This document shows, piece by piece, positions 1 through 64,000 of a stretch of 64,000 bases of DNA. The notes below the pieces were generated by a model. The model was not told the origin of the DNA, made no database searches, and saw only the letters and a program-made list of their open reading frames with translations. The position numbers and the translations under genes are program-made. Source of the stretch: Nonomuraea coxensis DSM 45129 (lineage in GTDB: Bacteria; Actinomycetota; Actinomycetes; Streptosporangiales; Streptosporangiaceae); assembly GCF_019397265.1 (NCBI RefSeq), contig NZ_CP068985.1, forward strand, positions 7,537,001-7,601,000, written 5' to 3'. Each line of letters opens with the position of its first letter. The first letter of the stretch is position 1.

Positions 1-1175
1 GACTTGGCCAGCAGCAGGGCGGCCAGCGTGGGGTCCTGGACCCGTTCGCCCAGGTCGCTGGCGTACGTGCCGCGCGTGGTGCGGGTGATGAACCCGATCG
101 CGGCCTCGTGCTCGCCCAGCTCAAGCAGCCCGACGACGGTGTGCATGCGGTTGGCGAACTCGTGGGCCTGCGCCCGCAGCGCGTCGGTGGCGCTGCTGGC
201 GTCGTCCAGCTCGCGGGCCAGGCGGATCAGCTCGGTACGGTCCCTGAGGGTGACGACCCAGCCGAGGTGCCGGCCGCGTACCGACACGGGGGTGCGGTTG
301 AGCACCAGCACCCGCTCGCCGTGCAGCACGACGCGGTCCTCGCCCGGGTCGGCGCCGCCGAGCACGTCGCGCAGCCGCCCCGAGACCGGCAGCCGGGTCA
401 GGTCCTCACCCTCGTCCACCGCGCCGAGCAGGTCGCGGGCGGCGTCGTTGACCAGCGTCACGCGGCCGTCGAGATCGAGCGCGAGCACGCCCTCCTTGAC
501 GCCGTGCAGCACGCCCTCGCGCTGCTCCAGCAGCGCCGCGATCTCCCTCGGCTCCAGGCCGAAGGTCTGCCTGCGCACCCGGGCGGTGACGAGCGCGGCC
601 AGCGTCAGCCCGGCCAGCATGACCGCGAGCGCGGTCCACACCAGCGGCGGCAGCGCGCCGCCGAGCTGGTTCATGACCGTGGTCTCCAGGACGCCGACGG
701 ACACCAGGCCGATGACGGCGCCGTACTCGTCGCGGATCGGGCTCTTGCCGCGGACCGTGGTGCCGAGCGTGCCGGTCTCGGTGCCGACCCAGCTCCGCCC
801 GGTACGCAGCACCACGGTGCCGTCGGTGGACAGCCGCTTGCCGATGAGCGAGGCGTTGGGGTGGGCGTAGCGGCGCTGCTGGGCGTCGGCGATGACGACG
901 TAGTCGGCGCCGGTCTCCTGCTGGACCCCCAGCGCGAGCGGCTGCAGCACGCTCTCCGGATCGGGCAGCCTGAACGCCGCCCGGACCTGCGGGAGCGCGG
1001 CCACCGACTGGGCGATGGCGAGAGCCCGCTGCTGGTGCAGCGCATCGAGCTGCTCGCGGGTGTGGCCCGCCCACACCGCGGCCGTGCCGCCGGCGGCCAT
1101 CAGCACGATCACCATCTGAAGTACGAAGAGCTGAGTGCCCAGCGGCGCCTCACGCACCCGTCTCGCGAGCCACAT
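1..1175 (-). CDS. CitA/DcuS-family sensor histidine kinase (C-terminus missing)
   Basis: Membrane sensor kinase of the citrate/C4-dicarboxylate type, reaching the window edge before its ATPase domain. Read on the minus strand it starts MWLARRVREAPLGTQLFVLQ, with one hydrophobic helix at about residues 15-38. An extracytoplasmic sCache/PDC-like domain follows (YVVIADAQQRRYAHPN, then VGTETGTLGTTVRGKSPI), then a second helix (PPLVWTALAVMLAGLTLAAL), a PAS domain (LDLDGRVTLVNDAARDLL) and the dimerisation/phosphoacceptor segment RAQAHEFANRMHTVVGLLEL, where the His of AHEFANRMH is the expected phosphorylation site. An in-frame TGA lies six codons before the chosen ATG. It is divergent from a tricarboxylate transporter, the usual setting for this kinase class, so tricarboxylate or dicarboxylate sensing is inferred. 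A response regulator would be expected just outside the window. Confidence 0.85.
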   Translation of the reverse strand, partial: MWLARRVREAPLGTQLFVLQMVIVLMAAGGTAAVWAGHTREQLDALHQQRALAIAQSVAALPQVRAAFRLPDPESVLQPLALGVQQETGADYVVIADAQQRRYAHPNASLIGKRLSTDGTVVLRTGRSWVGTETGTLGTTVRGKSPIRDEYGAVIGLVSVGVLETTVMNQLGGALPPLVWTALAVMLAGLTLAALVTARVRRQTFGLEPREIAALLEQREGVLHGVKEGVLALDLDGRVTLVNDAARDLLGAVDEGEDLTRLPVSGRLRDVLGGADPGEDRVVLHGERVLVLNRTPVSVRGRHLGWVVTLRDRTELIRLARELDDASSATDALRAQAHEFANRMHTVVGLLELGEHEAAIGFITRTTRGTYASDLGERVQDPTLAALLLAK

Positions 1176-1264
1176 CTGTCTGCACCCAGGTCACGACCAA
1201 TACGACCACTATGACGGCAAGCATGCAAAGCCTCGACGCCGACCGGAAGGGGATTCACCATCCC

Positions 1265-1284
1265 ATTTTCATAACCGTGAATTT
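1265..1284. promoter_or_regulatory. AT-rich inverted repeat upstream of tctC (possible response-regulator site)
   Basis: A conspicuously AT-rich patch in a GC-rich region contains TTCA-TAACCG-TGAA (1268-1281), flanked by further A/T runs on both sides. It lies about 20-40 bases before the tctC start, in the intergenic region shared with the sensor kinase. A binding site for the cognate response regulator is inferred from position only; no consensus is matched. Confidence 0.25.
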
Positions 1285-1303
1285 CTCTTTCCTGGAGTCG
1301 ATC

Positions 1304-2275
1304 ATGCGTCTGCGCGTCATCGTCACGCTCGCGGCGTTCTCCCTGGCCGCCCTGACCGGCTGCGGCGGGCAGGGCGGGGGGACCACCGCCTCGGGTTCGC
1401 TGCGCATCATGGCCCCGGCCGCGCCCGGCGGCGGCTGGGACCAGACCTCCCGCACCGCCGAGCAGGCGTTCAAGAGCGCCGCGCCGGACCGCAAGGTCGA
1501 GGTGTTCAACGTGCCCGGCGCGGGCGGCACCATCGGCCTGGCCCAGCTCGCCGGCGAGAAGGGCAACGGCAACCTGCTCATGACGATGGGCCTGGTCATG
1601 GTGGGCGCCATCGAGCAGAACAAGTCGAAGGTCACGCTGGCGGAGACCACCCCGATCGCGAAGCTGACCGAGGAGTACGAGATCGTCGTGGTCCCGGCCG
1701 CCTCGCCCCACAAGACGCTGGCCGACCTGGTGGCGGCGTGGAAGGCCGATCCGGCGAAGGTGTCGATCTCCGGCGGCTCGGCGGGCGGCACCGACCACAT
1801 CGTGGCCGGGCTCATGGCCAAGGCCGCGGGCGTGGACCCCAAGCAGGTCAACTACATCGCCCACTCCGGCGGCGGCGAGGCGCTGAACGAACTCCTCGGC
1901 GGCAAGGTCACCGCCGGCGTCTCGGGCGTCTCCGAGTTCGCCGAGCACGTCAGGTCGGGCAAGCTGCGCGCCCTCGGCGTCACCTCCGGCGAGCGCCTGC
2001 CCGGCCTGGACGCGCCCACCCTCAAGGAGGGCGGCCTGGACGTGGAGCTGGCCAACTGGCGCGGCTTCGTCGCCCCCGCCGGCCTGTCCGAGGCCGACAG
2101 GACCGCGCTGACCGACCTGGTCACCAAGATGCACGACGCCCAGCCGTGGAAGGACGCCGTCGCCAAGAACGGCTGGATCGACTCCTTCCAGACCGGTCAG
2201 CCCTTCGCCGACTTCCTGAACGCCGAGCAGACCCGGGTCAAGGGCATCATCGCCGAGATGGGGCTCGTGTCCTGA
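1304..2275 (+). CDS. tctC: Tripartite tricarboxylate transporter substrate-binding lipoprotein TctC
   Basis: Extracytoplasmic solute-binding protein of the TTT family (Bug/TctC), 323 residues. The ATG at 1304 follows a GGAG at 1294-1297 and opens a lipoprotein signal peptide ending in the lipobox LTGC (Cys at about residue 19). The body shows the typical TctC features: [10 protein letters not shown] near the N-terminus, [15 protein letters not shown], and the late [11 protein letters not shown]. The family binds tricarboxylates, dicarboxylates or aromatic acids and hands them to the TctBA membrane pair; the actual substrate cannot be read here. The stop overlaps the tctB start as ATGA. Earlier in-frame starts near 1211 would add a non-hydrophobic leader before the signal peptide and are rejected. 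Confidence 0.93.
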
Positions 2276-2769
2276 TGACGCGCCTGCGTTCCTGGTGGCG
2301 GCCCGAGCTCGGGCTCGCGCTCGTGGTGCTCGGGCTGGGAGTCTTCGTGATCGCCGGGACGCTCGACGTCTCGGCGGCGGCCTCCCGGCTCGGCCCCGGG
2401 CCCCGGTTCTTCCCCGTGCTGGTCGGCGGGGCCATGGTGGTCATCGGCCTGTTCTACGTCCTCGACGTGCTGCGCGGCGGGCACGGCGACCCCGAGGAGA
2501 GCGAGGACGTCGACGCCGCCGCCCCCGCCGACCGGCGCGGCGTGCTGCTGGTGAGCGGCATCTTCCTGGCCTTCGCCGCGCTGCTCGACCTGCTCGGCTG
2601 GATCATCGGCGCGAGCCTGCTGTTCTTCGGGCTGTCGGTGGCGCTCGGGGCCGAGCACAAGGTGCGGGCGGCCGTGGTCGCCGTGGTCATGGGCGTGCTC
2701 ACGTACGTGCTGTTCGTGAAGGGGCTCGGCGTGCGGCTGCCGGACGGGCCGCTCGCGGGGGTGATGTGA
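2275..2769 (+). CDS. tctB: Tripartite tricarboxylate transporter small membrane subunit TctB
   Basis: Small membrane subunit of the TTT transporter, 164 residues with four predicted helices, the family norm. These lie around residues 12-30 ([16 protein letters not shown]), 46-65 ([19 protein letters not shown]), 92-125 ([20 protein letters not shown] onward) and 133-150. The stretch [10 protein letters not shown] is typical of TctB. An acidic loop ([15 protein letters not shown]) separates the second and third helices. Its ATG overlaps the tctC stop by four bases, and tctA starts one base after its own stop, so the three genes are translationally coupled. Confidence 0.9.
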
Positions 2770-2770
2770 G

Positions 2771-4294
2771 ATGACCTCCCTGGAGCTGCTGCTGGACGGC
2801 TTCGCGGCCGCGCTCACCCCCGTCAACCTCATGTACGCGCTGGTCGGCGTCACCCTCGGCACCCTGGTCGGCGTGCTGCCCGGCATCGGGCCGGCGATGA
2901 CGGTGGCGCTGCTGCTGCCGGTCACGTTCACGGTGCCGCCGACCGCCGCGTTCATCATGTTCGCCGGCATCTACTACGGCGGCATGTACGGCGGCTCGAC
3001 CACGTCCATCCTGCTCAACACGCCCGGCGAGTCCTCCTCCATGATCACCGCGCTGGAGGGCAACAAGATGGCCCGGCGCGGGCGGGCGGCGCAGGCCCTC
3101 GCCACGGCGGCCATCGGCTCGTTCGTGGCCGGGACCGTCGCCACCGCGCTGCTGGTCGTGGCGGCCCCGGCGGTGGTGGCGTTCGCGATCTCGTTCGGGC
3201 CCGAGGACTACTTCGCGCTCGCCGTCCTCGCGTTCACCGCGGTGTCGTCGGTGCTGTCGCGCTCGGTCGTGCGCGGCCTCGCCTCGCTCGGCCTCGGCCT
3301 CGTGATCGGGCTCGTCGGCATCGACCAGCAGACCGGGCAGGCGCGGCTCACGCTCGGCGTCCCGCAACTCCTCGACGGCATCGACGTGGTGATCGTCGCG
3401 GTCGGCCTGTTCGCGCTGGGCGAGGCCCTGTACGTGGCCTCGCGGCTGCGCCACTCGCCTCCCTCCGTGGTGCCCGTCGGGCGGGCGTGGATGGGGCGGG
3501 CGGACTGGCGGCGCTCCTGGCTGCCGTGGCTGCGCGGCACCGCGCTGGGGTTCCCGTTCGGGGCGCTGCCGGGCGGCGGGGCCGAGATCCCGACGTTCCT
3601 GTCGTACGCGGCCGAGCGCCGCCTGGCCCGCGGGGTGGCCCGCGAGGAGTACGGCAAGGGCGCCATCGAGGGCGTCGCCGGTCCCGAGGCGGCCAACAAC
3701 GCCTCCGCCGCCGGCACCCTCGTGCCGCTGCTCACGCTGGGCCTGCCCACCTCCGCGACCGCCGCGATCATGCTGGCCGCCTTTCAGCAGTACGGCCTGC
3801 AGCCCGGCCCCCAGCTCTTCGACCACAACCCGGCGCTGGTCTGGGCCATGATCGCCTCGCTGTTCATCGGCAACGCGATGCTGCTGGTGCTCAACCTGCC
3901 GCTGGCCCCGGTGTGGGCGCGGGTGCTGCGGGTGCCGAGGCCGTACCTGTACGCCGGGATCGTGCTGTTCGCCGCCCTCGGCGTGTACGCGCTGAACGGC
4001 ACCGTCGTGGACCTGTTCGTGCTGTACGTCCTCGGCCTGCTCGGCTACGCCATGCGCCGCTTCGGCCTGCCCATCGCCCCCGCGGTGATCGGCATGATCC
4101 TGGGGCCGATGGCGGAGATCCAGCTCCGCCGGGCGCTCGCGATCGGCGCGGGCGACGCGAGCGTGCTGGTGCGCAGCCCGGTCGCGGCGGTGCTGCTGGC
4201 GCTGGCGGCGCTGGCCCTGCTGACGCCCCTCGCGAGGCGCCTGACGGCCCGACCTGGCGCACCCTCCTACGGAAGGCCCGCCCCCGAGGACTGA
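2771..4294 (+). CDS. tctA: Tripartite tricarboxylate transporter large membrane subunit TctA
   Basis: Large permease subunit of the TTT transporter, 507 residues, about 11-12 helices, full length. Conserved TctA signatures are present: [17 protein letters not shown] near residue 35-50, [20 protein letters not shown] at about residues 65-85, and [19 protein letters not shown] with [13 protein letters not shown] near residues 296-330. These repeated Gly/Pro-rich loops form the transport path. It completes a tctCBA operon driven by a sodium or proton gradient. The operon ends convergently six bases from the MFS gene. Confidence 0.94.
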
Positions 4295-4332
4295 CCGGTC
4301 CTACGCGGGGCCGGCCCCCGAGGGCTGACCGG
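4280..4332. repeat. 19-bp imperfect direct repeat spanning two convergent gene ends
   Basis: GCCCCCGAGGACTGACCGG (4280-4298) recurs as GCCCCCGAGGGCTGACCGG (4314-4332), 18 of 19 identical. The first copy encodes the end of tctA on the plus strand. The second lies in the C-terminal codons of the MFS gene on the minus strand. Local duplication at the convergent junction is the simplest reading; no function is evident. Confidence 0.6.
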
Positions 4333-5653
4333 CCGGCGCCCCGGCCTCGCTGACCTGGCGGGGCCGGCCGAACGCCCTGGGGGCGATGGCCAGCCCCGCC
4401 AGCGCCATCACCAGCGTCGCCGCGAACACCACCCAGTACTCCCGCCCCGCCGACAGGAACAGCGCCCCCGTGACCGCCACCGACACCACCGAGAACACCG
4501 ACTCCCCCACCTGCAGCGCCGAACTGTTCTCCCCCTGCTCGCCCGGCGCCGACAGCTCCAGCGTGAGCACCGACAGCGTCGGATAGATCAGCCCGATCCC
4601 GAACCCGGTGACGATCCACGCCGGATACGCCACCGCCAACGGCACCGACGGGATCGTCACCGCCCCCATGGCCACGATGCCGGCCGCGATCATCGCCGAG
4701 CCGAGCCGCAGGTTGGTCCGCTGCCCGAAGACCTCCCGCCCCTGCAGCCACGACGCGAACGACCAGCTCAGCGCGCCACCGGTGAGCACCAGCCCGGCCG
4801 CCGTCGTGGACAGCTCGCGCTCCTCGCGCAGCATGAGCGGCACCATCACCTCGGCCGCGAAGAACGCCCCGGCGGCCAGCCCGCGCAGCCCCACGACGGA
4901 CGGCAGCCCGCGGGCCGCCCGCAGCGTCCCGGGCGGCAGCAGCCGGGGCAGCGCCACGGCCAGCACCACGAGCCCGGCGATCAGCAGGGGCAGCCGCCCG
5001 TCGGTGCTGCCGTACTGCATGAGCACGGCCCCGACGGCCGTCACCGCCGCCCACGTGATCTTCGCCGACAGGCCGGGGGCGGGCGCGCGCTGCCCGCCGC
5101 TCACCGGCTGCCCCGCCAGCCCGCGCACCAGCAGCAACCCGGCGGCCCCGGTCAGGAACGGCACCAGCAGGAACACCGACCGCCAGCCCAGCGCGTCGGT
5201 CAGCACGCCCACGATCGCCGGTCCCACCATCGACGGCACCACCCACGCCGTCGCGAACAACGAGAAGATCCGCGGATGCAGCTCCTCGGGATAGACCCGG
5301 GCCACCAGCACGTACAGCGCCACGCTGACCAGCGCCCCGCCGAACCCCTGCACGAAGCGGCCGGCGATCAGCACCTCCATGCTCGGCGCGAGCCCCGCCA
5401 CGGCCAGCCCGGCCGCGAACCCGGCCACGCCCGTCCACAGCGGCGCCCGCGGCCCGCGCAGGTCGGCCCACCGGCCGCCGAGCACCGTGCCGACCACGCT
5501 CGCCGCCATCGCGCCGCTGAAGGCCAGCCCGTACAGCTCCAGCCCGCCCAGCTCCTCGGCCACGACCGGCATCGCGATCGCGACCGCCATGTACTCGAAG
5601 GCCACCAGCGACATCAGCGCCACCAGGCCGGCCGTCAACGCTTTCCTCGTCAT
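4301..5653 (-). CDS. MFS transporter, drug-efflux type
   Basis: Major facilitator superfamily protein, 450 residues, about 12-14 helices. The MFS motif A region appears as [15 protein letters not shown] in the loop after helix 2. [13 protein letters not shown] follows in helix 4, and the helix-5 stretch [20 protein letters not shown] resembles motif C (drug/H+ antiporters). This supports export of a small molecule, substrate unknown. The start at ATG 5653 ([10 protein letters not shown]) begins directly before helix 1; an earlier frame-open extension of 30 Arg-rich residues is not credible. It stands alone between convergent tctA and upstream gatB, so no local regulator can be assigned. Confidence 0.85.
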
Positions 5654-5749
5654 GCCGCCGAACCTACGGCCTGGCCGCGCGCCGCACCTCCGGCGGGGGT
5701 GCCGCTCCGCCTCGGCAATCGGGCCTAGGACCTGCCTCACCACGCACGA

Positions 5750-5777
5750 GGGCCCCGCCGCCGCGGCGACGAGGCCC
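5750..5777 (-). terminator. GC-rich hairpin after gatB
   Basis: Downstream of the gatB stop (5798), GGGCC (5750-5754) pairs with GGCCC (5773-5777), with an inner CGCCG/CGGCG stem and a CCG loop. There is no U-tract, which is usual for actinomycete terminators. It is the only obvious hairpin between gatB and the MFS gene. Confidence 0.35.
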
Positions 5778-5797
5778 CTGACCGCGCGTCCGGACGG

Positions 5798-7303
5798 TTA
5801 CTCGGACACGCCCAGCTTCTCCAGGATGAGCTGCCGGGCGCGGGCGGCGTCCGCCTTGCCCTTGCTGGCCCGCATGACCCCGCCGACCAGCGCGCCGGCG
5901 GCGGCGATCTTCCCTGCGCGCACCTTGTCGGCCGCGTCGGCGTTGTCGGCCAGCACCTGGTCGATGATCGCCGACAGCTCGCCCTCGTCGTTGACGATCT
6001 TCAGCCCGCGCGCCTCGACGACCTCGTCAGGGCTGCCCTCGCCGCCGAGCACGCCCTCCAGCACCTCGCGCGCCAGCTTGTCGTTGAGCGCGCCGGAGGC
6101 GACCAGCTCGGTCACCCGCGCGACCTGCGCCGGCGTGATGGCCAGCTCGGCCAGCGGCACGCCGGTCTCGTTGGCGCGGCGGGCCAGCTCGCCCATCCAC
6201 CACTTGCGCGCGTCGGCCGCCGGCGCGCCGGCCGCGACCGTCGCCTCGACCAGGTCGAACGCGTCGGCGTTGTGCATGGCCTGCATGTCGAGGTCGGACA
6301 GCCCCCACTCGGCCTGCAGCCGCCTGCGCCGCACCGACGGCAGCTCGGGCAGCGCCGCCTTCAGCTCGGCCACCCACGCCGGGTCGGGCGCGATCGGCAC
6401 CAGGTCGGGCTCGGGGAAGTAGCGGTAGTCCTGCGCCTCCTCCTTGGAACGCCCGGACGTGGTGGTGCCGGTGTCCTCGTGGAAGTGCCGGGTCTCCTGG
6501 ACGATCGTGCCGCCGTCGGCGAGGACGGCGGCCTGCCGCTCGATCTCGCTCCGCACGGCCCGCTCGACGCTGCGCAGCGAGTTGACGTTCTTGGTCTCGG
6601 TGCGGGTGCCCCACTCCGACGCGCCGCGCGGCATCAGCGAGACGTTGACGTCGCAGCGCAGCGAGCCCTCCTCCATGCGCACGTCGGAGACGCCGAGCGA
6701 GCGCATGATCTCACGCAGCTCGGTGACGTACGCGCGGGCGACGTCGGGCGCGAGCCGGTCGGTGCCGGGGATGGGCTTGGTGACGATCTCGACCAGCGGG
6801 ATGCCCGCCCGGTTGTAGTCGACGATCGAGTGGTCGGCCCCGTGGATGCGCCCGGTCGCGCCGCCCACGTGGGTGGACTTGCCGGTGTCCTCCTCCAGGT
6901 GCACCCGCTCGATGCCGATGCGCACGGTCTCGCCGTTCACCTCGACGTCGAGGTAGCCGTCGAAGCAGAGCGGCTCGTCGTACTGGGAGATCTGGTAGTT
7001 CTTCGGCATGTCCGGATAGAAGTAGTTCTTCCGGGCGAAGCGGCACCACTCGGCGATCGAGCAGTTGAGCGCCAGGCCGATGCGGATCGTCGACTCGATC
7101 GCCATGGCGTTGGCCACCGGCAGCGCGCCGGGCAGCGCCAGGCAGGTCGGGCAGACCTGCGTGTTGGGCGGAGCGCCGAAGGTGGTCTTGCAGCCGCAGA
7201 ACATCTTCGACCTGGTGCCCAGCTCGACGTGCGTCTCCAGCCCGAGCACCGGCTCGAACCGCTCCAGCGCTTCGTCGTACGGCATGAGCGTACCGGCAGT
7301 CAT
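5798..7303 (-). CDS. gatB: Asp-tRNA(Asn)/Glu-tRNA(Gln) amidotransferase subunit B
   Basis: GatB is the tRNA-binding and kinase subunit of the GatCAB amidotransferase, which converts mischarged Glu-tRNA(Gln) (and Asp-tRNA(Asn)) using ammonia from GatA. The 501-residue length is normal. Diagnostic segments are [18 protein letters not shown] with [12 protein letters not shown] (the zinc cysteines), [27 protein letters not shown] and the GatB/YqeY tail ([17 protein letters not shown]). The ATG at 7303 is preceded by AAGGAC. Unusually, it is separated from gatA by two unrelated genes on the same strand, so it may depend on transcription running through them. Confidence 0.97.
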
Positions 7304-7353
7304 GATGAGGTCCTTAGTTCAGATCGTTGCTTTTCAAGCTATCGCGTGGACGG

Positions 7354-7929
7354 TCAGAGGAAGCCATGGCTCCTCAGCGCCTTCGAGGTGGCCTCCACCC
7401 AGCCCGCGTAGGCGGGCAACTGGGCCAGCACGGCGAGATCGACGTGATCACCGGCGAAGGCGAAATGCTCGTCCACCTTCCGGTGACGCACTCCTGCCAG
7501 CACGGCTCTCAGCACGGACTTCGGATCGGGAAGTCTCTCGGCCTCGCGCGGCTTGCCCGGCAGGCGGCTGAGGTCGACGCCGGGAACCCGGGCCCACACC
7601 TGGGCGTCCACCAGGAGCCATGCCTCGGTCTCCTTCACGGGCACCAGAGGAATGACACTCTCGCCGGCGTGCCGGGAAGCCTTGTCCCGTTCCCGGTGGT
7701 CGCTGTGCAGGAAGATCAGATGGCAATCGTCCGCCAGCTCCTGGATGGCCTGCCGGACGCGGTCGTCATCCTTGATCATGCGGCACACGCCGTACTGCAC
7801 CGCCTGCACGTCCACCGGACGTGGCGCGTGATCCGTCAAGGCTCGGAGCTGGCGCCCGATGACCCTGCCGAGGAAGAGCTCGTCCGTGTCGCCCTCCGTG
7901 ACCAGTCCTGGCACGAGCGGCCGGCTCAT
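7354..7929 (-). CDS. DUF4276-family, TOPRIM-like protein
   Basis: Small protein of 191 residues matching DUF4276 in layout. An N-terminal VTEGDTDELFL (Glu12) is followed by LIFLHSDHRERD (Asp77) and then VPVKETEAWLLVD (Glu100, Glu102). The order of an early Glu and a later Asp-rich strand resembles a TOPRIM nuclease core, the fold assigned to DUF4276-type proteins. Nuclease activity is inferred. Its ATG overlaps the stop of the upstream ATPase gene (ATGA), implying matched synthesis of the two proteins, and it ends 50 bases before gatB. Codons such as CCA, GGA, CGA, TTG and CGT are more common than in the flanking gat genes, which suggests transfer. It recalls split OLD or PARIS-type ATPase plus TOPRIM pairs, but no homology search was run. 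Confidence 0.7.
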   Translation of the reverse strand: MSRPLVPGLVTEGDTDELFLGRVIGRQLRALTDHAPRPVDVQAVQYGVCRMIKDDDRVRQAIQELADDCHLIFLHSDHRERDKASRHAGESVIPLVPVKETEAWLLVDAQVWARVPGVDLSRLPGKPREAERLPDPKSVLRAVLAGVRHRKVDEHFAFAGDHVDLAVLAQLPAYAGWVEATSKALRSHGFL

Positions 7930-8981
7930 GGCACCTGTCCGACCGTGCTCAGGTAGCTGCGCACCTGACGTGGGGACACGAAAGTGCCCGGCTCTCCCGA
8001 CCTGCGCACCGGCTTGGCGACGGTCACCCGGGATCGAGGGCTCCCTCCGCCGGTCCGCCAGACCGACTCGAGGAAGACCAAGGCGTCCGGCGCCGCCTGG
8101 TAGAGCGTCGACACCGCGACGGGTGAGTGGGTGGTGAGGATCACCTGCCGCCAGGATCGCTCCGTGGCCCCCACGCGCTGCGCGGCCCTCTCCAGCAGTT
8201 GCCCGAGCCTGCTCGGGTGCAGACCGTTCTCCACTTCCTCCACCATGAGCAGGCCCGAGGACGACGGGTCGTAGAGGGCGGCCAGCAACGCCAGCACCCG
8301 CAACGTGCCGTCGGACGCGAGCCTGCCCGGCATCGGCTCATGGTCGACGAGAATGTCGAACGACCACTCCTCCTGCCGCTCGTCCAGAACCGGACAGACG
8401 CCCGTGACGTCGGGTATCAATGCGGAGACGTCCACCATGAGGTCGTCCAGCTCACCCGTGTCCTTCATCCTGCCCAGCACCGCTGCCAGATTGGCGGCGT
8501 TCTCCGTCAGTGGCCGGCGGTCGTGCGCCGAGGCCGGGCGCCGCATCGCAGCAGGGTCCGGCACGTGGAAGTGCCAGCGCCGGGCTTCCTCGGGCCACAC
8601 CTTCTGCCCAGCCGCACGGGGCGAGGTCTCCACCGACCAGCTCCCGGACCTGACGGCCTCGATCCGAGCGCCGATCCTCTCCCAGGAGGCGTGCGGTCCC
8701 GGCTCCGCGACGACGTTCATCGTGAACCGCGGCGACGGACCCTGTCCCATCGGCCGGTGGAACAACTCCTGCGGTTTGCCTCTTCTCGGAGTGAGCAGCG
8801 GGTCCTCGTCGGCGAACGCCATGCTCGCGTGGGACATCAGGGCCGAGCGGGCGAACGCCAGCGCGTCCAGCAGGTTGGACTTGCCGCTGGAGTTCGGGCC
8901 CACGAGGGCGAGGAACGGCGGCACGTCGAGGGCGAAGTCCAGGAAGGACTTGAACCCGTCGATCTCGATGCGCGTGAGCAT
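7926..8981 (-). CDS. AAA/OLD-like ATPase partner of the DUF4276 protein
   Basis: SMC/RecF-like ATPase, 351 residues. It starts MLTRIEIDGFKSF, the classic opening of this class. Walker A is GPNSSGKS (28-35), a signature-like SDGTLRVLALLAAL is at 223-236, Walker B is LLMVEEVENGLHP (from 244) and the switch histidine is in TTHSP (283-287). The protein lacks the C-terminal TOPRIM domain of full OLD nucleases; the neighbouring gene encodes a TOPRIM-like protein and overlaps it by four bases. AAAGGAG lies eight bases before the ATG. The codons ACT, AGA-AGA, AAA, TTG and GGT occur close together, unlike gatA. Location inside the gat operon and this architecture suggest an acquired defence or DNA-damage module; function is inferred. 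Confidence 0.8.
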   Translation of the reverse strand: MLTRIEIDGFKSFLDFALDVPPFLALVGPNSSGKSNLLDALAFARSALMSHASMAFADEDPLLTPRRGKPQELFHRPMGQGPSPRFTMNVVAEPGPHASWERIGARIEAVRSGSWSVETSPRAAGQKVWPEEARRWHFHVPDPAAMRRPASAHDRRPLTENAANLAAVLGRMKDTGELDDLMVDVSALIPDVTGVCPVLDERQEEWSFDILVDHEPMPGRLASDGTLRVLALLAALYDPSSSGLLMVEEVENGLHPSRLGQLLERAAQRVGATERSWRQVILTTHSPVAVSTLYQAAPDALVFLESVWRTGGGSPRSRVTVAKPVRRSGEPGTFVSPRQVRSYLSTVGQVP

Positions 8982-8996
8982 GCCGCCGTCTCCTTT

Positions 8997-9025
8997 CTCG
9001 TCGCTCGTCCGCTCGTCGCTCGTCC
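8997..9025. repeat. Two 14-bp direct repeats at the gatA/ATPase junction
   Basis: CTCGTCGCTCGTCC occurs at 8997-9010 and again at 9012-9025, separated by one base. The repeats fill most of the 59-base gap between the end of gatA and the ATPase start, so they lie in the ATPase leader. They could be a scar of insertion or simple slippage. Confidence 0.7.
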
Positions 9026-9040
9026 TGAAAGCCCGCGGTC

Positions 9041-10527
<1,487 letters not shown>

Positions 10528-10531
<4 letters not shown>

Positions 10532-10827
10532 GCCTCCTCCCCGAGGATGCGCGGCACCTGGAAGCGGTCGTCCTCGACGGCGGGCGCGCCGGAGAGCGCC
10601 TGCTCGGGGGTCAGGGACGGCCGCGCCTCGTCGGCACGGAAGACATTGGTGAGCGGAAGCGCGTGCGACGAAGGCGGAACGTCCTCGGCGGCGACCTCGG
10701 CCACCTTCGCGACCGACTCGATGATGGCATCGAGCTGGGTGGCGTAGTGGTCGAGCTCGTCGTCCGTGAGCGCCAGCCTGGACAACCGGGCCAGGTGTGC
10801 GACCTCGTCGCGGGTTATGGCGGACAT
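10528..10827 (-). CDS. gatC: Asp-tRNA(Asn)/Glu-tRNA(Gln) amidotransferase subunit C
   Basis: Short GatC subunit of 99 residues that stabilises the GatA-GatB complex. The helical N-terminus [20 protein letters not shown] and the C-terminal [26 protein letters not shown] follow the family pattern, where the latter wraps around GatA. It is first in the gat transcription unit and is translationally coupled to gatA. Confidence 0.95.
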
Positions 10828-10938
10828 GAGTCGTTTAACCCGTTTCGTGGATGGAGTCTTTGGACACTGCCATCCTAGGGGGCTTGACGCAGCGCACCCG
10901 AACGATTAACCCCCTGGCAACATCCGCGCGGCGATCGG

Positions 10939-10952
10939 TGGAAGCGCTCCCA
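10939..10952. promoter_or_regulatory. CebR-like palindrome upstream of gatC
   Basis: TGGAAGCGCTCCCA differs at one position from TGGGAGCGCTCCCA, the published 14-bp operator of CebR/CelR (LacI family) in Streptomyces and Thermobifida. It lies 112 bases before the gatC start and 22 bases after the end of the GGDEF-EAL gene. Chance occurrence is possible in GC-rich DNA, and no cellulose-related gene is nearby. Confidence 0.35.
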
Positions 10953-10973
10953 CGACGTGCGGCGGCACCATGG

Positions 10974-13037
10974 TCAGGCGGTGTGCGTCACCTCGGGCTG
11001 GTAGCCGTACTCGGGGGCTCCCGCGCGCTCGCGCAGCCAGGCCGTGATCTCCGCGGCCGGCATCGGCTCGCCGAACAGCCACCCCTGCCCCACGTCGCAG
11101 CCCATCTCGGCGAGCCGCATGGCGACGTCGTCCGACTCGACGCCCTCCGCGACCGAGCGCAGCCCGAGCGAGCGCACGAGGTCGACGATCGAGCGGACGA
11201 TCCGGTCGTCGTCCTCGGACTCGGCGATCCTGCGGACGAACGAGGCGTCGATCTTGACCTCGGACACCGCCAGCCGCTGCAGCCGGATGAGGGAGGAGTA
11301 GCCGGTGCCGAAGTCGTCCAGCGACAGCGGCACGCCCAGCGTGGCCAGCGCCTTGATCGTCTCCTGCGTGTAGGCCTGGTCGCCGGTCAGGATGCGCTCG
11401 GTCACCTCCAGCTGGATGGCGGCGGGCGGCAGCCCGTAGCGGGCCAGGCCCACCTCCAGTTGCTCGGGCAGCGCCGAGTCGAGCAGGTCGCGGGCCGAGA
11501 TGTTGACCGAGACCGGCACCCGCAGCCCGCCGTGCCACCAGCTCGCGGCCTGCGCCAGCGCCTCCTCGATCACGTACGCCGTGAGCTGCCGCATCAGGTA
11601 GGACTGCTCCGCCAGCGGCACGAACTCCGACGGCGGGATCATCCCGTGCACCGGATGCCGCCAGCGCAGCAGCGCCTCCACGCCTCGCACCGCACCGCTG
11701 TCCAGCCCGACCTCGGGCTGGTAGTGCAGCCGCAGCTCGCCGCCGTCGATGGCGCGGCGCAGGTCACCGAGTAACGTCAGCCGCTCGGGCGAGTTGCGGT
11801 CCTTGTCCGGCTGGTAGAGCTCGACGCCGGTGCGCCCCTCCTTGGCGAGGTACATCGCCACGTCGGCGCGCTGGAGCAGCAGCTCGAAGTCGGGGGCGTG
11901 GTCCGGGTAGAGCGCGATGCCGACCGAGGCGTCCACGTCGAACGTCATGCCCTCCAGCCGCACCGGCTCGGTCAGCGCCGCGCGCAGCCGGGCGGCGACC
12001 TCGCGGGCCGCGTGGGTGTCGCGGATCGAGGGCAGCAGCACGGCGAACTCGTCGCCGCCCAGCCTCGCCACCACGTCGCCTGGCCGCACGGAGTGGGTCA
12101 GGCGGTGCGCGACCATCTGCAGCAGCCGGTCGCCCACCGGGTGGCCCATCGTGTCGTTGACCTCCTTGAACCGGTCGAGGTCGAGCAGGAACAGGCCGAC
12201 CCGTTCGTCCTGGCGGGCCTCGGCCAGCGCCTCCTCGGTGCTCACGATGAGCATCTTGCGGTTGGGCAGGCCGGTCAGCTCGTCGTGCAGCGCCTGGTGG
12301 TCGCGGCGCATGGACAGCGTGGCGGTGAAGTAGACGGCCGCGAGCGGCGCGACGAACAGCGGCACGAGGCCGGGCGTGTGGTTCATGACCACGACGACCA
12401 GCGGCGCCGTGCCGAGCAGCGCGACGTAGACGAGGCTCTGCGGCCCCACGGTGACCCGCAGCACGCGCACGATGGAGCGCCGCTCGTGCAGCGCGACCGC
12501 GCCGCAGACGAGGGTGGCGCGGGTGGCGAAGTAGGCGATCCCGGCCAGCGCGATCGGCACCAGGCCGGGCACGTCGGGCTCCCAGGGCATGGCCGGGCTC
12601 GGCGCGATGCCGAACGCTCCCAGGACCACGGCCGCGGCGGTGAGCGCGAGGGTCGACTGCGCGATGTTGAACATGACCCGGTGCCACGCCTTGCGCGTCA
12701 GCACGCCGTTGAGCGCGACCGCGACGGCCTGCAGCAGCACCGCGACCGGCAGCCCGTAGTGCAGCAGCACGGCGAAGGTGAACATGGTGGACGGGTAGGT
12801 GCCGCCCACCGAGGCGGCGGAGGACACCATCACGGGCCGCAGCTCGCCGAGGATCACGAGGACCACCAGCACCCAGAACAGTGCGGTGCGGGCCAGCGCC
12901 ATGAGCCCTGTGGCGTCGAGCCTGAGCATGGCCACCAGCAGGGCGGTGAAGCCGATCACCGTGATGCCGGCGAGGAACGCCCAGAGCGGCGTGCCGGCGC
13001 GTGGTCCGATGTCGCGGGTGTCGGTTGGGTCAGTCAT
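10974..13037 (-). CDS. Membrane GGDEF-EAL bifunctional cyclic-di-GMP protein
   Basis: Cyclic-di-GMP turnover protein of 687 residues. The first 200 or so residues form several membrane helices with very short loops. A GGDEF domain follows (NRKMLIVSTEEAL, LFLLDLDRFKEVND, ARLGGDEFAVLLP at about residue 325), then an EAL domain (VEALLRWRHPVHG at about 450, LDDFGTGYSSL, VAEGVES). Both GGDEF and EAL/DDFGTG motifs are intact, so synthesis and hydrolysis are both possible. The ATG at 13037 has GGGGG about ten bases upstream; longer in-frame versions back to 13211 add a Gly/Arg-rich tract. The membrane sensor would set which activity dominates. It is monocistronic, with gatC downstream. Confidence 0.9.
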   Translation of the reverse strand: MTDPTDTRDIGPRAGTPLWAFLAGITVIGFTALLVAMLRLDATGLMALARTALFWVLVVLVILGELRPVMVSSAASVGGTYPSTMFTFAVLLHYGLPVAVLLQAVAVALNGVLTRKAWHRVMFNIAQSTLALTAAAVVLGAFGIAPSPAMPWEPDVPGLVPIALAGIAYFATRATLVCGAVALHERRSIVRVLRVTVGPQSLVYVALLGTAPLVVVVMNHTPGLVPLFVAPLAAVYFTATLSMRRDHQALHDELTGLPNRKMLIVSTEEALAEARQDERVGLFLLDLDRFKEVNDTMGHPVGDRLLQMVAHRLTHSVRPGDVVARLGGDEFAVLLPSIRDTHAAREVAARLRAALTEPVRLEGMTFDVDASVGIALYPDHAPDFELLLQRADVAMYLAKEGRTGVELYQPDKDRNSPERLTLLGDLRRAIDGGELRLHYQPEVGLDSGAVRGVEALLRWRHPVHGMIPPSEFVPLAEQSYLMRQLTAYVIEEALAQAASWWHGGLRVPVSVNISARDLLDSALPEQLEVGLARYGLPPAAIQLEVTERILTGDQAYTQETIKALATLGVPLSLDDFGTGYSSLIRLQRLAVSEVKIDASFVRRIAESEDDDRIVRSIVDLVRSLGLRSVAEGVESDDVAMRLAEMGCDVGQGWLFGEPMPAAEITAWLRERAGAPEYGYQPEVTHTA

Positions 13038-13237
13038 CGATAACAGAACCCCCATTAGGTCACTATGGGAGGGTACGACCTTCAGCCCACTTCGCGAAAC
13101 CAAGCGCGTACGGTCCGTAGTTCTCCTTTCCGACATATACCCAAAAAGCACCCTGGGTAGCAAACCATGCCCGGTCCGTACCGGACCCGCCCCCGCCCGC
13201 CCGGCACCCACCGCCCGCGCTCTGGCGAGGGCCGCCC

Positions 13238-13319
13238 GCGCTCAAGGGCGGGGACCCCGCATCGCGCTCAAGGGCGGGGACCCCGCATCGCGCTCAAGGG
13301 CGGGGGCCCCGCGCCGCGC

Positions 13320-13322
<3 letters not shown>
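13238..13322. repeat. 26-bp tandem repeat with palindromic core
   Basis: Three adjacent 26-base units (13238-13263, 13264-13289, 13290-13315) and the first seven bases of a fourth, which contains the ligA stop. Units 1 and 2 are identical; unit 3 differs at a few bases. Each contains GCTCAAGGGCGGGG and the palindrome GCGGGGACCCCGC, so each could fold on its own. They lie between the ligA 3' end and the GGDEF-EAL gene. The array may act as a terminator, or be an actively slipping minisatellite. Confidence 0.85.
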
Positions 13323-15545
<2,223 letters not shown>

Positions 15546-15607
15546 CTACCGCCGGGCACCGACAATGCCACTCTCCCGGAGGTGTGCGCCGCCGACCGTT
15601 CCGTTCG

Positions 15608-16594
15608 TCAGCTCTCGCCGCCCGCCGGATCGTCCTTGAGCACGCGGGCGGCCCTGCGGCAGGCGGCCAGCGCCGCCCGCGCGTACGCCGGCGAGGCCCC
15701 GGCCAGCCCGCACGCGGGCGTGAGCACGACCCGCCCGGCCAGCTCGTCAGGCGCGAACCCGAGCCGCCGCCACAGCTCGACCGCCGGCCTGGCGACCGCC
15801 CCCAGGCCGGGCAGCCGGTTGCCCACGCCGGGCACGACCCCCAGGAACAGCGTCATCCCGGCCTCGACCAGCTCGCCCAGCTCGTCCTCGTCGCGCCGCC
15901 GCAGCAGGGAGGCGTCCACGGAGACCCCGCGCGCCTTGGCCCGCCGCAGCAGCGCGAACGGGACCGCGGGCGCGCAGCAGTGCACCACCGGCTCGCCGAA
16001 CAGCCGCAGCGACTCCTCCACCCGCCACTCCTCCACGGCGGCCAGCCGCCCGAACCCGGACGCCGTCGGCACCGTGCCGGTCAGCGCCCCCGGGAGGCCC
16101 GGCTCGTCGAGCTGCAGCACGATCTCCGTCACGCCGGGCAGCCGCCGCCGCACCTCGGCGCAGTGGTCGGCCACGCCCTGCGCCAGCGAGGCCGTGAGGT
16201 CGCGCACGGCCCCCGCGTCGGCGAGCATCTTGTCGCCGTACCGCAGCTCGATCGCCCCGGCCAGCGTCCACGGCCCGCACACCTGCAGCTTGAGCGGCCC
16301 CTCGTAGCCGTGGCCGATCTCCTCCAGCCCGTCGAGGTCGCGCCGCAGGTGGTCGACGGCCCGCTGGTGGTCCCGGCCGGGCCGGTCGGCGATCCGCCAC
16401 CCCGACGGCTGCACCTCGACCGGCAGGTCGACCAGCAGCGAGGCGGTCCGGCCGACCAGGTCGGCGCCGACGCCGCGCGCGGGCAGCTCGGGCAGGTAGG
16501 GCAGGCCGGGCACCTCACCGAACACGACCCTGATGGCCTCAAGATGATCGTCGCCCGGGTGCGAGCCGATCCCGGTGGCTTCCCACGTTGACAT
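15608..16594 (-). CDS. Short MetE-like (cobalamin-independent methionine synthase C-terminal fold) protein
   Basis: Single-domain protein of 328 residues resembling only the catalytic C-terminal barrel of MetE, not the about 750-residue enzyme. It keeps the opening GIGSHPG, the LKLQVCGPWTLAGAIEL strand, LQLDEPGLPG, and zinc-type ligands HCC (VVHCCAPAVP) and a late Cys (LTPACGLAG). Where MetE has a zinc-binding Glu, this protein has VDASLL. A zinc-dependent methyltransfer to a thiol is inferred; the natural methyl donor is unknown. The equivalent gene sits beside ligA in other actinobacteria. Its ATG is only 23 bases from the divergent MBL gene. Confidence 0.8.
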   Translation of the reverse strand: MSTWEATGIGSHPGDDHLEAIRVVFGEVPGLPYLPELPARGVGADLVGRTASLLVDLPVEVQPSGWRIADRPGRDHQRAVDHLRRDLDGLEEIGHGYEGPLKLQVCGPWTLAGAIELRYGDKMLADAGAVRDLTASLAQGVADHCAEVRRRLPGVTEIVLQLDEPGLPGALTGTVPTASGFGRLAAVEEWRVEESLRLFGEPVVHCCAPAVPFALLRRAKARGVSVDASLLRRRDEDELGELVEAGMTLFLGVVPGVGNRLPGLGAVARPAVELWRRLGFAPDELAGRVVLTPACGLAGASPAYARAALAACRRAARVLKDDPAGGES

Positions 16595-16600
16595 GGCACA

Positions 16601-16610
16601 AGCGTAGGCT
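16601..16610. promoter_or_regulatory. Overlapping divergent -10 elements, likely leaderless
   Basis: Plus strand TAGGCT (16605-16610) lies seven bases before the MBL ATG. Minus strand TACGCT (complement of 16601-16606) lies six bases before the MetE-like ATG. Both fit the actinobacterial TANNNT -10 and place transcription starts at or next to the start codon. The 23-base gap leaves no room for Shine-Dalgarno leaders on both sides. No convincing -35 is seen. Confidence 0.4.
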
Positions 16611-16617
16611 CTCCGTC

Positions 16618-17247
16618 ATGGAGCTCACGAAATACGGTCACGCCTGCGTCCGGCTGGAGAAGGACGGCAAGGTCCTCGTCATCGACCCGGGCGCTTTCAC
16701 CCAGGACCCGGTGCTCGACGGCGCCGACGCCGTGCTGATCACGCACGAGCACTTCGACCACGTGGACGTGGCCAAGTTGCGGGCCGCCTCGCCCGGTCTG
16801 GAGATCCACACCTGTGAGGGCGTGGCTGCCCAGCTGTCCGAGGTGCCGGCCAAGGTGCAGGTGGTGCGCGACGGCGACGCCTTCGAGACGGCCGGTTTCC
16901 GGGTGCGGGTGTTCGGGGAGCGGCACGCGTTCAACCACCCCGACATGGCGATCGTGCAGAACGTCGGTTTTCTGGTGGACGACGAGGTCTTCTACCCCGG
17001 CGACGCCCTGACCGTGCCCCCCGCCGAGGTGCCCACGCTGCTGGTGCCGACCGGCGCGCCGTGGCTGAAGCTGGCGGAGACGGTGGAATATCTGCGTACG
17101 GTGCGGCCGGCGCGTGCCTACTCGACGCACGACGCGCTCTACAGCGACATCGGGCTCGCGCTGGTCGACAACTGGCTGAAGCTGGAGGCCGACAAGCAGG
17201 GCGCCGACATCCGCCGCCTCGCGGTCGGCGAGTCGGTGACCCTCTGA
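16618..17247 (+). CDS. MBL-fold metal-dependent hydrolase (UlaG-like)
   Basis: Metallo-beta-lactamase fold protein, 209 residues, of the L-ascorbate-lactonase-like group. It opens MELTKYGHACVRLE and carries LVIDPGAF, the metal motif THEHFDHVDV (HxHxDH), FGERHAFNH, and a second-metal Asp in VFYPGDAL. The late YSTHDALYSD gives the last histidine. Substrate is unknown. ATG 16618 matches the conserved family start; the open frame back to 16588 would cross into the divergent gene. It ends four bases from convergent mnmA. Confidence 0.85.
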   Translation: MELTKYGHACVRLEKDGKVLVIDPGAFTQDPVLDGADAVLITHEHFDHVDVAKLRAASPGLEIHTCEGVAAQLSEVPAKVQVVRDGDAFETAGFRVRVFGERHAFNHPDMAIVQNVGFLVDDEVFYPGDALTVPPAEVPTLLVPTGAPWLKLAETVEYLRTVRPARAYSTHDALYSDIGLALVDNWLKLEADKQGADIRRLAVGESVTL

Positions 17248-17251
17248 CCGG

Positions 17252-18316
17252 TCAGTCCCTGCTCGCGGACCTGATCGTGGCCGAGCCGATGACCGCGTCG
17301 CCGGAGTAGAGCACGGCCGCCTGGCCCGCCGCCACTCCGGTGGCCGGGCGGTCGAGGTCGATGCGCAGGCCGCCGGCGACCTCCGCGAACCGGCAGCCGT
17401 AGACCTCGCCGTGGGCCCTGAGCTGGACGGTGAGGTCGTCGCGCCGGTCGGGGCCGTTCCAGACGGGGGCGCCGCAGTGGATCGTGGTGACCTCCAGCGC
17501 CGAACGCGGCCCGACCGTGACGGTGTTGCTCACCGGCTCGATGGACAGCACGTAGCGCGGCCGGCCGTCGGGCGCGGGCCGGTCGATGCGCAGGCCCTTG
17601 CGCTGCCCCACGGTGAACCCGTGGGCGCCCTGGTGGCTGCCCACGACCGCGCCCTCCTCGTCGAGGATGGGGCCCTCGGCCGAGCCCAGCCGCTCGGCGA
17701 GGAAGCCGCGCGTGTCGCCGTCGGCGATGAAGCAGATGTCGTGGCTGTCGGGCTTGTCGGCGACGGTCAGGCCGCGCCGGGCCGCCTCGGCGCGCACCTC
17801 GGCCTTGGTCGAGTCGCCGAGCGGGAAGATCGCGTGGGCGAGCTGCTCACGGGTGAGCACGCCCAGCACGTACGACTGGTCCTTGCCCTGGTCGGGGCTC
17901 CTGGACAGCACGCCGCCGGCCAGCCGGGCGTGGTGGCCGGTCGCCACGGCGTCGAAGCCGAGCGCCAGCGCGCGGTCGAGCACCGCCGCGAACTTGATCT
18001 TCTCGTTGCAGCGCAGGCACGGGTTGGGCGTGCGGCCGGCGGCGTATTCGGCGACGAAGTCCTCGATCACGTCGCGCTGGAAACGCTCGGCCATGTCCCA
18101 GATGTAGAAGGGGATGCCGATCACGTCGGCCGCCCGGCGGGCGTCGCGGGAGTCCTCGACCGTGCAGCAGCCCCGGGCGCCCGTGCGATGGGATTGGGGG
18201 TTGGCCGACAGGGCGAGGTGAACACCGGTGACGTCGTGACCTGCCTCGGCGATGCGCGCGGCGGCCACGGCTGAGTCGACGCCGCCCGACATGGCGGCAA
18301 GCACACGCAGTCCCAT
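17252..18316 (-). CDS. mnmA: tRNA-specific 2-thiouridylase MnmA
   Basis: Adds sulfur to U34 of tRNA-Lys, -Glu and -Gln. The 354-residue protein has the PP-loop SGGVDS (10-15), which adenylates the uridine. The first catalytic Cys lies in PNPCLRCN, with the second in the DSHDICFI segment, followed by [10 protein letters not shown] and the C-terminal beta domain. Sulfur comes by persulfide relay from a cysteine desulfurase, and a candidate donor lies just over 1 kb away at 19454-20617. The two genes are separated by an unrelated plus-strand gene, so they are linked but not in one operon. Confidence 0.96.
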
Positions 18317-18383
18317 GACCTCCCCAGCGTACTGTCCGGCGCGGGGTGCGCGAGCGCGCCCTCGGTCTGCGAGGATTCAGCCC

Positions 18384-19439
18384 ATGCGACTATTCGGGCG
18401 CAAGGACGCCGAGGACGACGGCGGCGGGTCATCCGAGGACGGGCTCGCCGGATTCTGGACGTGGTGGCAGGAGACCAGACCGGCCGTCGACGCGCTGGTG
18501 GCCGCGGGCGACACCGCCGGGCTGGAGGACCTGATGGCGCCCGCCGTGGCGGCCGTGCACCCCGACCTGGTGTGGGAGATCGCGCCCGGCCGCAACGCCA
18601 TGCACGCCCTGGTGGTCACGTCGGCGGGCGACGCCGAGCTGCGCCCGCTCGCGCACCGCTGGGCCAAGGCCGCCCCGCCGGCCGACCTGCTGTGGGAGTT
18701 CCATCCGTCGCGGCAGGCCAACCCGCAGGCGGCCGAGCTGACGCTCGACGTGGGCGGGTTCGAGTTCGCGCTGGACAAGCTCCTGCTCGGTCTGCGGGTG
18801 CCGCGCAACCAGCCGCGCGTGGACGTCGCCGCCTACCATCCGATCTTCGCCGAGCTCGACGAGGACGTCCGGCTGGACGCCGCGCTGCTCGCCCTCGACT
18901 GGCTCCTCGGCGAGGACGAGGTGGCGCGGTGGGTGGGCGAGATCACGGCGGTGACGTTCGAGCCGATCGACGCCGTGGCCGCCGCGCACCTGCCCGCCGT
19001 GGTCGCCGACCTCGCCTCCGGCTACGACGAGGAGGAGTGGGTGCTGCTGGAGGGCCGGACGGCCGGCGGCGCGCCGCTGGTGGCCACCGCCCGCTACCCG
19101 CTGCGGCCGGTCGACCATCCGCTGTTCGACCAGCACATCGCGATCACGCTCCCGTACGCGCACCGCGACGAGGCCGGGCTGCCGATCGGCGAGTCGCTGA
19201 CCGCATTGCGCGACTTCGAGGAGCGGCTGGCCGCCCGCCTGCTCAAGCTGCGCGACGACGCGGTGCTGGCCGCGCATCTGAGCGCCGAGGGGCAGCGGAC
19301 CATCCACGTCTACGCCGACGCGACCGGCGACGCCGCGATCCACGCGAAGGAGCTGATCGTGAGCTGGGAGGAGGGCGAGCCCCGGGTGGACGTCGCCACC
19401 GACCCCGCCTGGACGGCCGTCTCGCCGTTCCTCAGCTAG
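18384..19439 (+). CDS. DUF695-like hypothetical protein
   Basis: Acidic cytoplasmic protein of 351 residues, no signal peptide or membrane helix. The N-terminal half contains a Trp-rich helical segment (GFWTWWQETRPAVDALV), repeated VHPDLVWEIAPG / DLLWEFHPSRQ strands and FALDKLLLGLRVPRN. The C-terminal part (LRDFEERLAARL, then GQRTIHVYADA) resembles DUF695, a family without known biochemistry. It is divergent from mnmA and convergent with the cysteine desulfurase. The ATG at 18384 precedes the conserved MRLFGRK opening; in-frame codons further upstream run into mnmA. Confidence 0.6.
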   Translation: MRLFGRKDAEDDGGGSSEDGLAGFWTWWQETRPAVDALVAAGDTAGLEDLMAPAVAAVHPDLVWEIAPGRNAMHALVVTSAGDAELRPLAHRWAKAAPPADLLWEFHPSRQANPQAAELTLDVGGFEFALDKLLLGLRVPRNQPRVDVAAYHPIFAELDEDVRLDAALLALDWLLGEDEVARWVGEITAVTFEPIDAVAAAHLPAVVADLASGYDEEEWVLLEGRTAGGAPLVATARYPLRPVDHPLFDQHIAITLPYAHRDEAGLPIGESLTALRDFEERLAARLLKLRDDAVLAAHLSAEGQRTIHVYADATGDAAIHAKELIVSWEEGEPRVDVATDPAWTAVSPFLS

Positions 19440-19453
19440 CCCTCGGCCCGCCC

Positions 19454-20617
19454 TCAGCTCAGGCCGGCCCTGCGGGCGCGTTCGACGGCGGCGGGCAGCA
19501 CCTCGATCAGGCGGTCGATGTCCTCCCTGGTCGAGGTGTGGCCGAGCGAGAAGCGCAGCGAGCCCCTGGCCGCGGCGGCCTCGGCCCCCATGGCGAGCAG
19601 CACGTGCGAGGGCTGGGCCACGCCCGCCGAGCAGGCCGAGCCGGTCGAGCACTCCACGCCCTTGGCGTCGAGCAGCATGAGCAGCGCGTCGCCCTCGCAG
19701 CCGGGGAAGGAGAAGTGGGCGTTGCCCGGCAGGCGTTCGGTGGGATGGCCGTTGAGCACGACGCCGGGGACGGCCCGGCGGACCCGTTCGATCAGCTCGT
19801 CGCGGAGCGCGGTCAGGCGGCGGCTCTGCTCCTCCTGGCGGGCGACGGCGGTGTGGACGGCCGCCGCGAGCCCCGCGATGGCGGGCGCGTCGAGGGTGCC
19901 GGAGCGTACGTCGCGCTCCTGGCCGCCGCCGTGCTGGACCGGCACCGGCGTCAGGCCGCGGGCCAGCAGCAGCGCGCCTGCCCCCATCGGGCCGCCGACC
20001 TTGTGCCCGGTGAGCGTGAGCGCGTCGGCCCCGGAGGTGGCGAACGACACCGGCAGTTGCCCCACGGCCTGCACCGCGTCGGTGTGGAACGGGATGCCGT
20101 GGTCGTGGGCGACGGCCGCGAGCACGTGGAGCGGCTGGACGGTGCCGACCTCGTTGTTGGCCCACATGACGCTGATCACGGCGACGTCGTCGGGGTCGCG
20201 CTCGACGGCGGCCCGCAGCGTGTCGGGGTGCACCATGCCGTGCTCGTCGACCTCCAGCAGCTCGACCTCGGCGCCCTGGCTCTCGGCGAGCCAGTGGGCG
20301 GGGTCGAGCGCGGCGTGGTGCTCGATGGCGCTGAGCAGCACCCGCCGGCGGGGGCGGCGCGCCCAGTAGAGGCCCTTGATCGCCAGGTTGTCGGCCTCGG
20401 TGCCGCCGGAGGTGAACACGACCTCGCTGGGCCGGGCGCCGAGCGCGCCGGCGATGCTCTCGCGTGACTCCTCGACCACCCGGCGCGTCCGGCGGCCGGC
20501 CGCGTGCAGCGAGGAAGGGTTTCCGACCCGCCGGAGTTGCTCCGTCATGGCCTCGATCGCCTCGGGCAGCATGGGCGTGGTCGCCGCATGATCAAGATAG
20601 GCCGACGGTCTGGTCAC
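19454..20617 (-). CDS. Cysteine desulfurase (NifS/IscS family)
   Basis: PLP enzyme turning cysteine into alanine and a protein-bound persulfide, 387 residues. It starts [16 protein letters not shown]. It has the class-V motifs [32 protein letters not shown] and [10 protein letters not shown] (Schiff-base Lys), and the catalytic loop [11 protein letters not shown]. The GTG at 20617 is used because the frame upstream overlaps the TetR gene region and loses homology. With MnmA nearby it probably supplies sulfur for tRNA thiolation and perhaps Fe-S assembly. It is divergent from a TetR gene, sharing a 54-base region with a palindromic operator. Confidence 0.93.
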
Positions 20618-20640
20618 CCGCCCAGGGTATCTTGTTTGCG

Positions 20641-20664
20641 ACTGTACCGTCCGGCCGGTACAGT
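20641..20664. promoter_or_regulatory. 24-bp perfect-arm palindrome, TetR operator candidate
   Basis: ACTGTACCG (20641-20649) and its exact reverse complement CGGTACAGT (20656-20664) flank six bases (TCCGGC). The palindrome sits between the divergent cysteine desulfurase and TetR genes, immediately before the TAGGAGG ribosome site of the latter. Size and position fit a TetR autoregulatory operator that could also affect the desulfurase. Confidence 0.75.
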
Positions 20665-20671
20665 AGGAGGC

Positions 20672-21181
20672 ATGCGAAGGGACGAGCTTTTGGACGCGGC
20701 GGAGGAGATCCTCTGCGACCAGGGCTCGGCCGCGCTCACCCTCTCCGCGGTGGCCGACCGGGCCGGCGTCAGCAAGGGCGGGCTGCTCTACCACTTCAGC
20801 TCGAAGGAAGCCCTGATCAAGGGCATGGTCGAGCGGCTGATCGAGGATTTCGACCAGCTCATGGCGGACCAGCCCGACGGCACCTACACCGAGCGCTACC
20901 TGGGGGCGACCCTGGCCGCGGTGCGCACGGGCCGGCTGCGACGCTGGGCCGTGGTCACCAGCGCGTCGGGAAACCTGTTCCTGCTCGCGCCGCTGCGCGA
21001 GGCGATGGCCCGCTGGCATCGCGAGGGCCTGGAGGCGGAGCCCGACCCGGTGACGTCGCAGATCGTCCGGCTCGCCTGTGAAGGGCTGTGGGATCTCGCC
21101 AGCCACGACCCGGAGCTGAACACCGAGTCCGACCTGCGGACCCTGGAGTCGCGCCTGCGGGCGCTGCTCGCGCCCGCCTGA
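20672..21181 (+). CDS. TetR/AcrR-family transcriptional regulator
   Basis: Repressor of 169 residues. The N-terminal HTH reads [20 protein letters not shown], with recognition helix [16 protein letters not shown], then [11 protein letters not shown]. The remaining residues form a ligand-binding domain of low conservation. ATG 20672 follows TAGGAGG at ideal spacing, directly after a perfect palindrome. It is followed 250 bases later by an MFS gene on the same strand, its likely target. Ligand unknown. Confidence 0.92.
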
Positions 21182-21298
21182 CGCCCCGGCCCCGCGACCC
21201 CTCGCCGCCCCGCCCGCGGCCCTCCCTCTCCAGGCCGGCCGGTCCCTGGAATTTCCTCCCCCCTCATCCCGTTCCACCGTCCTGCCCGTCCTCTCCGT

Positions 21299-21319
21299 CC
21301 CACCCGTCCCACCCGTCCC
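21299..21319 (-). other. Canonical G-quadruplex motif (minus strand)
   Basis: On the minus strand five GGG runs are separated by loops of 1-2 bases (GGG-AC-GGG-T-GGG-AC-GGG-T-GGG). They lie in a long pyrimidine-rich tract (about 21245-21320 on the plus strand) that fills the TetR-MFS interval. It would lie in the template strand for the MFS gene. G4 formation is predicted from pattern only. Confidence 0.5.
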
Positions 21320-21431
21320 GTCGCCAGTGCTCGTCCGGCGTCGGGGGCTCGGCGTGTCCCCCCGCGCGAACGTTCTCGTTGGCGTGCCCGAAATATCCCC
21401 ATAAGTAGCTTTCTGTGGAAGGTGTTGCCGT

Positions 21432-22625
21432 ATGACCCGCGCCCTGAGGAGTGCCCGTTACGGGGCGGTCCTCACTTTCGTCCTTGCCGGCCTGATGGTG
21501 GGCACGATGACCGTGCGCATCCCGGCGCTGACCGACAAACTCGGGCTTTCCGAGTCCACGGTCGGCGCCGTCCTGCTGGTCTGGGGCCTCGGCGCCCTGG
21601 TCACCATGCAGAGCATGCGCCGCGTCATGGCCCGGCTGGGCAGCGGGACGGTCCTGCGGGTCGGCGGCCCCCTGACCGCGCTCTCCCTGGTCGCCGTGGC
21701 CCTCGCCCCCGACCTGCCGCTGCTCATGGTGGCCGTCGCGTTCTTCGGCATGGCGTTCGGCATGGTGGACGTGGCCATGAACGCCCAGGGCTCCACGGTC
21801 GAGCAGGCGTACGGCCGGCCGCTGATGAACGGCATGCACGCCGGCTGGTGCGTCGGCGCGATCACGGCGGGCGCCGCCGGCAGCCTGTCCATCGCCGCCG
21901 GCCTGTCGTTCACCGCCAACGTGGCGCTGGTCGGCCTGGTCTCGCTGCCGCTCATGGTCGCGGTCGGCCGGACGTACCTGCCCGAGGCCCCCGCCGCCGG
22001 GCGCTCCGCCGCCGCCGGCCGCCGGCGCCTGCCGCCGATCGTCTACCTGCTCGGCGCGATCATGTTCTTCGCCTTCATGGTGGAGGGCACGGTCGCCGAC
22101 TGGAACGGCCTCTACCTGCGCGACGAACTCGGCGCCCCCGAGGCCCTGGCCGCGCTCGGCTACCCCGTCTTCGAGGCGGGCATGCTGATCGCCCGGCTCA
22201 CCGGCGACCGCCTGCGCGTCAGGTACGGCGTGCGCGGCATGCTGACCGTCTCCGGCCTGGCCACGGCCGGCTTCTTCGCGCTCGTGCTGCTCGCCCCCGC
22301 GGCCCTGGTGGCGGTGGGCGCGATGTTCTTCGTCGGCCTCGGCGTGGCGACGATCTCGCCGCTGACGCTGTCCCTGGCCGGCACGGCGACCGCGACCCCC
22401 GGCCCCGCGATCGCCCAGGCGGGCGCGATGGGGTACGCGGGCCTGCTGCTGGGCCCGGTGGTGATCGGCTTCCTGTCGGACGCCACCACGCTGCGTACCG
22501 CGCTCGGCATCGGCGTCGTCCTCGGCCTGCTGATCGCCCTGGCCGGCCGCATGCTCCCGCGCCGCGAACCGGCCGTGGTCAGCACGCTCCCCGTCACCAG
22601 GGAGCGGGAGCCCGCCGCCGCCTGA
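21432..22625 (+). CDS. MFS transporter, YbjJ/Bcr-like
   Basis: Major facilitator protein of 397 residues, 12 helices. The N-terminal half opens [26 protein letters not shown] and continues [20 protein letters not shown]. The central loop is short and Arg-rich ([15 protein letters not shown]), with [20 protein letters not shown] in the C-terminal half, a pattern seen in sugar or drug MFS proteins of the YbjJ type. AAGGTG precedes the ATG. The TetR gene 250 bases upstream probably controls it. Substrate cannot be assigned. Confidence 0.85.
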
Positions 22626-22638
22626 CCCGCGCCGGGCG

Positions 22639-23391
22639 TCACGACGCTCCGCTCGCCGCCCTCCCGTCGCGCACCGTCGCAGGGAGGGCCGCGGCCATGC
22701 AGTCGAGGACGTGCCGGAGCCCGTGCCTGAACTGGTCGTCGCGGCTCAGGTGCGGCCGGCGCGCCTCCATCACGATCTTGGCGAAGATCGGGTAATCACC
22801 GCTCTTCACCAGCCGCTCGACGTAGGGGCCGCTCCGCGCCATCCACTCCGACTCGCTGAGCCCGCTGCGGCCGAACTCCCCCGCCACGCTGATCTCCTCG
22901 CGGACGGTGCCCTCGACGTAGCCGTTCAGCATGGCCACGAGGGTGAGGTTCTGGTCGATGGGGACGAAGGCGTCGAGCACCCCCATCAGCCGTTCGACCA
23001 GGAGCAACTGGTTGGGGCCGAAGCTCGGGAGCGACCGCCGCACGGCGGCGATCCACGGGTGCCTCAGCCACATGGCCCGCAGGCCCTCGGCGTAGCGGGT
23101 CAGGTCGGCGCGCCAGTCGCCCGAGGGCATGCCCGTGACGTCGATCTCGCCCATCACCCGGTCGGCCATCAGCTCGACCAGGTCGTCGCGGCTCGGGACG
23201 TACCGGTAGAGGGACATCGCGCCGGCGCCGATCTCGGCGGCGATCCGCCGCATGGTGGCGGCCTCCAGCCCCTCGGCGTCGGCGATCCTGACGGCCGCCT
23301 CCGTGATCTGGGCGCGGCTGTAGGCCGGTCTGGGGCCGCGGGCGGGGCGCTCGGGCCGCATCCAGATGTTGACGTACGGGGCGTCCGTCAC
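22639..23391 (-). CDS. TetR-family regulator with TetR_C-type ligand domain
   Basis: Regulator of 250 residues. After a 35-residue Arg/Pro N-terminal arm, the HTH reads RAQITEAAVRIADAEGLEAATM then RRIAAEIGAGAMSLYRYVPSRDDL. The C-terminal domain (GDWRADLTRYAEGLRAMWLRHPWI) resembles the tetracycline-repressor C-terminal family that binds aromatic drugs. The GTG at 23391 has GGAGGTGGAG just upstream. It is divergent from a DrrAB-type ABC exporter across 85 bases that contain two GTAC-spaced repeats, so it probably represses that exporter and itself. Confidence 0.92.
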   Translation of the reverse strand: MTDAPYVNIWMRPERPARGPRPAYSRAQITEAAVRIADAEGLEAATMRRIAAEIGAGAMSLYRYVPSRDDLVELMADRVMGEIDVTGMPSGDWRADLTRYAEGLRAMWLRHPWIAAVRRSLPSFGPNQLLLVERLMGVLDAFVPIDQNLTLVAMLNGYVEGTVREEISVAGEFGRSGLSESEWMARSGPYVERLVKSGDYPIFAKIVMEARRPHLSRDDQFRHGLRHVLDCMAAALPATVRDGRAASGAS

Positions 23392-23410
23392 CGCTCCACC
23401 TCCTTGTTGC

Positions 23411-23462
23411 GTACATAGTACCCAGTGGATTAGCGTGACCACTGAAACCGCGTACAACGTAC
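23411..23462. promoter_or_regulatory. Twin GTAC-N3-GTAC boxes between TetR and ABC exporter
   Basis: GTACATAGTAC (23411-23421) and GTACAACGTAC (23452-23462) are near-palindromes embedded in similar 16-mers (GCGTACATAGTACCCA, GCGTACAACGTACTCA). Their centres are 41 bases apart, four helical turns. Between them CAGTGG (23423-23428) and CCACTG (23439-23444) form another inverted repeat. Cooperative binding of the divergent TetR protein is inferred. Confidence 0.65.
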
Positions 23463-23476
23463 TCAATGGAGGCGCC

Positions 23477-24421
23477 ATGTCCGATCCGATCGTGGTCGCC
23501 GAAGGGCTGCACAAGTCCTTCGGCGGCGCCCATGCGCTGCGGGGTCTGGACCTGACCGTCCCGGCAGGGACGGTCTGCGGCCTGCTGGGGCCGAACGGCG
23601 CCGGGAAGACGACCGCCGTGCGCATCCTGGCCACCCTGTCCGACCCCGACGCCGGGCACGCCCGCGTCGCCGGTTACGACGTCGTCCGCGAGGCCGGCAA
23701 GGTGCGCGAGCGGATCGGGCTCGCGGGCCAGTACGCCGCCGTGGACGACAAGCTCACCGGCCGGGGCAACCTGCGCATGTTCGGCCGCCTCTCCCACCTG
23801 TCCCGGCGCGAGGCGCACCGGCGGGCCGGCGAACTGCTCGACCGCTTCGGCCTGACGGACGCCGCCGATCGCCAGGTCGCCGGCTACTCCGGCGGCATGC
23901 GCCGCCGCCTCGACCTGATCACCTGTCTCATCCTGCGCCCCGAGGTGCTCTTCCTGGACGAGCCGACCACCGGCCTCGACCCGCGCAGCCGCGGCGAGAT
24001 CTGGGACAGCATCCGCGAGCTGGTGGCCGACGGCACCACCGTGCTCCTCACCACCCAGTACCTGGACGAGGCCGACCGGCTGGCCGACGACATCGCCGTC
24101 GTCGACCACGGGCGGGTCGTCGCCACCGGCACTCCCGACGAGCTGAAGGCCACGATCGGCGACCGCCTCGACGTCACCCTCGAAGACCCCGCCGCGCTGC
24201 CCGCGGCGACGGCCGCGCTGAACGCCCTCACCGGCACCGAGCCCACGACGACGGGCGCCGGCCGGCTCAGCGTCGCCCTCCCCGGTGGCCGCCTCCGGCT
24301 CGCCGACGTCGTGCGCGAGCTCGACCACGCCGGGGTCGCCGCCGCCGACGTGAGCCTGCGCCGCCCCACCCTCGACGAGGTGTTCCTGCGCCTCACCGAC
24401 CGCCAGGAGACCGCGCTATGA
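23477..24421 (+). CDS. ABC exporter ATP-binding protein (DrrA-type)
   Basis: Nucleotide-binding subunit of a daunorubicin-resistance-type ABC exporter, 314 residues. Walker A is GPNGAGKT, the Q-loop region is GLAGQYAAVDDKLTG (typical of DrrA), the signature is YSGGMRRRLDL, Walker B is VLFLDEPTTGLD, and the H-loop region is LLTTQYLDEADRLAD, where Gln stands in the usual His position as in DrrA. The C-terminal DrrA extension ends RRPTLDEVFLRLTDR. The ATG at 23477 follows GGAGG; the longer frame crosses the operators. It overlaps the permease start by four bases. Confidence 0.94.
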   Translation: MSDPIVVAEGLHKSFGGAHALRGLDLTVPAGTVCGLLGPNGAGKTTAVRILATLSDPDAGHARVAGYDVVREAGKVRERIGLAGQYAAVDDKLTGRGNLRMFGRLSHLSRREAHRRAGELLDRFGLTDAADRQVAGYSGGMRRRLDLITCLILRPEVLFLDEPTTGLDPRSRGEIWDSIRELVADGTTVLLTTQYLDEADRLADDIAVVDHGRVVATGTPDELKATIGDRLDVTLEDPAALPAATAALNALTGTEPTTTGAGRLSVALPGGRLRLADVVRELDHAGVAAADVSLRRPTLDEVFLRLTDRQETAL

Positions 24422-25242
24422 CCGCCCTCACCCCGGCCTCGCCACTGGGCCGCCTGCGCTGGACGCTCACCGACGGGCTGACCCTGGTCGGCCGCGAGCT
24501 GGGCCGGCTGCGGCAGGAGCCCGGCCAGCTCGTCGCCGCGCTGATCTTCCCGGCCGTCATGGTGGTGCTCTTCGGGTACGTCTTCGGCAGCGCGATCCAG
24601 GTGCCGGGCGGCGGCGACTACCGCGAGTACCTCATGCCCGGCCTGTTCGCGATGGTGACCTTCTCCGCCTGGCTGGGGGTCATGACGCGGACGGCCGCGG
24701 ACGCCTCCCGCGGCGTCATGGACCGGTTCCGCTCCATGCCGATGGCGCGCCTGGCGGTGCCGTTCGGGCAGACCGGCGCCGACGTGCTGACCGGCCTGCC
24801 GATGCTGGCCGTCATGGTGGCCACGGGCCTGCTGGTGGGCTGGCAACCGCACCGCGGCCTGCTTCCCACGGCGCAGGCGTTCCTGCTGGTGATCGTCCTG
24901 CGGTACGCCCTGAGCTGGGTGGGCGTCTACGTGGGCCTGGCCGTGAGGAACGAGCAGGTCGCCGACGCGATGGTGCCGCTCGGCCTGCCGTTCACGATGC
25001 TGTCGAACGCGTTCGTCCCGACCGGCGGCATGCCGGGCTGGCTGCGCCTCCTGGCCGACTGGAACCCGGTGAGCGCGCTCACCGCCGCCGCACGGCAGCT
25101 CTTCGGCAACCCGGGTGCCCCGTCCGGAGACGTCGCCTGGCCGCTCGCCCATCCGGTGGCCGCCGTCCTGCTCTGGTCGGCCGCGCTCCTGGTGGTCTTC
25201 GTCCCGCTGTCGCTCCACGCCTGCACACGTAAAGGACGCTGA
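24418..25242 (+). CDS. ABC exporter permease (DrrB-type, ABC-2)
   Basis: ABC-2 membrane subunit, 274 residues, six helices. Typical landmarks are the amphipathic start (LTLVGRELGRLRQEPGQL), FPAVMVVLFGYVFGSAIQVPGG, YLMPGLFAMVTFSAW, the coupling segment RGVMDRFRSMPM, and near the end FVPTGGMPGWLRLLADWNPVS. With the ATPase it forms a two-plus-two exporter, probably for a hydrophobic drug or self-made metabolite. Its frame is coupled to the upstream gene, and transcription ends at a strong hairpin before convergent etfA. Confidence 0.93.
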   Translation: MTALTPASPLGRLRWTLTDGLTLVGRELGRLRQEPGQLVAALIFPAVMVVLFGYVFGSAIQVPGGGDYREYLMPGLFAMVTFSAWLGVMTRTAADASRGVMDRFRSMPMARLAVPFGQTGADVLTGLPMLAVMVATGLLVGWQPHRGLLPTAQAFLLVIVLRYALSWVGVYVGLAVRNEQVADAMVPLGLPFTMLSNAFVPTGGMPGWLRLLADWNPVSALTAAARQLFGNPGAPSGDVAWPLAHPVAAVLLWSAALLVVFVPLSLHACTRKGR

Positions 25243-25308
25243 ACGCTCCATACTCGGCGTCGCCCCGCAGCCGCGCGTCGTGCCCTGGGGGAGGCCCTTT
25301 GACGGCGA

Positions 25309-25351
25309 ACGCCGGGGAGCGCGGGGCGGGCGGCCCCATGCTCCCCGGCGT
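25309..25351. terminator. Bidirectional hairpin between ABC permease and etfA
   Basis: ACGCCGGGGAGC (25309-25320) pairs perfectly over 12 bp with GCTCCCCGGCGT (25340-25351). The 19-base loop contains a nested GGGGC/GCCCC pair. It is the only strong hairpin in the convergent 115-base interval and can serve both operons. There is no U-tract. Confidence 0.7.
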
Positions 25352-25357
25352 CCGGCG

Positions 25358-26311
25358 CTACTTGCGCTTCTTGATCTCCTCGGTGAGCTGGGGCACGACC
25401 TGGTGCAGGTCGCCCACCACGCCGTAGTCGGCCAGCTCGAAGATCGGCGCCTCCGGGTCCTTGTTGATCGCGACGATCGTCTTCGCGGTCTGCATGCCCG
25501 CCCGGTGCTGGATGGCGCCGGAGATGCCGGCCGCGATGTAGAGCTGCGGCGAGACCGTCTTGCCGGTCTGGCCGACCTGGAACTGGTGCGGGTACCAGCC
25601 CGCGTCCGTCGCGGCGCGGGAGGCGCCCACGGCCGCGCCGAGCGCGTCGGCGAGCCCTTCGATGACGCTGAAGTTCTCGGCCGAGCCGACGCCACGGCCG
25701 CCGGAGACCACGATCGCGGCCTCGGTCAGCTCGGGGCGGGCGCCCTTCTCCTGCTTGACCCGCTCGACCACGCGCGCGGCCTTGGCGGCCTCGGAGAGCG
25801 TGACCGAGATCTCCTCCTCGGCGCCGGCGCCGGCGGACGGGGCGGGAGCGGTGGAGTTGGGGCGCACGGCCACGATGGGCGTGCCCCTGCGGACCTTGGC
25901 GCGGACGTTGACGCCGCCGCCGAAGATCGACTGGTCGGCCACGAAGCCCTCGCCGAGGCCCACGGCGTCGGTGATGACGCCGGAGTCGGTCTTGACGGCC
26001 AGGCGGCCGGCAATCTCCTTGCCCTCGGCCGTGGCGGCCACGAGCACGGCGGCGGGCGCCTTGTCGGCCACGAGCTGGGCCAGGGCCTCGGCCTTGGGCG
26101 CGACCACGTACTGGACGAGCTCCTCGGAGCCGCCGACGTAGATCTTCTCAGCGCCGTACTCGGCCAGCTTGGCCTTGGCGTCGGCGGTGATGCCGGGGCC
26201 GAGCCAGACGGCGGCGGGCGTGCCGAGCGAGCGGGCCAGCGTGAGCAGCTCCAGCGTGACCTTCTTGACCTCGCCTTCGACCTGCTCGACCAGAACGAGA
26301 ATTTCCGACAT
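25358..26311 (-). CDS. etfA: Electron transfer flavoprotein alpha subunit
   Basis: FAD-binding subunit of ETF, 317 residues, accepting electrons from acyl-CoA and other dehydrogenases and passing them to ETF-quinone oxidoreductase. The C-terminal FAD domain is intact: [51 protein letters not shown] and [14 protein letters not shown]. The N-terminal half starts [20 protein letters not shown]. It lies 18 bases after etfB, with GGGGG before its ATG. Confidence 0.97.
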
Positions 26312-26329
26312 TTCAGTAAACCCCCGTTC

Positions 26330-27109
26330 TCAGATGAACTTCTTGGACGCGAGGAAGTCGGCGGCGTTCGCGCCACCGTCGCCCTCGTCCTTGACGATCG
26401 TGCCGGCCGCGCGCGGCGGGGCCGCGGCGAAGTCGACGACCTCGGACCAGGCGGCGTCCAGGCCGACCTGCCCGGCGTCGATGGAGGCGTCGCCGATGGC
26501 GATCGTCTCGACCGGCTTCTTCTTGGCCGCCATGATGCCCTTGAACGACGGGTAGCGCGGCTCGTTGATCTTCTCGACCACGGACACGACGGCGGGCAGC
26601 GCGGCCTCGACCTTGTCGAAGCCGTAGTCAGTGATGCGCTGGACGCGGATCGAGGTGCCCTCGACCTCGACCTTGTTGGCCAGCGTGAGCTGCGAGGCGC
26701 CGAGGCGCTCGGCCAGCATGGCGGCCAGCACGCCGGTGCGGGCGTCGGTGGACTCCGAGCCGAGGATCACCAGGTCGAAGCCGATCTTCTTGAGCACCTG
26801 CGCCATCGCGTACGAGGTGGAGAGCGCGTCGGAGCCGTGGAGCGCGTCATCGCTCAGGTGCACGGCCTTGTCGGCGCCCATGGCGAGGGCCTTGCGGATG
26901 GTCTCGGTGGCCTTGCCGGGGCCCATGGTCAGCACGGTGACCTCGCCACCGTGCGCTTCCTTGAGCTTCAGCGCCTCCTCGACCGCGTACTCGTCAAGCT
27001 CGTTGACCACGCCGTCGGCGGCGTCGCGGTCGAGCGTCTTGTCATCGGACCGCAGCTTGCGCTCGGTCGCCGTGTCGGGGACCTGCTTCACGCAGACGAC
27101 GATGTTCAT
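26330..27109 (-). CDS. etfB: Electron transfer flavoprotein beta subunit
   Basis: AMP-binding subunit of ETF, 259 residues. It opens NIVVCVKQVPDTATERKL, followed by NELDEYAVEEALKLKE and the AMP loop VTVLTMGPGKATETIRKALA; DLVILGSESTDARTGVLAAM and PRYPSFKGIMAAKKKP are family hallmarks. It is the first gene of etfBA, whose leader contains a palindrome and a hairpin. The adjacent genes are unrelated, so the partner dehydrogenases are elsewhere. Confidence 0.97.
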   Translation of the reverse strand: MNIVVCVKQVPDTATERKLRSDDKTLDRDAADGVVNELDEYAVEEALKLKEAHGGEVTVLTMGPGKATETIRKALAMGADKAVHLSDDALHGSDALSTSYAMAQVLKKIGFDLVILGSESTDARTGVLAAMLAERLGASQLTLANKVEVEGTSIRVQRITDYGFDKVEAALPAVVSVVEKINEPRYPSFKGIMAAKKKPVETIAIGDASIDAGQVGLDAAWSEVVDFAAAPPRAAGTIVKDEGDGGANAADFLASKKFI

Positions 27110-27137
27110 GGCCGGTGGCCGACCTCCCGTTTCGCGT

Positions 27138-27164
27138 GCGCCACCGCGTCGCTGCGGTGGGCGC
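27138..27164 (-). promoter_or_regulatory. Hairpin in the etfB leader
   Basis: GCGCCACCGC (27138-27147) pairs with GCGGTGGGCGC (27154-27164), with one bulged base and a six-base loop. It ends about 30 bases before the etfB start on the minus strand. It could attenuate or stabilise the etfBA message; this is inference. Confidence 0.35.
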
Positions 27165-27236
27165 CGGATGCAATGCTGTCCAGACTGCCAGGTGCCTGTT
27201 CGGCCTCCGGCAGAGGGTGGCTTGTCGCGGTCATGT

Positions 27237-27248
27237 TACCCATGGGTA
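27237..27248. promoter_or_regulatory. 12-bp perfect palindrome upstream of etfB
   Basis: TACCCATGGGTA is a perfect palindrome about 130 bases before the etfB start, in an AT-richer patch (GTTACCCATGGGTAGCTTACG). It is a plausible operator for a fatty-acid or acyl-CoA responsive repressor acting on etfBA, judged only by symmetry and place. Confidence 0.4.
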
Positions 27249-27354
27249 GCTTACGCGCAAACCGTGAGGAGCCACGGCCGGCGCGCCAGCTCTTGCCCCT
27301 TCACCATACCGAATTTCATTCTGTTCATGCCGACCGCCCCCTGTGGAACGGGTC

Positions 27355-28563
27355 TCAGGCCGACAGCAGGAACACGATCCCCACGACCAGCGCCGTGCCG
27401 GCGAACAGCGCCAGGGTGAAGGTGCTGAGCACCGCCGCCAGCCCGAAGCAGAGGCCCGCGACCCCTGCCGCACCGACGATATCGACGATCACCCGCGAAC
27501 GCCGGTACGGCCCGCGCGTGAACAGCGCGACCCCGGCGTCCGTGACCACGCCCAGCGCGTACGCCGCCAGCAGGAACAGCCCCACCTCCGGCAGCAGCTC
27601 CCAGGCCGCCGCCGACAGCAACGCCACGAACAGCCCCGACCCGATCACCCACCGCCTGCGCACCTTCTCCCGGTGGCGCGCCCGCGACTCCTCGACCGTG
27701 CGGCGCCGCCGGTCGACGCCCGGCCGCCACTCCATGGTCGCGGTCTCGTCACCCGGCCGCGAAGGGACGGGACGGGCCGCGAGGGAGGCGGCGGGCACGT
27801 GCTCGACGCCCAGCCGGGCGCAGATCTCGGCCGCGGTCGGCCGCTTGGCCGGATCGGTGGCCAGGCACTCGCGTAACAGCGGCGCCAGCCACTCGGGCGC
27901 GCCCTCCAGGTCGGGCGGATGGTGCACGACCCGGTAGGCGACCGCGGCGGCCGGGCCCTGCCCGTACGGCTGCCGCCCGGTGGCCGCGTACGCGAGGGTC
28001 GCGCCGAAGGAGAACACGTCGGCCTCCATGCCCGCCTGACGCCCCTCCAGCACCTCGGGGGCCAGGTAGCCGGGCGTGCCCACCACCGCGCCCGAGGCGG
28101 TCACCGACAGCGAGTCCAGCGCGCTGGCGATGCCGAAGTCGATGACGACCGGGTCGCCCTCGGCCAGGATGACGTTCGCCGGTTTGAGGTCGCGGTGCAC
28201 GACCCCGGCCTCGTGCATGGCCAGCAGCGCGTCGGCCAGCCCGGCGGCCAGCCGGCGCAGGTCCCCGACCGGCGCGGGCACGGCGCTCAGCGGGCGGCCC
28301 TGGACGTAGCGGGTCACCAGATAGGGACGTCCGCCCTCCAGGGAGGCGTCCAGCACCTCGGCGACGTTGGGGCCGCCGACCCGGCGCATGGTCTCCACCT
28401 CGCGCGCCAGCCGGGCCAGCGCGGCGGCGTCGGCGGCGACGTGCGGGTGCAGCACCTTGACGGCCACCGTGCGGCCCTCCGCGTCGAGCGCCAGGTGCAC
28501 CTCGCCGAAGCCGCCCGACCCCAGCCGCGAGAGGAGTTCGTAAGGGCCGAGGCGCTCGCTCAT
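27355..28563 (-). CDS. Ser/Thr protein kinase with C-terminal membrane helices
   Basis: Hanks-type kinase of 402 residues. The Gly loop is LGSGGFGEVHLA, the ATP Lys is in VAVKVLH, the catalytic loop is VVHRDLKPANVIL, the metal motif is VIDFGIA and GTPGYLAPEVL follows. After about residue 265 comes an Arg-rich linker (RRRRTVEESRARHREKVRRR). Four to five hydrophobic segments then form a membrane tail, with no PASTA or extracellular sensor. It is the last and shortest of three paralogous kinases on the same strand, 74 bases after the previous one, with GAGG before the ATG. Confidence 0.92.
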   Translation of the reverse strand: MSERLGPYELLSRLGSGGFGEVHLALDAEGRTVAVKVLHPHVAADAAALARLAREVETMRRVGGPNVAEVLDASLEGGRPYLVTRYVQGRPLSAVPAPVGDLRRLAAGLADALLAMHEAGVVHRDLKPANVILAEGDPVVIDFGIASALDSLSVTASGAVVGTPGYLAPEVLEGRQAGMEADVFSFGATLAYAATGRQPYGQGPAAAVAYRVVHHPPDLEGAPEWLAPLLRECLATDPAKRPTAAEICARLGVEHVPAASLAARPVPSRPGDETATMEWRPGVDRRRRTVEESRARHREKVRRRWVIGSGLFVALLSAAAWELLPEVGLFLLAAYALGVVTDAGVALFTRGPYRRSRVIVDIVGAAGVAGLCFGLAAVLSTFTLALFAGTALVVGIVFLLSA

Positions 28564-28637
28564 ACCTCTACTTCTCCCCAGGGAAGCGGCCGGGGACACG
28601 CCGGAGCGCGACGGGGCGGGCCGGCGCCCGTCGCGGC

Positions 28638-30464
28638 TCAGAACCAGTTGGTCAGGAAGCCCAGGCCGAGATCGTCCAGCAGGCTGCCGATCAGCCCGGT
28701 GATCAGCCCGGTCACGGTCTGGCTGGCCTGCGTGCTCAGCTCGTCGATGATCCTGCTGGGCGCGCGCCACGGCGACCACACCGGGTCCTGCCCCATCGCG
28801 AACATCACCGCGAACAGCGCCGCCGTGCCCACCACCACGACCGCGACCAGCGCGGCCCCCGGGGTGCGCAGCACACTGGTGAGCGAGCGGGTGACCGCCT
28901 TGCGCGGCGCTCCGCCGCCGGGCAGCACGAACAGGCCGGCCGCCAGCGCCCCGGCGCCGTACGCCGCCGCCTCGTTGAGGTGCATGCCGCCGGCCCAGTG
29001 GAGCGCGCCCCACACGCACACGCCGAACAGCAGCGCCAGCGGCACGTGCACCGCCGTCACCAGCGCCGACTTGATCAGCGCCCACGGCGTGCCGACCAGC
29101 GCGAGCAGCGGGTCGGCCGCGCTGCTGCCGCGGACCTGCCGCCGCTTGACCATGTCGCCGAACAGGTATTCGCCGAGGCGCAGCACCAGCGCCAGCGCGA
29201 CCGCGATCGCGCCCGCCATCACGGGCAGCATCACGGTCACCGCCACCAGCGTGACCAGCAGCAGCAGCCCCGTGAGCTGCGCGCCGAACAGGTAGCGCTT
29301 GCGCTCGGCGGGCGGCTGGGCCTGCGGGCGCGGCGCGGGCGCGGGCGGCGGCGTGTAGGGCCGCACCTGCTGCTGCGGAGGCGGCGCGGGATAGCCGGCC
29401 ACCCGCTGGTCGGCGTACGGCGGGCGGGCCGGCACGTAGGGCGGCGGACGCTCGTCCTGCCGGGGCCGCTCCTCGTGGCGCGGGCGCGGCGGGGCCTGCT
29501 CGCGCCGCTGCCGGGGCGGCGGGGGCGGAGGCGGCTGCGGTTTGGCGTACTCGACCGGCGGCAGCAGGTCGGAGTAGTCGCTCTGGTCCATCACGCGGGT
29601 GCCGCCGCCCAGGCGCTTGGTGCCGGTCGGCCCGTCGAACGACGCGGTCTCGTTGAACGTCGTCACCGCCGGGTCCAGCGCCCTCGCCATGCGCAGCAGC
29701 TCCTGCGCGCCCGGCCGGGAGGCGGCGTCGACGTTCAGCGCGCGGCTCAGCCACGCGCGCAGCCAGGCGGGCGCCTTGTCGAGCTGCGCCCGCCCCTCCA
29801 TGATGTTGAAGCAGACCGACTCGAACGTCCCCGTGCCGAACGGCGGCGCCCCGGTGGCGGCGAAGAACACCGTCGAGGCCAGCGCGTGCACGTCGGCCGC
29901 CTGGGTGATCTCGGAGTCGCGGATGATCTCGGGCGCGAGATAGCCGGGCGTGCCGACGAACATCCCGGTCTGCGTCAGCCGGGTCGCGTTGACCAGGTGG
30001 GCGATGCCGAAGTCGATGACCAGCGGCTCCCCGTCCACCAGCATGACGTTGGACGGCTTGAAGTCCCGGTGGATCACGTCGGCCGCGTGGATGGCGACCA
30101 GCGCCTGGCACAGCCCCTGCGCCAGCTTGATCACCTCGCGCGCGGAGAGCGGCCCGTCGGTCAGGACGGTGTCCTCCAGCGTGCGGCCCGGCGCGAAGCG
30201 CGTCACCACATAGGGCTGCCCGCCCACCAGCTCGGCGTCGATGACCTCGGCCACGAACGGGCTGCGCACCCGCCGCATGGTCTCCACCTCACGGGTGAGC
30301 CGGTCGCGCGCCTTGAGGTCGGCGGCCACGTGCGGGTGCAGCACCTTGATGGCGACCTCGCGGCCCTCGCCGTCGAGGCCGAGGTGGACGACGCCCATGC
30401 CGCCCTCGCCGATCTTCCTGACGAGCCGGTACGGGCCCAGGCGTTCCGGTGCTTGGATGCTCAT
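28638..30464 (-). CDS. Ser/Thr protein kinase with Pro-rich linker and membrane tail
   Basis: Hanks-type kinase of 608 residues. Its kinase domain (about residues 8-265) has IGEGGMGVVHLGLD, VAIKVLH, VIHRDFKPSNVML (Phe instead of Leu after HRD), VIDFGIA and GTPGYLAPEII. A proline-rich, low-complexity linker (PQPPPPPPPRQRREQAPP and similar) leads to a run of membrane helices and a short helical end (GFLTNWF). ATG 30464 has GGGAGG six bases upstream; a GTG two codons earlier is possible. It lies 19 bases after the previous kinase gene, so the two are probably co-transcribed. Confidence 0.92.
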   Translation of the reverse strand: MSIQAPERLGPYRLVRKIGEGGMGVVHLGLDGEGREVAIKVLHPHVAADLKARDRLTREVETMRRVRSPFVAEVIDAELVGGQPYVVTRFAPGRTLEDTVLTDGPLSAREVIKLAQGLCQALVAIHAADVIHRDFKPSNVMLVDGEPLVIDFGIAHLVNATRLTQTGMFVGTPGYLAPEIIRDSEITQAADVHALASTVFFAATGAPPFGTGTFESVCFNIMEGRAQLDKAPAWLRAWLSRALNVDAASRPGAQELLRMARALDPAVTTFNETASFDGPTGTKRLGGGTRVMDQSDYSDLLPPVEYAKPQPPPPPPPRQRREQAPPRPRHEERPRQDERPPPYVPARPPYADQRVAGYPAPPPQQQVRPYTPPPAPAPRPQAQPPAERKRYLFGAQLTGLLLLVTLVAVTVMLPVMAGAIAVALALVLRLGEYLFGDMVKRRQVRGSSAADPLLALVGTPWALIKSALVTAVHVPLALLFGVCVWGALHWAGGMHLNEAAAYGAGALAAGLFVLPGGGAPRKAVTRSLTSVLRTPGAALVAVVVVGTAALFAVMFAMGQDPVWSPWRAPSRIIDELSTQASQTVTGLITGLIGSLLDDLGLGFLTNWF

Positions 30465-30483
30465 CGCCACCCTCCCCGCGTCG

Positions 30484-32718
30484 TCATCCCCCGGTGTTCC
30501 CCCTCAGGTCCGTCAGTTGCTGCGTCACTGGGTCGACGTTCAGCGGAGTCCATCCAGCCCCCCTTGGCTCGGCCCCGAACGTGCTGAAAGCGAGGATCAG
30601 CGAGAGCGCGGCGACCGCCGCCAGAACTCCCGCCATCACCATCGCCGCTGTTCTCGAGGGTACGAGCGATGCGAGCGTTCTGCGCATCTGCTTGCCGGGG
30701 CCCTCGACCCCGGGCCCCGCGCAGACCGTCCACAACGCGACCGCCGCGCCCCAGGCCAGGGCGTTGGACGGGTCGGTGTCGGTGGCCACCGTGAGCAGCA
30801 GCGTCACCGGCAGCCCCAGAATGAGCGCGTAGAGCGTGAGGGCGAGCGTGATGCCCGCCGACTTGACCAGCGCGGCCGGGTGGGCGAAGACCCGCAGCAC
30901 GTCGAGCGCCGCCGCGCCGGCCGGGCGACGGCCGGCGAGCTGGGGCTGCGCGAGGTCGGCCGCGCGCAGCAGCACCGCGATCGGGACGGCCACGATCGCC
31001 ACCAGCAGGGGCGCCAGGGCCGCCGCCACGACCATGATGACCAGCAGCATCCCGCCGGCCACGCCGTACGCCCGTGACCGCTGGAGCGGGTTGCCGGGGA
31101 CCACGCCCGGCAGGTAAGGCTCCCGCTGCGTCGGGTCGGGATGGTAGTGCGGCTGCGCCGGGATGTAGGGCGGCGGCTGCATCGGCGTGGGGCCGGGGCG
31201 GCCGTACTCGGAGGCGTCGGGGCCCTGGCCCACGCGGGCCGCCGGGTCGTGGCCCGGGGCCATCCGGCCGGCGTCGGGGACGGGCCCCGCCGCCCCCGGG
31301 GTGAGCCTCGCCGCGTCGAGCCCCGCCCCCTGCCCGGGGAGGTGAGCGCCAGGAAAGTTGGGCCCCGAAGGGCCGGACGCCGGGCGGCCCAGCTCCGGGC
31401 CGGCGTTGAGCCTGCCGTAGTCGGGCGAGCCGGGACGGACCCGGCGGGTGGGCACGTCGGCCTCGCCGGGCGGCACGGGAGGACCGCCGCCCTGCCAGCC
31501 GGCCCAGGGCTGCCCGGACTGCTGCCCGGACTGCTGCAGGGGCGACTGGCCGGACTGCTGCCCCGGTGACTGCTGAGGCGGCGTCGCGGCGTTCTCGCGC
31601 TGGATGCGGCGCAGCTCCTCGGGCGTCACCCGGCGGGTGGGCCAGGGGTCGCCGCCGTCACCGAGCAGGCTCTCCACGGGCACGCCTGGGTGCGCCCCGC
31701 CCGGGTTGGGGCCGGTCGGGTTGGGACCGTCCTGGCCGGGCAGCAGCGACACGTACGGCTGGTCCCGCGGCGGGACCGTGGGCTGCCGCTCCTGCCCGTC
31801 GAGCAGCCGCCGCGGCGTGACCGCCGGCGTGGAGACGTCGTACGACGGCCGGTCGGCGAGGTGCGGCGGCGGGGTCTCCGGCGGGCGCGGCACGGTCGAG
31901 ATCTCGTCGGGAACGCTGCCCGGCGGCGGCTGCGGCAGCATCCGGGCCGTCTGCTCGGCCAGCTCGGCCGCCTTGGGCCGCTTGGCCGGGTTGCGCTGGA
32001 AGGCCGCCTTGAGCAGCGGCTGCAGCGTCGCCGGGGCCGCGCTGATGTCGGCCTTGCCCGCGGTGATGTTGTAGAAGATCATCTCCAGCGTGCCCTTGCC
32101 GAAGGGCGGCTGGCCTGTCGCGGCGTAGAGCAGCGTGCCCGCCCAGGCGTGCACGTCGACCTCGGGCCCGGCCTCCTGGCCCTCGATGATCTCGGGCGCG
32201 AGGTAGCCGGGCGTGCCGATGAACATGCCGGTCTGCGTCAGCCGGGTCGCGTCGACCGCCTGCGCGATGCCGAAGTCGATGAGGACGGGCTCGCCGTCCA
32301 GGATCAGCACGTTGCCCGGCTTGAGGTCGCGGTGGATCACGCCCACCGAGTGCACCGAGGCCAGCGCCGAGGCCACGCCGTGCGCGACCCGGATCAGCGC
32401 GGGCAGGTCGAGCGGCCCGTCGTCCTTGACGATCTCGTCGAGCGGACGGCCGGGCACGTAACGGGTGACGATGTAGGGGCGATGACCGGTCACATCGGCG
32501 TCGACCACTTCGGCGATGTACGTGCTGCGCACCCGGCGCATGGTCTCGACCTCGCGCGAAAGCCGCCGCCTGGCGACCTCGTCGCCGGCGACCTCGCCAC
32601 GCAGGACCTTGACCGCCACCTGCCGCCCCTGCGGGTCGACAGCGAGGTGGACAACGCCCATCCCGCCTTCACCGAGCCGCCTGAGCAGCCGGTAAGGGCC
32701 TAGTCGGTCATCGTTCAT
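30484..32718 (-). CDS. Ser/Thr protein kinase with long Pro/Gln-rich linker and membrane tail
   Basis: First and longest of the three tandem kinases, about 744 residues. The kinase domain shows LGEGGMGVVHLAVD, VAVKVLRGEV, VIHRDLKPGNVLI, VIDFGIA and GTPGYLAPEIIEG. A disordered linker of about 300 residues follows, rich in Pro, Gly and Gln with repeated QQSGQ units and several TRRV repeats that could be phosphosites. Four or so helices and a short outward segment close the protein. The start is uncertain: ATG 32718 matches the paralogues, ATG 32733 is also open, and neither has a clear ribosome site. Confidence 0.9.
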   Translation of the reverse strand: MNDDRLGPYRLLRRLGEGGMGVVHLAVDPQGRQVAVKVLRGEVAGDEVARRRLSREVETMRRVRSTYIAEVVDADVTGHRPYIVTRYVPGRPLDEIVKDDGPLDLPALIRVAHGVASALASVHSVGVIHRDLKPGNVLILDGEPVLIDFGIAQAVDATRLTQTGMFIGTPGYLAPEIIEGQEAGPEVDVHAWAGTLLYAATGQPPFGKGTLEMIFYNITAGKADISAAPATLQPLLKAAFQRNPAKRPKAAELAEQTARMLPQPPPGSVPDEISTVPRPPETPPPHLADRPSYDVSTPAVTPRRLLDGQERQPTVPPRDQPYVSLLPGQDGPNPTGPNPGGAHPGVPVESLLGDGGDPWPTRRVTPEELRRIQRENAATPPQQSPGQQSGQSPLQQSGQQSGQPWAGWQGGGPPVPPGEADVPTRRVRPGSPDYGRLNAGPELGRPASGPSGPNFPGAHLPGQGAGLDAARLTPGAAGPVPDAGRMAPGHDPAARVGQGPDASEYGRPGPTPMQPPPYIPAQPHYHPDPTQREPYLPGVVPGNPLQRSRAYGVAGGMLLVIMVVAAALAPLLVAIVAVPIAVLLRAADLAQPQLAGRRPAGAAALDVLRVFAHPAALVKSAGITLALTLYALILGLPVTLLLTVATDTDPSNALAWGAAVALWTVCAGPGVEGPGKQMRRTLASLVPSRTAAMVMAGVLAAVAALSLILAFSTFGAEPRGAGWTPLNVDPVTQQLTDLRGNTGG

Positions 32719-32851
32719 GGCATGAAGCACCATACCGGCTTAATCCCCGCCCACGAGATGAACCATGAGGCCACATTCCCACCTCGTACAACGTCCGGAA
32801 GGGCCTCTCCGGTTTCCCGGACGCGGGTCTCGAATCGGCCTCGATTTCCCT

Positions 32852-33364
32852 TCAGACCGCCAGCGGCAGGACCTCGGCGCGCTTCAGCCCGGCGAGCGCC
32901 GGGCCGGGAAGCGCCAGTTTCGAGCGGCGCAGCCCGCTGCCGATCACCACCCTGGCGTGCTCGGCGACGTGCGCGTCCACCAGGACCGGCCAGTCCTCGG
33001 GCAGGCCGATCGGGGTGATGCCGCCGTATTCCATGCCGGTCAGCTCGACGGCCTCGGCCATCGGCGCGAAGCTCGCCTTGCGGGCGTCGAGGTGCCTGCG
33101 CACCACGCCGTTGACGTCGGCCCGCATGGTCGCGAGCACCATGCAGGCGGCGTAGCGGGTCTCGCCGCCCCGCTTGGCGGCCACGATCACGCAGTTGGCG
33201 GACTCGTCGAGGCGCACGCCGTAACGCTCGCAGAACGCCGCGGTGTCGGCCAGATCGGGGTCGATCTCGGCCACCTCGACGCCGCCGACCGCCGTCACGG
33301 CCCGTGCCACCGGGCCGGCCAGCAGGTCGGCGCGTTCGGTGGCGGGCACCCAGTGCAAGCTCAT
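32852..33364 (-). CDS. YbaK/EbsC-family aminoacyl-tRNA deacylase
   Basis: Protein of 170 residues of the YbaK/ProX trans-editing fold, which hydrolyses mischarged tRNAs such as Cys- or Ala-tRNA(Pro). Markers are CVIVAAKRGGETRYAACMVLA, the conserved basic residue in HLDARKASFAP, and TGMEYGGITPIGLPEDWPV, where the GGITPIG loop forms the active pocket. Substrate specificity cannot be read. It stands upstream of the kinase cluster on the same strand, separated by 133 bases that include a weak hairpin (32792-32823). Confidence 0.88.
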   Translation of the reverse strand: MSLHWVPATERADLLAGPVARAVTAVGGVEVAEIDPDLADTAAFCERYGVRLDESANCVIVAAKRGGETRYAACMVLATMRADVNGVVRRHLDARKASFAPMAEAVELTGMEYGGITPIGLPEDWPVLVDAHVAEHARVVIGSGLRRSKLALPGPALAGLKRAEVLPLAV

Positions 33365-33441
33365 GCCATCTCCTCGTTCGCCTCTCCCGGAAACCCTACG
33401 GCGATCCGGGAGTGGCGGGGTTCAGGGGACGGCCGGGGCCG

Positions 33442-34989
33442 TCAGCCCGACCGCACCGCGCGCTGGTGCAGCTGGGTGACGGCGGCGCGGGCGGACTCCA
33501 TGGCCCCCGCCTGCCAGGCGACCAGCTGGGTGAGCCAGTCGCCCGCGAAGTAAACCCTTCCGGCGGGGCGTTGCAGAAGAGTGAAGGACGAATCAAAGGA
33601 GGGCCAGCGCACCCACGCCCCCTCGATGTGCGGCTGGCGGTGCCAGGCGATCGAGACGTCGGCCAGCACGCCCTGGCGGTACTTCTCGCCGTGGATCTTC
33701 TTGCCCTGGGTGAGCGCGCGGCGCCGGCGGTCCTCGGGGGAGAGCGCGCCGTACAGCTCGGCGTCGCGTTCGGTGTTGTAGTAGCCGACGAGCACGCCGC
33801 GCCCGGAGTGGTAGCCGTGCGAGGGGTACCAGATGTGGGTGATGTCGAGGTCGGTCTCGGTGACGCCGCCGTAGATGCGGTCCTCGGTCTCCCACCAGCG
33901 CCGGTCGTACTCCAGGCCGATCTTGCCGGCGGCCACCGGGACCGGGGTTCTCAGCGCGGCGGTGACCTCCGCGCCGAGGTTGTGCGGGATCTTGGCCATG
34001 ACGTGCGGCGGGAGGGTGGCGACGCAGTAGTCGGCCTTGATCGAGCCGCCGTCCCAGACGATTTCGACGCCGTCGGCCAGCGTCGTGATCCCGGTCACCT
34101 TGGCCCCGGTCCTGACCCGGTCGGCGCCGACGGCCTCGACGAGCTTGACGACGATCGCGTCCATGCCGCCGACCGGCTGGAACATGGGGGTGGCCATGTC
34201 GTGGCCGAAGTCGTTCAGCACCAGCCGGCCGGTGCCGGCGGCGAGCACGTCGGTGAGGGAGAGGGGGGCGTCGAGCGTGCCCGGCGCGATCCCCGGGTTG
34301 GTCGCGAAACCGCGGCGCGCGGAGCCGACGTAGTCCAGCTTCGGGCCGAGGTCGCCGAAGCGCCGCAGGAAGTCGAGCAACCGCTCCCGGTCCTGCGCGG
34401 AGACGGTCCGGTCGAGGGCGCCGCGGTCGGTCGCCTTGGCCAGCAGCTCGGCGACGTAGCCGTACAGGTCGGCGCGGGCGGCGCGGACCCGCACGGTCCG
34501 CCCGCCGGTGTGGACGTAGGCCGAGGCGTTGTGGTTGACGAACACCTCGACGGGGACGCCCAGCTCGCGGCAGTAGTCGAGGGTCAGCATCCAGGGCGCG
34601 ATGCGGCCGGGGCCGGCGTTGAAGTACTGGCCCTCGCCGAACGCGGCCTGCTGCGCCGGGCCGTTCAGCTCCGGCAGGCGGTCGCCGCCGCGCAGCGTGA
34701 GGTTCCGGCCGCCCGCCTTCTCCCTGGCCTCCAGGACGGTGCAGTCGTAGCCGGCCTTGCCCAGCTCGTACGCCGCCGTCAGCCCCGCCACCCCGGCCCC
34801 CAGGATCACGACCTTGGCCGTGCCCCTGCCGCTCAGCGTGAAGTCACCCTGCCGTGGCGGGGTGAACGCCTTGTCCTGCTCCGACGGGGCCAGGCCGAGG
34901 GCGCCCATGGCCGCGTACATGGCGCCCGCGCCGCCCGCCGCGCCGATTCCGATGAGCAGCCCTCGCCGCGTCAGCGCCGCCCGTTCCAC
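33442..34989 (-). CDS. Tat-exported flavin monoamine/L-amino acid oxidase
   Basis: FAD-dependent amine oxidase of 515 residues. The N-terminus LTRRGLLIGIGAAGGAGAMY is a twin-arginine signal. FAD binding is shown by VVILGAGVAGLTAAYELG, then LEAREKAGGRNLTLR, and the C-terminal FAGDWLTQLVAWQAGAMESA. The central MLTLDYCRELGVPVEVF and PLSLTDVL regions resemble bacterial L-amino-acid oxidases (tryptophan/phenylalanine types). Oxidative deamination with hydrogen peroxide release outside the cytoplasm is inferred. The start lies 10 bases upstream of nothing else on this strand except the M55 operon beyond, so it may be its distal cistron. Confidence 0.88.
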   Translation of the reverse strand: MERAALTRRGLLIGIGAAGGAGAMYAAMGALGLAPSEQDKAFTPPRQGDFTLSGRGTAKVVILGAGVAGLTAAYELGKAGYDCTVLEAREKAGGRNLTLRGGDRLPELNGPAQQAAFGEGQYFNAGPGRIAPWMLTLDYCRELGVPVEVFVNHNASAYVHTGGRTVRVRAARADLYGYVAELLAKATDRGALDRTVSAQDRERLLDFLRRFGDLGPKLDYVGSARRGFATNPGIAPGTLDAPLSLTDVLAAGTGRLVLNDFGHDMATPMFQPVGGMDAIVVKLVEAVGADRVRTGAKVTGITTLADGVEIVWDGGSIKADYCVATLPPHVMAKIPHNLGAEVTAALRTPVPVAAGKIGLEYDRRWWETEDRIYGGVTETDLDITHIWYPSHGYHSGRGVLVGYYNTERDAELYGALSPEDRRRRALTQGKKIHGEKYRQGVLADVSIAWHRQPHIEGAWVRWPSFDSSFTLLQRPAGRVYFAGDWLTQLVAWQAGAMESARAAVTQLHQRAVRSG

Positions 34990-34999
34990 ATCCCGCTCC

Positions 35000-35842
35000 T
35001 CATCCGTAAGGGCCGCTGCCGCACGCTACCTGGCCGCCGATCGTGGCGAAGATGCCGAACAGAGCCATGATCTGGGAGAAGTCATCCGTGGTGAACTCGG
35101 TGTGCCGCGAGCCCACCTGCTTCACACCAGGCACCAGCGCCACAGCGGCCGCGATGGCCGTCGAGTTCCACTCCACCCCCAAGGTGTACGGCGCTTCCAC
35201 CCGATACGGAGTGAAATCACCGATCCGTCCCAGCGCGCGGGCCGCCGCCTCGCGGATGCGGGCCTGGGCGACGCTCGGCGGCAGCAGCTCGGCCGAGAAC
35301 TTGTCGATGCCCTTCTTGACCGCCACCGTCTCGACGTCGCCGAGGACCTCGCGGGCCTCCTCGCCGACGGCCTCGTCGCCGGTGACCAGCACGACGGGCA
35401 CCCCGTGGTAGCCGGCGCAGGCCGCCACCAGCCGGGTCTCGCCGCACGGCTCGCCGTTGAGCTCGACGTTCTGGATCTCCTTGCCCATCCACGTGTGGTT
35501 GAGCACGCCGTTCTGGACGCCCGCCCGCGCGTGGTAGCCCACGAAGCACGCCGCCGCGAACGACCCGTCGAGCCCCTGCGCCATCCGCTGCGCCTTGCCC
35601 GGCCCGCGGATCAGGCTGGCCCGCGGGTCCAGCAGGTCGATGCGGAGGTTCTTGGTGGAGCCGTGGGCGTCGTTGACCAGCACGGTCTCCGCGCCCGCGT
35701 CGAACGCGCCGGAGATCGCGGCGTTGGCGTCGGCGGTCATCAGCTCGCAGCCGCGCTCGTAGCCGCGCCGGTCGGCGTGCATCTCCTCCGGGTCGGTGAG
35801 CCCGGTCACGCCCTCCATGTCCACCGACAGGTACACCTTCAC
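35000..35842 (-). CDS. M55-family D-aminopeptidase (DppA-like)
   Basis: Zinc D-aminopeptidase, 280 residues, cytoplasmic. The metal ligands of B. subtilis DppA align by number: Asp8 and Glu10 (SVDMEG), His60 (NDAHGS) and His104 (VGYHARAG). NHTWMG supplies the nearby active His and NGEPCGE the last Glu. DppA-type enzymes cleave D-Ala-D-Ala and D-amino dipeptides. The GTG start at 35842 has GGGGGAA upstream and lies two bases after the PP-loop gene, so the two are one operon. Recycling of D-amino-acid peptides from the wall is inferred. Confidence 0.92.
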   Translation of the reverse strand: MKVYLSVDMEGVTGLTDPEEMHADRRGYERGCELMTADANAAISGAFDAGAETVLVNDAHGSTKNLRIDLLDPRASLIRGPGKAQRMAQGLDGSFAAACFVGYHARAGVQNGVLNHTWMGKEIQNVELNGEPCGETRLVAACAGYHGVPVVLVTGDEAVGEEAREVLGDVETVAVKKGIDKFSAELLPPSVAQARIREAAARALGRIGDFTPYRVEAPYTLGVEWNSTAIAAAVALVPGVKQVGSRHTEFTTDDFSQIMALFGIFATIGGQVACGSGPYG

Positions 35843-35844
35843 GA

Positions 35845-37050
35845 TCAGTTCCCCCAGTTCTCCACGCGCCGAGCCTCGTCCTCGGTCATCATGCCGACGT
35901 TCTCCGTCATGAACGCGGCCACCTGCGCCCGCCACGCCTCCGGGATCTCCTCGACCGCCGGCGGGTAGCAGTGGTCGAGCCAGCTCGTGGACTCCTCGGT
36001 GGCCTCGAAGAAGTCGAGCGCGGGCCCGAAGAGCGTGTTCTCGATGCCCGGGACGCGGGCCAGGCCGTACTCGATCATCTCCTGGCCGCCGTAGGGCGGC
36101 TTGCGCAGCCACTTCTGGGCGAAGGAGCGCTCGGCGGTGACGGGCGTGTCCAGCGGGCGGCGCTCGACGGCGGCCTGGATGAGCTCCTTGTACAGGCACT
36201 TGCCGCAGTCGCGGCACGGGTCGTCGGTGCCGCGCAGGCACCAGCGGACCTGCTCGCGCAGGTCGGAGCTCAGGGCGAGGCGCATCGTGGTCGCCTCGCT
36301 GACGCCGCCGACCGGCAGCACCAGGTGCACGCCGGCGGCGGCGAACAGCCGGCCCCACTTGCCGTGCGCCGACCACATGGGGTTGTCGGGGGTGTAACGG
36401 TGCAGGTAGCGGCCGCCGCCGAGCCAGCGCGAGCCCATCTCGTAGCCGAAGCCGAGCCCGCCGAGGCCGAGCCGGTCGGCGTGGAGCAGCGCCCCGGCGG
36501 CCACTGCGTGGTGCTCGGGGTAGCCGGGGCGGGGCTCGGCGAGGGTGTACTCCAGGTCGGAGGTGACGGTGGTGACCTCGCGCCCGGTCCGCGCGGCGAG
36601 CTTGGCCAGCACGTCGGAGCGGTAGTGCGGCCACCGGTTGGGGATGCGCCGGTGCGGCACCCGGCGGAAGTGCAGGAAGGGCGATTCGGGGAAGACCGCG
36701 GCCGCGGCCACGGAGTCGGCGCCGCCGCTGTAGGAGATCCCGAGCACGGGCCCCGGCCTGCGCGGCTCGGCGCCGACCGGTCCGGCCTCGACGCCCCAGC
36801 CGTCGTGCAGCGCCGCGGCGACCTCGGCCGAGATCGCCCGGTCGAACAGCACCCGCCTGCGCGTCCACGGGGCGACGACCGTCCAGGCCGCGACGGCGAA
36901 CAGGTCGGGGTGCGCGTCGCCGGGAACGCCGCCGATCGTGCACGAGTTGGTGGCGAGCTTGACGGGGTGCTCGTCGGAGGCCCTGCCGGTGATCTCGTCC
37001 TCGGCGTCGAGCCGGAAGCTCAGGTCGCCGCCGGTCCAGGTCACGCGCAC
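35845..37050 (-). CDS. PP-loop ATP-pyrophosphatase with four-Cys cluster, possible MurL-like epimerase
   Basis: Protein of 401 residues, not firmly recognised. A PP-loop SGGADS (108-113) marks an ATP pyrophosphatase that adenylates its substrate. A cluster C-x7-C-x2-C-x2-C (Cys271, 279, 282, 285; CLRGTDDPCRDCGKC) could hold zinc or Fe-S. Other landmarks are TLAEPRPGYPEHHA, GFGYEMGSRWLGGGRYLH and MIEYGLARVPG. Use of ATP to AMP plus pyrophosphate and proximity to a D-aminopeptidase recall MurL, the UDP-MurNAc-L-Ala-L-Glu epimerase, as one hypothesis; a tRNA- or cofactor-modifying PP-loop enzyme is the alternative. It overlaps the upstream small gene by ten bases. Confidence 0.6.
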   Translation of the reverse strand: MRVTWTGGDLSFRLDAEDEITGRASDEHPVKLATNSCTIGGVPGDAHPDLFAVAAWTVVAPWTRRRVLFDRAISAEVAAALHDGWGVEAGPVGAEPRRPGPVLGISYSGGADSVAAAAVFPESPFLHFRRVPHRRIPNRWPHYRSDVLAKLAARTGREVTTVTSDLEYTLAEPRPGYPEHHAVAAGALLHADRLGLGGLGFGYEMGSRWLGGGRYLHRYTPDNPMWSAHGKWGRLFAAAGVHLVLPVGGVSEATTMRLALSSDLREQVRWCLRGTDDPCRDCGKCLYKELIQAAVERRPLDTPVTAERSFAQKWLRKPPYGGQEMIEYGLARVPGIENTLFGPALDFFEATEESTSWLDHCYPPAVEEIPEAWRAQVAAFMTENVGMMTEDEARRVENWGN

Positions 37051-37427
37051 GGGCGCTCCTCACCGGCGGCGTGGCCCGCCACGGGCGAGGCCTGACGGGC
37101 GCGGAGGTCGTCGATGGCCTGCCAGACCAGGACCTCGTTCTGCAGCACGCCGTCCAGCGCCTTGGCCGTCTCCTGGGCGAGCCGGTGGGTGTCGTCCAGC
37201 CGTGCCCTGTCCGCCGCCGCCATGGTGGGGCGCGGCGCGGGCTTGGCCACGGCCTTGCGCAGCCGCTCGACCTCGGCCTGGAGCCCGGTCATCTCCCGCC
37301 GGAGCGTCTGGACCTCCCAGAGCGCGTCCCTGATGTCCTGCCGGTGGTCGGCGATGGAGATGTAGCGGGAGTCGAACCATGTACGCACGGCCTTCCGGAG
37401 CCGCGCGGGGACCAGGGCGCGCATCAT
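37041..37427 (-). CDS. Small coiled-coil protein
   Basis: Basic 128-residue protein without signal peptide. The middle (about residues 28-65) is a heptad-rich helix (DALWEVQTLRREMTGLQAEVERL), and a second helix (DDTHRLAQETAKALDGVL) follows. Function is unknown; an adaptor or a scaffold for the PP-loop protein is possible because the reading frames overlap by ten bases. The ATG at 37427 is followed at once by another ATG. TATCGT (complement of 37436-37441) eight bases upstream suits a leaderless start. Confidence 0.6.
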   Translation of the reverse strand: MMRALVPARLRKAVRTWFDSRYISIADHRQDIRDALWEVQTLRREMTGLQAEVERLRKAVAKPAPRPTMAAADRARLDDTHRLAQETAKALDGVLQNEVLVWQAIDDLRARQASPVAGHAAGEERPCA

Positions 37428-37495
37428 GAGACGTCACGATACTGGCAAAGGACGGGCCAAAAGAGCGCTAGATATAACAGGTACGGCTCTGTACG

Positions 37496-37523
37496 GGACC
37501 GCTCCCACCACGGGGAGCGGTCC
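37496..37523. terminator. 11-bp perfect hairpin downstream of the enoyl-CoA hydratase
   Basis: GGACCGCTCCC (37496-37506) pairs exactly with GGGAGCGGTCC (37513-37523) around a six-base loop. It sits 14 bases after the hydratase stop on the minus strand and upstream of the coiled-coil operon, so it should insulate the two units. Confidence 0.7.
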
Positions 37524-37537
37524 GGCTGATCGGCCGC

Positions 37538-38311
37538 CTACCGGCCGGTGAACCTGGGCTTGGCCTTCTCCGCGAACGCGCGCATGCCGATCTTGGCGTC
37601 GTCGGTCGCGAACAGGCCCGAGAACTGCAGCCGCTCGATCTCCAGCCCCGTGGCCAGATCGACCTCAAGGCCCTGGTCGACGGCCTGCTTGGCGGCGCGC
37701 ACCGCGATCGAGGGGCCGCCCACGAACGTCGCGGCCCACTCCAGCGCCGCCGTGTAGACCTGCTCGTCCGGCACCACCCGGTCGACCAGGCCGATCTCCA
37801 GCGCCTCGGCGGCCGGCACGTGCCGGCCGGTGAAGATCAGGTCCTTGGCGCGGGCCGGCCCGACCAGGCGCGGCAGGCGCTGGGTGCCGCCCGCGCCCGG
37901 GATGATGCCGAGCAGGATCTCCGGCTGGCCCAGCTTGGCCGACTCGCCCGCCACCCGGAAGTCGGCGCACAGGGCGAGCTCGCAGCCGCCGCCGAGCGCG
38001 TAGCCGGTGATGGCGGCGATGACCGGCTTGCCGATGCGGGCCACCGTGGTGAAGCACGCCTGCAACGTGCTGGAGTGAGCGGACATGTCCGCGTAGGACA
38101 TGTCGGCCATCTCCTTGATGTCGGCTCCGGCCGCGAAGACCCGCTCGCCGCCGTAGAGGATGACCGCCTGCACCTGCGGGTCCTCGTCCACGATGCGGGC
38201 CGCTTCGGCGATCTCCTGTTGGACCTGGCCGTTGAGCGCGTTCATCTTGGGACGGTCGAGACGGATCGTGGCGATCTGGTCGGCCACTTCGACGCTCACA
38301 AACTCACCCAT
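37538..38311 (-). CDS. Enoyl-CoA hydratase/isomerase family protein
   Basis: Crotonase-fold protein of 257 residues. RPKMNALNGQVQQEI opens the fold; GGERVFAAGADIKEM gives the first oxyanion-hole residue. ALGGGCELALCADFRVAGES and ILLGIIPGAGGTQRLPRLVG supply the second oxyanion Gly and the catalytic Glu region (the second acid in GAGGTQRL is absent, as expected). Full hydratase activity in beta-oxidation is likely but other crotonase reactions are possible. Its ATG faces the HesB-like gene across 128 bases. Confidence 0.92.
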   Translation of the reverse strand: MGEFVSVEVADQIATIRLDRPKMNALNGQVQQEIAEAARIVDEDPQVQAVILYGGERVFAAGADIKEMADMSYADMSAHSSTLQACFTTVARIGKPVIAAITGYALGGGCELALCADFRVAGESAKLGQPEILLGIIPGAGGTQRLPRLVGPARAKDLIFTGRHVPAAEALEIGLVDRVVPDEQVYTAALEWAATFVGGPSIAVRAAKQAVDQGLEVDLATGLEIERLQFSGLFATDDAKIGMRAFAEKAKPRFTGR

Positions 38312-38439
38312 GCTCCGAACCTAACAGGCCGCTCCCCCGCCGCCCGGCAGGGCTCCGCCGAGCGGCGTTTGGTCCCGCCCCCCGCGGTTAGGCGGAGGAC
38401 GACGAACAGGGGTATTTCCACAGGTGAAGGAGCACAGCC

Positions 38440-38724
38440 GTGCTGACAGTTACCGACAACGCCGTGGACGCCATCCGCGACCTGCTGGTCGGCGAGGACG
38501 TGCCGCCCCAGGCGGGTCTGCGCATCGCCGCCAAACCGGACGAGGCGGGCACGCTGGAGCTGTCCCTGACGAGCACGCCGGAGGCCGGGGACCAGGTGAT
38601 CGAGAAGGGGGACGTGCGGGTCTTCGTGGCCGAGGACACCGTGGCGGTCCTGGACAACAAGTCGCTCGACGCGCGGCCGGGGAGCCCGGGGCACCCCGCG
38701 TTCCGCCTGGACCGGCGGTCGTAG
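38440..38724 (+). CDS. HesB/IscA-fold protein lacking cysteines
   Basis: Protein of 94 residues with the HesB/IscA opening (MLTVTDNAVDAIRDLL) and the later strand FVAEDTVAVLDNKSLDARPG. No cysteine is present, although A-type Fe-S carriers use three. It therefore cannot act as a classical carrier; a structural or regulatory role is inferred. GTG 38440 is preceded by AAGGAG. It is monocistronic and divergent from the hydratase. Confidence 0.8.
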   Translation: MLTVTDNAVDAIRDLLVGEDVPPQAGLRIAAKPDEAGTLELSLTSTPEAGDQVIEKGDVRVFVAEDTVAVLDNKSLDARPGSPGHPAFRLDRRS

Positions 38725-38740
38725 CCCGGCGGGCAGTCAC

Positions 38741-38762
38741 GCGGGAATGTCGCGGGAATGTC
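38741..38762. repeat. 11-bp tandem repeat upstream of the CehA-like gene
   Basis: GCGGGAATGTC occurs twice back to back (38741-38751, 38752-38762). Shortly after, ACCGA-CTGATA-TCGGT (38770-38785) forms an inverted repeat. Both precede the metallohydrolase start at 38844 and may be regulatory sites. Confidence 0.55.
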
Positions 38763-38843
38763 GCCACGTACCGACTGATATCGGTCGCACGGCGGCAGAT
38801 CCCGTGTCACGATGACGGCGCATCCGACCTCAAGGAGTGCCCG

Positions 38844-40862
38844 ATGTGTCACGATCCGTTGTTACCGGAAGCCGTCGCCCGCGCCGTGGCCGACTACCGT
38901 TCGCTCCGCGACGCGCACGGCGTCACGTGGGGCGAGCCGCCCCTCTCCTACGTCACGCAGGCCCGCGCCACGGTCTTCCTCGACCTCAGGCACCGCTTCT
39001 GGGATCCGGCCCTGCGCCTGCTCGCCGCCCGCCACCCCGGGCTGTCCGCCGGGGAGCTGGAGGACCGCCTCGGCGAGGTGGACGTCGACCTCGTGGTGCG
39101 CGACGCGCTCGGCGACGAGGTCGCCGACAACCTGCCCGCGCTGCGCCTGACCCCGTCAGGGGCGGCACTGGAGGCGGCCGGGCGGGTGCTGCTCGACGGC
39201 GTGCCGTTCCGCACCGCGCTGCTGCTGGACTCGCGTACGGACGAGCCGGTCGAGGTCGTCGTGGACGGCGTCAGGCACGAGGTGCCGCCGCGCGGGGCCG
39301 AGATCGTCGAGGTGACGGGCGAGGTGACCGTCGACGGCCGGCCCGTGGACCTGTCGCCGCTGGCCCGGCGGGCCGGCGCGGCGGCGCTCCGGCTGCGGGC
39401 CGGGTTCCCGTGCCGGTGGAGCGTGACCGGCGCGAACGGCCAGGGCTGGTATCCCGAGGGCGCCCCGCCCAAGGTGGACGCGCACGGCAGGCCGTACTTC
39501 CACGGCGACGACCTGGTGGTGGCCGTGCCGGCCGAGCCGCTGACCGTGACCGTGACCAGGGGCATGGAGTACACCTCCGCCGAGACCGAGGTGACCCCCG
39601 CCCAGGGCGGCGAGACGCTGGTCGAGCTGACCCCCGAACGCCTCTACGACGCCGCGAGCCGCGGCTGGTACGGCGGCGACCTGCACGTCCACCTCAACTG
39701 GATGGGCGAGGAGCCGGCCGCGCCCGATCTGGCCGCCGCCGCGCAGCACGGCGAGGACCTGCACGTGCTCAACCTGGTCGCCGGCAACGTGGCGGCCGAG
39801 CGGGTCTACGACGCCGAGGCGCTGGCGCACTGGGCGGGCCGCGACCTGCCGTGGTCGGACGATCGCCACCTCGCCAGGTGGGGCGTCGAGTACCGCAACG
39901 ACCTCGTCGGGCACGCGACCGCGTTCGGCCTGCGCGCCGCGCCGGAGCGGCGGCACTCGGGCTTCCTCGGCACCGCCGACTGGCCGCCGAACGCGGTCGC
40001 GCTGGAGGAGCTGCGGGCGCTCGGCGGCGTGACCGGCTACGGGCACCCGTTCCACACGCCCTTCGGCGACGACGACCCGCCCGGCGTGGTGCTGAGCCGC
40101 GGGCGGAACTGCTCGGCCAGGGAGATCGTCGCCGACGCCGCCCTCGGCCTGGTGGACTGCCTGGACGTGCTCAACCACTCCTCCGTCGCCGCCACCGCCG
40201 CCGTCTACCGGCGGCTGGTCGGCGCGGGCAACCGGCTCGCCGTCACCGCGGGCACCGACGCGGTGCTGTCGTTCTGCCGGCGCGGCACCGCGTCCTCGCC
40301 GCCGGGGTGGGAGCGGGTGTACGCGTACGTCGGCGGGCCGCTGACCGCCGAGTCGTACGCGGAGGCGCTCCTGCTGGGGCGCACGTTCGCGACCTCGGGG
40401 CCGTGGCTGGAGCTGACGGTGGACGGCCACGGGCCCGGCGACACCCTGGACCTGACGGCCGGGGCGCGGGTGGAGATCACCGTCAGCTCGGTGGGGCCCG
40501 AGGTCGAGTCGCTGGAGATCCGGACCGCGGACGGCGTGCTGGCGCAGGGGCCGCCGGGGCGGCTCGCCGCGTCGCTAGTGGTCGGCGAGCCGACGTATGT
40601 GGTGGCCGTGGCCACGGGCGGGCCGCACCCGCGCGCCTTCCACCCGTCCGGCGCGTACGCCCACACCAGCCCCGTCTACCTGGACGTGGCCGGCGAGCAC
40701 GTGGCCAGGGAGGCGGACGTGCGCTGGTGCCTCGCCTGGCTGGAGCGGCTGACGGAGATCCTGCGCGAGCACGGCACCTTCGAGACCGAGGAGCAACTGG
40801 CCGACCACCTGCACCTGTACGACCGTGCCAGAGCGGTCTACCGAGGCCGGTTGCCCGCCTGA
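38844..40862 (+). CDS. CehA/McbA-family metallohydrolase
   Basis: Large PHP-fold hydrolase, 672 residues, no signal peptide. The metal-binding domain begins near residue 275 with GGDLHVHLNW and continues with LNLVAGNVA, VTGYGHPFHTPFG and LAVTAGTDAV. The N-terminal 260 residues and C-terminal 130 are beta-rich, with PHPRAFHPSGAYAHTSPVYLDV near the end, a layout known for CehA/McbA proteins. Some of those hydrolyse carbamates, but most have unknown substrates. ATG 38844 is preceded by AAGGAG. An ORF back to 38424 overlaps the HesB gene and is rejected. Confidence 0.8.
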   Translation: MCHDPLLPEAVARAVADYRSLRDAHGVTWGEPPLSYVTQARATVFLDLRHRFWDPALRLLAARHPGLSAGELEDRLGEVDVDLVVRDALGDEVADNLPALRLTPSGAALEAAGRVLLDGVPFRTALLLDSRTDEPVEVVVDGVRHEVPPRGAEIVEVTGEVTVDGRPVDLSPLARRAGAAALRLRAGFPCRWSVTGANGQGWYPEGAPPKVDAHGRPYFHGDDLVVAVPAEPLTVTVTRGMEYTSAETEVTPAQGGETLVELTPERLYDAASRGWYGGDLHVHLNWMGEEPAAPDLAAAAQHGEDLHVLNLVAGNVAAERVYDAEALAHWAGRDLPWSDDRHLARWGVEYRNDLVGHATAFGLRAAPERRHSGFLGTADWPPNAVALEELRALGGVTGYGHPFHTPFGDDDPPGVVLSRGRNCSAREIVADAALGLVDCLDVLNHSSVAATAAVYRRLVGAGNRLAVTAGTDAVLSFCRRGTASSPPGWERVYAYVGGPLTAESYAEALLLGRTFATSGPWLELTVDGHGPGDTLDLTAGARVEITVSSVGPEVESLEIRTADGVLAQGPPGRLAASLVVGEPTYVVAVATGGPHPRAFHPSGAYAHTSPVYLDVAGEHVAREADVRWCLAWLERLTEILREHGTFETEEQLADHLHLYDRARAVYRGRLPA

Positions 40863-40935
40863 CCACCGGCGGCCGGAGGACCAGCGGCCATCCGGACTCG
40901 CACGCCCGGCTACTGCGCGCTGCCTGCCCGCGTGC

Positions 40936-41421
40936 CTAGCGGGCGGGACGGGCCGGTTCGCGTGCCTGGCGGGCGGGCGGGGCGGCCACCGTCTGGATCT
41001 GGGCGGTGGCCGTGGCGACGGCGACGGGCTCGCCGTCGGGGCCGAGCAGCTCGCCGGACATGAAGCAGATCTGCCGGCCGCGCCGCACCACCCGCCCCCG
41101 CCCGACGAGCCGGCCCGGCCGGGCGGGGCGCAGGAACTGCACGTGCAGGTCGAGCGTCGGCGCGAAGTGCCCGTCGGGCAGCGTCGCGACCAGCGCAGGG
41201 CCGAGGGTGTCGTCGAGCATCGCGGCCAGGAACCCGCCCTGGACGACGCCCATCGGGTTGGTGAACCGCTCGCCGGCCAGGAAGGCCACCTCGATGACGC
41301 CCTGCTCGGGATCGACGTGCAGGAGCTCCCAGCCGAGCGTCTCGGCCGCCGGCGGCGGGGCCGCCCGCCCGGCGAGCACGTCCCAGAACGGCCCCCGGCG
41401 CGATCGCGTGTCGTCGTCCAT
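40936..41421 (-). CDS. PaaI-family acyl-CoA thioesterase
   Basis: Hot-dog thioesterase of 161 residues. The signature FTNPMGVVQGGFLAAMLDDTLG holds the hot-dog helix with the catalytic Asp region; TLDLHVQFLRPARPG and GEPVAVATATAQI are the strand motifs of the family. It hydrolyses a small or aromatic acyl-CoA, with the substrate unknown. The ATG at 41421 (MDDDTRSRRG) is chosen because the frame upstream to 41853 is antisense to the next gene. It is convergent with the CehA-like gene. Confidence 0.88.
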   Translation of the reverse strand: MDDDTRSRRGPFWDVLAGRAAPPPAAETLGWELLHVDPEQGVIEVAFLAGERFTNPMGVVQGGFLAAMLDDTLGPALVATLPDGHFAPTLDLHVQFLRPARPGRLVGRGRVVRRGRQICFMSGELLGPDGEPVAVATATAQIQTVAAPPARQAREPARPAR

Positions 41422-41522
41422 GGCGTCCGATCCAACCGCACGCCACCGACAGTTTCCGGCGGGGGACGACGCGGGCGACACGCGCGGCCCCTCGCGGCGG
41501 CCCGGTGAAGCCCCAGCGGGTC

Positions 41523-41528
41523 TATGAT
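41523..41528 (+). promoter_or_regulatory. -10 element for a probable leaderless transcript
   Basis: TATGAT, close to the consensus, ends nine bases before the GTG at 41537. This puts the transcription start at about the start codon, which favours 41537 over the later GTG at 41591. No good -35 is seen. Confidence 0.4.
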
Positions 41529-41536
41529 GTCGGAAA

Positions 41537-42361
41537 GTGAAGCGGCCCCGGTATGCGGGCGCCGCCGGCCGAAGCGGTGCGGAGGTGCGCGTGCTGGTGT
41601 CGCGATGGGCCCTGGAGACGTTCGGGCAGCGTGCCCCGCTGATCCGGCAGGGCGTGGCCGACGCGCTCTCCGTCGCGCTCGACAACGCCCGCGACGCCCA
41701 GGCGGCGGCGCGGACCGACCACACGCACCCGTTCGGGTTCACGCTGATGTCCAGGAAGTTCGAGGCGCTGGCCGAGACGTTCGAGGACATGGGCGACGTG
41801 CGGGTGGTGAAGCCCGCCGGGTCGCCGCACGAGCTGGTGGTGCTCGGCGGCAAGCTGCTGTTCCCGTTCCGCTACGCGCGTGACCGCTCGGTGAGCGTGA
41901 TGAGCGCGCGCATCGGCGAGGGGCGGCCGTCGGCGCTGGTGCGGGCGCTGTTCCAGCGGTTCGGCCCGGAGCCGGTCATGCGGCAGCTCACGCTGCACGA
42001 CGTGGCTCCGCAGGCGGCGCCGGAGGCGGAGGCGCTGGCCGAGCTGCCCCCTGAGACGGGTCTCGTGCTGATCGCCTACGCCTGCAACGCCCACGCCGGG
42101 CTGCTGGACGCCTGGTGGGGCGAGGCCGAGCTGCTCGACCGCGCCGGCAGCCTGCGCTGGCACCACTGCGAGGCGATCCCGCTGCCCGCGGCCGGCGCGG
42201 CGGGGCTCACGCCGCTGCCCGCGGCCGCGTTCGACCAGGGCGCGGTGCCGGCGCCCGCGCTCAATCCGCGCACCGGCGCGGCGCGGCTCGTGCCGCCGTC
42301 CGCCGGCGAGCCCGCCCCGGTCACGCCGATCACCAGGGCAGAAGCCGCGAGCGGTGAGTAG
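41537..42361 (+). CDS. Unknown protein paired with an XRE-ImmA/IrrE protease
   Basis: Protein of 274 residues that I do not recognise. Visible features: a helical start (WALETFGQRAPLIRQGVADALSVALDNARDAQ), an unusual HTHPFGFTLMSRKFEALAETF, HELVVLGGKLLFPFRYARD, and a C-terminal AYACNAHAGLLDAWWGEAELL, followed by a Pro/Ala tail. No membrane segment is present. Its end overlaps the XRE-ImmA gene by eight bases, a layout typical of protease-regulated pairs where ImmA cleaves its partner. The start may instead be GTG 41591, which has GCGGAGG ahead of it. Confidence 0.6.
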   Translation: MKRPRYAGAAGRSGAEVRVLVSRWALETFGQRAPLIRQGVADALSVALDNARDAQAAARTDHTHPFGFTLMSRKFEALAETFEDMGDVRVVKPAGSPHELVVLGGKLLFPFRYARDRSVSVMSARIGEGRPSALVRALFQRFGPEPVMRQLTLHDVAPQAAPEAEALAELPPETGLVLIAYACNAHAGLLDAWWGEAELLDRAGSLRWHHCEAIPLPAAGAAGLTPLPAAAFDQGAVPAPALNPRTGAARLVPPSAGEPAPVTPITRAEAASGE

Positions 42362-43496
42362 TCCCCGACCGGGCGCGCCCACTCCGCAGGCCGTCGCCGA
42401 CGCTTTCGACCCGACCCGTCTCACCCAGGCCCGTCAGCTGGCCGCGCTGACGAAGAAGGAGGTGGCCGAGCACCTCGGCGTCTCCCCCGCCGCGGTCGGC
42501 CAGTACGAGTCCGGCGTCACCCGCCCCCGCCCCGACCTCGTCCCGCGCCTCGCCGAGGTGCTGGGCGTGCCGGCGGCGTTCTTCCTGTCCGGCCGGCCGC
42601 ACGGCAAGCTCGACGGCTCGATGGCCCACTTCCGCAGCCTGCGCTCGACGCGGGCCTACCAGCGGGCCAAGGCCGTGGCCTTCGTCGAGCAGGTGTGGGA
42701 GCTGACCTACGCGCTGGAGCGGCGCATCCAGCTCCCGGCCGTCGATCTGCCGGGTTTCGCGGGCGGCGAGATGCACTCCGACCTGCCGCGCGACCCGGCG
42801 GGCGCGGCGCGGGCGCTGCGCGAGCACTGGGGGCTCGGCACCGGCCCGGTGAGCCACCTCGTCCGCCGCATGGAGGCCCACGGCATCGTGGTGGCCTTCC
42901 CCCGGCACGATCCCGACGCGGTCACCGTCGACGCCTTCTCCACCTCCAGCCTGCCCCGGCCGATCGTCGTGCTGACCCCCAACCGGTTCGACGACATCTA
43001 CCGGCACCGCTTCACCGCCGCCCACGAGCTGGGCCATCTCGTGCTGCACGGCGACACCGCCGCGGGCGACGCCCACCAGGAGCGCGAGGCCGACGCGTTC
43101 GCCGCCGAGTTCCTGACGCCGCGCGAGAGCATCCTGCCGCACCTGCCGCTCCGCGCCGACCTGCGGCGGCTCGCCGAGCTGCGCCGCACGTGGGGGGTGT
43201 CGGTCGACTCGCTGCTCTACCGGTGCCGGGAGACGGGCCTGATCTCCGACTCCGCCGCCGGCCGCGCCTACCAGCGGCTGGCCGCGCTGCGCGACCAGCC
43301 GGGCTTCACCAACGAGCCGGTCTCCGGCTATCCGGGCGAGCAGCCGGTCCTGCTGGCGCACGCCTTCGACCTGGCGACCAGGGAGGCGGGGCTCACGGCG
43401 GCGGCGCTGGCCCAGGAGCTGGCCTGGCCGATCGGCCGCGTCCGCGAGCTCATCGGCCTGCCGGACCAGCGGCCTTCGCTGAAGCTCGTCCTCTAG
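42354..43496 (+). CDS. XRE-type HTH plus ImmA/IrrE metallopeptidase
   Basis: Fusion of a DNA-binding and a protease module, 380 residues. Residues 20-80 form an XRE helix-turn-helix (LTKKEVAEHLGVSPAAVGQY). The C-terminal half is a COG2856 ImmA/IrrE zinc peptidase with HELGH at 224-228 and the downstream third ligand in QEREADAFAAEF. Such proteins sense stress or phage and cleave a repressor or partner. The eight-base overlap with the unknown upstream gene implies a linked pair, with toxin-antitoxin or anti-phage roles as hypotheses. Confidence 0.88.
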   Translation: MSSPRPGAPTPQAVADAFDPTRLTQARQLAALTKKEVAEHLGVSPAAVGQYESGVTRPRPDLVPRLAEVLGVPAAFFLSGRPHGKLDGSMAHFRSLRSTRAYQRAKAVAFVEQVWELTYALERRIQLPAVDLPGFAGGEMHSDLPRDPAGAARALREHWGLGTGPVSHLVRRMEAHGIVVAFPRHDPDAVTVDAFSTSSLPRPIVVLTPNRFDDIYRHRFTAAHELGHLVLHGDTAAGDAHQEREADAFAAEFLTPRESILPHLPLRADLRRLAELRRTWGVSVDSLLYRCRETGLISDSAAGRAYQRLAALRDQPGFTNEPVSGYPGEQPVLLAHAFDLATREAGLTAAALAQELAWPIGRVRELIGLPDQRPSLKLVL

Positions 43497-43521
43497 GTCC
43501 GCCGGGGACGCGCCCCCATGA

Positions 43522-43538
43522 GTGAAAAATGTCTTCGC
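43522..43538. promoter_or_regulatory. Imperfect palindrome before the amidase (MurR/RpiR site candidate)
   Basis: GTGAA-N7-TTCGC, five of eight symmetric positions pairing, lies in an AT-rich patch of the amidase leader, 74 bases before its ATG. It is proposed as the site for the regulator encoded at 45491-46387. Evidence is positional and weak. Confidence 0.25.
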
Positions 43539-43611
43539 AAAGATCTCGCCTACGAAGGAAATCGTTGAGACGCTGAACGCGCACCGCACCCCCAGCCCCC
43601 GAGGAGTGTTC

Positions 43612-45528
43612 ATGCGCAGACTTCTGGCGCTCGGCGTGGCCGTCCTGCTGCCCTTGACCAACGTCCAGTCCGCCCAGGCCCAGGACCCGGCCGACCGGCA
43701 GCGTGCCTTCGCCGCCGCCGCCGCCGAATACCAGGTGCCCGAGAGCGTGCTGCTCGGCGTCTCCTACCTCGAGTCGCGGTGGGACGCCCACGCGGGCAGG
43801 CCCTCCAGCGACGCCGGCTTCGGCCCCATGCACCTCACGGACGCCGCCGCGTACACCGGCTCCAACCACCACGACGCGGGCGAGGAGGACGCCCGCGGCG
43901 ACGACGCCCGGCCGCTGCCCGCGCCCGACGAGCGGCCCGCGCCCGCGGAGATCCCGGCCCGGCTGCGCACCATGGAACGCGCCGCGGAGCTCACCGGCGA
44001 GAGCCATGAGCGCCTGCGCGCCGACGACGCCGCCAACATCCGCGGCGGCGCGGCCCTGCTGGCCGACTACCAGAAGTCCCTCGGCGCGCCGCTGAGCGAC
44101 GACCCCGGCGAGTGGTACGGCGCCGTCGCCAAGTACTCCGGCGCCGAGGAGGCCGGGGCCGCCAAGTTCTTCGCCGATGAGGTCTTCTCGGTGATCGCGG
44201 AGGGCGCCGAGCGCACCACCGACGACGGCGAGCAGGTCCGGCTGCCCGCCGTGCCCGGCCTGCGCACGGTCGAGAAGTGGCTGGAGAAGCTGGGCCTGCG
44301 GCCCCCGGTCCGCCCCGACGGCGTCGAGTGCCCGGCCTCGATCTCCTGCGAGTGGATCCCGGCGGCCTACCAGGAGCTGCCGCCGGACGACTACGGCCAC
44401 TACGACCTGGCGAACCGCCCGTTCAGCCAGAAGGTGGACTACATCATCATCCACGACATGGAGGGCTACTTCCTGCCGTCCATCCGGCTGAACCAGGACC
44501 CCGCGTACGGGGCGAGCTGGCACTACTCCGTCCGCGCCGCCGACGGCCACATCGCCCAGCACATCAAGACCAAGGACGTCGGCTGGCAGGCCGGCAACTG
44601 GTACATCAACGCCAAGTCCATCGGCATCGAGCATGAGGGCTTCCTGGCCGAGGGCAGCACCTGGTTCACCGAGGCGATGTACCGCTCGTCCGCCCGCCTG
44701 GTCCGCTACCTGGCGCTGCGGCACGGCGTGCCGCTCGACCGCGCGCACATCCTGGGCCACGACAACGTCCCCGGCACGCTGCCGACGACCGTGCGCGGCA
44801 TGCACGAGGACACGGGCCCGTTCTGGGACTGGGCGCACTACTTCCAGCTCATGGGCGCGCCGCTGCACCAGTTCGGCGGGCCGCACTCGGGCAGCGTCAT
44901 GATCAAGCCCGACTTCGCCACGAACAAGCCCTACTTCTACGGCTGCGACCGCAAGAACCCGGAGGCCGCCTGCCCGCCGCTGCCCGCCCACACGGTGTGG
45001 CTGCGCACCGAGCCGCGCGCCGACGCCCCGCTGGTCAAGGACATCGGCAAGCACCCCACGGGCGAGTCGCTCTACAGCGTCTACGACCACAGCGCCCGCG
45101 CCAGCACCGGCCAGCGCTTCGCGGTCGCCGAGCGCCAGGGCGACTGGACGGCCATCTGGTATCTCGGCCAGAAGGCGTGGTTCCACAACCCGGCCGCCGC
45201 GCCGACCGCCGTGCCTTCAGCGGGCCTCGTGGTGACGCCGAAGCCGGGCAAGGCCACGGTCCCGGTGTACGGGCGGGCGTACCCGGAGCAGGAGGCGTAC
45301 CCGGCGGACATCCCCTACCAGGCGGTGACGCCGCTGCAGTACACGTTCTCGGCGGGCGAGAAGTACACCCTCGCCGGCCCTGCGGCCACCGAGTACTACC
45401 GGGCGGTCACCTTCGACCTGGAGGACCACAAGGTGGTGCGGGGGAAGACCAAGTATCTGCAGATCCAGTTCGGTCACCGGGTGATGTTCGTCAAGGCTGA
45501 CGACGTGCAGGTGTCGTTCTCCGGGTGA
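43612..45528 (+). CDS. Secreted N-acetylmuramoyl-L-alanine amidase (Amidase_2)
   Basis: Exported peptidoglycan hydrolase of 638 residues. A Sec signal peptide ends near residue 24 (VQSAQAQ). Residues 26-200 form a helical, transglycosylase-like domain (PESVLLGVSYLESRWDAH) of uncertain activity. The Amidase_2/PGRP domain spans about 275-410: VDYIIIHDMEG (His281), SWHYSVRAADG, IGIEHEGF and HILGHDNVPG. An SH3-like end (WLRTEPRADAPLV, DWTAIWYLGQKAWFHNP) would anchor to wall polymers. ATG 43612 follows GAGGAG. Its last 38 bases overlap the convergent MurR/RpiR gene. Confidence 0.9.
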   Translation: MRRLLALGVAVLLPLTNVQSAQAQDPADRQRAFAAAAAEYQVPESVLLGVSYLESRWDAHAGRPSSDAGFGPMHLTDAAAYTGSNHHDAGEEDARGDDARPLPAPDERPAPAEIPARLRTMERAAELTGESHERLRADDAANIRGGAALLADYQKSLGAPLSDDPGEWYGAVAKYSGAEEAGAAKFFADEVFSVIAEGAERTTDDGEQVRLPAVPGLRTVEKWLEKLGLRPPVRPDGVECPASISCEWIPAAYQELPPDDYGHYDLANRPFSQKVDYIIIHDMEGYFLPSIRLNQDPAYGASWHYSVRAADGHIAQHIKTKDVGWQAGNWYINAKSIGIEHEGFLAEGSTWFTEAMYRSSARLVRYLALRHGVPLDRAHILGHDNVPGTLPTTVRGMHEDTGPFWDWAHYFQLMGAPLHQFGGPHSGSVMIKPDFATNKPYFYGCDRKNPEAACPPLPAHTVWLRTEPRADAPLVKDIGKHPTGESLYSVYDHSARASTGQRFAVAERQGDWTAIWYLGQKAWFHNPAAAPTAVPSAGLVVTPKPGKATVPVYGRAYPEQEAYPADIPYQAVTPLQYTFSAGEKYTLAGPAATEYYRAVTFDLEDHKVVRGKTKYLQIQFGHRVMFVKADDVQVSFSG

Positions 45529-46387
45529 ACTCGCTGACGGCCCTGCGCGTGCTGGCCAGCGCCTCCTGCGACGAGTCGTAGGTGCGCTGCGCCACCGCGA
45601 CGAACAGGCAGTCGACGACGAGGAGCTGGCTGATCCTGCTGGCCAGGGCGCCGGGACGGAACTCCGTCTCGCGCCCGGCCGAGATGAGCACGTGCTCGGC
45701 CAGCTCCGCGATCGACGAGCGCGGGTTGTTGGTGATCGCCACGGTGGTGGCGCCCGCCTCCTTGGCCCGCGTCAGCGGCTCGATCACGTCGGGGGTCTCG
45801 CCGGAGGTGCTGATGCCGATCGCCACGTCGCCGGGCCGCAGCAGCACGGCGCTGGTCAGCGCGAGGTGGGCGTCCTGGAAGGCGTGGCTGGACAGGCCGA
45901 TGCGCAGCAGCTTCTGGGCGACGTCGCCGGCGACGAGGCCGGAGGCGCTGACGCCGTAGGCGTCGATCCTGCGGGCACCGGCGATGGCGTCCACGACCAG
46001 GCCCAGCCGCTCGCTGGTGAGCTGGGCGACGGTGTCGTTGATCGCCTCGGACTCGGCCCGCGCGACCTTCTGGATCACCGCCGACAGCGGGTCGTCGGGG
46101 GCGAGGTCGCCGGGCACGAGCCGGTCGGGCTGCGCGGCCGCGGCCGCCAGCGCCAGCCTGAGCTGCGGGTAGCCGGCGAATCCCAGCAGCCGCGCGGTCC
46201 GCACGATCGTGGCCTCGCTGGTGCCCGAGGCGGCGGAGAGCTCGGTGATGGTGCTCCGCGCCACCGTCGCGGGGTCCTCCAGGATGAGGCGGGCCACGGT
46301 CTGGGCGGCCGGCGTCAGGGACGGCAGCACACCGCGGACCGTGGCCACCAGAGTGTCGGCCCGCAGGCCGTTGGCGCTGTCGTCCAC
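45491..46387 (-). CDS. MurR/RpiR-family transcriptional regulator
   Basis: Regulator of 298 residues: N-terminal HTH (ITELSAASGTSEATIVRTARLLGFAGYPQLRLAL with flanks) and a C-terminal SIS sugar-phosphate domain (IDAYGVSASGLVAGD, VAIGISTSGETPDVIE, TTVAITNNPRSSIAE). The family responds to sugar phosphates such as MurNAc-6-phosphate. It begins 20 bases after glgP on the same strand, but CATAAT (complement of 46394-46399) six bases before the GTG suggests its own leaderless start. The 3' overlap with the amidase gene links it to wall recycling. Confidence 0.9.
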   Translation of the reverse strand: MDDSANGLRADTLVATVRGVLPSLTPAAQTVARLILEDPATVARSTITELSAASGTSEATIVRTARLLGFAGYPQLRLALAAAAAQPDRLVPGDLAPDDPLSAVIQKVARAESEAINDTVAQLTSERLGLVVDAIAGARRIDAYGVSASGLVAGDVAQKLLRIGLSSHAFQDAHLALTSAVLLRPGDVAIGISTSGETPDVIEPLTRAKEAGATTVAITNNPRSSIAELAEHVLISAGRETEFRPGALASRISQLLVVDCLFVAVAQRTYDSSQEALASTRRAVSEFTRRTTPARRQP

Positions 46388-46393
46388 CCCCCG

Positions 46394-46399
46394 ATTATG
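46394..46399 (-). promoter_or_regulatory. -10 element of the MurR/RpiR gene
   Basis: CATAAT on the minus strand ends six bases before the GTG 46387, which indicates leaderless transcription inside the 20-base gap after glgP. Confidence 0.4.
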
Positions 46400-46407
46400 C
46401 CTGGGCT

Positions 46408-48990
46408 TTAACGCAATGTGCCGTTCGTCATGCCTGCGGGTTCCTCGGGGACCGCGATGAGGCCGAGCTCGGCCGTCGTCGCGACGAGCGGATGATCCGG
46501 GACGACCCGGACGGTGTACCCGAAAGCGCCGGTGCGGTCGAGCGGCACGACGCCCGTGTAGTGGGCGCGGCCGTCGTCGTCCACCGACTGGCAGGTCATC
46601 TTCCCGTACGACGGGTGGACCAGCTCGTCGTGCGGCCCGACCTTCCCGTACGCGGCCTGCACCAGCACGTCGTCAGGCTCCAGGTCGCCGAGCGCGACGG
46701 TGGCGTTCACCTCGATCGCGGCCCCCACCTCGGGGGCGTCGCCGACGCCGGACGCCTCCACGTGCTCCACCCGCACCCCGGGCCAGGCCCGGGTGACCCG
46801 GACCCGCCAGGCGGCGAACGCCTTGGCCGGCGCGTAGGCGTCGGCCGACAGCGCCCGCGCGGACTTCGCGGCCGGGGTGTAGAGGCCCACGACGTAGTCG
46901 CGCAGCATGCGCCCGGCCAGGACCTTGGGCCCGAGCGAGGCGAGGGTGTGCTTGACCATCTCCAGCCAGCGGCGGGGCAGCCCGTCGAAGGCCCGGTCGT
47001 AGAAGCGGTCGGACACCTCGTGCTCGATGAGGTCGTAGAGGGCGGCGGCCTCCAGCTCGTCGCGCCGCTCGGGGTCGGTGACGCCGTCGGCGGTGGGGAT
47101 GGCCCAGCCGTTGGTGCCGTCGTACCACTCGTCCCACCAGCCGTCGCGGATCGACAGGTTGAGCCCGCCGTTGAGCGCGGACTTCATGCCCGAGGTGCCG
47201 GACGCCTCCAGGGGGCGCAGCGGGTTGTTGAGCCACACGTCGCAGCCCTGCGTCATGAGCCGGCCGAGCTCCATGTCGTAGTCGGGCAGGAACACGATCC
47301 GGTGCCGGACGTCGGCCTGGTCGGCGAACTTGACGATCTGCTGGATGAGCTTCTTGCCGCCCTCGTCGGCGGGGTGCGCCTTGCCGGCGATGACGATCTG
47401 CACCGGCTTGTCCAGGTCGAGCAGCAGCTCGGTGAGCCGCCGCTGGTCGCGCAGCATGAGCGTGAGCCGCTTGTACGACGGCACCCGCCGGGCGAAGCCG
47501 ATGGTCAGCACGTCGGGGTCGAGCGCGTCGTCGATCCACCCCAGCTCGGCGTCGGAGGCCCCGCGCTCGCGCCACGACCTGCGAAGACGCGCCCGGGCGC
47601 CCTCGACCAGGCGGCGGCGCAGCACGCCGCGGATCTCCCACAGGTCGGCGTCGGAGAGCTTCTGGATGCCCTCCCAGCCGCGGGCGCGCTCCAGCAGCGT
47701 GGGCAGCTCGCGGCCGGCCAGCTCCATGAACTCGCGGCCCACCCACGTGGGGGCGTGCACGCCGTTGGTGATGGAGCCGATCGGCACCTCGTCGAGGTCG
47801 AAACCCGGCCAAAGATCCTTGAACATCTCGCGGCTGACCTCGCCGTGCAGCTGCGAGACGCCGTTGACCCGCTGGGCCAGGCGCATGCCCATGACGGCCA
47901 TGTTGAACCGCCCGGGGTCGGCCTCGGCGCCCAGCGCGAGGATGCGCTCGACGGGCACGGTCGGCCAGGAGGCCGAGCCGCCGAAGTGCCGCTCGATCAG
48001 CTCGACGGGGAAGCGGTCGATGCCCGCGGGCACCGGCGTGTGCGTGGTGAACACGGTGCCGGCGCGTACGGCCTCCAGCGCCTCGTCGAAGGTGAGCCTG
48101 GCCTCGGTCAGCTCGCGGATGCGCTCCAGGCCGAGGAAGCCGGCGTGGCCCTCGTTGGTGTGGAAGACCTCGGGCTCGGGATGCCCGGTGACCCGGCAGT
48201 AGGCCCGGATCGCGCGTACGCCGCCGACGCCGAGCAGCAGCTCCTGCATGAGCCGGTGGTCGGTGCCGCCGCCGTAGAGGCGGTCGGTGATGTCGCGGGC
48301 GGCATTGTCGTTGTCGGCGACGTCGGAGTCGAGCAGCAGCAGCGGCACCCGGCCGACCTGCGCCACCCAGACCTGGGCGTGCAGCACGCGCTCGTCGGGC
48401 AGCCCCAGGCGGATCTTGACCGGGGTGCCGTCGGCCTCCTTCAGCAGGGACAGCGGCAGGCCGCCGGGATCGAGGGAGGGGTAGTGCTCAAGCTGCCAGC
48501 CCTCGGGCGACAGCGACTGCGTGAAGTAGCCGTGCCGGTAGAGGAGGCCGACGGCGAGGATCGGCACGCCGAGGTCGCTGGCCGCCTTCAGGTGGTCGCC
48601 GGCCAGGATGCCGAGCCCGCCGGAGTACTGCGGCAGGGCGGCGGCGATGCCGAACTCGGGCGAGAAGTAGGCGACGGCCCGGGCGCCGTCGGGCAGCGTC
48701 TGGTACCAGCGCGGCGAGGTCATGTACTCGCGCAGGTCGTCGGCGGCGTCGGCGAGCCGCCGCAGGAAGCGGCGGTCGGCGGCCAGCTCGGCGAGCCGGG
48801 CGGGCGTGACGGCCCCCAGCAGGGCCACGGGATCGTGCCCGACCTGCTCCCAGAGACCGGCGTCGACCTCGGCGAAGAGGTCCAGCGTCTCCGGGTGCCA
48901 GGACCAGCGGAGATTGTGGACGAGCTCGCCGAGGGCGGCCAGCTCCGTGGGCAGGACGGTGCGGACGGTAAACCGACGGATAGCTCTCAC
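46408..48990 (-). CDS. glgP: Alpha-glucan phosphorylase
   Basis: GT35 phosphorylase releasing glucose-1-phosphate from alpha-1,4-glucans, 860 residues. It opens RAIRRFTVRTVLP in the actinobacterial style, with AYFSPEFGIAAALPQYSGGLGILAGDHLKA and TNEGHAGFLGLERI, and the PLP-site segment EASGTSGMKSALNG with its downstream GGLNLSIRDGWWDE. The GTG 48990 matches the usual start; a GTG at 48999 is also open. It is divergent from glgE across 243 bases and is the catabolic partner of the neighbouring synthesis genes. Confidence 0.95.
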   Translation of the reverse strand: MRAIRRFTVRTVLPTELAALGELVHNLRWSWHPETLDLFAEVDAGLWEQVGHDPVALLGAVTPARLAELAADRRFLRRLADAADDLREYMTSPRWYQTLPDGARAVAYFSPEFGIAAALPQYSGGLGILAGDHLKAASDLGVPILAVGLLYRHGYFTQSLSPEGWQLEHYPSLDPGGLPLSLLKEADGTPVKIRLGLPDERVLHAQVWVAQVGRVPLLLLDSDVADNDNAARDITDRLYGGGTDHRLMQELLLGVGGVRAIRAYCRVTGHPEPEVFHTNEGHAGFLGLERIRELTEARLTFDEALEAVRAGTVFTTHTPVPAGIDRFPVELIERHFGGSASWPTVPVERILALGAEADPGRFNMAVMGMRLAQRVNGVSQLHGEVSREMFKDLWPGFDLDEVPIGSITNGVHAPTWVGREFMELAGRELPTLLERARGWEGIQKLSDADLWEIRGVLRRRLVEGARARLRRSWRERGASDAELGWIDDALDPDVLTIGFARRVPSYKRLTLMLRDQRRLTELLLDLDKPVQIVIAGKAHPADEGGKKLIQQIVKFADQADVRHRIVFLPDYDMELGRLMTQGCDVWLNNPLRPLEASGTSGMKSALNGGLNLSIRDGWWDEWYDGTNGWAIPTADGVTDPERRDELEAAALYDLIEHEVSDRFYDRAFDGLPRRWLEMVKHTLASLGPKVLAGRMLRDYVVGLYTPAAKSARALSADAYAPAKAFAAWRVRVTRAWPGVRVEHVEASGVGDAPEVGAAIEVNATVALGDLEPDDVLVQAAYGKVGPHDELVHPSYGKMTCQSVDDDGRAHYTGVVPLDRTGAFGYTVRVVPDHPLVATTAELGLIAVPEEPAGMTNGTLR

Positions 48991-49041
48991 GTTGTGCACC
49001 CTACGGGCTAGGAGGGACCTCTCGTTCCTTCACCCCCATGA

Positions 49042-49084
49042 GCGCCCTTCAAACCACTCGCGGAGACAAGCATGAAGAGGGCGC
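49042..49084. promoter_or_regulatory. Inverted repeat between glgP and glgE
   Basis: GCGCCCTTCA (49042-49051) is mirrored by TGAAGAGGGCGC (49073-49084) with one extra A, around a 21-base spacer. Located centrally in the glgP-glgE divergent region; could be an operator shared by both or a leader hairpin. Confidence 0.45.
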
Positions 49085-49233
49085 ATTGGGGCAACTTTCC
49101 CTAATGTTGAGCTCTCCCGCGAACTTCTGCGGGAGGTCTATCCGCTGCTGTCCAGAAATAACGTGCGAGGATCGTTCCTGCCACGGAAAACCTCCGGCGG
49201 CACCGAGTGTGCCGTCGCAAACCCTTGATTGCG

Positions 49234-51306
49234 ATGATCGGACGAATTCCCATCACGGACATCTCCCCCGTCGTCGACTGCGGGCAACGGCCCGCCAAGG
49301 CGGTCGCCGGTGAGACCTTCGAGGTCTCGGCGACCGTCTTCCGAGAGGGCCATGACGCCGTGGCCGCGGGCGTGGTGTTCACCGCGCCCGATGGGCAGCG
49401 TGGCCGGTTGAGACCGATGCGCGAGCTCGCTCCCGGCACCGACCGCTGGGCCGCCGAGGTCTGCCTGCCCGCCGAGGGCGACTGGCTCTACCGCGTGGAG
49501 GCGTGGAGCGACCCGATCAGCACGTGGCTGCACGACGCCGAGATCAAGATCCCGCGTGGCATGGACGTCGATCTCATGTGCGAGGAGGGGGCCCGGCTGT
49601 TCGAGCGGGCGGCCAAGGCCGTGCGCCCGGCCGAGTGCCCCTCGGCGCCCGTCACGCCCGGGGCTCCCGCCAGGACCGGCGGCAACGGCGAGCCCTCGTG
49701 CGGGCACCGGGCGGCGCTGCTGTCGGTCGCGGCCACGCTGCGTGACGACAACCTCGACCCGCGGGCCCGGCTGTCGATAGCCCAGCTCCCCGACACCGCC
49801 GCGCTGCTGGAGGCCCATCCGTTCCGCGAGCTGGTGACCAGGTCGAAGTCGTTCAAGGTCCGGGTGGACCGGCGCCGGGCGCTCTACGGCTCCTGGTACG
49901 AGTTCTTCCCCCGCTCCGAGGGCGCGGTCGTCGGCACCGGCGGGACGTCGCGGTCCGGCACCTTCCAGACCGCCGCCAAGCGGCTGCCCGCGATCGCCAA
50001 GATGGGCTTCGACGTCGTCTACCTGCCGCCGGTCCACCCCATCGGCACGACCTTCCGCAAGGGCCGCAACAACACGCTGAGCCCCGAGCCCGACGATCCC
50101 GGCTCGCCGTGGGCGATCGGCTCCGAGGACGGCGGCCACGACGCGATCCACCCCGACCTCGGCACGATCGACGACTTCGACGAGTTCGTGGCGCGCGCCC
50201 GCGAGCTGGGCATGGAGGTCGCGATCGACCTCGCGCTCCAGTGCTCGCCGGACCACCCGTGGGTCAAGGAGCACCCCGAGTGGTTCACGATCAGGGCCGA
50301 CGGCTCGATCGCCTACGCCGAGAACCCGCCGAAGAAATACCAGGACATCTACCCGCTCAACTTCGACCGGGACCCGGAGGGCATCTACGCCGAGGTCCGC
50401 CGGGTGGTGCGGCACTGGATGGACCACGGGGTGCGCATCTTCCGGGTGGACAACCCGCACACCAAGCCGGTGAACTTCTGGGAGCGGCTGCTGGCCGACA
50501 TCCACACCACCGACCCGGACGTGCTGTTCCTGTCGGAGGCGTTCACCCGGCCGGCCATGATGCGGGCGCTGGCCAAGGTCGGCTTCCACCAGTCGTACAC
50601 GTACTACACCTGGAAGAACTCCAAGTACGACGTGGAGAGCTACCTGTCGGAGCTGGCCAGGGAGACCTCGGCCTACCTGCGGCCCAACCTGTTCGTCAAC
50701 ACGCCGGACATCCTGCACGAGTACCTGCAGCACGGCGGGATGCCGGCGTTCAAGATCCGGGCGGTGCTGGCCGCGCTCGCCTCGCCGACGTGGGGCGTGT
50801 ATTCCGGATATGAACTCGGGGAAAATGTCCCGGTCCGTCCAGGAAGTGAAGAATATCTCGACAGCGAGAAATATCAGTACAAGCCCCGCGATTGGATGAC
50901 CGCCGAACGCGAAGGGCTCAGCCTGGCCCCCTTCATCACTCATCTGAATTTGTTTCGAAGAGCGCATCCGGCGCTGCAGGAATTGCGTAACCTACGATTT
51001 CACCGGGTCGACCAGCCGGACATCGTCTGCTTCTCGAAGCGTCTGCCGGGCGGCCATGACCCGGCCACCAGACGGCACGGGCTGGGCGACGTCGTCATCG
51101 CGGTCGTCAACCTGGATCCGCACCACACCCATGAGGCAACCGTTGATCTTGACCTGCCCGCGCTCGGGCTCGACTGGAACGCCGAGTTCGTCGTGGACGA
51201 CGAACTCTCCGGCGAGTCCTACCGCTGGCGTCAGAGCAACTACGTGCGCCTCGACCCTCACATCCAGCCTGCCCACATTCTCACCGTACGAGCCGCGCCA
51301 CGGTAG
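49234..51306 (+). CDS. glgE: Alpha-1,4-glucan:maltose-1-phosphate maltosyltransferase
   Basis: GH13 subfamily 3 enzyme that transfers maltosyl units from maltose-1-phosphate to alpha-glucan, 690 residues. It starts [17 protein letters not shown]; the N-terminal beta and dimer domains come first, then the barrel: nucleophile Asp in [10 protein letters not shown], acid Glu in [22 protein letters not shown], and [11 protein letters not shown] near the end. ATG 49234 is the standard start; the preceding nine open codons are ignored. Key enzyme of the GlgE pathway, followed by treS and mak. Confidence 0.96.
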
Positions 51307-51377
51307 AACTGAATTCAGCGGGGAGTCTTCAACGTGTGTGTCAGCGCCTCCCTCATGAGCCCCCGGCGAGGGCGCTC

Positions 51378-53078
<1,701 letters not shown>

Positions 53079-53081
53079 GAC

Positions 53082-54407
53082 GTGCTGAATGAGCTCCTTG
53101 CCGCATGGATCAGCCGCCAACGTTGGTTCGGCGGCAAGGGGCGCCCGATCGACGAGCTGTCGATCGACGCGGACGTCGTGCTGGCGCCCGGACTCCGGCA
53201 CCTGATCGTCGCCGTGTGGCAGGACGGCTCCCGCGACCGCTACCAGCTCCTGCTCGGCGAGCGCGACGACCTGCCCGACCGGCTCGCCCACGCCCTCATC
53301 GGCACGATCGACGGCGTCTGCCTCTACGACGCCGCACACGACCCCGAACGCACCTCGTGGCTGCTCGACGGCATGGCGCGCGACGAGGGCCGCAGCGGCC
53401 TGCGCATGCGGCACGTCGAGGGGGCCGAGATCGACACCTCGCCGCGCAGCATGGTGCTCGGGGCCGAGCAGTCCAACACCTCGCTCGTCTACGGCGACGC
53501 CTACATCTGCAAGATCTTCCGCCGCCTCATCCCCGGTGTGAACCCGGAGCTGGAGATCGTCACGGCCCTCGCGGCCAGGAAGGCGCCGCACATCGCGCGG
53601 CCGTACGGGTGGATCGAGGCCGACCTCGACGGCACCGGGACCACGCTGGCGTTCATGCAGGAGTTCCTGTCGAACGCCAACGACGGCTGGGACCTCGCGC
53701 TGACCAGCGTCCGCGACCTCTACGCCAGCGCGCCGGAGATCACCGCCGCCGAGGCGGGCGGCGACTTCGCGGGCGAGGCGCGGCGGCTCGGCGTCGCCAC
53801 CGCCCGCGTGCACGAGGAGCTGGCGGCGGCCTTCCCGACCGCCGTGATCGAGACGCACGAGATCAAGCGCATGGCCGAGTCCTTCCGCCGCCGGCTCGGC
53901 CGGGCCGTGGCCGAGGTGCCCGAGCTGCGCCCGCACGTGAGCGCGCTTGAGGACGCCTACCACGAGGTGGAGCTGCTCACCGACGCGGTGCCCGTGCAGC
54001 GGGTTCACGGCGACTACCACCTGGGCCAGGTCATGCGCACGCCGCTGGACTGGGTCGTCCTCGACTTCGAGGGCGAGCCGGGGCAGCCGCTGGCCGAGCG
54101 GCGGGCGCTGTCGTCGCCGCTGCGGGACGTGGCGGGGATGTTGCGCTCGTTCGACTACGCGGCCCGCCACCTGCTGGCCGGCCGCGCCGAGGCGGCCGAC
54201 CTGGAGGAGCGGGCGCAGGCGTGGGCCGACCGCAACCGGGCCGCCTTCCTGGAGGGCTACGCCGAGGGAGGCGGCGTGATCGGCCGGGCGGACGCGGCGC
54301 TGCTGCGGGCGTTCGAGCTGTCCAAGGCGGTGTACGAGGTCGGCTACGAGGCCAGGAACCGCCCGACCTGGCTCCCCATCCCCCTGGCCGCCTTCCGGCC
54401 CCGCTGA
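53082..54407 (+). CDS. mak: Maltokinase (Pep2/Mak)
   Basis: ATP-dependent maltokinase forming maltose-1-phosphate for GlgE, 441 residues. The N-terminal cap begins LAAWISRQRWFGGKGRPIDEL, which is diagnostic, followed by GAEQSNTSLVYGD, the catalytic VHGDYHLGQVMRT and metal-binding VVLDFEGEP of the aminoglycoside-phosphotransferase fold. The GTG at 53082 follows AGGAGGAG. It is separate from treS here, rather than fused as in some actinomycetes. The next glucan gene, glgB, is beyond an antisense gene. Confidence 0.95.
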   Translation: MLNELLAAWISRQRWFGGKGRPIDELSIDADVVLAPGLRHLIVAVWQDGSRDRYQLLLGERDDLPDRLAHALIGTIDGVCLYDAAHDPERTSWLLDGMARDEGRSGLRMRHVEGAEIDTSPRSMVLGAEQSNTSLVYGDAYICKIFRRLIPGVNPELEIVTALAARKAPHIARPYGWIEADLDGTGTTLAFMQEFLSNANDGWDLALTSVRDLYASAPEITAAEAGGDFAGEARRLGVATARVHEELAAAFPTAVIETHEIKRMAESFRRRLGRAVAEVPELRPHVSALEDAYHEVELLTDAVPVQRVHGDYHLGQVMRTPLDWVVLDFEGEPGQPLAERRALSSPLRDVAGMLRSFDYAARHLLAGRAEAADLEERAQAWADRNRAAFLEGYAEGGGVIGRADAALLRAFELSKAVYEVGYEARNRPTWLPIPLAAFRPR

Positions 54408-54411
54408 GCGG

Positions 54412-55137
54412 TCACGCCCAGCCGGTGGGCGCGGGCGCGCCCGGGTGGAGGACGGGGGTCGTCTCCGTCCGCCGCTTCTCCTGCTCGCCGCTGATCCGCA
54501 GCACCACGAGGATCGCGAGCACGGCGGCCACCAGCATCAGCGCGATGCTCACCACGTCGAAGCGGGCCGCCGCGGCGAGGGCCTCGGCCTCCTCGGCGTT
54601 GAACAGCACGCGCGCGGCGACGTTCGACACCCAGGCGCCGATGAGCCAGGCCGCCCACCAGGCGTGGAGGAGGCCCTTGCGCGGGGTCCACGAGCGGACG
54701 GAGGCGTCCCAGATGTCGTCCACGATCTGCTTGGGGAACCAGAGCGAGACGATCGGGACGATCCAGCCGAGGATCAGCCAGGGCCGGGAGCGCCGGTGCC
54801 CGTCCGGGGCGAGGATCTCGGCGTTGGCCCGCACCCGGAACAGCCAGACCAGGAACCCGACGACCGCGGCGAGGTAGGCGACGGTCTCCACGATGCCGGA
54901 GAGGCCGTAGACGAGGTCCGCGGTGTCGATCTCCTCGTCGGTCACGGAGGTCACGTCGGCGATGATCCGGTCCACGAAGGCGGCGTACCAGAGGTCGATG
55001 CCCGCCGCGACGACGCCGACCAGCGAGTCCGCGACCAGTGCCACGACCGCGAGGACGGCCGGTCCGCGGACCGGGCGTAAGACGGGAGGAGGCGGAGGAT
55101 ATGACGGATGTGTGGGGGAAGCGGGGGGCGGGTACAT
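54412..55137 (-). CDS. DUF4328 membrane protein
   Basis: Membrane protein of 241 residues. After a Pro-rich cytoplasmic head (MYPPPASPTHPSYPPPPP) come five or six helices. The DUF4328 core is seen in LILGWIVPIVSLWFPKQIVDD and VSNVAARVLFNAEEAEA. Function unknown. It lies antisense between mak (ends four bases away) and glgB, breaking the usual glgE-treS-mak-glgB order. AAAGG precedes the ATG. Confidence 0.85.
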   Translation of the reverse strand: MYPPPASPTHPSYPPPPPVLRPVRGPAVLAVVALVADSLVGVVAAGIDLWYAAFVDRIIADVTSVTDEEIDTADLVYGLSGIVETVAYLAAVVGFLVWLFRVRANAEILAPDGHRRSRPWLILGWIVPIVSLWFPKQIVDDIWDASVRSWTPRKGLLHAWWAAWLIGAWVSNVAARVLFNAEEAEALAAAARFDVVSIALMLVAAVLAILVVLRISGEQEKRRTETTPVLHPGAPAPTGWA

Positions 55138-55202
55138 TGCTGCAACCTTTCTGGCTGGGTTGACGAGCAGCGCACCAGTATGTCGAGCCAGATAGCGGTA
55201 AA

Positions 55203-55220
55203 GGATGGGTTATCCCATCC
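55203..55220. promoter_or_regulatory. 18-bp palindrome upstream of glgB
   Basis: GGATGGG-TTAT-CCCATCC, seven perfect pairs, in the 194-base region between divergent DUF4328 and glgB genes. It may be an operator for either gene. Confidence 0.45.
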
Positions 55221-55331
55221 CGGCACCCTCTTGTGATGTACCCGGGATTTTGCACTTTCTGTGATTGTGTCGGGGGAGCGGGCAGAGCCTGGGATGGACG
55301 GTCGTCATAAGGCAGTGTTGGGAGCATGCCG

Positions 55332-57497
<2,166 letters not shown>

Positions 57498-57583
57498 AAG
57501 TTCGGTGAGAACCGGACCGAGGGGCTGGGCCTGTCCGCGGAATCGCCCTAAACTCCGAGATCATCCCCTTCGGAGGAAGACGC

Positions 57584-59497
<1,914 letters not shown>

Positions 59498-59569
59498 CAG
59501 CCGCCACTCACATCACAGCAGACGCAGGCGGGGAGGGACCCGGCTGAACGCCGATCCCCGGAGGAACCC

Positions 59570-61039
59570 GTGAGGCTACGGTCCCTGCTCGCCTGCGCCG
59601 CCGTGCTGGTCACCACGTCGGCGGCGCTCTGCCCGGCGCCCGCCCTGCGCGCCGACGCCCGCGGCCCCTCGGGGCCGCCCGTCCCGCCGGACGGCTCCGG
59701 AGCGGTGAGAACCCGTTCCAAGGAGGCCCTCGGCCCCGTCATCAGCGACGCGCTGGTGAAGGAGATCCAGGCGAAGACCCGGGTCCGCTCCATCATCCAG
59801 CTCAAGCCGGGCGAGAACGTGCGGGCCGTCGCCAACGACATCGAGGAGGCGTCCGAGGGCGGCCGGGTGCTCAAGGCGAACGGCTCCCCCAACTTCTTCG
59901 TGGCCGAGGTCGACCAGCGCACGCTCGCCGAGCTGCGGAAGGACCACCGCGTCCAGGCCGTCTACAAGGACGAGCTGAGCGCCGCGACCCCGCTCAACGC
60001 GTCCGCGCTGCCGCCCGGCCTCGACGTCAGCACCGACGTGATCGGCTCGAACCGGGCCAACGCCGCCGGCTGGACCGGCCGCGGCGCGACCGTCGCCGTC
60101 CTCGACACGGGGATCGACCGCGACCACCCCTTCCTCGCCGGCCGTGTCGTCGGCGAGGCCTGCTTCTCCTCCGCCGACCCCGGCAACGGCACGGTCTCGC
60201 TCTGCCCGAACCGCCGGCCGAGCCAGACCGGCGCGGGGGCGGCCGACGCGAAGACGGCCCAGTGCGTCGTGAACAGCGTCAACGCCTGCTCCCACGGCTC
60301 CCACGTGGCCGGGATCGCGGCCGGCCGCCTGGCCGCCGGCGCCCCCTCCGACGGGGTGGCCCCAGGGGCGGGCATCCTCGCCGTCCAGGTCTTCAGCCGG
60401 CTGGACAATCCGCTGGTCTGCACCGCCCTCGGCGGCCGGGCGCCCTGCTTCCTCAGCTACGCCTCCGACCAGAAGCTGGCCCTGGAGTACGTGGCACGGG
60501 TGGCGAAGAGCCACAACGTCGCCGCCGTCAACATGAGCCTCGGCGGCGGCGGGCCGTTCACGCGCGCCTGCGACGCCGACCCGGCCGCGTCGGCGCTCAA
60601 GCCCGAGTTCGACGTGCTGGCGGGGCTCGGGGTGGCCGCGGTGGTGGCCGCCGGCAACGACGGCTCGGCCGGCGTCGCCGCCCCGGCCTGCATCTCCACG
60701 GCCGTCGCGGTGGGGGCCAGCGACGCCCGGGACGAGCTGACCCCGTTCACGAACCGGGGCCCGCTCGTGGACCTGTTCGCGCCGGGGGTGGCGATCCGCT
60801 CGTCGGTGCCCGGGGGGACGTACGAGGAGAAGAGCGGCACCTCCATGGCCGCGCCGCACGTCGCCGGCGTGTTCGCGCTGATGAGGCAGGCATATCCCGG
60901 CTTCTCGGTCGCGCAGACCCTGGAACGCCTGAAGACCACGGGCCGCGGCCTGCGGTACCCGGCGGGCCGCACCACGGTCACCACGGCCCGCGTCGACGCC
61001 GAACAGGCCACCGCCACCGCCACCCGCTCCGCCGCCTGA
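59570..61039 (+). CDS. Secreted subtilase (S8), paralogue of the upstream gene
   Basis: Serine protease of 489 residues. Signal peptide about 1-29, propeptide with inhibitor fold (VRSIIQLKPGENVRAVANDIEE), then S8 core: Asp179 (VLDTGID), His242 (HGSHVAGIA), Asn362 (AAGNDGS) and Ser424 (SGTSMAAPHVAG). It lacks the linker and helical tail of its neighbour but shares blocks such as GIDRDHP, EACFSSAD and SLCPN. It lies 72 bases downstream, so the pair looks like a tandem duplication expressed together. GTG 59570 has GGAGGA ahead. Confidence 0.92.
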   Translation: MRLRSLLACAAVLVTTSAALCPAPALRADARGPSGPPVPPDGSGAVRTRSKEALGPVISDALVKEIQAKTRVRSIIQLKPGENVRAVANDIEEASEGGRVLKANGSPNFFVAEVDQRTLAELRKDHRVQAVYKDELSAATPLNASALPPGLDVSTDVIGSNRANAAGWTGRGATVAVLDTGIDRDHPFLAGRVVGEACFSSADPGNGTVSLCPNRRPSQTGAGAADAKTAQCVVNSVNACSHGSHVAGIAAGRLAAGAPSDGVAPGAGILAVQVFSRLDNPLVCTALGGRAPCFLSYASDQKLALEYVARVAKSHNVAAVNMSLGGGGPFTRACDADPAASALKPEFDVLAGLGVAAVVAAGNDGSAGVAAPACISTAVAVGASDARDELTPFTNRGPLVDLFAPGVAIRSSVPGGTYEEKSGTSMAAPHVAGVFALMRQAYPGFSVAQTLERLKTTGRGLRYPAGRTTVTTARVDAEQATATATRSAA

Positions 61040-61066
61040 CACTGGGGGCAGGGTTCGCCCCGTCCC

Positions 61067-61574
61067 TCATCCGTAGAGCTCCGACAGGCCGATCAGCCGT
61101 ACGTCGCCGGGCATGTCCCGCTGGAAACCGGCGCCGCCGTAGCAGGCCAGCACGGTGTCCCGGGTGTCGTACCCCCTTGACCGCCAGCAGGTCGCGCGCC
61201 CTCCTCAGCCGGTCCGCGTGTCCCAGGGTCAGCACCTTGTCCCACTTGACCTCCCCGAGCGACAGCACCCGGCGCGGCCGGCCGTGCTCCTCAGGAGCGA
61301 GGACCGCGACGTCCACCTCGACCCGGGTGCGGTTGTGCGGGTCTGCCACGGTGCCGGCGGCCACCGCTCCCGGCAGGTCGCCGAAGACCTCGGGTCCGGC
61401 CAGCGTCGCCCACTCGCGGCACAGACTCTCGAAGTGCGGCCCCACCACCTGCGACAGGAAGCGCGACCGGGAGCGGATGCCGGTCTCCTCGGCCAGGAGG
61501 TACCGGGCCTCGCGGAACAGCGGCATCTGCCTGTTGAGCACGGTCCGCAGCACCCACCCGCCGAAGTCGGCCAT
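61067..61574 (-). pseudogene. Remnant of a DUF234-type archaeal ATPase (truncated, frameshifted)
   Basis: Only the C-terminal part of a family of about 470 residues is present. It reads GGWVLRTVLNRQMPLF, EETGIRSRSRFLSQVVG, then EVDVAVLAPE and VLSLGEVKWDK, a PD-(D/E)xK-like D...ExK motif. At the five-C run 61172-61176 the frame shifts: after LLAVKG the continuation YDTRDTVLACYGGAGFQRD runs in another frame to a TGA at 61067. Dropping one C restores a continuous family C-terminus. The N-terminal ATPase domain is gone. Confidence 0.7.
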
Positions 61575-61677
61575 GGAGGCGGGGGCTCGTCGCGGTTCTG
61601 CACAGTTCTACATTCATCCGAGAAGGCGTACGAAGTGCCCGGACACGAACGGAAATGTGTCGCTTAGGGTGAGTTGT

Positions 61678-63375
61678 ATGGACGCAGGCAAGGCGATCTT
61701 CGAAACCGTCGACAAGCTTCGCCAGCGGCGCACCGGCCCGCTGATCCTGGAGCTCGATCTCACCGAGGGCGTCACGGAAGGGCCGCCGACGGATCCGCTG
61801 GCCGCCGTGTTGTCCATGCGCAAGACGCGCCTCGCGGACGTCATCGGCGGGCTGCGGCGGGCGCGGCGGGACTCCCGGGTGAAGGGGCTGGTCGTCAGGA
61901 TCGGCGGGCAGCCGCTGGGGCTCGCCATGGTGCAGGAGCTGCGCCAGGCGGTTCTCCACTTCCGGGCCAGCGGGAAGCTGACCGTCGCGTTCGCCGAGAC
62001 GTTCGGCGAGTTCGCGGGCGGCACCGTGCCCTACTACCTGGCGAGCGCCTTCGAGCGGGTCTACCTGCAGCCGAGCGGGGACGTCGGGCTCACCGGCGTC
62101 GCGGTGGAGCAGCGCTTCCTCAAGGGCGCGCTGACCAAGCTGGGCGTCGGCTACGAGCTCGGCCAGCGGCACGAGTACAAGACCGCCGCCAACACCTTCA
62201 CCCAGGACCACATGACCGAGCCGCACCGCGAGTCGATCGGCCGGATCGTGGAGTCGATCACCGAGACCGTGATCGGCGGGATCGCGGAGGGGCGGCGGCT
62301 GGACCCGGGCAAGGTGCGCGAGCTGATCGACCGGGGCCCGTTCACGGCCTCCGAGGCGCACGAGGCCGGGCTGGTGGACGGGCTGGCGTACCGGGACGAG
62401 GTGTACGACGAGCTCAAGCGGGCGGCGGGCGCGGAGGCCAACCTGCTGTACGTCTCCCGCTACGCGCGGGCGGCCACCGTCAGGAAGCTGCCGCACCCCG
62501 GGGCCGACGGGATCGCGCTCGTCCACGGCATCGGCATGATCAAGACGGGCCGCAGCGGCCGCAGCCCGCTCGGCGGCGGCGGGGCCATGGGCTCCGACAC
62601 GATCAGCGCCGCGCTGCGCGCGGCCCGCCGCGACGAGCACGTCAAGGCCGTGGTGTTCCGGGTGGACAGCCCCGGCGGCTCGTACGTGGCCTCCGACACG
62701 GTCTGGCGCGAGGTGTCGCTGACGCGGAAGGTCAAGCCGGTCATCGTCTCTATGGGCGACCTGGCGGCCTCCGGCGGCTACTTCGTGGCGATGGCCGCCG
62801 ACGTGATCGTGGCCCAGCCTGGGACGCTGACGGGGTCGATCGGCGTGTACGGCGGCAAGCCGGTCTTCGCCGACCTCCTCCAGCGGATGGGGATCAGCAC
62901 GGAGATGGTGGCCGAGGGGGCCAACGCCGGCATGTTCTCCACCTCGCGCGCCTTCTCCCCCGAGCAGTGGGACCGGATCAACGCCTGGCTCGACCGCATC
63001 TACGACGACTTCGTGAGCAAGGTGGCGAGGAGCCGGGACCTCAGCCGCGAGCGTACGCACGAGCTGGCCCGCGGCCGGGTCTGGACCGGCGCGGACGCGC
63101 GGGCCAACGGCCTGGTGGACGAGCTCGGCGGCCTGGAGGACGCCCTGGCGATGGCCAGGAAGCGGGCCGGGCTGGGCGAGGACGCGCCGGTGCGGACGTA
63201 TCCGCGGCTCAACCCGCTGGAGCGGCTGCGCGGCCCGGACTCCAGCGAGGACAAGTCCGCCGCCCTGGCCAGGATCCGCCTCGACGCCTGGGGGCCGCTG
63301 GCCCGTCTGTCGGCCGAGCTGGGCCTGCCCGCCGCCGGCCCGCTGATCCTGCCCGAGTGGTACACGATCCGCTGA
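61678..63375 (+). CDS. sppA: SppA-like signal peptide peptidase (67 kDa type)
   Basis: Serine protease of the S49 family, 565 residues, with two tandem domains. The catalytic Lys168 (HEYKTAAN) lies in the first and Ser365 (MGDLAASGGYF) in the second, as in long-form SppA. No signal peptide or N-terminal membrane helix is visible, unlike E. coli SppA, so it may act in the cytoplasm or be peripheral. ATG 61678 follows TAGGGTGAG. It removes leftover signal peptides or membrane debris. Confidence 0.92.
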   Translation: MDAGKAIFETVDKLRQRRTGPLILELDLTEGVTEGPPTDPLAAVLSMRKTRLADVIGGLRRARRDSRVKGLVVRIGGQPLGLAMVQELRQAVLHFRASGKLTVAFAETFGEFAGGTVPYYLASAFERVYLQPSGDVGLTGVAVEQRFLKGALTKLGVGYELGQRHEYKTAANTFTQDHMTEPHRESIGRIVESITETVIGGIAEGRRLDPGKVRELIDRGPFTASEAHEAGLVDGLAYRDEVYDELKRAAGAEANLLYVSRYARAATVRKLPHPGADGIALVHGIGMIKTGRSGRSPLGGGGAMGSDTISAALRAARRDEHVKAVVFRVDSPGGSYVASDTVWREVSLTRKVKPVIVSMGDLAASGGYFVAMAADVIVAQPGTLTGSIGVYGGKPVFADLLQRMGISTEMVAEGANAGMFSTSRAFSPEQWDRINAWLDRIYDDFVSKVARSRDLSRERTHELARGRVWTGADARANGLVDELGGLEDALAMARKRAGLGEDAPVRTYPRLNPLERLRGPDSSEDKSAALARIRLDAWGPLARLSAELGLPAAGPLILPEWYTIR

Positions 63376-63388
63376 CCGGCGCGGGCCG

Positions 63389-63865
63389 CTACACCGGGCG
63401 GTAGCGGCCCCGCAGGCGGACCAGCGGCTGAAGCGTCGCGTCGACGTAGGTCACGCCCAGCACGGCGGCGATGAAGAGCGTGTGGTCGCCGGCCGGGACC
63501 ACCTGCGTGGTCTCGGCCTCCAGCGCGGCCACCCCGCCCTCCACCACCAGCGCCTCCGTGTGCGCCCCCCGATGGTGCGGCAGCCCCGCCACCAGCAGGC
63601 GGGCGCTGGGCCTGCCCGGGGTGGCGAAGCGGCTGGCGACGGCCGCCTGCCCCGCCGACAGCAGGGAGGCGGCCCAGCGGTCCCGCCGGAGCATGACCTC
63701 GTGCAGGTAGCCGCCGCCGGCCAGGCTGACCAGCACGAGCGGAGGCTCCAGGGACACCGACAGCAGCCCCGACACGGTGGTGCCGAGGTCGTCGCGCCCG
63801 TCGCGCACGGTCACGACGGCGACCCCGCCGGCGAGCTGCGCCATCGCCTCCGTGAACTCGCTCAC
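63389..63865 (-). CDS. Flavin reductase-domain protein
   Basis: Protein of 158 residues with the FMN-binding flavin-reductase-like fold. FTEAMAQLAGGVAVVTVRDG, TTVSGLLSVSLEPPLVLVSL and a late GDHTLFIAAVLGV are the usual strands. It could supply reduced flavin to a two-component monooxygenase elsewhere or act on its own. Its end converges with sppA, 13 bases away. The start lies 16 bases after the substrate-binding protein gene. Confidence 0.88.
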   Translation of the reverse strand: MSEFTEAMAQLAGGVAVVTVRDGRDDLGTTVSGLLSVSLEPPLVLVSLAGGGYLHEVMLRRDRWAASLLSAGQAAVASRFATPGRPSARLLVAGLPHHRGAHTEALVVEGGVAALEAETTQVVPAGDHTLFIAAVLGVTYVDATLQPLVRLRGRYRPV

Positions 63866-63881
63866 CGCGCGCGCACGCCGA

Positions 63882-64000
63882 TCAGGCCAGGCCGTTGGTG
63901 GTCAGCCATTCCTTGGCGACCGTGGCGGGCTCGTCCTTGTTGACGGAGATCTGCTGCATCATCTGGAGCAGCGAGTCGGTCGTCAGCTTGGCCGAGACGG
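63882..64000 (-). CDS. Glycine betaine/choline-type ABC substrate-binding protein (C-terminal end only)
   Basis: Only the last 38 codons are in the window: SAKLTTDSLLQMMQQISVN then KDEPATVAKEWLTTNGLA and stop. This tail is typical of OpuAC/ProX substrate-binding proteins. The rest of the gene and its transporter lie beyond the window edge. The flavin-reductase gene follows on the same strand. Confidence 0.7.
   Translation of the reverse strand, partial: VSAKLTTDSLLQMMQQISVNKDEPATVAKEWLTTNGLA

Follow-up and report, generated by a model that had tools for sequence, protein, structure and literature searches.

Among the described systems that come closest to the locus presented here, PARIS consists of a separate OLD-type ATPase and a TOPRIM-type protein, i.e., AriA, the sensor, and AriB, a tRNase whose TOPRIM mutant E26A is inactive, and its two genes are sometimes fused (PMC12409363). 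TOPRIM-linked OLD-ABC ATPases are presented as back-up effectors in PMC12839542, and split OLD systems are discussed in PMC10568477. HEC-01, a Hma-embedded candidate, is a predicted defence system in PADLOC; the Hma/HEC naming appears in PMC8565338, PMC12988326 and PMC10855318, and the preprint cited in PMC12988326 (10.1101/2024.01.29.577857) presumably defines HEC-01. A literature search of partial coverage returned no fitting paper joining gat operons and defence, no paper with DUF4276, and none with HEC-01 and PADLOC together.

The window, i.e., the whole 64,000-nucleotide stretch of Nonomuraea coxensis DSM 45129 analysed here (genome G000, 7537001-7601000), carries on its minus strand, in this order, gatC (10528..10827; Pfam GatC 3.4e-20), gatA (9041..10531; Amidase 3e-154), an OLD/AAA_21-type ABC ATPase gene (7926..8981), a gene for a DUF4276-like protein (7354..7929) and gatB (5798..7303; GatB_N 3.8e-113). 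A sequence-only reading of this DNA had placed an ATPase-DUF4276 pair inside the gatCAB operon, and on this point it was right in coordinates, strand and both ATPase motifs (GPNSSGKS and TTHSP), with Pfam matches for all five genes. The two pair genes overlap by four bases (ATGA, 7926-7929), a 59-bp gap without a terminator-like site (8982..9040, minus strand) separates the gatA stop from the ATPase start, and a 50-bp spacer (7304..7353, minus strand), termed here the class I spacer and recognisable in scarred genomes too, lies upstream of gatB. No terminator-like site was found anywhere in 7200-9100, although shuffled sequences predicted only 0.3 for this region; together with the gene overlaps this makes it plausible that expression of the pair is coupled to gat. 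Upstream of gatC, a long protein on the same strand (window 10974-13211) looks GGDEF/EAL-like by eye.

By sequence, the closest known system of the gat-site pair is HEC-01. The top PADLOC model is HEC-01A for the ATPase (PDLC04184, E 1.9e-71, 239.5 bits) and HEC-01B for the DUF4276-like protein (PDLC04210, E 3.2e-34), HEC-01A and HEC-01B are likewise the best matches of one class II and one class III pair (allele classes are described below; ATPases at 1.7e-78 and 1.4e-159), and the genes are adjacent and overlapping. The difference lies in the surroundings: the family described here sits at gatA-gatB in two actinobacterial families, with gat genes as direct neighbours. The pair shares with PARIS the split into ATPase and TOPRIM-type protein, and also the occurrence of fusions, with both parts in one open frame in two relatives (G056, L159 and G894, L205). 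However, the best AriA model (PDLC02980, 102.6 bits) falls below HEC-01A on the window ATPase, and AriB is absent among the ten PADLOC families listed for the DUF4276-like protein at E<=0.1 (nine HEC-01B, one PDC-M25B; we assume that PADLOC contains an AriB model). Membership in PARIS is thus ruled out, and of the earlier comparison with that system the two-gene, ATPase/TOPRIM-like module of defence type (HEC-01A/B) survives. Single-chain OLD proteins of class 1/2 and GajA resemble the pair in ATPase type, and the DUF4276-like protein aligns with OLD TOPRIM domains and with GajA, but the window has two overlapping genes instead of one chain, and gat neighbours with no helicase. As for MADS, Mad3 is the top NCBIfam match of the ATPase, yet its 112.3 bits stay far under the curated cut-off of 420, and only two non-gat genes are found here.

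The ATPase is a putative sensor. Its best Pfam family is AAA_21 (1.1e-29), which carries the label of a putative AbiEii toxin, and its structure model (pLDDT 85.7) retrieves SMC heads, PtuA and Rad50 in Foldseek. The Walker A motif GPNSSGKS (residues 28-35; 8877..8900, minus strand) and the H-switch TTHSP (residues 283-287; 8121..8135, minus strand) are both present, and K34, S223, E248 and E249 are kept in 56/56 aligned ATPase rows.

The partner protein is more divergent from its nominal Pfam family. Pfam DUF4276 reaches only 21.7 bits on the window protein, under the gathering cut-off of 30.2, so that the HMM search proposed by the sequence-only reading gives HEC-01A/B as best matches and leaves DUF4276 below threshold; in alignment A4, 26 of 30 members match DUF4276 at E<=0.01 (best 4.9e-15). 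The structure model (pLDDT 92.0) found no Foldseek match at E<=0.001; VIA-align placed the OLD TOPRIM structures 6nk8 (Z 7.3 over 161/191 residues) and 6njw (Z 6.8 over 156/191) at ranks 3 and 5, as the longest alignments among the 50 rows listed. Ranks 1 and 2 go to an Argonaute (115 residues, Z 8.2) and a hypothetical protein (153 residues, Z 7.7), so Z alone is not decisive and the match is a middling one. Two putative TOPRIM acidic motifs can be recognised in the alignments, i.e., EGDTD (residues 12-16; 7882..7896, minus strand) and H-x-D (residues 75-77; 7699..7707, minus strand), and E12 together with H75-x-D77 is kept in 53/53 rows outside one clade, called here the degenerate clade; their identity as TOPRIM residues is by analogy. 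We consider that the DUF4276-like protein is likely a TOPRIM-like nuclease, as a prediction and not a proof, and a putative effector. This protein also matched interferon-gamma in the PDB (best 2.6e-6), which we take for a chance similarity; the listed fold matches include no interferon.

In the genomes sampled, the gat site is the rule for close relatives. A GTDB scan with ten DUF4276-like sequences yielded 15 loci (seven Nonomuraea, one Spongiactinospora, six Microbispora and one Streptacidiphilus), 15/15 between gatA and gatB. In a sample of 297 Streptosporangiaceae genomes from 68 genera, with at most ten candidates scored per genome, 86 genomes match the DUF4276-like protein at E<=1e-10, and 72 strong matches (E<1e-17) occur in 71 of the 297 genomes and 20 of the 68 genera. 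All 72 sit between gatA and gatB (seven in Nonomuraea, 54 assigned by coordinates in 53 genomes, and six plus five by reading the loci). Weaker matches in this family number 23, and the 17 that were compared with the gatB position all lie elsewhere. An ATPase match adjoins in 11 of 13 non-gat loci that were read, and in the ATPase tree 14 non-gat ATPases form one branch (SH-aLRT 100) apart from those of the gat site. A second, divergent ATPase-DUF4276 pair of this non-gat branch exists in the genome of the window itself, outside the window at ~7336.4-7339.2 kb (L209). The fused copy of G894 is of gat type in the ATPase tree and situated away from gat; no gatB was seen in the 11 kb read around it, and neighbouring frames look transposase-like by eye.

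In Streptomycetaceae, a match at E<=1e-8 is present in 24/297 genomes. Twelve of these matches are strong (E<1e-40), and 11 of the 12 immediately precede gatB, with gatA farther upstream. One empty site in this family (G550, L210) holds a small ORF between gatA and gatB that resembles a membrane protein by eye. A class-wide sample (394 genomes, including Streptosporangiaceae) added only five matching genomes outside that family, all weak and with no gatB within ~1.5 kb or less on each side, and against phage and plasmid sequences the protein gave only three weak plasmid matches and one weak phage match. The initial picture of an insertion specific to this strain therefore does not hold: same-site relatives in 20/68 sampled Streptosporangiaceae genera, and in Streptomycetaceae, rule out a recent one.

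Presence at the site is nevertheless far from uniform. All 54 Nonomuraea genomes were read at gatA-gatB, and ten have an intact pair, 12 are scarred (15-560 bp without an intact pair) and 32 are empty (gap of -16 to +5 bp). Pieces of the ATPase are recognisable in four scars at E<=2e-10 and in two at ~6e-4, one further piece (E 0.008) is marginal with the best shuffled control at 0.014, and the five shortest scars (15-44 bp) were recognised by the class I spacer. The nearest relative of the window strain by GatB (G052, 99%) has only a 278-bp scar. Outside Nonomuraea, both gat positions were available in 95 genomes, a sample skewed to near relatives: 53 have a DUF match in the interval, in 28 the gap is <=31 bp, in 13 it is 95-544 bp, with pair remnants at E<1e-4 in ten of the 13 and not in the other three, and one (G188) has a 1741-bp interval with a broken DUF gene. 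Within the 53 occupied sites the ATPase itself was read in 32 and deduced from interval size in the other 21, among which the 782 bp of G135 make a complete pair impossible. Across all 149 genomes with both flanks measured, no interval >600 bp lacked a match to the pair and no other cargo was seen. Two unusual arrangements were noted in addition: in G086 (L146, G086:C24) the gatA-gatB interval holds two tandem ATPase-DUF pairs, each of a different class, and in G112 (L141 6510-7739), which is outside the 149, the pair is separated from gatB by an opposite-strand gene whose product resembles, by eye, a cell-wall-anchored surface protein.

The Nonomuraea pairs fall into three classes with DUF identities to the window of 75-80%, 51-55% and 25-27%. 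The ATPase tree disagrees with GatB: forcing the ten Nonomuraea ATPases into one clade is rejected (delta lnL 482, p-AU 7e-9), with the caution that this is a quick tree with long branches. On a gat tree built from gatA and gatB bodies with the junction left out, class II and class III each need three changes for three rows, empty versus the rest needs six, of which well-supported branches force three, and the four states together require 12; the allele classes conflict with the gat tree in Nonomuraea. A comparison of gat loci across relatives, as the sequence-only reading had suggested, finds patchy presence, alleles at odds with the gat tree, and common scars, and not the uniform carriage, ordinary codon use and immobility that would have counted against that reading. 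The flanks follow the state of the site: the GatA C-terminal KEAP is found at 32/32 sites with a gap <=5 bp and at 0/22 with a gap >=15 bp, and GatA C-termini track the occupied or scarred versus the empty state in 54/54 Nonomuraea genomes, with GatB N-termini differing likewise (the window has the occupied-site type at both ends, SLLSQAPEL in GatA). In genus g65, G169 and G224 differ by a dS of 0.17 in both pair genes vs 0.317 in gatB. Recombination between homologous gat flanks would account for the exchange of alleles and states within families.

Codon use differs between the pair and gatA and gatB, as the earlier reading had said, with GC3 of 0.895 (ATPase) and 0.853 (DUF) vs 0.988 and 0.982, and with AGA, AAA, TTG and CGA together occurring 15 times in 542 pair codons vs three times in 1096 gatC/A/B codons (AAA itself contributes one codon in the pair and one in gatA). 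However, among the relatives listed, ATPase GC3 is below gatB GC3 in every pair, and a lower GC3 therefore does not on its own point to a recent acquisition.

Intact pair genes are under purifying selection, with dN/dS of 0.05-0.41 across 17 comparisons of ATPase and DUF genes, some of which are not independent. Within the ATPase, conservation breaks down in a hypervariable segment, residues 81-135 (8577..8741, minus strand): in five class I/II groups mean identity is 18-52% there, 43-74% in residues 45-80, and 70-98% in residues 1-44 and 136-351, and the ATPases of L119 and L123 are 32% identical at 81-135, 68% at 45-80 and 81-100% elsewhere. In class III the segment is not variable (73%), and the variable region is the C-terminal part (56%). 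Outside the degenerate clade, dN in 81-135 is 0.33-0.79 and dS 0.55-1.45 in eight of nine comparisons (0.17 and 0.42 in the ninth). With both rates high, the data fit replacement of the segment, to which misalignment may add, better than the point-wise positive selection that was also considered. The variability points to residues 81-135 as the likely sensor region of the ATPase, i.e., a putative recognition region.

The degenerate clade comprises four genera (g5, g15, g44 and g58) that form one branch (SH-aLRT 100), and the pair is present in 23/23 of its sampled genomes (16, 1, 4 and 2, respectively). P97 and K137 of the DUF4276-like protein, kept in 53/53 other rows, are replaced in all 13 rows read from this clade; E12, H75 or D77 is replaced in seven of the 13, and all three are kept in six. 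The ATPase retains K34, S223, E248 and E249 in 13/13, with N252 replaced in six and H285 in three; loss of the Walker B glutamate, hinted at by a regular expression, was dismissed on the alignment. Residues 81-135 are here as conserved as the rest (75%), ATPase GC3 is 0.91-0.975, and dN/dS is 0.09-0.41. These sequences suggest that the pair has been domesticated in this clade, its effector site partly lost and its segment 81-135 no longer variable.

We consider the most probable reading (roughly 60%) to be that the pair is a HEC-01-type, PARIS-like module that combines a sensor ATPase with a TOPRIM-type nuclease and stays at gat because alleles are exchanged through the flanking genes. The ABC ATPase would hold the DUF4276-like nuclease until it senses a phage protein or damage done by a phage, probably via residues 81-135; the activated nuclease would then cut nucleic acid, which might be tRNA, as for AriB, or DNA, which OLD cuts, and the infection would be stopped. 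The pair would be read together with the gat operon, and alleles, scars and the empty state would swap through recombination between the conserved, homologous gat flanks, which would let the pair stay at gatA-gatB while its alleles arise, spread and decay in the manner of defence genes. Phage sensing, nuclease activity and target, co-transcription, and recombination as the exchange mechanism are what we infer here. Points that speak against this reading are the middling TOPRIM match, the lack of variability at 81-135 in class III, the possible share of alignment error in the high dN and dS of that segment, and the pair being the only cargo seen at the gat site, in contrast to defence hotspots.

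The constancy of the position invites a different explanation, namely that the pair is functionally tied to GatCAB and guards or regulates tRNA amidation, the ATPase sensing, for instance, disturbed formation of Gln- or Asn-tRNA, or the effector acting on those tRNAs, and that selection, not only recombination, holds it in place. All 72 strong Streptosporangiaceae matches at gat, 11/12 upstream of gatB in Streptomycetaceae, the absence of other >600-bp cargo in 149 genomes, and the overlap of DUF and gatB frames in classes II and III (by our placing of the gatB start) speak for such a tie, and so does the ATPase of Streptomycetaceae G714 (GC3 0.593), 71% identical to that of Nonomuraea class III though GatB is at 68%. 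Retention in 23/23 genomes of one clade with altered effector residues also hints at a gat-linked role. Frequent absence and decay, however, argue against the link as a necessity: 32 of 54 Nonomuraea lack the pair and 12 more have only scars, G052 at 99% GatB identity among them, and some related ATPase-DUF4276 pairs are located outside gat, including one in the same genome. We regard this tie as unlikely, and hold with slightly more doubt its stronger form, in which GatCAB is the partner, i.e., the pair monitors or targets Gln-/Asn-tRNA amidation, and works, spreads and is domesticated only beside gatB. Patchiness and frequent decay, two overlapping genes, a seat in an essential operon and the description of the ATPase's best Pfam family as a putative AbiEii toxin would suit a toxin-antitoxin-like or selfish addiction module, with the ATPase as restraint, the TOPRIM protein as toxin and defence at most a side effect. 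That is improbable in our view, as is persistence of such a module by killing cells that lose it or through its place in the operon, since the scars next to intact gat genes mean that cells tolerate losing the pair, and strong variability is concentrated in one ATPase segment and not spread evenly over both genes. An ordinary, vertically inherited housekeeping accessory of the gat operon, finally, is very improbable as a general account, being contradicted in Nonomuraea by patchy presence and by alleles that run against the gat tree; high ATPase GC3, 23/23 presence and purifying selection speak for it in the degenerate clade, and such inheritance may apply within that clade.

With the HEC-01-type defence module as the preferred reading, the locus offers an example of one defence-type module tied to a single essential-operon position across two actinobacterial families. 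The gat site provides one address at which to trace how a single module is gained, exchanged, degraded and domesticated, in forms that are intact, replaced, scarred, empty, tandem or fused, and in a degenerate clade with the pair fixed in our sample. The hypervariable segment, missing as a feature in the clade with altered effector residues, marks the likely sensor region and opens it to tests. Should GatCAB be the partner instead, the degenerate clade would have converted its sensor into a permanent regulator of gat.
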